A DNA stretch of 64,000 bases from Ectocarpus siliculosus (Eukaryota > Sar > Phaeophyceae > Ectocarpales > Ectocarpaceae). The position numbers were made by a program, and so were the translations under genes. The stretch lies in NCBI GenBank assembly GCA_000310025.1, contig FN649743.1, positions 4,525,579 to 4,589,578 of the forward strand. Reading direction: 5' to 3'. The notes beneath the pieces are model-generated. The model did not search any database. It was not told the origin of the DNA and saw only the letters and a program-made list of their open reading frames with translations. Shown piece by piece: positions 1 to 64,000 of this stretch (positions are counted from its first letter, which is position 1; each line of letters starts with the position of its first letter).

Positions 1-79
1 CCGACGCCCTCCTGTTGCGCTACGTTTCTCCCGCCTCCGTCAACTGCCTCTATGAAGCTTGGACCATCTTTGCGGGAAC

Positions 80-2705
80 ATGAAGTTTGCTCTTCGTGTG
101 GGGCTGCACCGCAACGTGCTGTGCCATGCGCACGGTACCGACGCGAGCCTGAAGGCCGCGCTCTTCTCGGTACTCTCTCGACCTGGCGACGACTACACGC
201 AGGTGCGTTGACCAATCGGCGAATTGCGTTTCCTCACGGGCCGAACACGGTAGCACATTCAAGGAGAACAACGTTGTACCCAAGCGCAACTTTCACGGCA
301 GTTTCCCAGAGGAGATACCCCCGCCACTCTCGCTGTCCTGGCTGGCTACGTCCTTTCGCTCAAGTGCCCCCCAACAACCGCGTGCACCCATCCGGAGCCC
401 TGTCCTTTCTTGTGTGCCAGGTTTTGGTCGTCGCGCGGAGTTTTCAAGACGAGTGTGATCTCTCTGTGATTTTCCACAAGTTCGCCGCGCTTACCGACAC
501 ACCCATGACGGTGAGTGTCTCAAATTGTCGGCACTACCACAAAGGATGGATTCGTAGTTCGCAACTAACCTATTATGAATGCAGAAAGTACGTCACGGGA
601 ACGGCTCGGCGCTTCCTCATGATTCCAAGCGCTTTGACATGGTCACGTTGGTTGTTTATTTTGTCTGTGGGCGTGGGTAGCACTTCGTCGCCGGAAGATG
701 CGCTGCTGTTCTTACCCCCCCGACAATAATCACGTGCGGTGGACATGGTGACAGGTTTCCATGGCGCTCCATTCCGACTGGCAAAAAGAGGTGCGAGCGC
801 AGGTGGTCATCGGCACTGCCTCGACCCTGTCCATCCTTCTGGACAGAGGCGTCCTCGACACGTCCAACGTGACAGCTTTCGCGGTTGACCTCGGCAATGA
901 CGACTCGTCGGTAAGAGTTCTACAGCAGCATCAGGGCCGAGACCAATAACCATGCGTTGTTTGGCATTTTCTGTATTTTTTGGCATGCTTTCGGGGCCGC
1001 GGGGGCATGGGGAAGAGCTGCAATACTCAGGAAGGCGTAGGCTGTTCGGTATTCTCGGGTTGCACCGACGTGCTTTCTGTGAACGTACCTGGCTGACAGA
1101 GAATTTTCTTTGCTGGAAAGAACCCACCAGGCGGAACCAAGAGGAATGCTTGCGTTCTGCGAAACTACGAAATCATCCCGGTGGGAGCCGGCAAGTTGTT
1201 GCTAGCAGAGAGACATTTCGGGCACCAACAGAGTATATGCAGGATACACCACGCACCCCACACCCCCGGCTGCAACTAGGCCAGAACCGCTTTCGCCCCG
1301 AAGGCTAGGAATCGAGCAGTGTCACAGCACAGGAACAGCAGCTACGGCACCAATCTTGATGACTGTCAGTACAAAAGCCGCGGGTTGTTGTTGTTGTTTT
1401 GTTGTTGTTTTTCTCACATTAGCTCTATAGTCCACAACAATGGGGAGCCCGTGGTCGCAAAACCCGGCACATACGACGCCGTGGGGAAACAAAACATTAA
1501 TAGAGTACAAACCACTCTGAAAAAGAAACCAAAATGATAGAAAGAAAAGAACAGCTACCGCACCGACCAGTCAAGAAAAGGAGCCCTAGGAATGTGTGTT
1601 TGCACCGATGGGTAGGCGGTAAAGGGGAACTTACAAACGCTGTTCCGGGGCTTACATGATGTAGGGGGCACAAGTCTCGCATTTCCACTAGGTACGGGAC
1701 TTACCGCGTGGTCAACGCAACGTTTTCCCTACCTTGTACCACGCTTTGGGGGGAGAAAGGGTTGATCAGTTGTTGAGGGGACATCCTCGGCCCTTTAGAT
1801 GGACCCTTTCTCTCTCGATACGTGTGTGGCACCTGTCACTGTTTATGATTCGCGTGGCACGGAAATACGTTAGCCTTCGAGAGAGCATTCTACATCACGA
1901 GCAATTCCCAGCCCCGCCGATCATAACGTAAGCAGCAAGCACAGTTGAACAGCTTGACGGTGCCCCACCGACCAGCTGACGAAGTTGTCGGGAGACGAGT
2001 TAACGCAACATCGGCAGTTGAAAAAATCGCGCAACGCATGCGTGCATGCTGCCGTGCCCTACCCGACACCTCTATCCTAGTTCTGCCAGAAGAAGCACAT
2101 GGCGATCATCGAAGGACCCTGCCTGTCCATCAAGCGCATGCTGCCTGGAACGTGTCAGTCAATGGTATTTGCTGGCGGCTATTACAGGTTTGAAGAAGAT
2201 GGAACGCTACCGTGACAGCTTGTCACCGCGCGCGACGTTGAGAGTGTACGCATCGCTTGCGAGTCGGGTTGCCCTTCGATGTTCAAGTTCCCATGACGAA
2301 GTACTCTTGACAGTGTGACCACGATAGCCGCCTTTGGGGTGGAGGTTGGAGGTCACACCAAATGTAATCACACGAACTTGTCGATATTCGTATTTCTGGC
2401 AATTTTTCTCGCGTTTCCAGCCTCCTTCGAGTGGAAGACACTGCATCCCCCCGTTTGTGCCATCCCATCGATCTTGATTATGGGCAATGATGGACAGCCC
2501 ACAAGCCTTGGTCTAGCCGGCTTAGCATACGGCAGCGATTGGCCCCCTTCTTACCCGCTCTTCCGTTCCCGTGCCGGTTCACCGTCATGCCTCTGACACC
2601 GTCTACACTCGTCCTTGGCATCCCGGCAGGGGGGTCAACCACTTTGCGACCGGACTCGCGCCCTCACCTAGCGTGTTTCGGAGCCTCAACCTCAACGCCA
2701 GGCCG
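80..2705 (+). pseudogene. Decayed DBP5/DDX19-like DEAD-box RNA helicase, N-terminal part
   Basis: Five exons in compatible phase are visible: about 80-202, 421-510, 755-910, 2090-2187 and 2630-2705. In order they resemble the first RecA-like domain of DBP5/DDX19 mRNA-export helicases: the RN(V/L) stretch before motif I, the LVxA stretch of motif Ia, a QVVIGTxxTL segment before motif II, a SIKRMLPxxCQ segment before motif III, and a FAxxLAPSPS segment after it. Catalytic motifs are lost. Motif I reads AHGTDASLK instead of a GKT loop, DEAD is replaced by DLGND, and SAT by AGG. Such a protein should not bind or hydrolyse ATP. Splice sites and reading frames are still intact, so it may be a recent pseudogene or an expressed non-catalytic derivative. 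The 5' start is not visible; exon 1 probably begins upstream of 80. Phase runs on into the ORF starting at 3018. Family assignment is by eye. Confidence 0.55.
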
Positions 2706-3017
2706 GTAGGTCCCGTCACCCTGAAGCCGATGCAACGGATAGGGTTCGTACTCATGCAGTTTGTCGGCTCAATGCTCCATTCTCCTGCAACAACCACGCC
2801 TTCCAATGTGTGGGTCTAGCTGCAAACAACGTAAACAACGGCGAACGCCTAACCAGAATTGGTACGCAGCCTCGACATGTACCTCATCGTTTGAACGTGC
2901 GGTACGCATCAATGTTTCGAGTACGCGTTACGCCTAGCGTAGGCGTTCCAAACCACCCTGGGTTACACTGTTGCATTGCCTTGGCACCACATCGTCAGGA
3001 ATCATGAGTCGGGAAAG

Positions 3018-4909
3018 GTATCACAGCTTTGTGAGCAAGAAAGGTATATTGCTGTTGGAGTATTACCCCCTCCAAACAAACCTCTGCAAATTTCGTGTGT
3101 GCTCTTCGCTGACCAGCTCCAAGAGGAACGCTGCTCGTCAGCGAGGGCCCTCTTCTCAGTGTGGGCCTTCACGGCTCTCTGCTACGCAGGATACTGGGTG
3201 CTGCCCCTGACCTTCCCTTCCTTCACCTCCTCCGCCACCGCCTTCCTCTGGGAACTCTTCGCTGCACTCGGTCGCGTCGCAGTGTCGACGGCGGGGCTCG
3301 TCGCCACCCTTTTGTGTGGGCTGTCTGCCTTGCTCGTCCACGCGACGACCGTCATCCTGGCGCTTCCCTACTTCACTGCCGGTCTCCTGGCGGCGATGGT
3401 GGGGCTCGTGGGCAACCTTCTGCGTGGGCTGTTTACCTCGCTCGTTCATCCGTCGACCATCATCCGGATGTTCTCCTCCTTCGTTGGCGGCCTCCCGGCG
3501 GCAACGGCGGGGGTCGTCGCCACCCTTTGGTGTGTGCTGTCTGCCGTGGTCGTTCACGTGATGACGATCATCCGGGTGCTTTCCCCTTACGCCGGCGGTC
3601 TCGCGGCGGCGACGACGGAGGTGGTGATGATCCTGTCCCAAGCGCTGTTCGCCGTGGTTGTTCCAGCCACTGCCACAGTGATCCGTGGGCTGTCCGTCTG
3701 TGCCTGCGGCCTCGTGGGGTTGCTGAGGATCATCGTCAGCCTGTGGTCGGAGCTGGCCATCACCACCATGGCCGGCAGACTGCTGTGGATCCTGGGGCGG
3801 CAAGAGCAGATACTTTCGACACCGGCCACAGCGACCTTGGCTGTGGCTTCTCCCCGGGCGGCAAGCGACGCCACCAACAACACCAACGCCTGTGTGCCGA
3901 AGGAAAAGGTGGACGGGAGTGCGGCAAGCGACGCCACCGACGCCTGTGTGCCGAAGGGAATGGTGGACGGGAGTGCGGCAAGCGACATCACCAACGCCTG
4001 TGTGCCGAAGGGAAAGGTGGACGGGCGTGCGGCAAGCGACATCACCAACGCCTGTGTGCCGATGGGAGAGGTGGACGGGAGTGCGGCAAGCGACATCACC
4101 GACGCCTGTGTGCCGATGGGAAAGGTGGACGGGAGTGCGGCAAGCGACACCAACGCCTGTGTGCCGATGGGAAAGGTGGACGGGAGTGCGGCAAGCGCCA
4201 TCACCAACGCCTGTGTGCCGATGGGAGAGGTGGACGGGAGTGCGGCAAGCGACATCACCAACGCCTGTGTGCCGAAGGGAAAGGTGGACGGGAGTGCGGC
4301 AAGCGACGCCACCAACGCCTGTGTGCCGAAGGGAAAGGTGGACGGGAGTGCGCAAGCGACGCCACCAACGCCTGTGTGCCGAAGGGGGAGGTGGACGGGA
4401 GTGCGGCAGGCGACGCCACCACCGCCTGTGTGACGAAGGGAAAGGTGGACGGGAGTGCGGCAAGCGATATCACCAACGCCTGTGTGCCGATGGGAAAGGT
4501 GGACGGGAGTGCGGCAAGCGATATCACCGACGCCTGTGTGCCGAAGGGAATGGTGGACGGGAGTGCGGCAAGCGCCATCACCAACGCCTGTGTGCCGATG
4601 GGAATGGTGGATGGGAGTGCGGCAAGCGATATCACCGACGCCTGTATGCCGAAGGGAATGGTGGACGGGAGTAGTGCGGCAAGCGACACCAACGCCTGTG
4701 TGCCGAAGGGAGAGGTGGACGGGAGTGCGGCAAGCGACACCACCGCCTGTATGCCGAAGGGAATGGTGGACGGCAGTGGAGCACCGGCCAGTGGCTCAGC
4801 TCTGCCAGGCCCTGGAAGCGCCTTCCTCGCCGATAATTCGCCCCCTCCTCTCTGCAATGTGCGCCCCCATTGGCCCCACAACCGAGCGTCAAGCCGCAGG
4901 GGAGGGTGA
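3018..4909 (+). CDS. Multi-pass membrane protein with nested 36- and 18-residue repeats (frameshifted)
   Basis: An exon opens after the AG at 3016-3017 in phase 0, the phase left by the helicase exon ending at 2705. Its first about 50 residues contain CVLFADQLQEERCSSARAL, which faintly resembles the IIFC region of helicase domain 2. From 3200 the protein is strongly hydrophobic with four 36-residue units (3294, 3402, 3510, 3618; exact 108-bp period), probably membrane-spanning. From 3858 come seventeen units of about 18 residues of the type AASDITNACVPKGKVDGS, each with one Cys. Unit 10 (4350-4402) is 53 bp long, so the frame shifts by one base. Before it the frame is that of 3018; after it the other frame carries the same repeat to a stop at 4909. 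I know of no family for this protein. It may be one gene with the helicase exons. The open antisense frames come from the stop-free repeat. Confidence 0.5.
3294..3725 (+). repeat. Four 108-bp coding repeats (36 aa, hydrophobic)
   Basis: Units begin at 3294, 3402, 3510 and 3618 with an exact 108-bp period. They encode hydrophobic segments alternating Leu/Val/Ala stretches with a short polar turn. The third-base and residue divergence between units is much larger than in the downstream 54-bp array, so this array looks older. The period is exactly twice 54 bp. Confidence 0.75.
3858..4777 (+). repeat. Coding minisatellite, 17 units of about 54 bp
   Basis: Units start at GCGGCAAGC and encode an 18-residue motif. 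Twelve units are 54 bp, three are 51, one 57 and one 63; all these are multiples of three. Unit 10 is 53 bp because one G is missing from GTGCGGCAAG near 4351. All six frames are largely open, because the unit contains no stop on either strand and its length is divisible by three. Confidence 0.9.
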
Positions 4910-5490
4910 AAACCAGCAGCACCCAGACTGCCCCGAATGTGTGCGTCTGCCTGGATGTGGTAGCACAGCCGATCTCCAAGCCGCAGCGGAGCCTCGCCGC
5001 CAGCAGCGCGCAGACACCAACCGCTCCCTGGGTATCGGCTCGCGTGCCCAGGTCTGAAAACGTGTACGTCTGACTGGTTGTTCTCAATGATCCATATCTT
5101 TCATGCCCAAGAAAATATCTGACGGAAGGCGTTTGACAGGATGCATGGTGTAGTTTCCTGAGATTGCGACAGGACGCAAAACTGGGCGTGCACGAGGTCT
5201 GTGGCGAATTATGTCCCGTGATGAAATCATTCCGTTGACACGAAAAATATTTGGGGCTCTCTTGATTACAATCTGGTATTGCTCGGGCTCTTCCGGTACC
5301 CTGTTTGTGCCATGGGTTCAGCGAAAGAAGGAATACGCGGGATGCGCCATTTGGGAGTTTGCGTGGCGTACAATGAACGACCAGGTCTTCCTTAGAGGAT
5401 CGTACTGACTCCCCTTCGCTTCCTCTTAACCTCTCCCCCCCGGGTTCGAACTTGGTTGATTCATCGCTGGAACTCGTCTCTCTACGTCAG
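4910..5490. other. Spacer with no clear gene
   Basis: Just after the stop at 4909, another frame stays open to 5057 with two similar Pro-Gln-Ser/Thr-rich blocks. It may be the real C-terminus of the repeat protein after a second indel or an unrecognised splice. From 5058 to 5490 I see no gene. Upstream exons of the protease starting at 5491 may lie here, but none could be supported. Confidence 0.4.
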
Positions 5491-8400
5491 GGGAATCACC
5501 AACCGCAGCGAGACCGTTTGCTACAACCGGTGCTTCTTAAACTCGGTTGTGCAACTGCTGAGGGTCTCCCCCGGCCTCGTGAGCCTGCTGCTGCGAGAGG
5601 CGAAGGTTGGGCCTGCCGGTACGTGCCTTCCCCTGTGTGCGCCCACGTTTGACGATGATTGACGTATTCGTGCACGTTGTCCCCAACTGATGTGGAACAA
5701 TAGCCCAGACGATCATTTGGAAACCATTGCGCGGCACAAGAAGTACGTGTCCATGCTTCGCGTCCAGCGAGCGTGGAGGCACACCTGGGCGTGACCCGTC
5801 ACAGGAAGTTTACCCAAGACGCCACCTTCTCTCTTACGTTCTAGGTGCTGTTGGTGTTGTGGCCGTCGTCGTCATCGTTGCACTCGGTTTCCCGCAACGC
5901 CTCGTCGTCGAGTTTCTTTGCCGTGCAGCCTGCACAAGTTGCCTACTTCAGTTGGGCTGATAAATTGGTCGTCTTGAAACCCATGTTGTCGATGGCCCGG
6001 ACAACAGCTTAAACAATACGGCGAGCGAGGGAATAGTTTCTTTCCATTCTCCCGATGGTTGATTGGTAAACATTGATCGAATCCCCTCGTGGTTGCAATG
6101 AATCGTGACGCAGCACGGCTGCTGGAGGGAGGGCGCTTGTGGAGCGACCCCGCCCCTCGAACGTTGGAGGAGCTCCAAAACGACCTCCTCTACCAGCTGG
6201 CAATGGTTCTGAAGGCGGGCCCAAGGCGGGTAGTCGCGTGGTACGAGATAATATGTGATCTACTAGATGCTTGAAGATGTTGTTGGACTATGAGGGATCG
6301 CCAGACAGCGTGGTTCCTAACGCCAATGGTATGCAGGCTTGGGTGGTGGCGGCGGAGCGAGTCCTTGCAATAGCAGAGCCAGCATGCAAATTTCCACTTG
6401 TTGCAGAACCGTTCAAAGCTGGAACAACGAAGTTTTTGCCTACCTCCGGCGGTTTCCTCTGCTCGTTGTCCTTGCCGTGCAACCACTGCAGATCTCACGA
6501 TACGCAAGGAGATCATTTCCACGTACTCCTCGACCTGTGCCATCATAACCAACGCCTTCGTAGCGTGACGGTTTGGTGCGGTTTTGTCCCGTGAACGACC
6601 GAAGATGTTCTCGGTGTTGTAAATTGTAAGACCGCCTCTATTTTCAGTTCCCACGTACTTGGAAGCCCCTGGCAACAATGCTCCGCCATCCACAGCATGC
6701 ATCTAACCGGCGCCCAATCCATACATGAGACACCTCACGTTCACGTTCACGTCATGTTTCGTTCTACATGGTTCCCGCTCGGTGGCCGCAACGGCACTGC
6801 GGGCTGGTAGCTGCTTCCACGAGCAACCCATCCCCTGTCATCGATCATCGAAGGCCAAGGGCCTGCATGCATGTCCTACGCACTTGCATCGATTCGCACC
6901 GCAAGCACATGAGTGTGGTGATGCCTCTGTTGCAGTCGAGGCGATCACTAGACAGCATCGGAAGTTAGGAATGTAACCAGCGGCTGTCCTCCCACCCCCA
7001 CCTATCGCCCGAACGAACGCCTGCCCCGAATACGAACAGTCCATGGAGGTGGGAGGGACCGAGCCCACTGCCATGAAAAAGCTCGATCTCGCGACGCGGA
7101 CTCTTCTTGCGGGGAGAGACAGGGCGGGTATTTAGGTCTGCCGTATGGCGTGATAGCGCCCGAGCGTTGTCGTAACGGTAGGGTCGTTGTGAAGCCAGTG
7201 ATAACTTCTTCGCGTCTTACCTTCGCCACCGAACGAATATCCGACTTGGGGTAATCGCAGGGTACTGTCGAACGATTCTCCTTGAGGTCTCCCAACTTTC
7301 CTAAACGTTTCCACGTAGTGGGTCGCTCTCGACTGGAACTCTACTCTTGTCACGAGCAATTATAATAGTCCGCCCCGCAACCTTGACTCGACTTCACGGC
7401 ATTTTCCTCGAACCATAGTACTACTAGAGGCCACTATCAGCCGGCTCCCCCCGGTCTGATTCAGCGTGATTTTCACTCCAGGCCTCGCCTTCTGCGCATA
7501 CCGCTACGCGATTTTTGTGACCAACAGGGAGTCAAATTGAGGCGACAAGAGGATGCCGTCGAGACACTCCAGGTATTCGTCGAGGCGATATTCTCCGTCT
7601 TCGAGCCGGAGGTAACAACGCCCGCCGTGATGATGGCAACAGAGTACAGCAGGTTCAGTAGCTCTTCGACCCTTCCTGCAGAAGATTGCAACGGCACTGA
7701 TCGGAAAGGATTCGCCGCCCTTGCTTTTTCGAGCGGATAGTCCAAGTGTTGTCGCCTTGTGTGAATGGGGCGCTCCTCGACATTGAGAATTACTCCAGAC
7801 ACTTGAGTGCGGCGAGTGCAGCGAAACACGCAGCACCACCGGTTAAACGGTAGAATGCTGCAGTTGCAAGGTACCCATTGCTTCACACGGCTTGCATGTA
7901 GGCACAGTCGAACTTCGGGTAAGTACACAACTGTTACTTGCTACAGAAATAATTTCCCTAAGAAGGGGAAATGTCCATACGTTTGATACTCCCCCTTATG
8001 TTGTACATTATGTGGGCCACCATGCCTGTGAAAAAGGGAGTTTCCTTAATATTGGTGTCCTCATGCGAGGCACGACTGACTGTAATTGGTGCCACGAACA
8101 AGAGCAAATGCTGCCTGTTGTTTTCAGGAGATCTCCTTCATGGACTGTGGTGACTTCGTCCACGCCGGCTGCCACAACGACGGCTGCAACCCCGTGAGTG
8201 GTTACCGTTGGAAGTGGTGTTGCCATATTGTCGTTATCCTCTTTTCGTTCCGATAAGTGTTACCACTGCGACGTACAAGTCGGGCGCGGAACGTGGTGAC
8301 CACAGGTACCCAATCACCCGCATTTCTGTACAGCAACAGTCGAGGTAGGGTGCCTTCGGCATGTTCAGACCCTTGCAGCACGCGCCCTCAAAATGAATCG

Positions 8401-10531
8401 GTGAACGTAGCAGGATCGTCACTCTCTCGGTAATGACTGCATGTCTCAGATTGACCATCCTTAGAGATGTCTCTCCCAAGGGTGGCAATGCCAGCCGCAT
8501 TTGTTCTCGTCTAAATGTCATCGCTTGAGGCCAGAAACGGCGCGTGGGTACACAAAATAGCGGGATAAGCATGCGACCGAACGAAGTAGTTTGTGCTTTA
8601 TCCCAAGGTTCGTTTCGCGACTGTTTCGTGACCGATCATACCATAGTTCCGAGGTCCGGGGATAGTACCTGCGGCCAGCGACCTCTTGGTTAGCCCGGGC
8701 CGATAAATGACCTGCGTGCGAACAAGGGAGTTGGATCTCGACCCGGTGTGATGCCCGGAAACTAAACTCAAGTGGTTCCTCGGTGCCTGTATCCCTGTGT
8801 GTCGCTGCAGATCGTCCAGCTGCGATTCCCAGGGGTTCTGCCCGTGGAGCCCTTGAAGGTGGACTACACCAGCGCGAGAGATGTCGCAGAGCTGGAGGAA
8901 GACTTCGGGGAGCTTATGCAGGGCGTGAGGGACAGCGGCAAGACCGAGCTCTCCTTCCTGCAAACAACTTGCGTTTACTTTCCCTCTGCTCGATGACGTA
9001 CGTATCCTGATTCCCAACCCCACCCACTTCACAGAAAGGCGTAGAAATCGCAAGCAACACTGCATATCGTCCTTGCACATGCCAATCTCTTCTTCCAAAG
9101 ACGCATTCATCTACCCTGCAGCCCCGTGTTAAGAGGGGGAAGAACGTCCTGAAACCTTCACAAATGGTGCCCGGGTGAAGTGTACCGATGTTTTTGTCAC
9201 AGGGGGCGTGCTTTCAAGGACCAGGGTCGCTTTTCGCGGACAACATGTTCGGTACCCCGAGCGGGTGTGTCCGTCCGTCCATGATGGACGGTGTGCGGTA
9301 AAATTGAGAATACTACCCAGAGAAAATACTACTGGTACATGTTACTACGCAAAGATGATAGACAAGGGGCTACATGACACTTCGATGAAACATTTCACCT
9401 GAAACATTTCCACGGATTATCATGCGCATGGCCTGTGTTCCGCTTTGCTTGACACATGTTATATGTCTTCCCCAGATCGAGGACTGGGAAGGTTGCGCTA
9501 GCCACGCCTGCCCTGCGTTCTACCACGCGGAGGTTGGTGACACCATGGCCTTCCCTGATTTTCGCTCGTTTCTCCTCGGCGGTGGAGGAAAAGCAGAGAG
9601 CTTCCTCGCTGCCATCGGTAGGGCTGTTGGTAGATGGCCGATCTATTGGTTGTATGAAACATCGAAGGTCTCCCCCAACGTTTCGCGCAAGTCAAGACCC
9701 ACGTTCCTAGGCATTCTGCAAGCGCGACGAACCCTGAGGGTCCATATGTTGGGGTGTCTCATGGTACGCCAGCGAAGTCTGTGGCGCTGAGAGGCGTTTG
9801 AGACTCGCTGCGCGAGAGTTGTTCTCAAATCTTTGTAGGCGTGACGCGCTACTTAACATTCGCACATCTTGCATACCACAGGAGAAGAAGACGCTCCAGC
9901 TCGGGACTTCGCCGCAGTCGCTCTTGGTCCCGATATTTCGGAACGTAACTGGGTGAGACTTCAACCTCCCATGCTGTGCACGGCGTAGTGTACATTCAGC
10001 AGTTCGTTGCACAATCTTGCCACCAACCATACACCTGCACCGACATGCTTGGATGAACGTCGCCTCAAAAGAAGGTTCCAATTGTTGGAAGTCGAGAATA
10101 TTGAGTTAATAGGCTTTCAGTATCAACCACCTAGCGACGAGCTTGCCGGAAATTCATCGAATAGCATAGCTTCAGCCCGACTACCGTAATGGAGCTTGAG
10201 ATACTCGGGGTTTGTGTTTCTGTGGTGATGCTTCATCTAGTGTTCTTGCATGCTTTCTTCCGCACTCTCGCTGATGCTGCACGCCAGACAACCCCAAAAT
10301 AGAGATTGTCACCAAGGGTGAATGTCCATCTTGGCATTCCGTGCATGCATGCTCACAAACAAGCAGGATCTTTGAGGCAAGCGCCGTAGTGATGCACACT
10401 GGTTTGGGATTCACGAAAGGAGCCTTGCATGTATTGGGTGATGCCCCGTGGCTGACTCACGACTGACCTTTTACCCTCTGGTTGGTGTTCCTCACATAGG
10501 CAAATAGCAAGTTCGTTCATTGTGGCTCTCA

Positions 10532-10601
<70 letters not shown>

Positions 10602-11425
10602 GCTGCTGCTGCTGCTGCTGCTGTCGTTGCTGATGGTGATGATGATGGTCGGTTCCCGGCGCTGTTGTCGCTACCACTATCTTCGTCGAGCATGCCGCCA
10701 TTACTTCGCTTTCACGTTCGGAACGTGTTTCGCCAGGTCCAAGATCACCAGGGACGTGACATTCCCCCTGGACGACTTGGAGCTGATCACAACCGAAGCC
10801 GGCGGCACGCGTGAGTGACGAGCCTGCACACACCTCCAACTTCGTGTTTGATGCCCGACGATCGAAATCACACATACGTCCGCAGTTACATCCCGCGAAG
10901 GGCTGCGTGCACACCGTGTGAACCCCCAGTGACTTTTACCGCATGGGCGGGCTGGGATGCGGGGGCTACCCTTCAACTTGCCTGACCCCGCACATGACTG
11001 GTCCGCATCTCGCTACTACTGCAGTAGGAGTACACTTTCCCCAGGGGTGGACGCGACCGACCAGCGCTACACGTAGCGCTCCCCGATTTTCCAGCTCTTC
11101 CCGAAGTCGAAGCCTGTTGGTTTAAGCCTCGTCCTGCAGCGTGAAGTGACGACTATTCCCCTTTCCCTTCGCCGTGTTCTCTGTATTTTGCTTGAAACGC
11201 AACACCAACTCGCCAGCAACAACGACGCACTACATGGCGGTCGCCGTCATGCAGCACTGGGGTCCCCACTGCACCAGCGGCCACAACGTGACCCTCGTGC
11301 GGAAGGACTCGAATGCAGGGTCCGACTGGTGGCTGTGCAACGACGAGGACATCCTCTCGGTCTCGTCCGCTTGTGTCGCTCGGAACGCCGTGGCGGTGTT
11401 GTACCGCCGGGTGCCAGATTCCTAG
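5491..11425 (+). CDS. Ubiquitin-specific protease (USP/UCH family, peptidase C19), multi-exon
   Basis: A cysteine protease that removes ubiquitin from proteins. Exons read by eye: 5491-5618 (Cys box, GITN...CYNRCFLNSVVQLL, nucleophile in RCFLNS), 6114-6229 (LEELQNDLLYQLAMVL), 7528-7611 (QEDAVETLQVFVEAI, the QDAxE box), 8128-8193 (Cys/His-rich, ISFMDCGDF...CHNDGC), 8811-8972, 9476-9617 (CASHACPAF), 9882-9952 (KKTLQLGTSPQSLLVPIF), 10737-10810 (KITRDVTFPLDDLEL) and 11217-11425 (His box HYMAVAVMQHWG...GHN, then WWLCNDED and AVLYRR before the stop). Phases agree except across the intron 9618-9881, which is one base off; a missed micro-exon or an inactivating change is possible. The Cys box has extra residues between GITN and the nucleophile, and GHN replaces the usual GHY. 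The 5' end is not found. Nucleophile, His and Asp/Asn positions are all present, so activity is plausible. Confidence 0.65.
10530..10623 (+). repeat. (TTG)n-(CTG)n microsatellite in USP intron
   Basis: More than twenty TTG triplets are followed by several CTG triplets, about 110 bp upstream of the splice acceptor of exon 10737-10810. A poly-Leu ORF on the plus strand and a poly-Gln ORF on the minus strand here are translations of this tract, not genes. Confidence 0.9.
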
Positions 11426-12830
11426 GGCCCACTCCCGTACCGTCAGATTTGAAATCTACGTGTATCGCCTAGAACGGTTGCTGCGGTGCGGTGGGAACTT
11501 GGGTCCCACTTCCACGAAACGTCAGAAGTACTATCTATGGGAGTCTGAGACGGTAATTACGGTGCTGCGGGAGCTTGTGCATGGTTCGAAGCGCACATAC
11601 CCTGCAGAAAGGTGCTGACGTTGGAGCATGGCTTTGAGCGTGGCGAGCCTTTGTTGCGGGGAAGAAAAACGTTCATGCTTGACCGGGGACTGTATCTACA
11701 GTAGTAGTTCAACAGAAACACGGGATGTGGTATAGAGTGTTGTTTGACCAACTCCACACCTGGTGTACGTGGGTGATTGGTTTTACGCGGACACCTCCCG
11801 GCAAAGAGGATCTCTGCTCGGGGCAAGTGGTGGTGCTTGGAGATGTACGGTGTTGGGGCAGAGAAAACTACCTACTTAGTCGTGTGGCACGTATAGTTGG
11901 TTCGTGTGTTTGATGGGGGAAGTCACTCGTACGACGCCTCCCCATGGTCGTACTTGCCCCATCGTTTTTCTTTTTCTTGCACTTTGTCTTGCTCGCCGAT
12001 GAGAACGAAAACTCCAAAATTCGTGTCAAACCTATCCGATTTGAGTGTTGGGATCAATCTCTCTTTGCTTTCAACTTAAGCGATTTTTGCTAGGGGGTGA
12101 GGGGGGTCCTGCATCATTTTCTCTGGCTTCTTCACGTTGTTTGTGTATTTGTTCAATCAGAAACAAACGTGTTCAGACGCCGCTTGGACCCGACGGGCAA
12201 CCGTGATGCAGAAGGACCTCAGAGAGAACATTGCCTCAGCGGGACGAGTCGTAGCCTCAATGGGCCACGCCCCTCGTGCAGCGCCCAAGGGGGCTCGCCG
12301 TGCAGTGCTTACAATTTTGAGGATTCAGTCGCGCCTGGCAGAGATGAGGCTCGATTGTTGGAAGTGTTGAAGTTGTTGTGCTCAGTCAATTCCTCTTGTG
12401 ACGAGTTACATGGAGTTTCTCTTGGTGTTGTAAGAAGTTTTGTCGGACAACCATGTCATAGCTTAGGTTGTTCTATGAGCACCATAATGTGCCGCTGCAG
12501 TGTGATGCAGAGTCGGGAGTATTGGAACGGTTCCGGGATCGATCTTAACCTCCCGTGGGAATTGTTGAAAAATTAGCGCTGATTTCCGTGTAGGGTGAAG
12601 GCGTACCAAACCTCTCCCTGACGGGCTTACTATTTTTCGGGTGCTACCTGTGGTGGTGGTTGACTTGTTTTTCCAGAATTGCCGTGTTGTACCAAGCGTG
12701 CCGTGTGTATCTCAAGTATGCTTGGTGTGCACCGGAGGGCATCGATGATGGATGGATGGATGCAGATTAGTCTCCCTTCCCAAGCACGCGTTGCCTCGTT
12801 TCCCGTGTGTTGTATGTGTGCGTTACATGT

Positions 12831-13028
12831 CCCAATTTGTTCTGGCACACATGGACAGAAGGTTTACCATGTTCCCTTGTTGTCATATGTGTGTTGTGTC
12901 CCAGTTTATTCTGGCGCCAGTCATACCACATCGAAAGAAGGTTTACCATATTCCCTTGTTGTATATGTGTTTGTTGTGCCCCAGTTGATTCTGGCGCCAG
13001 TCGTACCACATCGAAAGGTGTACCATGT
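12831..13028 (+). repeat. Tandem repeat, about 70-80 bp, three copies
   Basis: Copies start at 12831, 12900 and 12980. Each carries CCCA(A/G)TTxxTTCTGGC followed by a GTTTACCATxTTCCCTTG block. Copies two and three are most alike. No coding role is apparent. Confidence 0.7.
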
Positions 13029-13192
13029 AAGTTTTCTGATTTATCAGCCGGGATCACATAGACAAGAGGTATTATTTTGAGTTTTTTTTTGCCCGCCTCC
13101 GCAATGCTTGCCGTAACTGTGCTTGTTAAGTGTTTGTCTTGAGTAGGCATTTTGTAATGCGGGGCTTTAAGTGGCGGCGCAGACGCCCGGTG

Positions 13193-13310
13193 AGATGGTA
13201 ATGTCAGGAAATCCCCCCCGTGGGATGGAAGTGGTAGGAAAATCCCGCCTGTGCGATGGTAGTAGGAACGCACCCCCGTGGGATGGTAATGGTAGGAGAA
13301 TCCCGCCCCA
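13193..13310 (+). repeat. Short degenerate tandem repeat, about 30 bp
   Basis: Four imperfect units of the form GTGGGATGGTAATGGTAGGA followed by AATCCCGCC. The GGGATGG theme continues loosely to about 13470. Confidence 0.6.
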
Positions 13311-14084
13311 GGCGAGACAATATTGAGGCATACCATCACCTTGGATCAAAAGGATCTACACGTGTGGTAATGGGATGAGATGGGAGAGGGATTGTGTGCT
13401 ACGCTGATGGGATGGGGTGGCATTGGTGAATCCTTGTTGCTGGGATGGGATGGGAACCGCTGGATGTTTCCATGAGACGGGATGGGTGCGTCCACGACGG
13501 ACAGGGTGATGATGGTAGAAGTGTGAGGTCTTCCCCTGGTGACGATGATGATGGTTTGATGTGTCAAGGTTTGCCGCCGTTCTTGTTTATGGCGAGGACA
13601 GTTCATATGGCACACACCTCGTTGCAAAACTCCACTTTATTCTGCCCAATGAACACCAAAACCGTGTACTCGACGGGCTGATACTCTCTTACGTACCTTT
13701 CTCTCGGTTGCCCCCCTACTCAACAATCATAGGTACATAGCAGTAATTTCAGAATAATGACAACACCCGAGGCATTCTGGGCTGTGGACTGTGGTCTGGT
13801 GTACTGAGCCACTCGTATTGTGTTGGCACCGCTTCTGACGTCGCGGTCCGCCGTTTTTGGTTTGCACACAGAGAGAGCCGGAGGGGGCGGGCGGGGTGCC
13901 AAATACTGCATGTATTGCAACGGGGGTTGGTATCGTCTATTTCCGGTACCGGGTGTAGCGTAAAGATCCTGGAGAACAGGGTTCAGCCGCCCCTTTCCCT
14001 CGTCGACCGTGAAGTCGTGTGTATTGTGTATACTCCATGTATGTATGTATATGTAGTATGTACTCTTCAAAGTAATCGCTTTCC

Positions 14085-14190
14085 ACATCAAAATGGTAGA
14101 GGGAGGGAGGGGGTTGGGAGAGAGAATCGAACCCACAACCTGCTATCCTAGGTTTGCGAGGTTGACCGCTACTGTAAATTGAAGACCGAG
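14085..14190 (-). other. Possible tRNA-like relic
   Basis: On the minus strand the block GGGTTCGATTC resembles a tRNA B box, and TAGCGGTCAACC about 35 nt upstream is a loose A-box match. The arms do not fold into a convincing cloverleaf, so this is not called as a tRNA. It could be a tRNA-derived repeat or chance. Confidence 0.25.
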
Positions 14191-14446
14191 GTGACCGGAT
14201 TACTATGAGGCATCCATCGATCGAATATTTTTTCGCGGAGGACGTCAGACTTTTCTCATGCCAATATTGTCTTGTGCCATCGAGCTATGCCTACATACGG
14301 GCTCTGATCACTTCGCACACTGCCACCCACCCGTGGACACAAGAAAGTTGACATGTCTCGCCGATGGTATCTTTCAACTTTTGGGCAGCGGTGCACGTTC
14401 AACAGCAAGCAGCACAGACAGAAACAAGCGCACAAGTCCATTCCTT

Positions 14447-14641
14447 CGTAAGATACCACCCTGGACCGATTTTCAGGGCTCGATTGCTCTGCGGCACAAA
14501 CTGCGACGGGGCGAAAATGGTGGCGTTGGAACTACTGCCTCTTCGAGATATCTCCGAAAATGGATTGTTTGGCTGCTGTGGCATCCCCTTCTTCGTCGTA
14601 GTCGAGCTTTAAAGTTGTCTCAGGGGGTGTGATATCTTACG
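14447..14641. mobile_element. MITE-like element, copy 1
   Basis: A 195-bp segment starts CGTAAGATACCACCC and ends GGGTGTGATATCTTACG, which are near-perfect terminal inverted repeats. It has no coding capacity. Its internal sequence (GGACCGATTTTCAGGGCTCG) is shared with the copies at 32410-32595 and 46453-46666. Three copies with the same termini support a non-autonomous DNA transposon family. Confidence 0.75.
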
Positions 14642-15619
14642 CAACCCTCAGCAGCAGCAGTACACACACACATACAGCAGTAGGCGAACGGTCGACCCGT
14701 AGTCATTAACCCCTGTTGCGACGTCCATTGTTTTCTGCTTTGCACACACATCATCAACAGGGCGGTGTCACCGTCTCTCGACTGCTTGTGGGTACACTGC
14801 AAAGCAGCCGCAGCCGCAGCCTCTCATCGAGAGTTTTATTTGATTTGTTGAAGCCACCCTGTACGTCGTCGGTCAAAAAAAGCTCATGTACACCAGTACA
14901 TACAGCTAGAAGTGTCCGCAACATCCTCCTGCGGCGGTGCGGCTATACCCAACGTCGTCCTGTCCTTGTGCCGCTGTGGTATGTCAACGTCGACCTGTGG
15001 GCGTACTGCAGGGTCACGTGGAGAACATGTATTGCATGCTGTTCGTTATGGGTGAGCGTGAACGAATAAGATTTCTAGACTAGCTGTACAGGAGTAGTCT
15101 ACGATCCACCTGTCATTCAACAACGGTTTTGTCCTCATCAGCCATCCACACTCTGTCAGTCTCTTCACCTGTCTGCTGTTGTACATACATGCCCGACAGC
15201 ACAAAAAAATAGTTTGCATCATGCCTGGAACACAGGTATGTATAACGGAACTTTTTAGGTTCAATGATTTGGCCCTGCCCACCTGCATTCCCGTGACATC
15301 GCGACTGCTCGGGACATTGTTTTCGTTTTACCCACGTCAGCACGCGTTCGTGCGAAATTAAGAAAAAAAAAATACAAACAGAAAGACCACCCATTCGAGA
15401 TACACCCAATACACTCGATTTTAGAGAAGAAAAAGTGAAACCGACTTTGTTTTTGTATTCTTCGACGAAAAATTTAATTGCGCCGCGTTTTTCTATCTGT
15501 CTGTGTGGACTGTTGCCAGACGAGGCCCCCGTCCCACTCTTGCCACCCACATCCCCACACAAACACCACCTACCACCTACCACCTACCCCCACCACCACC
15601 ACCTTACCCCTCCAACACC

Positions 15620-18600
15620 ATGCGTTCCGACATCGCCACGGTCATCGCCTTCGGGCTCCTCAGCGTCTGCCCCGTCAGCGCCGCGCCGACGTACTCGTGC
15701 TTCGACCCCCCGGACGAGGGACAGACCAATCCTCTCGGGGAGGGCATGGAGGACGTCGTCGAGTCCGAGTGCTGCGAGGCGCTCATCGACGAGAGGTGAG
15801 CTAGATTCAGTAAGGAGTGAGGCAAGACGCGATCTGCGGTAGATAGAGCGATAGTCAGAAGCGCGTCTGTTTTGTTGCTTGCTTTGTTCGCCGACGGGGC
15901 GGATCGTATCCACAGTGTGTAGATACGATCCTTCATCGACAGAGCATGCACCACATGTTCCCGAGCCGACGCGTAGTAAGATACGCACATGCATCCCAGT
16001 GTTCCTTGCTGCCCCCCTGTGTTCCTTGCTGTCTCCCAGTGCCGCTTACAGCGGCGGTTCGTGCTGAAAGCGCTGCCCTGTTATGGGTCACTGTTGCTTT
16101 TGTCACGGGCTCGAGCTCGGCGAACGCAACAACACCCGTTGTACATGTGGTACCCAACATTATGCAAGTATATATAGGGCAGTGTACCCGACCAAATTGT
16201 TGTAAAGATTACGTTTCAACATCTTGACATTCTCGAAGCATCTAGTCAGTCAACGAGACAAGCTGGCAACAGATATACACGCGTACACCCGCAGCAGCAC
16301 GGTGCGTACAATGTAGACCATCTCTCGAGCTGTAGACTATGGGTTTGACTTGCTGCGAGCGGCACGCGACGAAATCGTGTACAAAGAAGTGCGTGAAGTA
16401 TGAACACGAATTATGGCTCCTTCAAACACGCAAGACAACCATCTACAATTGTACAACGAACCCAGTTCTGACGGCTGCCATCAGGAATTATGCAAGTTAC
16501 GTGACTTTCGAGAAGGAACGCCCCCAGCGAGCCACACTACGTTACAAACAGCGAAAGTGCAGACCATCATGTAGTAGGTTGCGCCCACGCCGAGAGCGAT
16601 TGTGAAGGAGTAGCCCAAGCTTCCGCTTACAGCTTTGCCGGAGGACCAAACTCGAAACGTCCACCCTCCTCGCGTACTCTTTGTAGGTGCCCGCCTTTCT
16701 ACTTTGCTGGGTAGTTTCGCGATCCTCATCTAGATCACCGAAAGCGTGCGCGTACTATACAGTGGTACTTCAAACTTGCGAACCACGAACGCCACTCCTT
16801 TTGTGCGAGATACTACCGCCGCGCCCCTTCCGCAATCCCACCACCACACCTTTTTCTTTGGAGCACTGGTACTTGTATTGGTCGTTGTTGTTGTTGCGGT
16901 AGAAAAAATCGACGTTGTTGTTGTTGTTGTAGCGTGACGCCCCATTGCCCTTTCCCGTTCCCGGTCGTGCTTCATCGAAGAGATCAATAGGCCTAGACTG
17001 CTGTAGACCACTGTTGATACAATGCACGCCACCCCGCGCGTGCGCTCCTCGCCTTTGGCATGACGCATCGATATTGCGACCGCAAAACTGCTGAAAATGG
17101 TATCACCCACAACAGAAATAAAAAAATACAACCAACCTTTGCGTACCATTCCCTTATCACAAATATTTTCAAACAAAAAGGTTGCGCCGCTATTTTTGTC
17201 CGCCTGGTCTCGGGCGTCGGCCTCGAGATCCAAAACCGGCCAGAGGCGGAGAGGGCAGAGGTCCTTCCCCTTTAAAACAATATGGGAGGCAGTCAGGGTG
17301 TTCTGCAGTAGTCCTACACCGCTCTTCCGCCATGTTCTAAGTAAGAAAACTGCTTTCCACACGGACGCCTCCAACAATTTTTTCTCCGCCCCCCTGTCAT
17401 CATACGGATCCCTCTAACATTGCTTTCTCCGACCTCCCCGTCGTTTCATTGCCGCCTGCGAACCTCAGCGACATGATGGCCGACCGCGAGGTCATCTGGG
17501 ACCCCGTGAACTGCAACCACGGGCCCGGCGACGAGCCCATCGCGGAAGCGTACCTCTGCCGGGCGCACGACACCGACGGCTGCCGCTTCTGCCACGACTC
17601 GTGCGACGGGTATGAGGTGCGTCGTTCACGCCACAACTTTTGGCTTTATTGCTCCAAGTATTCCTGCTCTGCGGCGTAAGCGTTGTTCGCCAAGCATTGT
17701 TCGTGTCGAAATACTCGTGCCACGTCTGCTTTTATCTTCTTCTCGATCGGGCTGTGTGTCGTGGTCGACTCTTTGCCTGGCTGACTTTTTCGGTTGCCCA
17801 AACTTGTTTGTCCTCTGCAGTTGTCCCGTTTTCGGTAGACTGTCTATGATATTGCTCGAACGTCTTCTCGTGCGCATGGGTCATACGATGCGGCCATGTT
17901 ACTCTTGCCGCATCCTCTCCAAAAGCTCGAACCAATCCCACCTCCTCCCGTCCCTCTCCCCACACCAGGGTCTCTGCATCACCTGCGAAGAGGTCTTGGA
18001 GGACCTGCTGAACTCGGACAGCCCCACCCCTTCCCCGGACTTCGAGACCTCCGAGTTCCCGGCAACCCCGGCGCCGGCGATCCTCACCGCCGCCACCGAG
18101 GCCCCCTTCGGTATCTTCCCCGCGACCCCCGCGCCGGTTGCCCCCGTGGCGCCGCCTACCGAAGCGCCGGCGGTGCCGCCTACCGAAGCGCCCGTGGCGC
18201 CGCCTACCGAAGCGCCCGTGGCGCCGCCTACCGAAGCGCCCGTGGCGCCAGCCACCGACGTGCCCGTGGCGCCAGCCACCGACGCGCCCGTGGCGCCAGC
18301 CACCGACGCGCCCGTTGCCGCACCCGCCCCCACGGCCGAGGCCTCGGACTGTGAGTGCGTCAACAGCCTGTCGGAGGAAGAGATGGCCGTGCTCACCCGA
18401 CGGTCGAAGAATATGGTGTGCGACCCGACCTGCTCGGACCAGTCCGACCTCGTCTGGGGTGAGTTACGGTATCCATTTTATTTCTTATTTTGTTAGCCAA
18501 TTTATGGTGTTGTTTAGTTTTCGGGTTCGGGTTCAGAGCCATTATTACTTTATATTTTTCTGCTAGGAACTACTTCAAAGGCTGAAGAAAAAAAACAATA

Positions 18601-19097
18601 CAAAGAACGGCACCATAAAACAACTTCGAAGTATATGTAGTCTCTGATGGTTTCCTGGGGGTTTTAATACTTTGCGACTCAAAAGCGGGAACTTAAAACA
18701 TTAAGTCCCGAAGCAGTAAGTCAGAGCCAACCTACAACAAACCCTTCTCCTATGCATAGAAAAAAAGAAAGGCATGCGTACGAAGGGTGTCTTGTCTGCG
18801 TGGCCCCCGGCACGAAGACCCCGTGTGTAGGCGGTTCGGTTGTCGTTGCGAGCGGTACCGTAGGCTATAAATGTCTGTGTCCTCTCCTTCGATACGCCCG
18901 TGACCACCGCCAAAACCACTCACCCCAACAAGCGCCCCCCCCCCCTATGCCCTACCCAACTCTCAGGCGTGATGAACTGCAACTACTTCGCCCTGGGCCA
19001 GAACTGCCGCGCGTGCAGCGACCTCTGCGACGACCAGGGGGACGGAACCTGGCTGGACCAGGACGGCTTCCCGTGCAAGCCGTGCTCCGCCATCTAA
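15620..19097 (+). CDS. Secreted Cys-rich protein with Pro-Thr-Glu-Ala repeat linker
   Basis: Four exons with fully consistent phases: 15620-15795, 17469-17616, 17969-18458 and 18967-19097; 314 residues. The N-terminus (MRSDIATVIAFGLLSVCPVSA) is a typical signal peptide cleaved near residue 22, so the protein should enter the secretory pathway. Two Cys-rich regions (CRxxxxxxGCRFCHDSC...CITCEE; near the C-terminus CNYF...CRACSDLCDD...CKPC) flank a low-complexity linker of about seven 8-residue units PVAPPTEA or PVAPATDA. This design is common in stramenopile cell-surface or wall proteins. I recognise no named family. ATG 15620 is chosen because it opens the signal peptide directly downstream of a CCACC-rich leader. 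The first intron is 1.7 kb. No transmembrane anchor follows. Function is unknown; an extracellular structural or binding role is inference. Confidence 0.8.
18140..18330 (+). repeat. 24-bp coding repeat (PVAPPTEA-type linker)
   Basis: About seven in-frame units encode PPTEAPVA or PATDAPVA within exon 3 of the secreted protein. Units differ mainly by Pro/Ala and Glu/Asp exchanges. Confidence 0.85.
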
Positions 19098-22000
19098 AGC
19101 GGCCAACACGACTGAGAAAAATAAACCGCGAGCGAAAACAATTTAAGTCAGATCGTCGCCCCTTGACACGGGGGGGGCGGGTCGTTTGTTTTGTGTACTC
19201 TCTCTTTCTCTTCGGAGAACTGTACACGGAGCCTCGTGGTTGGGAGGATAACTCTTTTTTAGGGATTGTTGGAAAGTATCTTTCAAGGAGGTACCCCCCC
19301 CCCCCCCTCCGTTTCCGTTTCGTTTCTCTCCTGGGCTAGGGGGTGGTCTGAATTTTGGAGATTGTTTTGAAAGCATACAAATCGTCTACCCGCGTGTCCT
19401 CTTTTTCCCTGCTCTATTGAGGTTGAACGCGTGCCTGTCTTCTCTCCTTATGCAATAACACTGAGAGAGAGAGAGAGGAAGCACAAGTCTCATTCGTGGA
19501 AAGAGAGTCAGCGAGAAAAGAGGGTTAGCGGCGACGTTAAATTCGGCCGACGATCAGCTTGCAGTATCTTTGCGAACAGTTCGGCAAAAAAAAAAAGTAG
19601 GAGAAGGCCGCCGTGCGGATTGATTTGTTGATACCGCAAGGGGATAGGGGGTGAAGGATGCTCGAAGAGGTTCTTGCCCCTACCTCCCACCCCCCACCAG
19701 CTCCTTCCCCAAACCCCGGTTTTCCAACCCTGTTGACGGCGTTTTCCCCGACTGGTTTTGTTTTCTAGTCGAGGTGGATGAAAACTGTACATTTAATTTT
19801 TTTGTGTAGCATTTGTCCTCTTTTGAGTCTGTCTCGTCACGTTTGTTTCCGTTTCGTTTTGCTGGTTTCGTGTCAATCTATCTAATAGCTGCGTGCGTCC
19901 GTTCGTATCTGTTCAACTAGTCTGTAGGCACGCGGCATTTTGCTTTGTAATTTTATGCTCGTTCAGATGTTCTGGGGCTTTTTTCGTCCTTCCCCTTATC
20001 CCGGAGTTTTTTGTTCTCACACTACTTTTTCGGCTTCTTTCTCAAGGCGGAAAGAGATTTCACACACATGTTCAGCATGCGGACGGGGTAGGCAGCTCTT
20101 GCATTTCCGTGCCCAGGTTTTAGTGCTTGGTACATGAGGTAAACACGGCAATCTCGTGTTGAGGTTTCCTCCGTCCGAGATTGTTTTTTTTAGCGGAAAC
20201 GGGGGGCCTTACGTGTAGTTATCGGACGGAGTGTGCGAGACAAACGACGAGTCGATGGAGTAGTAGTAGCTGCCGCGACGTTTGTACGGCAGAGTGGTGC
20301 TCAAGGAAGGGTGCCCCGTGTCAAGGCAAAACGTATGTATTGACACACTTTTGTGGGTGTCCCCGACGCGCTGAATGTCGTCGTGGTTCTAAACCCCTGC
20401 GGTCATTTTGTTTGGCTGCAGTGCAGTAGTAGGCAACAGTATTGCAGCAACGGGGAGGGAGCAAGGCGCGTGAATGGAGACAGAAAGAGTTTGATTCTTC
20501 TTGTTCGTCTTGTGATGTTCATGTCTCTCGCGACGCAGTTTTGTTGGCGCTGTTGTTGTTGTATGGGGCGCGCGGGGGGGTGATGACCGAGGCCAACAAG
20601 TTTGTAGATCATTCACAATCCAATGCCTGTTTTTGGGTGTGAAGTACACACGGCTTCTTCCTCGGTTTGGTGTTCGGACGATTGATATACGGTAAGTACC
20701 ATAGAATCGCTGACGAAACAACACTTTTTTCTTGTGTGTTTTGAGACGTTATTTTCTTGGGAAGACATATTATTAGTTCTGACTATTTCATGGAAACTGA
20801 CGGCAGTGGTATGTAGTTGCCGTCGAACTTTGTTTTTTTCTCTTGCCCTGTGTCGACGTGGAAGTCTGACGGTTAAGGCTGCTGACATCGGGGTAGTGGC
20901 TAGAGGGGGGCGAGTTTTCCTTTTGCTCCCCTTGGAAGCTGCGACTACTTCAAGTAAAAAAAACAACTCAACATCATGCTACCTGCGAATGCATTTGATT
21001 TTTCGCACTTACGAAGCCCAAGGTGCACGGGCTGCTCGGTTGGAGGGCGCCACACTCGACAAGACAACTTGGTCGCCGTTTATGTACGTGCATGATGCGA
21101 TCTCGAAGATCCTGTGGGGTCGTCCCGTCAGGCAATTTCCTTCCATTAGCGAGCTAGTATTTTTTTCTCCCGCCGGGCGGGTTCGATTTTCAGGCTGATT
21201 TCCAACTGACTCGCCATTTTGTGGCACATATGAAGCGAGAGACGGCCGAACGAAGTGCTATAGCTGAGCCCTAGCTTCTGATCCATGACGCTTCCTGTTT
21301 TCGTTCTTTTCTCCACTCTTGGTTGTGCACACTACATACTTTAGACTCAATCACCCTCCTCATGAACGATGCAAAACATGCCGCTGGCGAAAATGTATTG
21401 TCGACATAATTCGACCTCGGTGGTTTTTCCTTTTTCACTCTCTCCCTGAATTGTCCAGGGGGCTCTTCTCTCTGCAGTCTTGAGGTCGATCGATCCCGTG
21501 CAGTGTACACGTACTGTCCGTATGTCTGCAGGTGCCTTTTACAAACAAACACAGGCCGAGAAGCCGACAAAATTGGGGAGGGGCTGAAATGAGCCGTTGC
21601 CCGAAAAATGAAAAGGCGTTTCTTGCTTTTTAGAGTGGGTTCAGCATCGGCTCTCGGTCGTGCGGACGTGTCTAGATCTACGACGCAAACGCAATCCCCA
21701 TCGGAACTTACCCACGAGCCCACCCACAGGTTGAGCTCAACTGCCCAGGCAGTCTTCTTCTCGGGAGGGAATACCCTGCGCACGTCGCAAGGGGCGTGGA
21801 TAGAGAAAGGCGGCCTCTTTTCTGCGTCGACACATACCGGACTGGAAGGGAGGTAGGTGTGCCAAGCACCTAAAGCAGGGACCATGGGGAGAGACAAGGC
21901 CACATCGCAAATCGAGGAGTTTGCAAGGGCTACGTCTTCGGGCGGGGTGAGTCCACGTGATTTTGCTGCACGCGGGGGATTGAGACTGCTGTGGTTTACA

Positions 22001-23722
22001 GCACAGAAGTACATGCGTACCCTATCGGTTGAACATGCGGCTCGGTCGGGTTCACCGTATTGCGCCGCTCCTGAAGGCTCTGACGCCACGGCAGACGGCA
22101 GACACATATCGCCAGTGTAGCTGTGCAGGTTAAACAAGTACATGATATGGCACGTAGAGAGAGGAATCGAATGGGCTGCGGGCCGCAGCGGTCACTGGTG
22201 TTTTCCTGAGGTGGCCGAGACTGGCTGTTGTGCCGGCCGGTGTTAGCCTCTTTTTTCTACACTGCGGTGGATCCCACACAAAGTTTTGTTGTTTTTTGTT
22301 TTTTGCTCTCATAGCTCCCGTCAGCAGCCTGTGGGTTCGTGAACCTCTCGCTACAGCAGTACATACACATGAGCCTGTTATCGCAAATACCTTGCAAACG
22401 GGGAGGTGCTCACCCTGTTGTGGTTCCGACCAAGGCCCATCTTCCTCCCTTTATCACCTCCCACATTTGCGGCAAAGATTTCCAATTGAAAGGCCTGGAA
22501 AAGTCGTCGTTGTGCGTTCCCGCCGCCTTCGGCTTTCTCTGAGCGATGGATACTGCTGTCTGTATTGCGTATATTGTCGTTGACCCAGTAGAGAACTACA
22601 GGGGATGTATTGTAAAATATGTATGTTACCTACACAGATGTGTTTTTGTACTTAGCACCAGCTGGCATCACTGATATAAATCATCAGTGTTAGACTTAAA
22701 AATACTCGAAATAAGTCCAGTACCCAGCCGGTTTTCCTCCACTCACTGAAAAGACTCCACCACATCCCGTTCGACTGCTGTGCGTATATCTCGAAATGGG
22801 TAATCTTTCTGTGCGTGTATTTATTTTTCCTTAATCCCACCGCAGTAGAACTGACCTGCTGAGCGAATGGGACGCGTGTATCATGTACGTAGCTGCCCAA
22901 AAAGGTGACGACAGACCACTCGAGAGGTCACACTTGATGCACCCTCCTGCTCTTCGTCACGCTACACGCCGTCGGTGGGCTGAACCTCTCCCACTATTAA
23001 TTTTAATGAAGATCCCGGACCCATCGCACGTTCTCATGGAGGCGCCAATGCCGTTGATGATCTGGCTTGCTTCCCCCCTCTCTTTCCCAAACTTTAAAGA
23101 CTCCAACACGTGCCCTTCGACTACTGCTGTGGTTATATCTCGAACGGGTAGTCTTTCTGTGATATTGTGTATTTTTTTGAAAAAAATGTGGATGAAGTAT
23201 GTACTACTGCTGTAGATAGATGTGGCCTACTATATTGTATGATAGGCACAAGACTGTTGTAGCCACGGAGCACCATTTCCTGGCCGAGGTCTTGGGAAAT
23301 ACCGGATAAGCTTAGACCATCTCATGTTTCGTACGGTACATGTTGCAATATCCACGCGGCCTTGTTGTCCCTCCCCCCCCTCCGCCCGAGAAACGTGCGT
23401 CGTGCTTTCTTTGGCTGCGACCTTCCTCGCACTACGTTGTATGCGTACGACCTAGGAACACGACGCTTGAAGCAGGAGAGTAAGATTTTGCGCGAGTCGC
23501 TTTATCTGGCAACTGCTGTTGTGTGTAAGAATTGTCAATCCACCGCCTCACTACTAGTGGACGCCCGACTTTGATACGTACATACGTACCCTCCCGCTCC
23601 AACCCCCCGCTCTTTCCCATCGATTCGCTGGTCATGTGCTTTCCCTCTGTACTCCGGTCGGGCGTTTGCGACAACAACATCATGACACGGTCGTCGATGA
23701 CGTGCGCGGACGGCCGGCACCG
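19098..23722. other. Intergenic region
   Basis: No gene supported. The longest open frame (21271-22143, minus, 290 codons) has no recognisable motif, no splice context and no repeat homology. A diverged direct repeat is visible: about 70 bp around 22750-22825 resembles 23097-23175 (AAGACTCCAxCACxT, then ATATCTCGAAxxGGTA). The catalase promoter and 5' UTR should lie at the right end, but no clear motif stands out. Confidence 0.45.
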
Positions 23723-36484
<12,762 letters not shown>

Positions 36485-39054
36485 TTCGACCGGGGCTTGA
36501 CGGCGGTTCTGGTCGGATGCGGCTAGCTAGGATCGATCGGCCTCGCTGATTGGTCGATGTTCTCTCTCTCCTTCAGATACGTGTGGCAGGCTGTGATGGT
36601 AACACGTATTGAGTATCGATTCGTATTTCTGGTCGCTTGGTCTCTTCTGTTTGTTGGGCAGGAAGGAGTCAAGGCGTCAACGCTCTGTCTTGAGGTCCCG
36701 AGTCTATCGGTTAAGCATGGTTTTCTGGAAAGCCTTCAGGATTGCTGTATTCTCGGCAACAATGAGGGAGACGGTTCTACGCTTTTGCTGTCTGACTGAC
36801 TACTTCCAGCTCGAGGTAACAGGCGCTTCTTGGTCGATTTTTTTTCCAAATGTAGACGTATCTATTAACTATCACAAAGCTTTCGGGCGGGTGGGCGGCG
36901 AAGGAGTGGAGACGCCCGCCTAGCGTTAGAAACTACTCGATAGCAGGAGAATATCCTCGAACATGGCTTCCTGTTGTTGACGGCCAGCGGGTCGGAACGT
37001 GTACGTTGTATGAAAACCGTTTTTTGGTAAAAGAAGCTGGGGGGTTCGGGTGGAAAGGAGACACGGTTTACTGCTGTGTTGCTGCACCCAACGATCAGCT
37101 CTACGACTTATTATGGTTTGCACGGGACACACGTTTAAAATAGGCGGTGCGGCTCTCTACATGCATGTGTGTGTGCCAATGAAGACCACGCAGTAACTTT
37201 GTCTGCTGTTGTAGAAGCCCTAGGTCGGTGTGGGCCTTCGTGCGGAGGGAAAGCTCTAACCCTGTGTTCGTTTTTCTTCTTCTTCTTTCTGCTGGAAGGG
37301 ACAAGAGGGTTCTCCGGCTCTACTTGGATCACCTCTCGTCATTCGAACGCCTGTGTCCTTGTTGCAATTATTATTTTTTACCGGACCGTTTTTATTCAAT
37401 AGACCCTCTCTTTCTCTGTTGAAGAGCAAGGACGTCTTTGATAGGCTAACATCAACAACCACTCAACATGTTATTCTGTTATTCTTTGTCCACCTCCAAC
37501 TGGCCGGAGAGGCAGTGCAGGAGCGTTGTCATTTGGCGCGCGGGCGTAAGGATGGGGAAGTATGGCAACAAGTGACCAAAGTAGTGATACAAACCGCCAG
37601 CCAGGGTGCCCATAGAGTTTGGTAGGTGGAGATGACAAGCCTATCGATTAAGCCATTCGGCTGTCTCTACCATGCCGCCACGGTTCACCAACCCAACGCA
37701 CATAATTGCACCCGTGGCCCGTACATCGGTCGTAATTCTTGCGGGCTGCAGTCCTCCCTCCCACCGTATGGCGTACCATACCCCGCGACGATCCAACATC
37801 CAAGCACGGCGGCAGCAGCGGCTACGATGGTTCGAGAGAGAGAGGTCTTCCGTGGTACTTTTCGACTTCCGATCCACGAGGTGCTGGTCTGGCAATACTG
37901 CTGTGAGGGACTACTACTGCTGCTGCCGTGTAGGGCACGCGCGCGTATTGGTCTATCTGCGCGGCAAGGCACGGCGCCGAATAGTCCGGCGAGAACCGGA
38001 GCAATGGCCAGCATATCGCTTCGACCCCGAAAAAGAGCAAATAACAAAAATGTGCAACGTTGGAACCCCACAAACCCATCGCAGGCGGATCTTCGCCAAC
38101 AACGGTCCTTGCTACAGCCCCGGCCCCGCCCCCAAACCAGTCGACAACCGACCGATCGAGGGATATGTGGTGTTTCTTCACATCTCGTTTGATCGCGTGT
38201 CAAAAGAACGCAAAGCCGGGGACAACACTCAACCGTCCCCGTGTTTTCGTGATTGAAGCGCTCTTGGCTCTTGGCGCTCTCACGGCATCGACAAAAAACG
38301 TAAAAATTGACGGTGTAAGCGAACACAACAATCCACGGCCACGTGAAAACACCGATAGAATAAGGTAAGATCACGGTGTGTAAGCAAAGTGAACAATCTC
38401 CCGGTTACGCAAACAAACACCTCCCGGTTTCGGCCTCACCGCAAAACTTTGCATGAAAACGGTTCATGACCCTACAAAAATTCCAGGGACGGTTGTCGCT
38501 TATCTACGGCTCGATTTTCATTCGTCTGTACTCGCTCCTCTTATTAAAGATATGCAGGCTTTATTGCCCGAACTCCAAGTACGCCACAGTGCATATTCCC
38601 TCCCCCTACATAGCCTATTGGTGGCGGAGGATGACGGTTACACATGTCCCTAGGAGGGCAAAACGATCACCCTTGCATCTTCCTTCATGGCAGGGTGGTG
38701 GCGACGACCATCGGGTGTCCCAGGGTGCAGCATCGCCTTGTCGCCGCAGGTGATCGTTCGACTCAACATATCAATCTATTGTGAGAGTGGGCACGGTATT
38801 TTTGTGGTGATGGTTTACAGTAACGACGGGCGCGCGTGCGTGAGGGGCGGGGCGAAGAGAGAGGAGATGGAGAGATGATCAGGACAACCGGGGAGAGACA
38901 ACACGCAAGGCAGCGAACTGAAAAAAAAAGAATAGAAAAAACGAGAACAAACAAAGTCAACACTTGTTCATTCGGTCAGCTGTCTAGCTCGGCTGGCGTC
39001 CCGGCAAACAAAAAAAAACATACGGACACACATAGCCTAGCCTTCCCCATGACG
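36485..39054. other. Region after catalase without a supported gene
   Basis: The catalase 3' UTR should start at 36485. Several overlapping open frames at 37600-38400 on both strands have no recognisable motif and mutually exclude each other, so none is called. Confidence 0.45.
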
Positions 39055-39160
39055 CCCCCTCACGGGGTCCCAGATCATGGCCTTTAGAAGCATCTTGCGT
39101 TTTCAACGTCACTGAGACCGACGTCTTTTCATTGGTCAGCCGGTTTGCGCGGTCGATGCC
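39055..39160 (-). repeat. Dispersed repeat family D, inverted copy
   Basis: The reverse complement carries GCATCGACCGCGC, GGCTGACCAATGAAAAGACG and GATCTGGGACCCCGTGAGG, the same order as the three copies at 44603-45008 on the other side of the PPR gene. Confidence 0.8.
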
Positions 39161-39185
39161 AATACACATACACACACATACACAC

Positions 39186-39588
39186 CCGGTAACAGGAGAG
39201 TCGAAGCTCGCTCTCGACCGACCAGCGATGCTAGCTCCTCCGCAAGCGCGTCAACCTGGTCAAAGAAAATAACCAAAGGTACCGGCAATTGAGCGGTCGA
39301 TATCGAAGCGAAACTGTCGGGACAAGATTCGAAGGCCCAATCAACAATCAACCCTCACAGCGGTAGCAGTCAGGACAACGAGAAACATAGACAAGCAGGG
39401 GTAGGGTTTTGCAATACCGACGTTCACAAGGACAGCGGTAGGAAAAAAAAAGAGAAGTGCTGGGGGCATGAGAGGACGCCGTCGAGATCAAAGGTATGCC
39501 CTTCGGTGGGTGAAACAACTATGCATACCTCGTCTCCGCGGGTTAACTCGGGAATAATGACGGGCATGACAAGCCCACACCAACCTTT
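39186..39588 (-). other. Candidate 3' exons of the PPR gene
   Basis: Two minus-strand exons fit the phase left by exon 40118-40291. One is 39529-39588 (20 codons, starting KGWCGLVMP, with AG and GT borders). The other is 39186-39255, starting VDALAEELASLVGRERAS; it either splices at 39186 or reads on to a stop at 39136. They do not form PPR motifs. Support is splice signals and phase only. Confidence 0.35.
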
Positions 39589-39788
39589 CTGGAGACGCCC
39601 ACAGCAGTTTGCTGGAGAGAATGAATGTATGCGTCTTTCGTGCTTACAAACCAATGCCTCTCCTGACCTAGGCCCTCCACTTGACGTACCAGACTCAAAC
39701 GCAAGCCCCGCCACCCAACCACTGACCCTATATCCACACCCTCGTCCACTCACGACCCTTTCACCCCGCCCCAGGGTTTAAGAAACGG

Positions 39789-39955
39789 GCTGAAAAGGCG
39801 AGAAGTGATATCGATGGCATACAAGCAGGGAAAAAAATCTGAGCCATGTTTGGCAAAGTGCAGGAAGGAACGATTGTGCCATGGTTGTGACCATTCCTGT
39901 GGGAACAAAGTCCCGTCCTCTCGAGGACGCAATGGTCTAACAGCTAGGGCCTGCA
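39789..39955 (+). mobile_element. LINE C-terminal relic
   Basis: The plus strand encodes a decayed version of the LINE C-terminus: CLAKCRKERL, then SCGNKVPSSRGRNG, aligning with FLWSLWQKRKEL and SSRGRNGAPSRKG of the LINE at 62685. It is inverted relative to the copies at 40499 and 42240. It lies downstream of the last firm PPR exon. Confidence 0.6.
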
Positions 39956-39973
39956 AAACACGAGAACCCCCTA

Positions 39974-40109
39974 TACCTCATGGCGCTTGCTGAAGTGCGA
40001 GCCTGGTCCGGTGAGAACCCGGCGTGCTCCGGCTTTGTAGGGATGCAAGGCCAACGGTCTAACGACTAAACAGTATGAGCGGCTATGAGTCCAACCCCCC
40101 CCCCCCCCC
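39974..40109 (+). mobile_element. LINE 3'-end relic with poly(C) tail
   Basis: Starts TACCTCATGGCGCTTGC and ends TATGAGTCCAA followed by a run of about 18 C. Same family as 29874-30010 and 33674-33816. Its tail stops about 9 bp short of PPR exon 40118-40291. Confidence 0.65.
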
Positions 40110-40117
40110 TCTCCCAC

Positions 40118-43100
40118 CTCTTCCTCCTTGGTCACTCTTCTGCAAGCCCTAACCGCCTCGACGTACAGGCCGGGCGCGGGCGCGAGACCCCCATCCCTCA
40201 TCTCCCTCAAAACCGCCACGGAGTTGTCGCAGTCGTTTCGCAGCGCTGACAGTGCCGCGGCGTAACACACCGCGTCTGGGACTAACCCCTCCTATGATAG
40301 CGGTAACACAAATCCCAGCCAAAGGAGATGGGGGGGGTCAGGGATGACGTATGGGTGGAGGTGCGGCCGGCTATCTGTCGCCTGGCTTTGGAAGGGAGGA
40401 TACGGCGGTTGTTGAAGGCAATGCAAGGATTTGGGGTGGGTGGACGAGCGGCAGCCGGCTACATGTCGCCGGGTTTTGACAGGGAGGCCAACTCATGCTT
40501 TGCATGCCTTAACTGTTATACCGTTGACCAAGCGCGTCCTCGAGAGGACGGAGCATTGTGCCGGCAGGATCGATCACATGGCCAATCGTTCCTTCCTACA
40601 ATTGCCGAAGGTGGCTCAAAAATGTTTTCCCTTTCCTGTCCATCCTGTCGATATCACTTCTTGCTGAGGGGCGGTTGTTGGAGGCGATGGGAGGAGTGTG
40701 TGATACCGTGGTTTGAGGTAGGCGTTTTTAAACGTGGCCGGGTGTATGCCTACAGGTAGCCAGCAAAGCGCGTTGTGTGTGAACAACGACGGCGATGAAT
40801 ATGAAATCAAAAAGACGTCAACACTCCGGTAAACGAATGGAAAACACAGGGGGTCTTGTGAGAGGTGAGTCAGATGGTGCGTGTGTACTATTTCGGAAGT
40901 GGACAGGAGGACAAAAACGGCATCTCTGCGTGTGTGCGCGTCTTCGTCATTGTCTCTGTCTCTTTCCTCTATGCCATTTCCTCTTTCTCTGTCTACCACT
41001 CTGTCTCTCACCGCCTCCTCCTCTCTCTCTTTGCCCTCTCTGTGTATCTCTGTCTCGCTGTCTGCCCCCCTCTTCTTATCCATCTCTCTCCATTGCCTGC
41101 CTCTTCCCCTTCTCTCTCTCTCTCACTCACTCTCTCTCTCCGTCTATCTCTCACCGTGGGCATCTCCCTCAGAAGCGAGAGCGCTATATCCGGCTCGCTA
41201 CCCCGCGCGCACGCCGTTATCGCAGGGGCGTAGCATGTCCGAGAGGGGGACATTCCCCTCTTCGACATATCTCTAAGCAGATCGACCGCATCACCGCATT
41301 GGCCGGATGCCGAGCACGCTAGTATGGCGGAGGAGTAGCTGGAGAGATTTGAGAGACGGCCAGCAGGTACGATTGACACCGGGAGGGAGGGGAAACAGGA
41401 GATCAAGACGCCATCACCAACCGGAACAACACACGATGCTTGCCACGCAGAGCGACCAGAGCAGCGCGAATACACACAACAGCGGAGGGTATAAACCGCA
41501 ACACACCAGGGCGTACGCACAGAGCAAGGCGGCGCACACAGAGATAGGGCAAGAAGAACCAAAGGACAGCATCCGGAGAAAATACATGTATATTCAGAAC
41601 CCGGACCCGGGGGCGCGCCAAGGATGACGGCGGACAAACAAGAAACAAGAAACAGAAAATATACAAAAAAGCAGAGGTAGCACGCACAGCTACGCGTAGC
41701 AGGGCTCCCTGAACAGGGACAGGATGAAAGTACAGGGAGGAAACACAACGAAAAAAATATCAAGTTCAGCAAAACAAACACCCACGCCGCCGCAAACGTA
41801 CAGCAGTGCCCCCCAGAAACAAGCAACAAAACAAACACCATCTCACCACAACCAAAAATAACCTTAACTTCACACACGAAAAATCGACTATTCTGCGCCC
41901 CCCCCCCCCCCCCCCCCCTCTCTCCCTCTCTTTCTGTCTGTCTGTCTGTCTCTCACGTGACGGTGTTTGGGTTGATCCCGGCGTCCTTCATCTCCGCCAG
42001 GAGCTCCAGCGCCGGCTCGTGACGGCCGGCCTTCGCGCAGGCGGAGATGGCCACAGAGTAGTTGATCAAGTTGGGCCGCACCCCTTTCTCCGTCATCTCG
42101 CGCACGAGGGAAACCGCGTCTCGCCATCTCCCGGCGCCCCCGCACGCCGCCATAACCTGCCGTTGTCGTGAGTTTTTTCCCCCGGGGGAGGGGGGAAGAT
42201 GAGACTCTTTCAGAACACGGATGGGAGACGGGGGTGGACTACTGTTCTGCATGCCTTCGTGGTTGCAGTAGAACATTCACCACGCGTCGTCAAGAGGACG
42301 GAGCATTGTTCCCACAGGACCGATCACCGATGGCCAATCGTCCCTTCCTACCTTGCCAAAGGTGCCTCAAAAATGTCTTCCCTCGCCTATCTACCTATCG
42401 ATATCACTTCCCGCCTCTTCAACCCACTTCCGATGCCCCAGTACAGGGGGGGGAGGCGTCGAACCAAGCAAGAAAAAAGGGGGCCCGGCAGCCGGGAACA
42501 CACGCTCACCAGGGTGTATACTACCCCGTCGGGAGTCACGCCGGCCGCCTCCATGTCTCTGAGGATGGCAAGGGCTTGCTTCCCCTGCCTGCGATCCCGG
42601 CACGCCGACAGGGCGTTGGTGAAGCACGCCTCGTCCGGTCGGAGACCCGACGCCGACATCTCCCTGAGCAAGCGCGGCGCATCGATGCCATCGTTTGGGA
42701 CGACGGGTCTTGCGCTGTTTGTCGAAGGGTGATCCGCCGCCGCCTCCCCCGCCGACAGCGAGCTCGGCGCCTCGTTGCTATCAACGCTTGTCGCGTTGTT
42801 TTCTTTCAAAGGTTGAGCCGTCGCCGCCGCCGCCGCCGCCGCCGCTGCGGGCGTGGACGGCACAACCCCCGCGACGGCCGCGCACACGGCGATCGCGGCG
42901 CTGTACGCGAAGAAGTCGGGCACGTCCATGGCCCTCACCAGGGCCACGAGCTCCGCGGCCGCCTCGGGGGTCTTCCCGTACACCCCGACGACGCTGTCGT
43001 AGGCCGACCCGCTCACCGTCGCCAGGCCGCGCTCCGACATCTCTCTGATCAGCCGGAACGCCTCCGGGAGCCGGGCCTCCCTCGCGAGCACGGAGATGGC

Positions 43101-45806
43101 GGCGCTGTAGGTTAGCGCGTCGGCCTCGACGCCCGCCTCGGACATCTCCCGCAGCAGCCTTTTTGCAGGTGTAGAGGTCGGGGGGGCGGGGCAGGGAGGG
43201 AGTTCGATAGGGTACCGAAGAAAATGCAAGTCACGTGTATTACAGCAGTAGCGCATCGGTTGAGGAGGTTTGATTGGTCACATGTTGAGAACTGTACTGT
43301 GCGGTGGGTCGGACGGCGGGAGAAGCTAAGCATTGGCTGCAACAGAAGCAGAGGTGAAAAAATGGCCTATATGTATACATGGGTGCCCCTACGAACCTCA
43401 AGGCCTGCTCCCACTGCCCGTTGTTCCCGCACGCGGTAATCGTCGCCGCGTAGACGTAGTTGTTTACGGCCCCCCGCCGGCCCCTCGGCCCCCCCGCCGC
43501 CCCCGCTCCTCCCGGAGTACCGCGCTCGGCGTCGTCGTCTCTCCGATCCCGCCTGATGCGGTCAAGCAGAGCTACCGCTTCTTCCCAGAGCCCGCACTGC
43601 CCGGCCACGGTTATGGCGGTGCTGTAGCTGGTGGGCGTGTGCTGGATGCCCTTCCGGGGCATCTGGTCGAAGAGAGCTAGGGCCTCGGCCCAGTCTGCCG
43701 TCCGGGGGCTAGGCGGGGCAGCCGCCGCCGCCGCCGCCGGCCGCTGCCTCCCGGCGGCGCTAGCAGATGCGGAAGCGCTAGCGGCGGCGGCGCTATTAGC
43801 AGAGGCGCTAGCAGCGGCGGCGCTAGCAGCGGCGCTGGAGGACGCCACCTTCGCGGCGGCCGCGTTCCCGTGCGCGGCGATCATGGCGTGGTAGGTGATG
43901 GCGTTCGGCTCCACGCCGGCCTCCTCCATCTCCCGCCAGACCTGCCTCGCCTCCGACGTGCGGCCGTTCTCGCCCAGCGCGGCCACGAGGGTGGTGTAGG
44001 TCACGACGTCGGGGGCGGCGATAACGCACCCACATTCTCCCTCGCCGGAGGCCTGACCCGCCAGGCCCTGCAGCTCCCGAAACACTTCCATGCTCTCCCG
44101 CCACTTCCCCGACATCCCGAGGGCGCGCATCGTGGCCCCGTACGTGCCGACCGTCGGCCGTAGCGGAACCCTCCCGCCGGGCACCACCGCTCCCGCTCTC
44201 CCCGCTGCGTCTAGCTCTCGCAGCAGGCCCAGGGCCTTCTGCCACTGCTTGCCGGAACCGCACGCGGCGATGCAGATGTTGTAGCTGATCTCGTTGACCT
44301 CCAGCCCTGCGCCCTTGGCTCGCTCGAGGAGACCGAGGCACCGCTTCCACTCCCCCGCGGCCGTGCAGGCTTCCAGGGTAGCGTTTAGGCAGAAGGAGTT
44401 CGGGGTGACGCCGCGGGCCCACATCCTCTCGAAGACGGCCAGAGCCTCGCGCCACCGGGAGCACTTCGCCAGGTGCATGAGGCAGCTGTTGTACGCGTGG
44501 CTGCTGACTCTGCCGTCGCTGCCGCCCGTCGTTCCCTTCTCCGCCTGAAGAGTCATGTCGCACGTGTGTGTTCGTGTGTGTTCGTGTGTGTGCGTTTGAA
44601 TGAGCATCGACCGAGCTAGCCCGCTGACCAAACAAAAGACGTCAGCCTCACTGGGGCCAATAACAAAAAACGCTCCTGAAGGCCATGATCTGGGACCCTG
44701 TGATCGATCGTCATGGGAAAGTCTACGCTAATCTCCGGACAAAAGACAGCTTGCTACCGTGTGCGTGTGCGCGCGCGTTTGAAAAAGCATTGACCGTGCT
44801 AGCCGGCTGACCAATGAAAAGACGTCAGCCTCAGTGCGGCCAAAAACCAAAACGATTCTGAAGGCCATGAGCTGGGACCCCGTGATGTGTTTGTGTGTGT
44901 CATTATTATTAGCATCGACCGCACTAATCGGCTGACCAATGAAAAGACGTCAGTCTCAGCGGTTGAAACACAAAACACTTCTAAATGCCATTATCTGGGA
45001 CACCGTGAGGGGGCGGCATGGGGGAGGCTAAGCTATTCTACGGATGAAAGACATAAACGGTAGCAACAGCAGACCACGTGTCTACCAAGGCTGCTACATT
45101 GCACTCGCGTTCTTTTTGGAGTGCTGCGTGTGCATATTCCAACAAAATTGAGCTCACGGGACGGAGTGCGCTCCAACATCGCGAACCAAAATAAAAAAAA
45201 ACACGGCATGTTTCTCTGCTGTAACATCGCCAAAGACAAAAAACAACACATAAAACCGCCCCTGAAACAGTTAGCTCACGGCTCAGAAGCGGCTATCGCA
45301 GTCGTCTTTTGCAACAAAAAGTATGCGAAAAAATCTTCCGCACCGGTCAACTACTGCCTACTGGTGCCCCCCCCCCCCGTGTTGCTTCACACCGTGCCGC
45401 CAGTAGTCTTAGCGAGGCTATTAAGCTATTAAGCTATTAAGCTTGGTTGTAGTAGGGGTTACCGGTGTGGGTTGGGGGTTAGGGTCACGAAACCCCCCTC
45501 TCTATTTTATGTAGTACCTCGTAAGATATAAAAATAATATCCTCACTGTGAGGCGGTCCGTGTCGCCTCCCTCACCTCCCCAAACTTGGCCTCTGCAGTT
45601 TCCGCCTCCTCCAGCTCCCGCATCACCCCTCGCCAGTTCCACCGCGACATGCCCCTGATCTTCACCACGAAGTCTCGGGAGCGGGCGAACGCGGCCCTCC
45701 CTTTCTTGGTCCCTCTCCTCGCGCCCCTCCCCCTCCCTTCCCCGGGGCGCCGTCTGCGCACCCCCCTGCCGCCGCCGCCGCGCCCCCCTTGCCCCCCCTC
45801 TCTCAT
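40118..45806 (-). CDS. Pentatricopeptide-repeat (PPR) protein, about 17 repeats
   Basis: PPR proteins bind organelle RNA through tandem 35-residue helical repeats. Exons from the 5' end: 45806-45576, 44544-43397, 43158-42510, 42156-41957, 41338-41155 and 40291-40118. All phases agree, giving about 862 codons before the unresolved 3' end. About 17 tandem motifs read as TYxxxIxACGxxGxWxxALxLLxEMxxxGVxPN. There are long Ala/Ser-rich insertions inside the repeats near 43700-43860 and 42800-42860. The N-terminus from ATG 45806 is Arg/Gly-rich, which could be a transit peptide; mitochondrial or plastid location is inference. A start at 44631 or 44556 without the first exon is an alternative, but the first exon supplies the front half of a repeat (RDFVVKIRGMSRWNWRGVMREL). 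No E, DYW or SMR domain was seen. Introns hold LINE relics and family D repeats. Confidence 0.85.
40499..40665 (-). mobile_element. LINE C-terminal relic
   Basis: In a PPR intron. The plus strand shows GCGTCCTCGAGAGGACGGAG followed by GGCCAATCGTTCCTTCC and a CTCAAAAATG block, shared with 42240-42416. On the minus strand it aligns with the LINE C-terminus and its GACGCGTGGTCAA motif. Confidence 0.6.
41896..41953 (+). repeat. Poly(C) and CT-rich tract beside a PPR donor
   Basis: Nineteen C followed by CT and TCTG repeats abut the donor of PPR exon 42156-41957. A longer CT-rich tract lies at 40930-41150, before the donor of exon 41338-41155 in plus coordinates. Confidence 0.6.
42240..42416 (-). 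mobile_element. LINE C-terminal relic
   Basis: In the PPR intron 42157-42509. The minus strand encodes FLRHLWQGRKG, then SCGNNAPS, aligning with FLWSLWQKRKE and GRNGAPS of the LINE at 62685. It ends near AGTAGTCCACCCCC, comparable to the LINE stop and C-run. Confidence 0.65.
44603..45008 (+). repeat. Dispersed repeat family D, three direct copies
   Basis: Copies of about 100 bp start at 44603, 44787 and 44911. Each has GCAT(C/T)GACCG, CTGACCAAxxAAAAGACGTC and CTGGGACxCxGTGA in order. All lie in the first intron of the PPR gene. An inverted copy is at 39055-39160. Confidence 0.8.
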
Positions 45807-48800
45807 AGACGAATATGTTGTCGGCGTCCGTCCTTGTTCGCTTGCTGCTGATGATGCTGCTGCATGCTTCGAACCCGTACTCGGTGCCCCTGTGTTGTAC
45901 GGGGGGTGAAATGTTCGTGAAATCGCGGGGGGGGGCGGGACGGACGTTGTTACGTCTCAGTCTTTTGTTTGAGTGCATCGAGGAGGCGCGAGGAAAATAT
46001 ACAGTCTCTGATTTTCTGTCGACACGCGATTTTTTCACACGTATGGAGACGCGAATTTTCTTGTCGCACGGACGGGAGGACCCAAATGGTTGTTCCGCGC
46101 GGCAGCAGGAGAGAGAGAGCCAAGATATTTGCGGTAGATTAACCGGCCGGCGTTGTTGGTGAGAAAATCGCCTTTCCGTCAAAATGTTTGGTGAAGATTT
46201 CATGTGATTGTATTCCAGAGGTAGGTGGTCTCGCGCTGGTATGTACGTACCACGGAATCTTAATCTTCGGTGTATGGCTTCCAACAGACTCATTGTAGAT
46301 AGCAGTGCAGTGACCAGGAGGTGTCATTCAACCATTTGATCCTCACCGTGAAGAGCTCACGAGTACATCCCTTTCAATTGATCCCTTTGAAAACACCTTG
46401 AACGAGTACTGCCGTTAAAGCACAAAATTCTTGTACCGGTATACAACGGTAGGTTGCATAAGATACCACACACCTTGAACCGATCTTGAAAGCTCCGTTA
46501 CTACACAACGCAGAGGATGCCATAGCCACATGATGCGTCTTCGGAAAGCCGTCGACGAGAAGGTTTCTATCGCCGCTATTTAACGGCACCGTCACCGCTT
46601 CTGCCGTTAAGTAGTCGGGCTTTCAAACTAGCTCCCCAAGGGGGTGTGGTATCTCACGTATGCAACATTGTTCCAAGTTCTGCGGCGAAAACAGAGGCTG
46701 AGGCGTAGAATGATACCAACTGGCCGTTTCGCGGCTTCGTCTACGACGCACACCTCTGCTACCACACGCCGTGTTGATTTTCCAAACCGATGGACGGGGC
46801 GGCTGCTGTTGTATGCTCAACATGTGCACGAACGTCCTGCTGTCCCTCGCGTCATGATTCTCGAACATTGATTCGCGACATGATTAGACCCCAAGGCACT
46901 GTTACATATATGAGGCGAGCTAACATGTGCGCCTTGTATGTTGAGGAAAAAACCTCTTTCTGGTATCCATAGCATCATCCCTACGCGAATTCTTACACCA
47001 CAGCCGTGTGGAGTACGCGGAGAGGGAGAGGGTCTCCACCGCTAGCGATGGCCCTCGTCTACATATCTCCCCACTGCTGAGCAAACTGCAACCTCGCAAC
47101 AACCAACTCACATTGTCCCACGGGGTCAGCGCCAGAGGCCGGAGCAGCAACCTCGGGACCGACAGATCTCCTTCGTGGGGGTGTGTGCACTCCGGCAGCA
47201 CCCATACCGTCGTCTTGATCAGACGCCGCCATTGTCGACGACTTCGCGGATGGTCTTGCAGCGAGTGTCGTACGTTGCTCATGCGCTGGGGTGCATGAGA
47301 GCCGCTCCTGCTTTCGCTGCTGCTGCGGCGACCACCGTGTCGGCACCCAACGTGGGTGCACTGCTGTTCTCCATGCCTCTGCTCCTGCGGCCCCTGGACC
47401 TACTGATGGAGCGATGAATGCCATGCTTTCCTGCGTTCAGAGCTCGGTATCAGTATGGTGTTGGTGCTGTGTTGTGTCCTGCCACCATTCTGGGGGCTTC
47501 GCAGAAGACAGTCCACACAAGACCTACATACCCCCAGTGACAAAAAGTTCAAAAGTTTGGTTGGTGTTACTTGCTGTTTTGCTGCCCGTACTCACACGCG
47601 CACGCGAGCGCGCCTACGAAAGACCGTTCGACTCGATGGGCGAACACAAGACCTGCAACAGGAAGCAAAAAACTGCTGTGCTTGTGGATACGTGTGTGTG
47701 AGATGGAGAGATGGAAAGCCACAAAGTTTCGTCTTATGAGTGACTGATGGCAGACCTGAGACGCTATAATACGTACGCCGGATGGGCCCGACATGGACAT
47801 GGACATGCAGCATCCAGCACCACCGCGATCACTGGAGGCCGCTGGTAAGCCTTTGCTCGGTCATTCGGCTGTTTTTCAATCCCTTTACTTGAACGCGCAC
47901 CGTACACCTTTCCCTCTTTCCCGAAATGAGAGGTTTTCACCGTTGTGAAGGGTCTCGTCGTTTCAGAGGGAAAAACGAGGACTAGACTAAAAAATTAGCG
48001 AAGGGAATAAATTGATAAATTGTTAGTGTGCCATTGCGGCGACCGCTCAAACGTTACAACCTGCTGCATTTTGATACCCCGTATATATGCATAAGATATA
48101 GCCTAAATACATACTTCCATGACTGCTGTGCTTGAGTTTGTGTACAGCGGGGACATAAAGCCCTCAAACCAGCATGATTCCATATCGACGGCGGGTTGAA
48201 GTCTAGAATAAAAGGGGTTTTGACGTTTTGACGCTGGTTCTTTCTCATACCTTAATCCAACATAAAGAGAGAACAACCTTCCCGCCTGGTAATTAGTACT
48301 AGCATGAGGAGAGGACACCATCAAGAGGTGTCGTGCGTGCTGGCACGTTCAGGTTTGATACTGGACCTGAAATATCGAAGGTCGCAGCAGCCTCTGAAAA
48401 CAGTCCGAAATCTGCACCGGAACCAAGCGGCGTCCAACGTTTGTCACAGCCGTGCTCACCGCCACGGACCGTAAACCCCTGAGCGGCGGTTGCTGCAGTA
48501 GCTAGTGGCATCAGCTACTGCTGTAAACCCGCAGTTCAGGGGATTGGGGTCAGTGGCGGCGGGCACAAGCAGTACAAGACGTTGGGTGTCGGTCTAACTT
48601 GCGGAGATTTGCGGAGGAGGAGATTGTAGGCCACTGCGATGAACAAGTACTTACAGTACGACCCTCGATATCACCACAGAGGCAGATTTGAGCGCGCCAA
48701 CACGCACCCCCCACTGCTATAGGATATCCTCTATTGATATTAGTACTATGCACCAGGTTCATGGCAACACAGACATTTTTTGAGCGCCAGCCGTTTGGGC

Positions 48801-49011
48801 TATTTTGACTTGAATTTAGAATTATGTGAATTTTATCTTGATTTCAAAGGAGGCGTGTGGAGGTAGACGCGTGAAATGTATGTTTTGAGCAGCCCCTACT
48901 GTCGCCCTGTGCGAGAATCGACGATTTCTGTTTTTCGCGATGCCCTCTCCGACTGGTCTTGTATGTCTCTTGTGCGTTTTCTGGTGCTCTTACTTATGTT
49001 ATGTTTTCGAA
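45807..49011. other. Intergenic region
   Basis: No gene supported. It holds an inverted-repeat element at 46453-46666. ORFs of 120-136 codons around 46920-47700 overlap on both strands and lack motifs. The PPR promoter should lie just right of 45806. Confidence 0.45.
46453..46666. mobile_element. MITE-like element, copy 3
   Basis: The ends GTTGCATAAGATACCACAC and GTGTGGTATCTCACGTATGC are inverted repeats. The interior includes CCGATCTTGAAAGCTCCG, homologous to copies 1 and 2. About 214 bp, non-coding. Confidence 0.7.
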
Positions 49012-49776
49012 AGAGCAGTGGCCAAAATCGAGTACACCCGGTCCAAACACGGCCATAATCGGGTACCCCTACAAGATGCTGCTGGGAGCGACCGCATGCC
49101 ACCATCTGATTGGCCGACGCCCGCCCCTACCCGACCTTGACCGCCTTTCCACCGGGTGCACCCGATCTTGGCTACCCACCCCCGGCAGGGGTACCCGGTT
49201 TTTCTTTCCCCAACCCGAAAATGGCTGGGCTGTTCGACCAAAACCATGCACACAACCACGGGTCGGACGCACACCACTGGCCCTCGTTTGTCGCCAATAC
49301 TGAGAAGGTAGCGGGAGGGAGATAAATACGTCTATTCTTGAGATGAGTCCCGTGTGTGTCGCATCTCGTGAGGGAGGTATTCATCCAGCTCTTTCTTCTT
49401 CTCGATCATTTACACAGACCGCCAGCCGTTTCCCCCAAGGGAGACTTCCACCGCCAGCGGGGGGCCTGCCTCCGCCCGCCGGGCCGTCAGAAGGTCCGAA
49501 TTCGAGGGCAGGGCGTTGCTGACGTGTACTTGTGTGCATGGATCTTGGTCGAACAGCCCAGCCATTTTCGGGTTGGGGAAAGAAAAACCGGGTACTCCTC
49601 CGGGGGGTGAGTAGCCAAGATCGGGTGCACCCGGTGGAAAGGCGGTCAAGGTCGGGTAGGGGCGGGTATCGGCCAATCAGATGGTGGCATGTGGTCGCTC
49701 CCAGCAGCATCTTGTAGGGGTACCCGATTATGGCTGTGTTTGGACCGGGTGTACCCGATTTTGGCCACTGCTCTCT
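49012..49776. mobile_element. Foldback element with long terminal inverted repeats
   Basis: The left arm at about 49012-49258 and the right arm at about 49526-49776 are reverse complements, about 95% identical by eye. The outer ends read AGAGCAGTGGCCAAAATCG. The roughly 270-bp centre has no recognisable transposase. This fits a non-autonomous foldback or long-TIR DNA transposon. Confidence 0.8.
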
Positions 49777-51479
49777 TCAAAATTTATAGTCAATATGTTT
49801 CTTGTTCTGTACCCAATGCTCCGAAAAACATTATCGGTCTGGTCTGATCATCGTTGCCATGTCATGCAACGTTGCCCGATGATGCGCCGTTATCATCGTG
49901 CCGTGAGGGTTGTGCAGTGCAAGTTCTGAAGCATGGCCGAGCTCGCGGAGCTTCGAGGCAAATAGTCGAGAAATAGGGTGAATCCCAGAAGCCAATGCGC
50001 GCTGCACGTGCTATACCACTGCCATGACCTGCTCTGCTTGTGTCTGTGTGGAGAGGGGACGTCAAGCCCACAAATCAGCATGGTTCCACAAGAATAACAG
50101 AGTGTTGAAAGAATGTCCCGAAATTAAACACCGGTCTGGTCTGGTCATCATCGGTCGGTCGGATGGGTCGATTCTGTAAGAGAGGGATTCCTTCCGACCC
50201 TCATTTGTTCGCCGATCTCTGCCAATGCAATGATCGGGACAATGACACCCACGGCAAACCGGCGAATGGTGCGTGACAGGATGACACGCGATTACATGTA
50301 GTGCAGGAACTCGCTAAGAAGCCCGCTTCTGCTGGCATTTTCTGTGCGACGAACGTATATTATGCGTTCAAGACGTCGGGATGGTTGCCCAGGAGGTGCT
50401 AAACGAAGATAACTATGTAGTTATAGGGGATTTCTTTAATTTGATAAGTTTACTTTTGTGTTTGGTTTTGTGGCAGGGCATAGTATTCAGGATTGTTCAA
50501 GGAGTAAAACCGGTCCGTGGAGCGTTCCCTTTTTTTTTTTAACGGGGCGGAGCGGTTCGGTATTTGAGTATTATTTTAGTTTTGTAGCAGACATATGCAT
50601 AAGGTTGCGAAAAATATCCAATCGGGTAAGGTGCGTCTCACCTGTTGTACAGTTATTTGCAACCTATATCTGTGGAGTCGATACCCGTAAGGACAATCAA
50701 GCGGCGTCACACTCTCTAGCAAGCAGCCGCCAACACCCAATAGCGTCACGGAGCCAATATCGCCACCCATATCATCCATAGCATCCATAGCATCCATAGC
50801 ATCCATAGCAAGCCCCATAATCAGCATATCAGGTTCAGCACTCACAGTGGGTGGCAACAGCATAGGTATGGCTCAATCAACCTTTCGCTTCAGGGGCGGT
50901 GTTGACAAGTAAACACCTGGTTTTAGTTGGGGGCAACGGCCGAGGAATAGGCGTGCCCCCAGGGATCAGGGGACATGCACCCTGGACCGGTTCAGCAGGC
51001 TGAATCGGGAGACACATTGGTCTGTCTGATTCCCAATCATGTCAGTCTACGACCGCCGGACACTCGCGACCATAGCATGGTATCTATCATCGTATTTCGA
51101 GAACCGGTGGGACGACCGGCCGTACCGCCCCCCCCAGCATCGACCGTGGTACAAGGCTGTGCTAAAGGACGGGCGCTCCGGTTCCCACACCCACGTCGAT
51201 TCCTCACTTCCTAGTTAGTCCGCAAAGACATAAACAAGTGAAGGGGATCCCGATCTTGGACCAGGAGAAAGTGATCTTGACTCTCGTGGGGCAGGAGACG
51301 GCGATCTTGAATCTCACAGCTCCATTCTCCGTCGATCGATACAACAACGGACTGTGAAAAAAGTAAACTCCCCGTGAGATTTCGCGCGGCCATCCGCTGC
51401 CAGTACACCCCCCCAGGCTACCAGACAAACAGCAAGCAGGCTCATGGCAGTGGCACGTACACATTGGTCGTTTCTCAGG
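49777..51479. other. Intergenic region
   Basis: No gene seen. A 9-bp repeat (ATCCATAGC, about four units) lies near 50775-50812. The right end approaches the retroelement remnant. Confidence 0.4.
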
Positions 51480-52884
51480 CAGAAAAGGAAGGACGGGCAG
51501 CCACTCCCATGCCAACGTCCATCTCTCGCTTCGTGAGCTCCTCCCGGTCGCCGTCAGGGTACTTCACTCTCCAGTAGGGGTCACAATGTAGTCGAAGACG
51601 GTGGCCTTATGAAGACCTTGTGCTGGTCCTCGTTGTGGACAAATTCGCGGCCCACTTGTGTACCCACCGGAAGAGTCGCAAGGCGTGATCCCGCAACTCC
51701 ACTTCACTTGCGCCCCGGGTGGGCGGTCCGGCAGGCCTCGGCGTAGCACCCTCCCGATGATAGCCCTCATTCGCAGCGTGAAAGACGTCGACTTGTAGGG
51801 GGGAGAAGCTGTCGCTCGTCTCGTCTTCCGTCAGCCAGGGCGATAAATACCGTGCCGTCTTGATAGCGGCCCTGATACTCCCACGACCATGCCGAGGTGC
51901 TGCCGGGACCGCGAAGACAGAGAAGTCGACAAGGCCGAGGTGAGCTGACCACACGAGATGTGCGTATTCATCCTCGAACGGGAGCCAGAGGTGATGGAGT
52001 CGCGCGTGGTACACCTTGACGTCGGCGGCCGCGACTCGACGTTGGGGTGCCCGTCGTCCGTTCAGTTGAACCTTGAAGCTCAGGCGGTCTCGATGACGTG
52101 GGTGACCCTCCACGGGCCAGTGTAGTCGTCGTGCGCCAGCTTCGGGTGGCGGTTTTCGCGGTGGAGAGTGTTGCTCGCCTCCTTGACTAAGACGAGACTT
52201 CCGACCACGGCCTGGGCACCCGGCGACTCCCACACCATGTTGGCATTGTGGCGCTGTCGTGGACGGTTGTGGGCCTCATGGCGTCGTTTGGATATCTCTT
52301 GTGTCATGCGTTGGTGGTCGGCAATCGTCCTCTCAAGTCCTTGGCCAAAAGAGTCGTCGTCTAGGGCTTGGGTCAAGGCGTCGATCTGGCTACGCGACTC
52401 CTGACCGGAGAGTATTCGGTATGGTGACCCCCCCCAGGGAGGGACGCGTCTGGCATGACCCTGTCGATCCATGTAGCGACAGGGACGAAGTCATCCCATC
52501 CCCGGGGCCATAAAGTACACAGCTGAGTCAAGGTCTCGTAAAGCCACCCCCCCAGCCTCTCGACTCCTCCCTGTGCCCTGGGATGGTTGGTTGGGCCGTC
52601 GTTCAGGGGTACTCACAGCCAGTGATGAAGGTGCTGGATCACTTCCGCCGTGACCACGCTTCGGGGGCCGCATCGGATCAAGAGCGGCAGACCAAACATA
52701 AGCAGGAGCCCAAGCAGTTTGTGGCTGACGCCAACTGCTTCATCCGACGGCAGCGGAAAGGCCGTGAGGAACTTGGACGCTCGATCACCGACGGCGAGTA
52801 ACTACAGCTTACCGTTGCACAGGACACCTTCATGTCCTGGATGTCCGTATAGAGGACTTCCCATCGCTGCAAAACCAACGAACT
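51480..52884 (-). mobile_element. Ty3/gypsy-type retrotransposon remnant (integrase and C-terminus)
   Basis: The minus strand encodes, in several broken frames, an integrase core and tail. From high to low coordinates: RWEVLYTDIQ, then SKFLTAFPLPSDEA, a GGVERLGGWLYETL segment with the catalytic Glu, GWDDFVPVATWIDR, SPYRILSGQ, HPKLAHDDYTGPWRV, FKVQLNGRR and a final DPYWRVKYPDGDREEL segment. The second catalytic Asp region reads LIRCGP and appears lost, and several frameshifts and stops are present. Only the 3' part of pol remains; reverse transcriptase and LTRs are not seen. The element stops where the 1.06-kb direct duplication begins. Confidence 0.75.
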
Positions 52885-53947
52885 AGTAGTCTCGAAAGCA
52901 GAAGCCTCGGTACACGTCACGTACTACCTGCATTTATTTCTCTCCATCTGCTACATGCAGCAGCAGTAAGTACCGTCTCCTTTGTCTTTCATCCGGAGAA
53001 TCGTAGTCTTCTAGGCTCTCCCATGACTGACGCCCTGTGTCCACGACCGACCATGGCCTATGAAAGGAGACGCGTTATTTTCTGTAGTCAGCCGCACGGA
53101 ATGACTGTCTGTTTCCATTGGTCAGCGGGTTGAGCCGGGTCGATGCTAATAATGGCTACAGACCTACACTTACTGCTGTATCACCGCTCGCTCGCGGGGA
53201 AATACATGTGTGTGCCTTCAAACACGAAAGACACGTACGTACGTACGTACGTGGAAGCACGCCGTGCTGCTGTGCCATAGGCAGCAGCAGGTCTGTTGTT
53301 GTTGTCGTCGATCCGGAAGCAAGCGAGGTTCGGCAGGCGGCAGGATTTTGATTAGAATGTTCTGTCTTTGTGCCTAATGTCTACAGTAGTAGTAGTAGTC
53401 TAGTACATGTAGCTATGCCTATTTTTTTGCCTACAAAATGCGCACTTTTTTTCCTTTTGGCGCAGACCAAATTGGTAGTTTTACTGACGCAGACTAGACT
53501 GTATTATAGAAACGAACACCAATCAGCCGAATGGAGGTATGGTGCTATGTTTGGCTGGCACATTTGATGTGTTTCAGCTTCACAGCAGTGCCTGTCATGC
53601 ACCATCGTTTTTTTTTTTTTCCCCGCGAGAGTTTGGCGACGACAAAGTCGCTCTAACAGTATCTGTCTCTCAGTGGGTTTTTTTTTTTTTGGCGAGAGTT
53701 TGACTGGCAACCAATGGTTGTTGCTTCATGTCTAACAGGCACCCCCCCCCAAAAAGACCTGTCTCTCCCCCAACGCCGTGGGGGCCCCAACCCCAAACCC
53801 CAAACAAACCCCAAACGGCATCGGGGACACGATGCTACGGCAGCATTACTATCACAGTAGCACATCACATCGCCACGAGGAGTGCAGCAAGCAGTAGTAG
53901 TAGTTAGGTGGTGGTGTTGTGTCGTCACATACATACATCTTCTTGTA
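52885..53947. repeat. 1.06-kb direct duplication, left copy
   Basis: Starts AGTAGTCTCGAAAGCAGAAG and ends ACATCTTCTTGTA. It is about 98% identical by eye to 54051-55114. It contains an ACGT tetranucleotide run near 53235 and poly(T) and poly(C) runs that differ slightly between copies. Small ORFs in it have no recognisable motif. Confidence 0.9.
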
Positions 53948-54050
53948 TGTAATGTGTACATACTGTAGGATATTATCTGATGGAAGCAGCAACAACATCA
54001 TGCATGCATCCATGCCAAGCGAACGGGGCCGAAACAAACACACACGAACG

Positions 54051-55114
54051 AGTAGTCTCGAAAGCAGAAGCCTCGGTACACGTACGTACTACCTGCATTT
54101 ATTTCTCTCCATCTGCTACATGCAGCAGCAGTAAGTACCGTCTCCTTTGTCTTTCATCCGGAGAATCGTAGTCTTCTAGGCTCTCCCATGACTGACGCCC
54201 TGTGTCCACGACCGACCATGGCCTATGGAAGGAGACGCGTTATTTTCTGTAGTCAGCCGCACGGAATGACTGTCTGTTTCCATTGGTCAGCGGGTTGAGC
54301 CGGGTCGATGCTAATAATGGCTACAGACCTACACTTACTGCTGTATCACCGCTCGCTCGCGGGGAAATACATGTGTGTGCCTTCAAACACGAAAGACACG
54401 TACGTACGTACGTACGTACGTGGAAGCACGCCGTGCTGCTGTGCCATAGGCAGCAGCAGGTCTGTTGTTGTTGTCGTCGATCCGGAAGCAAGCGAGGTTC
54501 GGCAGGCGGCAGGATTTTGATTAGAATGTTCTGTCTTTGTGCCTATTGTCTACAGTAGTAGTAGTAGTTGTACATGTAGCTATGCCTATTTTTTTGCCTA
54601 CAAAATGCGCACTTTTTTTCCTTTTGGCGCAGACCAAATTGGTAGTTTTACTGACGCAGACTAGACTGTATTATAGAAACGAACACCAATCAGCCGAATG
54701 GAGGTATGGTGCTATGTTTGGCTGGCACATCTGATGTGTTTCAGCTTCACAGCAGTGCCTGTCATGCACCATCGTTTTTTTTTTTTTCCCCGCGAGAGTT
54801 TGGCGACGACAAAGTCGCTCTAACAGTATCTGTCTCTCAGTTTTTTTTTTTTTTTTGGCTAGAGTTTGACTGGCAACCAATGGTTGTTGCTTCATGTCTA
54901 ACAGGCACCCCCCCCCAAAAAAGACCTGTCTCTCCCCCAACGCCGTGGGGGCCCCAACCCCAAACCCCAAACAAACCCCAAACGGCATCGGGGACACGAT
55001 GCTACGGCAGCATTACTATCACAGTAGCACATCACATCGCCACGAGGAGTGCAGCAAGCAGTAGTAGTAGTTAGGTGGTGGTGTTGTGTCGTCACATACT
55101 TACATCTTCTTGTA
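54051..55114. repeat. 1.06-kb direct duplication, right copy
   Basis: The second copy is offset by 1166 bp and separated from the first by about 100 bp of unique sequence. It differs mainly in the ACGT run and the poly(T) tract near 54841. Confidence 0.9.
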
Positions 55115-55351
55115 CTACAGCAGGGACTTGCTCTGAATCCGGGGCTGGAAGGACCGTTATTATTTCCCTGCGCGGCTGGTTTCGAAACGAGAACCAACCG
55201 TCTTGTCGCTTATTGTCCGGCTACGACAGACAGACACTTGCTGTAGTACATGCTACTTACTACTCTGGAGCTTTATTCTTCAAGAAACTCGCGCAGACAT
55301 CTAGCAGTGGTAGATAAAGTCACACTAATACCTGGCTGGTTAGACTAGTTT

Positions 55352-55383
<32 letters not shown>

Positions 55384-57329
55384 TGGTGAACGGAAGGAAG
55401 GACGATGATATGTATGTATGTGTGTGAAGGAGGACAATGATATGATGACGACTAGATTATGTGCAGGGGGCTCGTAGACAGGAGACATTCATCCTCCAAG
55501 GTACATTCAGATTGCCCCCTTCCATTGATTGTATTGATTGGCCAATTCAATCTGCATCACAGTGTCAATTGTCATGAGTGTTTCAGCTTGACCGGACCAA
55601 CTAGTTATTCATTTTCCCACATGCCGAAGGTTTGGATTGGGCATGATTTCTTGGGATAAACCACCACCGTGTACCGATCTTTCTCGAAACTCCATTCCCC
55701 CAGCATTCGAGACCGCAGCCAAAAAAGAAAAAAAAAGAAAAGTCCTCGATTCTTTTTAGATTATCACAACAGTAGACGGGAGAGGCGACAGCTGATCACA
55801 GGGAGGGCCCATATCTCGTCCGTTGTAACCCTACGGGTTGTATATACCCCTGCAAACTGCAAACTGTGCAAACAACGGCACGACGACAATGTTCTCGGGC
55901 GTGGGAAATCATACAAACGTGACTTAGGTGTGAAACGTGCTGCCGATCAGACTCATATTTTGTTGAGCGCATTTTGTCTGGCGACCATCATCTTGGGCCG
56001 AGAGTCACACGTGAAAAGACATGCAACTATTGGTTTATTGTATTACGTTAACTCTTGTTAACGCCGAAAAGATCAATGCACTTCGTAACACGCGATGCTA
56101 CTCGAAAATACAAATGCTGTAACTACACTAACTACAGACTCAGAGTAGACTTAAAGACGTTACGGGCCGACGCAGAATGCCAAGGGAACCCCGCGCAGCT
56201 CCTGCTACTGATGTGACGCTGACGCTAAATTCGAAACCTTTCACGTCTACCGTGTGCATACACTCTACTACATACATTCGCGCACCCTAAAACATAACCT
56301 ACCACTACACAGAGACCTTTCGAAGCAAAAAAAAATCCAGGCTCCATGAAGTGGCCATTTCAACGTGACCAAACAACAGGTGCTCAGGATAGGCATCCTG
56401 CGCTAGAACCTATATATTCGACGTTGGTTGCCCTACAGAGAAAGTAAGAGACTAGTATCGAGCATAGTAAGTGGCGGCACGTCTCCAAAATTCAACACTA
56501 TTACAGCACCTGAGACGCCCGCTCGCTGCCGACGGTGGACACAACAACGTCCCTCTGCCAGATACCACCAGTGGTTTCCTTGACAAACGCACAGGGAAGC
56601 TGAACCACATCAACCCTTACGACACACGCGTACGCAAATGAATACAGAGAACATGAGTTTTAGTACGGCCCGCCGGCAGGCATCCCATAGGGCGGGGAGG
56701 GGGGGGGGGGGGGTACAGATAACGAGAGAGGCATCATTACCCGTTTCCCACAGTCTACTTCCCAAAGCCTGACCCCGAGAGTGGACCTCCGCCAAGACCG
56801 AGACATAATGACAGTGTGAAAAAACAACAATGACAACAAAAAACAACAAATATGGACAAAAACCAAACCACGTGACGCAACCAATGAAAAACACAAGACT
56901 GCTCCTCGAGGCGCCCGTACAAGTCGCGCCGTCACGAGCAGCACCGTTCTTGAGAACGGCTCTCACTTTCCACGGTTGGCTCCGAACCCCCGCCAATCAG
57001 CGCCACGACTAGGATCAACAACCAACTGACGCCCGGGTGAGATTACCGAGTGGCAAGCAATCACCGATGAACGGCTTCGAGCGTACATTTACAAAAAGAG
57101 AGGTACACGTCAATCGAGCAAGCAAACAGGACCCTCACGTCCTTCTCCACAGTCCTGTTTTTTGCATGAAACACTAAAGACATCCAACAGCGCCGTTTCT
57201 TCTCTTCATGTAACATACCAGCAAATTCAACGGCGGTTTCGAGCCTCTCATTCGAGTGTCAAAATATTGATTACACCGATGAGTAGGAGCTGGGGACCGA
57301 TCGTGGTCGTCGCGGGTGGGTGCGCTTCA
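55115..57329. other. Intergenic region
   Basis: It holds a GA microsatellite at about 55351-55378 and a poly(G) run near 56696-56713. An open frame at 56610-56996 (minus) has hydrophobic stretches but no family match. No gene is called. Confidence 0.4.
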
Positions 57330-57660
57330 GGAACCGTTCCGAGACCCTTTCCTATTAGCACCGTTCCCGCCGCCGGCAACGATCGACGCTAAGACGTTCC
57401 CTGCGGGTGGGTGAGCTTTCACGAACCATTCCGTTCCGTTCCGGGTTCGTTCTGTTCCGATCCGTTCCGTTCCGTTCCGAGACCCCTTCCTATTTGCACG
57501 ATTCCCGCCACCGGCAACGGTTGACGATAAGAACGTTTCCCGTGGGCTGGTGAGCTTCAAGAACCGTTCCGAGTTCCGTTCCGGGTTCCGTTTCGAGTCC
57601 CTTTGCTATTTGCGCCGTTCCCGCCGCCGGCAACGACCGACGCCGGAACGTTACCCGGCG
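57330..57660 (+). repeat. Minisatellite with nested TTCCG pentamers
   Basis: Copies begin at 57330, 57423 and 57561. Each joins a GTTCCG-rich stretch to a conserved block CTATTxGCxC...TTCCCGCC...CCGGCAACG. The spacing changes with the number of TTCCG pentamers. Confidence 0.8.
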
Positions 57661-58467
57661 GGGTAGCCTCTCGCTTCTCCCTTCGCTTGCCACGCCCACC
57701 GCTTGCCGCGCGCGCGCCGCGCGCAAGGGCAACGTACGACAGCACCTGCAGCGGCGACCGCACAAAAAAATAAACATGAGTTCGAGTACATATCTAGAAG
57801 GGGCACAGGGGTGCAAGGGGGAGGCGCTACAGAGAGCGGAGATGAGCTCGAGTATATACATTACTTGGGGGGTTCGCGGGGATGCATTGGGGCGGCGCCA
57901 TCGATAACGGCGCGGCCACGGTGGGGGGGGGGGGGGGGCTCCATGTGTCCGTTCACGACTGGGGGGGTATCCCCAATCTGGAAACACACTGCTGCGAACC
58001 CACTAGAGCCGTGTCGAGCGATCCGCGTTGTTGTTGATCACGACCGGACGAGCCTAGGAGGCAGTCTCCGAAGATGTCGAAAACAAAAAACAAGCGCCCC
58101 AAAAAAATGCGGCCTCCGGCCGTGTCAACCCCAGGCCGCGCCCCAAGACCCCCCCCTGTCGAACGGGGCATATTTCTACAATACATGGGCCGAACGAGTG
58201 TACACCCCATTATTTTTATATCTCACATACTGGTCTTGGTAGGAAGCGCTAGTTCGTGTGCACACAGAGAGGGAAGAGAGTGCTGCACTCTTCTCGCATT
58301 CAAAATTGAAGGCGAAGCACCCCAGGAGGGATGGGTAGGGGGGTCCAGGGAGAGACCCCTCTGTGACCACGGGTTGGAGTATGAGGCACAAGTGCTGTAA
58401 GCGCCGATTTTGAAGTGATGAAAAACATATATATACGCGGCAGCGAGACCCCGATTCTTTGACTTAC

Positions 58468-61400
58468 CAACGCCAGCACGCACACCCCCACGGCGGACAC
58501 CTTCCTAGCCGTGCATCCCCCGGGAAGAACGGCCTCAACGCACTCCGAAGGCGGAGAACGGTCCAGGAACGTTCTCTCGATCGGTCTTCTCTCCTCCTCC
58601 TCCTCCCGCCCCTGCTGCGGCCGGTACTTCGCCTCCGCCACCCCTCCCCCGCTTCCGGTACCGGTGGCGGCGTCGGCGGCGTCGGAGGGAAGGAAGCCTG
58701 CGGCTCGGCGGTTACGTTTCGAAGAATCGCCATCACCAATATCTTCCTCTTCGTCCGTCAGGCCCCCGAAGTGCTCGATTACCGGAAGGATAGGGGTGCC
58801 CTCAACGTTTCTCACGGTCACCGCCATTTTCGCCGGCTGGCAAAAAATGCGAATTATCCGGGGGGGGGGGGGGGTATACACGTCTGAGCGGTTGACCACG
58901 CGTCTTCGAGGGGACGGAGCACTCGGTGGGGGGGGTCTGGTCGGACTGTTTGTTCATCACGTGCGCCGCCAGATCTTGTGAAAACATGGATAACTGCTGA
59001 GCGGTGTTAAAATGGTTCCTAGCGCGCGATACTTTAGATAGGACTGAAGGAGGGGGTCCTGTCAACCTGTTCTCGCGTACCGCATACGACACAACGCAAA
59101 CGCGCCCCGGCGATGACAACATTTTTTTCGCTTGTTTTCTTAAAAAAAACTGATCACCGGGCGTGTTGTTGGGTGGGAGGTGGGGTACGTTTTCCGTGCC
59201 ACTTCAAAACCCGTACGAAACCCGTACGAAACCAACTTCCGGGTTGGTATAAAATCTGTTTCGTAGTATAAGTACACTAAAACATACCTGGGGAGTGCTC
59301 TCGTCTTCGGCCCACTCGATCTCGATGTCCCCAAAGTTGCTGTCACTGTCGAAGAAAGAAAACGTCAAAATCGATAACGATGAAACAAAACGATGAATCA
59401 ACACGACAGGTTCGCGCCGCCGAAGAACCAGCGGCGATAAGCGGCAGGGATGGGAGGGGGAGCAAAAGCACCAGGCTACTTGCATCGTGATGCTGAAATG
59501 GGAACCTGCGGGAACAAGATGTTTCGGACAAGGGGGCATTGCCGGGAAAACCTACGCCGCACAACTGTCGCGATCCCGCTGTGGGGAAACTGACAACTCT
59601 GCACATATAGGATAGGACAGATCAGATTCCTACAGATCGAGCTAGCTCTTTTGAGGGGCATGTCCCTGTTGATTGGTAGGACATAGGCAATCGGGGTATG
59701 TTCGCTCCCATGGTGATCTGAAGGACATAGGTGATCGGGGTATGTTTGCTCCCATGGTGATCTGAAGGACATAGGTGATCGGGGTATGTTCGCTTCATGG
59801 TGATCTGTAGGACATAGGTGAACTAGCTCACGATGTGTCCTATGTGTGACTCTGGTACTCATTGGTCATGGTTGCCACTGGGATGTTCCCGTTTTCTTTT
59901 TCATGAGTGGTACACACCCTGTAAAGGTGAAAATATCTGTAACGTCGGAATTACGGATAATTTTGGGAAAGAGCGGTGGTTCTGTGTGCGTGTGGTCGTC
60001 CCATCTATTCTGGCGCCGGTGTATAGGCCCTTCGGCGTATATGCCTGACGTAGCAGTCGGGGTTACACAAGAGGAAGGTCACACAGGAGCTTATTCTATT
60101 TTCTTGTTTGTTTTATTGCCCAACCTTTCCCCCTGCGTTGCTTGCCTTAGTTTTTAAAGGAGAGGAAAAAAAAAAGTCAGTGGCAACCCTTCACCCCCCC
60201 GCGAAGAGAACACGGAACCCCGACAACAAAAAACGCAAAGATAAAGAATGCAACGCGAAAAGCAGCCAGGAAATCCTTCTGGATACTGTAATCCCGCAAC
60301 CTCCCGAAGATCCAAAAGAAGAAAAGAAGGGCCTTCGTATGAACATCCTAAAGAAGGTTACTTCGTATGCAACAATGCAGAGCGACACACACAAAACAAA
60401 ACAAAAAAAGACTCACAGGTAGAAAGCATCGTCCCTCCAGCGGTGCTCCCTCCACCTCTTCAAGTACGCCTCGCACATGGTCTTCCCATGGACCGAAAGG
60501 CACGAGTGCGTCATGCCGCTGGTCGTCACCTCCACGACCCCCCTCCCATCCGCCGGGCCCCCGCCCACGCCCGAATGCGCCGCACACTCCGCCGAACCGG
60601 CACCACTTGCGCCGCTCCCCTCCCGGTCGTCATCGTAGTCTCTAGAATCAGAAACGCCTCCCCCGGGGGATGTGGGTACGCAGTCCTTTTCTCCCCGGTC
60701 GCAGGTAGCCTTAGTCGTAGTCGGCCCAGCAGCAGAAGCAGCAGCACCCCGGCCGCCGTTCTTTGCGAACGGACATCGCGAGGCCCCTCCCTCTGAGGCT
60801 CCGACGGGGGGGTGCCCCGGCGGCAGAGCGTTGTCACTGCTGCTAGAGTCTACCGTACATACGTGAGCGTGAACGGAAGGTACATTGTGGTGCATGCATG
60901 AGGGAAAGGGGAGGGAGTGTGGTACATGCATGAGCGTGAAGGTGAGGTGGATTTACGGAAGCAAAAGCGGCAGAAGCGGTGGGGGTGTAAGCTGTGAACA
61001 CGCCACAAATAGCCTCTTGTTTTTGAGACTCGTTCGTGAGAGCAGCACCTGTTCGGCAGGGCAAAGCTAGAGCGCCCCCGCAGCAGCAACAGACCTTGAA
61101 ACAAGAAAATTCAAAGGACGCGCAAAGGAATCTCGAAGAAAGCTGGAGGAACCGCACTATTCCCCCTCCCCTCCCTCCCAGAGTGGACATAAGTGTTGTT
61201 CAGGGTAAACCGCCGCTCTGGTAAGGGTGGTGCAACCGAACAAGATGGGTTGCGCCGCCTCCGCCACAAGGGCGCACGAAGAAAGAAAACTCCACAGAGA
61301 AGTCGAAATTGGTCACCAAGCCAGGGGTGCAGTTGTTGCCGTTGTTGTTGTTGTTGTTGTTGTCTTGACATTAAAAACCGTTCCGGTCTCCGCTCAGCAC

Positions 61401-62211
61401 ATTCTAATGTTCGTACTGGTCCAACTGACGCGGACACCTTCCTTTCGAGAAAAAGTTTAACAACATCATTATTCGATCTTCATTCTTGCACTTGGGTGAA
61501 AGAGTACTCCCCCCCACCCCCCCCTACCTACATGAATGTTTCTTCGTGGGCCTCCACCCGCCGCAACAAAAGTCACCTTTGGTTGGGGGTGGACCACGTC
61601 GAAATTGAACCTCAAAATCCAGGGCAATACTATACTGAGAAAATCTGAAAAAAACAGCTCACCCTCGGTTGGAGGCGACGCCTTCCAACCCGACGCCAAT
61701 TCGGCGTGATGAACGTCCCCGGATAGGATGACCAGCCCGGGGGGATTCGTGCGGTGAAGTAGGTCTAGCAGGCGTTCGCGGCTGCGGGGGAAGTGGCCCC
61801 ACGACTCCACCAGTGGGTTCGACGTCAACACCTGAGTGGGCGGGGAGATAACCGATTGGTCGATATTGAGCGAATTTGATCGAGAGGAGCATTCTTCCAG
61901 CACTTATGTTGTCATTCCCTTCAAAGGTAGCAAGGGTTCATTCGTTCTGCACGTGGGTTGTCATCTCGTTCAAAATCAGCAAGAGGCCAGCTTCATCATC
62001 TTGAAAGCCTTCTCGGACATACTCACACAAGTTGTTTCCTTCAGTTTCAGCGGACCCGTTGTGTCAGGTCTAACGAGGCAACAACCCGCACACTTGTGAC
62101 TTGCCTGAAGGGTGGAGACAAACACGTGGACCGAAGCATCGCTGTCCTCGAGCTGCCCTTCGAGCCAATCCCACTGATCCTCCCCAATCACGGAGCCCCT
62201 GTACTCAGACC
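58468..62211 (-). CDS. PhoD-like alkaline phosphatase/phosphodiesterase (partial)
   Basis: A metallophosphoesterase-type enzyme expected to hydrolyse phosphomonoesters or diesters. Exons from the 5' side: 62211-62105 (SVIGEDQWDWLEGQL...VHVFVSTLQ), 61831-61663 (NPLVESWGHFPRSRERLLDLL...VILSGDVHHAEL, the metal-binding GDVH), 60849-60417 (Ser/Gly/Asp-rich insert, then VVEVTTSGMTHSC...CEAYLKRWREHRW), 59345-59288 (NFGDIEIEW) and 58836-58468 (MAVTVRNVEGTPIL, then an acidic low-complexity region). All phases agree. The exon ending at 62105 uses a GC donor (GCAAGT). The N-terminal third of the domain is missing; it should lie beyond 62211, where a LINE fills the window to its edge. After 58468 (GVCVLAL) a membrane segment may begin, but the last exon was not found. 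An N-terminal signal cannot be judged. Confidence 0.8.
58861..58925 (-). mobile_element. LINE 3'-end relic with poly(C) tail
   Basis: The plus strand shows poly(G), then GTTGACCACGCGTCTTCGAG and GGACGGAGCAC. On the minus strand this is TGCTCCGTC, then GACGCGTGGTCAA, ending in about 14 C, like the LINE terminus. It lies next to the acceptor of PhoD exon 58836-58468. Confidence 0.55.
59682..59822 (+). repeat. 44-bp minisatellite in PhoD intron
   Basis: About 3.3 units of GACATAGGTGATCGGGGTAT followed by a TCCCATGGTGATCTGAAG block. Non-coding. Confidence 0.85.
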
Positions 62212-62670
62212 CTAGGCAAAAACTGCTGCTAAACCATCTGTTTGGGGGGGCGCGCGAAGGGGACTCAACCATTTACGAAACAGTAACCATGGTTGGTGAT
62301 CATGACAAAAGATAGTTCCCCACAGCAGAGCAGAATGTGCGTTCTCACGATAGAAATGCTTGCTCCTGGGCATAGAAACCATAGAGCTACTAGCGTGTGC
62401 ATTAATAGAGCGGGATCATGTCCCACCCTAGCAAGCAAGGAGGCGAGAAATTTCCAGCAAAACGTTTCAGGAGAGAAAGGGGGGGAACACCAGTACGGTG
62501 CCGCCGCGGCAACAGCAAGCATTGAGTTCACACCGCATTCCCCTGTACACATCAATGGGAGGGACAAGAATGTTGGCGGAGTCTCTACAGGAGGGGATGC
62601 AAGGCGACATCATCGAGGCCCGACTTGAGGGCCACGGGTTCGACCGGGTGCCGCTGAGACAGAGAACAGG
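62212..62670. other. Intron or 5' flank of the PhoD gene
   Basis: No missing PhoD exon could be recognised here. Open frames exist on both strands without motifs. The segment ends at the poly(C) tail of the LINE. Confidence 0.4.
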
Positions 62671-64000
62671 AGGGGGGGGGGGACTCATTTGTTGCTTGCC
62701 GTAGTCATTTGACCATTGACCACGCGTCCCTTTCGAGACGGAGCACCGTTCCTACCCCTACTAGAGACACCACCAACATTTGGGAGCTCTTTACGTTTCT
62801 GCCACAAACTCCATAAAAATTTCTTGCACATCTTATCCCCGTCCTCTAGGGCCTCTTGTGCCCACCATCTATCCCCAATTATCGCGATCGTTTTTTCGCT
62901 GTTGTCTAATTTACCAAACTTGTCCATGTCACACCCTCTCTGTCTCATTTCCTCCTCGAGATCCTCTCTTTCCTTCCTGTACAACTCACACTCCCCAACT
63001 ATGTGGGGTCTACTCTCCTCCGATTTGCCACATGGACATGTGTGTCTATCCTCCTCTTCCTCTCTCCTACGGCTGGTATACCTCTTCCTCCGTTCTGGCA
63101 AGTCCAGATCGCCTACTCGAAATTGGAATTTCAGCTTTTTCGCATAGTCCATGGGGCCGTCCAAGTACTTGTTCATCCCTATCCCTTCTTTCAACTTCCC
63201 GTATATCTCCAAGTGGTCTTCGCTTCGTACCTTCTTCCGAAGGGTTGTCTCCTCCCTACTCTCTAGCATCTCCTTGACTTTCGTCTTGAACCCCCCGAAC
63301 CCTTCCGTGTCCAACGTCTCCTCCTCGTCTCCTATCTCCTTCCAAACCTTCTCTACCACCTTGTCCCATCTGATTCCCTTCTTTCCTGGAGTCGCTTTTC
63401 CCCAAGCTGCCTTGTCAACCATGGCTGGTAGTCTATCGTCCGACAATCTACTTACCTTGTACTGCCAATTCAACTTCTGCATGTCTCTCTTTGTTTTAAG
63501 AGAGTACATTCCCAATTCTGCTCTCAATACAGTGTTGCTCGTTGTACTTGAACATCCTAGTATTTTCTTGGCCGCTGCCATCTGCACCGTTTCCAGCTGC
63601 TTGACGGCCTTTTCGTTACCTTCCCATATCTCTCCTGCATACTCTAGCTTAGGTACAATCACCTTCAAGAGAATACACCTCTTAATCCTAGTGTCTAGGT
63701 GTGGGTCCGTAAGGATCTCGTCCATCTTGCCTATCTGAGCTTTACCCTTCCCAATCAACTTCGCTATGTGTGCGTCCCATGAGCACTCCTTCGAAATCTC
63801 TACTCCCAGGTACGTATACTTGTCTACTACCGGTAGTTCTTCCTCCCCCCATTTCCATTTGAATTCTACGGGATTTTTCTTATCTTCGTTACAGACCACT
63901 ACTGCGCATTTTCCTACGTTCGCCGACAGTCTCCATTTTCGGGTGTATCCTACCGCCGCATCTATTTGTTCTTGCAACCCTTCTGGTGTTTCGGATACCC
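62671..64000 (-). mobile_element. Non-LTR retrotransposon (LINE), C-terminal part of the RT ORF, cut by window edge
   Basis: One open frame runs from the window edge to the stop at 62685-62687. It starts inside the reverse transcriptase fingers/palm end (KWRLSANVGKCAVVV...YTYLGVEI, typical of LINE RT after the catalytic FADD), followed by the thumb and a connector. It closes with a zinc-finger-like CPCGKSEESRPHIVGEC motif and a basic tail. No stop or frameshift interrupts the visible 430 codons, so this copy is young or active. After the TGA only two bases separate the ORF from a C-run on the element's sense strand. The catalytic RT core and any endonuclease lie beyond the window. Insertion into the PhoD gene is inferred from position. 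Confidence 0.85.

Follow-up and report, generated by a model that had tools for sequence, protein, structure and literature searches.

The analysed window is a stretch of 64,000 nucleotides from the Ectocarpus siliculosus genome, and all coordinates given here are window positions. At its beginning lie five exons derived from a DEAD-box helicase, an intron, and a long exon for a putative membrane protein that ends in tandem repeats (Table 1). We refer to this copy as A, and to two further copies on the same contig (C18) as B and C. A search of the genome contigs with the dead domain as the query returned 15 matches, all of them on C18 and at these three loci; in this query exon 4 was preceded by three surplus residues, and the residue pair where exons 4 and 5 meet was incorrect. 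The order and strand of the helicase and membrane parts are constant across the three copies. The open frame of the gene upstream comprises 483 codons in A versus 591 in B and C.

Table 1. Features of copy A (a slash marks an exon border)
Feature	Position	Strand	Remarks
Exon 1: Q-motif region and former motif I	58..202	+	acceptor AAG/C (57), AG in A, B and C
Exon 2: former motif Ia	421..510	+	ARSFQD here, PTRELA in the intact gene
Exon 3: motif Ib remnant VVIGTAS; former DEAD site	755..910	+
Exon 4: SAT replaced by AGG	2090..2187	+	contains the 22-residue block PCLSIKRMLPGTCQSMVFAGGY
Exon 5: end of RecA domain 1	2630..2705	+	phase 0 donor CCG/GTAGGT
Intron between helicase and membrane parts	2706..3116	+	includes acceptor 3018
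Membrane exon, in frame with exon 5	3117..4433	+	36-residue (108-nt) hydrophobic repeats, then 18-residue repeats
54-nt tandem repeat array	3877..4778	+	16.8 copies, 91% matches
Rest of the tail, frame lost in A	4434..5073	+	B reads through to the stop equivalent to 5073

As originally predicted, there are five exons whose frames are open and whose borders are GT/AG, and all five frames and splice sites are kept in A, B and C, but the proposed beginning of exon 1 at Met 80 had to be rejected. Position 58 is the most likely start of exon 1, because B has ATC at position 80 and the acceptor between 57 and 58, common to all three copies, gives the phase of the intact-motif gene on contig C180; this acceptor was picked with the comparison to that gene in view. 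At exon 4 the donor reads AG/GTTTGA in A versus AG/GTTCGG in the C180 gene, and a possible alternative acceptor for this exon is the AG at 2080. All three copies have the same exon 5 donor, and the block given for exon 4 is the longest stretch without a difference among them. A search for an upstream exon or a start codon of the helicase part found neither; for an upstream Q-motif exon like that of the intact gene, the best score was 29, with maxima of up to 30 in 30 shuffles.

Judged by sequence, the exons at 58-2705 encode a RecA domain 1 of the DBP5/DDX19 type, in line with the original DBP5-like label, and belong to the DBP5/DDX19 lineage by descent. In a phmmer search of the PDB with a query containing small splice errors, yeast Dbp5 came first (E 7e-6) and DDX19B next, and the first 13 of the 16 rows were DBP5/DDX19 chains; the phmmer and Pfam queries of A carried the same two errors at the borders of exon 4 as the genome search. 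Alignment of the three copies with the genome's own DBP5 and yeast Dbp5 by hhalign gave a probability of 97% (E 1.3e-11), and z-scores against shuffled sequences were 10.9 for A and 9.3 for C. The sequences at motifs Q, I, Ia, II and III have all been replaced, and nothing recognisable is left of the Q motif. The predicted loss of motifs I, II and III was found in all three copies: motif I (Walker A, GSGKT) is replaced in each, motif II (DEAD) reads DLGN in A and B and HLGY in C, and motif III (SAT) reads AGG throughout. In the suggested check against the DEAD-box profile, neither A nor C matched PF00270, whereas the intact gene on C180 (L061) matched it at 5.8e-32; the approximate query of A returned only DUF4253 in Pfam, at E 0.036 and under its cut-off, and C had no match at E 0.01. 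The faint trace of helicase domain 2 described at 3018 found no support, as the alignments to the 13 DBP5/DDX19 chains stop within exon 5, the best stretches reaching no further than residue 177 of 225. With a query that included the 3018 piece, phmmer found no match to RecA domain 2 beyond exon 5 in the PDB, and none was recognised by eye between the helicase and membrane parts of copy C.

The C180 gene is itself closest to DBP5: among the best 60 of its 109 matches in the PDB, the first 13 are DBP5/DDX19 chains, and the best bit score among the matches listed was 143.4 for DBP5/DDX19 versus 111.1 for eIF4A. Six exon borders have the same order and phase in the dead copies and in this gene, two acceptors having been chosen among alternatives so as to keep the frame. 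Because these borders and phases are shared, the dead copies derive from duplication at the DNA level, and the four internal introns at the intact gene's borders rule out a processed (retro) pseudogene. No domain 2 was found for the intact gene, whose contig ends shortly after exon 5. Other candidates for a canonical DBP5 were rejected: one on C2 as eIF4A-like and one on C14 as DDX6-like (both by eye and from recall), those on C16 and C8 for want of a DBP5-like run, and none of 20 further helicase regions of the genome read as DBP5 by eye.

Selective constraint was evaluated among the three copies. In the comparison of A with C, for which exon 1 was taken from base 80, there were 83 differences in 543 exon bases, none of them producing a stop or a frame change; the exons contain a single indel of 6 bases versus 27 indels in the introns, of which 20 change the frame. 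Amino acid changes numbered 47 versus 54.5 expected (P 0.034) between A and C and 47 versus 56.1 expected (P 0.0096) between B and C, and the latter pair showed an excess of differences at third codon positions (23, 22 and 41 by position). The proposed dN/dS check, run here on paralogues, gave about 0.5 overall (0.4-0.6 for all five exons by three methods), with a difference between exons: exons 1, 4 and 5 together had a dN of 0.079 and a dS of 0.194, whereas there is little sign of constraint in exons 2 and 3 (dN/dS 0.67-0.80, and >1 for exon 2 alone). Between A and C, exons 2 and 3 diverge by 20% and 23%, versus 8% and 14% for introns 1 and 2 beside them, although they do not exceed introns 3 and 4 (28% and 24%). 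Random stops, named in the original prediction as a mark of neutral decay, were looked for in copies B and C, and none occurs in these five exons; the absence of stops taken alone has a P of about 0.11-0.16. The helicase part showed no clear constraint between A and B (P 0.18). The idea of a pseudohelicase that lost its motifs with the protein frame kept has, on these comparisons, moderate statistical support that is uneven between exons.

The membrane exon contains about 4-5 likely membrane segments, a count based on hydropathy only, and its frame stays open over the whole length in B and as far as the repeats in A. The hydrophobic stretch and the 18-residue repeats were both as predicted, the latter with a 54-nt unit. 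The unit length is a multiple of three in 15 of the 16 units measured in A and in all 15 measured in B; the odd unit in A has 53 nt (4317-4369). Relative to B, the tail of A has two single-base losses, one in this unit and the other near 4850, and because of the base missing from the former, the frame of A stops at 4433, so that the extent to 4909 given previously is wrong. The membrane exon showed a dN of 0.031 and a dS of 0.035 between A and B. Relatives of this exon (6 matches with E no higher than 0.01) were found only at the three C18 loci, and a single scan of viral_contigs found none.

The earlier observation that the phase at 2705 matches the acceptor at 3018 is true of A, but this acceptor is not conserved, since B has lost a base there and the frame of C stops after 12 codons. 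The conserved site is instead acceptor 3117, which all three copies share in phase 0, and similarity between A and C returns at base 3114, three bases ahead of the membrane exon. Phase 0 in all three copies, the constant order of the parts and the lack of a start codon common to the three membrane exons (the first common to A and B is residue 149) make it plausible that the helicase domain is spliced to the membrane exon from 2705 to 3117. The proposed chimera is thus plausible and fits acceptor 3117 better than 3018, whereas its domain 2 trace and its extent of 80-4909 did not hold. On the unlikely side, in our estimation, is an arrangement of two separate genes, in which a truncated dead DBP5 gene finishes at exon 5 or later and is followed by an unrelated gene for the membrane repeat protein that has a first exon of its own. 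Such an arrangement would be favoured by copy C, which has about 1.07 kb extra between the parts with one internal exon-like stretch (DIIRSYID...) of 147 nt, phase 0 at both ends and a strong acceptor, upstream of which the first exons of the membrane gene would lie in this copy. The relic acceptor in C with its early stop, the 18 ATG-to-GT stretches in phase 0 within the 2706-3116 intron as possible start exons, and the one-in-three chance of a phase 0 to phase 0 match point the same way. However, the three copies agree in order, strand and phase, and a genome search found the DIIRSYID stretch only in C; A, where the gap is 411 bases, and B lack it, yet their membrane frames are open to the extent given above, and no start codon is common to the three membrane exons.

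A slowly decaying duplicated pseudogene, in which stops have not yet gathered and the apparent constraint is due to chance or to gene conversion in the region, is distinctly unlikely. It would accord with the near-neutral divergence of A and B in both the helicase and membrane parts, with the fast divergence of exons 2 and 3 relative to introns 1 and 2 and their high dN/dS, with the lesions in the tail of A, and with an A-C identity that changes sharply by region, from 90% in the block -4065 to -97 to 74-80% within the gene. Decay would not lead one to expect 20 frame-changing indels in the introns versus none in the exons, splice sites of five exons kept in three copies, amino acid change below expectation, or repeat units that stay multiples of three. 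The original view of the locus as something other than a simple pseudogene draws moderate support from the open frames of B and C, tempered by the weak constraint on exons 2-3 and the tail lesions. It is extremely improbable that the open frame is due to coding on the other strand or to an RNA element rather than to a helicase protein: further open frames do overlap, but the homology is at the protein level with matching exon phases, the B-C differences are in excess at third positions, and Rfam gave no match in the window at gathering scores.

We give a probability of about 0.47 to a coding pseudohelicase domain joined to a multi-pass membrane protein after duplication of a DBP5 gene. A DBP5/DDX19 gene would have been duplicated as genomic DNA, introns included, and the duplicate would have lost its ATP-binding and hydrolysis motifs together with RecA domain 2, retaining domain 1 as a coding module. 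This module was most likely joined by phase-0 splicing to a downstream multi-pass membrane protein with the 18-residue repeat tail, and such splicing would yield a membrane-anchored, catalytically dead DBP5 domain as the predicted product; copying of the whole unit would then have produced three loci on one contig. We infer that the product is expressed and folds, the domain probably serving as a putative binding surface and not as an ATPase. As the helicase half is still readable after the loss of the motifs that use ATP, the gene may have found a new use instead of merely decaying. Arginine 259 of yeast Dbp5 is needed for binding the nuclear-pore protein Nup159/Nup214, and the KR-LP segment of exon 4 keeps the equivalent arginine. 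Because the 22-residue block spans the R259 segment in a protein lacking motifs I, II and III, one can imagine that a decoy of this mRNA export helicase, anchored in a membrane, occupies the Nup159/Nup214 or a related docking site and tunes export, although we consider this improbable.

A literature search on DBP5 in brown algae, and on DEAD-box genes or pseudogenes in brown algae or Ectocarpus, found no related report. Three copies of the dead domain coexist with an intact-motif DBP5 gene in one genome, which makes the proposal directly testable. If true, it would reveal which DBP5 surfaces matter without ATP hydrolysis and would be a clear case of the reuse of a housekeeping enzyme. The copies resemble the mRNA export helicase DBP5/DDX19 in the order of domain 1, in exon borders and phases that match those of the intact gene in this genome, in the motif Ib remnant and in the R259-equivalent arginine, but they lack GKT, DEAD, SAT, a recognisable Q motif and domain 2, and their domain is probably attached to a membrane protein. 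Few pseudohelicases have been confirmed. Utp25/Def is a pseudohelicase that keeps both RecA domains, is an essential part of the SSU processome, and is termed the first fully validated pseudohelicase in the abstract of the paper on it (PMC9539457). Utp25/Def is likewise a DEAD-box relic that has lost its DEAD sequence and is still kept as a protein, whereas the dead copies described here consist of domain 1 only, are paralogues of DBP5, lie beside a membrane exon and are known from sequence alone.

Spliced together, the five exons of copy A encode an uninterrupted DBP5-type RecA domain 1. When an approximate spliced query of this copy was searched against the PDB with phmmer, yeast Dbp5 was the top hit (7e-6), DDX19B came next, and DBP5/DDX19 chains filled the first 13 of the 16 rows. 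Pfam returned DUF4253 alone for copy A, a match that falls short of its cut-off (E 0.036), and no match at E 0.01 for copy C. A gene on another contig, C180, keeps its motifs intact; relative to it, the dead copies have other residues in place of GSGKT (motif I), PTRELA (motif Ia), DEAD (motif II) and SAT (motif III), while VVGTPG persists as VIGTAS. The original prediction of a dead DBP5-like helicase joined to membrane repeats stood in its five open exons and its replaced motifs I, II and III, but not in its start at Met 80 or its acceptor at 3018. The ATG at 80 is ATC in copy B, and an acceptor at 57|58, present in all three copies, yields the phase of the intact gene; the gene therefore probably begins upstream of exon 1, where an exon was sought and no convincing one was found.

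Locations of the dead copies, the intact relative and neighbouring features
Feature	Location	Strand	Remark
Copy A	window	+	whole-genome protein search
Copy A, exons 1-5	window 58-202, 421-510, 755-910, 2090-2187, 2630-2705	+	
Copy A, membrane exon	window 3117-4433	+	
Copy B	about 4.450 Mb of C18	-	whole-genome protein search
Copy C	about 4.389 Mb of C18	-	whole-genome protein search
DBP5 gene with intact motifs (L061)	C180:23000-28929		
5' neighbour, another hydrophobic repeat protein	L013:7294-8745 (window -2585 to -1134)		no Pfam match
Reading frames downstream of copy A	window 5396-6274	+	Pfam UCH at E 0.1 at best
Short tandem array GGGCTAGGGTTA	window 27637-27684		recalls telomere-like repeat, contig-internal
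Pentatricopeptide repeat protein gene	window 43240-44727	-	PPR_2, E 3e-38
437-codon frame, open at contig end	window 62685-63998	-	no Pfam match at E 0.01

The window lies at the end of contig C18 (FN649743.1) in a genome of 189 Mb and 492 contigs, and a genome-wide protein search placed all 15 dead-domain matches on this contig, at three loci. Copies A and B are 93.6-96.5% alike over three inverted blocks totalling about 15.6 kb. Between A and C, the block from -4065 to -97 is 90% alike, and two blocks of the helicase part are 80% and 74% alike. All three loci fall within C18 4.38-4.59 Mb, where A and B are the arms of a large inverted duplication, some 75 kb from each other and close to the contig end. 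The duplication also takes in the frames downstream of A; these presumably resemble the start of a ubiquitin-specific protease (CFLNSVVQLL). Copy C lies about 60 kb beyond, and its strongly uneven identity to A may reflect gene conversion. The 5' neighbour is present at all three loci with an open frame of 591 codons in B and C and 483 in A, where the shorter frame may indicate decay or mis-assembly. A donor-like CAG|GTGCGC stands immediately ahead of its stop, from which it may splice onward. The 437-codon frame resembles, in our reading, the terminal part of a reverse transcriptase from a non-LTR retrotransposon. The EsV-1-7 cysteine-rich family, which is expanded in brown algae, has at least 150 matches in this genome (150 of 880 candidates scored) and none in 14 prokaryote control genomes, in keeping with a brown-algal source.

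The C180 gene is fragmentary, meeting its contig end ahead of domain 2, and two probes recognised no DBP5 domain 2 elsewhere in the assembly. It carries GSGKT, PTRELA, DEAD and SAT, and its first 13 rows against the PDB are DBP5/DDX19 (best 143.4 bits, vs 111.1 for the best eIF4A). Comparison ran from the 5' border of exon 1 across four introns to the donor that closes exon 5. Exon order and phases are common to this gene and the dead copies (lengths modulo three of 1, 0, 0, 2, 1), and a GTT donor follows exon 4 in both, although two acceptors (dead exon 1 and C180 exon 5) were picked among neighbouring AGs for frame, and these two borders accordingly count for less than the donors. The matching structure indicates that the dead copies are DNA-level duplicates, not retrocopies.

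Selective constraint on the frame was gauged between the copies. With exon 1 counted from base 80, the A-C comparison gave 83 differences over 543 exon bases and 344 over 1580 intron bases. Their exons contain a single indel, six bases long, vs 27 in the introns, 20 of them frame-changing; scaling these by length, we estimate that about five to seven frame changes should have fallen in the exons. Amino-acid changes were fewer than expected for A-C (47 vs 54.5, P 0.034) and B-C (47 vs 56.1, P 0.0096), and dN/dS was 0.59 and 0.51 by NG86 and 0.43-0.50 by YN00 and ML. Taken alone, the lack of stops is weak evidence (P about 0.11-0.16, every change placed on one branch), and A-B offers too few changes (n=14, P 0.18). 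The longest A-C identical runs are AQVVIGTASTLSILLDR, PCLSIKRMLPGTCQSMVFAGGY and FATGLAPSPSVFRSLNLNARP; copy B has the first two, and the third with one change. These data lend moderate support to retention of the protein since the A-C split. Constraint in A-C is uneven, however: exons 1, 4 and 5 show dN 0.079 and dS 0.194, exons 2 and 3 dN 0.245 and dS 0.307, and exon 2 alone dN > dS. Exons 2 and 3 differ by 20% and 23%, which exceeds introns 1 and 2 (8%, 14%) but stays below introns 3 and 4 (28%, 24%). Taken together, the results give moderate support to relaxed, or changing, selection on the middle of the domain. The view of a chimera rather than a simple pseudogene is partly supported: it gains from the moderate constraint and from a putative phase-0 junction in three copies, and loses from weakly constrained exons 2-3.

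That junction is not the one predicted. The phase at 2705 does match an acceptor at 3018 in A, but one base is missing in B, and C reads VPQLIHNKGAVP and then a stop. The acceptor at 3117 is kept in all three copies and passes a pyrimidine filter that 3018 fails; A-C similarity breaks at 3029 and picks up again at 3114, and in A, B and C exon 5 ends and the membrane exon starts in phase 0. Six membrane-exon matches were found in the genome search, confined to these loci. No start codon is common to the three membrane exons, whose first Met is residue 94 (A), 149 (B) or 29 (C), and the intron of A holds 18 candidate ATG-to-GT start stretches. Copy C has an additional exon-like stretch of 147 nt, beginning and ending in phase 0, within about 1.07 kb absent from A and B; its loss there would keep the frame, which fits a single gene.

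LQEERCSS is followed by 36-residue hydrophobic repeats, for which hydropathy gives five (A), four (B) and three (C) membrane segments. In A and B, 18-residue repeats come next; the frame of C ends before any. Repeat-unit lengths are multiples of three in 15 of 15 cases in B and 15 of 16 in A, the remaining one being 53 nt. The membrane part is open for 634 codons in B; the frame of A ends at 4433, short of the extent to 4909 once proposed, and A lacks another single base near 4850. Over the first 251 codons, A-B dN is 0.031 and dS 0.035, so recent constraint on this exon is not apparent.

The reading that assumes least is a pseudohelicase domain, in which RecA domain 1 would be retained as a surface instead of a catalyst and probably tethered at a membrane. 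According to PMC3814787, domain 1 of DBP5 binds NUP214, and PMC4309436 describes DDX19 R261 (yeast R259) mutants made to abolish this binding. Counting along the yeast sequence from E240 in the DEAD box puts R259 at the R of VKRFLP; there, the dead copies read IKRMLP, within the longest block identical in A, B and C. Three residues earlier, where yeast has another arginine, the dead copies have S, and the intact gene reads CIQIKNRYLP, with no clear match to either arginine. Both points weaken docking through the R259-equivalent segment, a lead that we consider improbable. Judged from its sequence, the dead DBP5 domain would belong to a known class, the pseudohelicases, with its membrane fusion putative.
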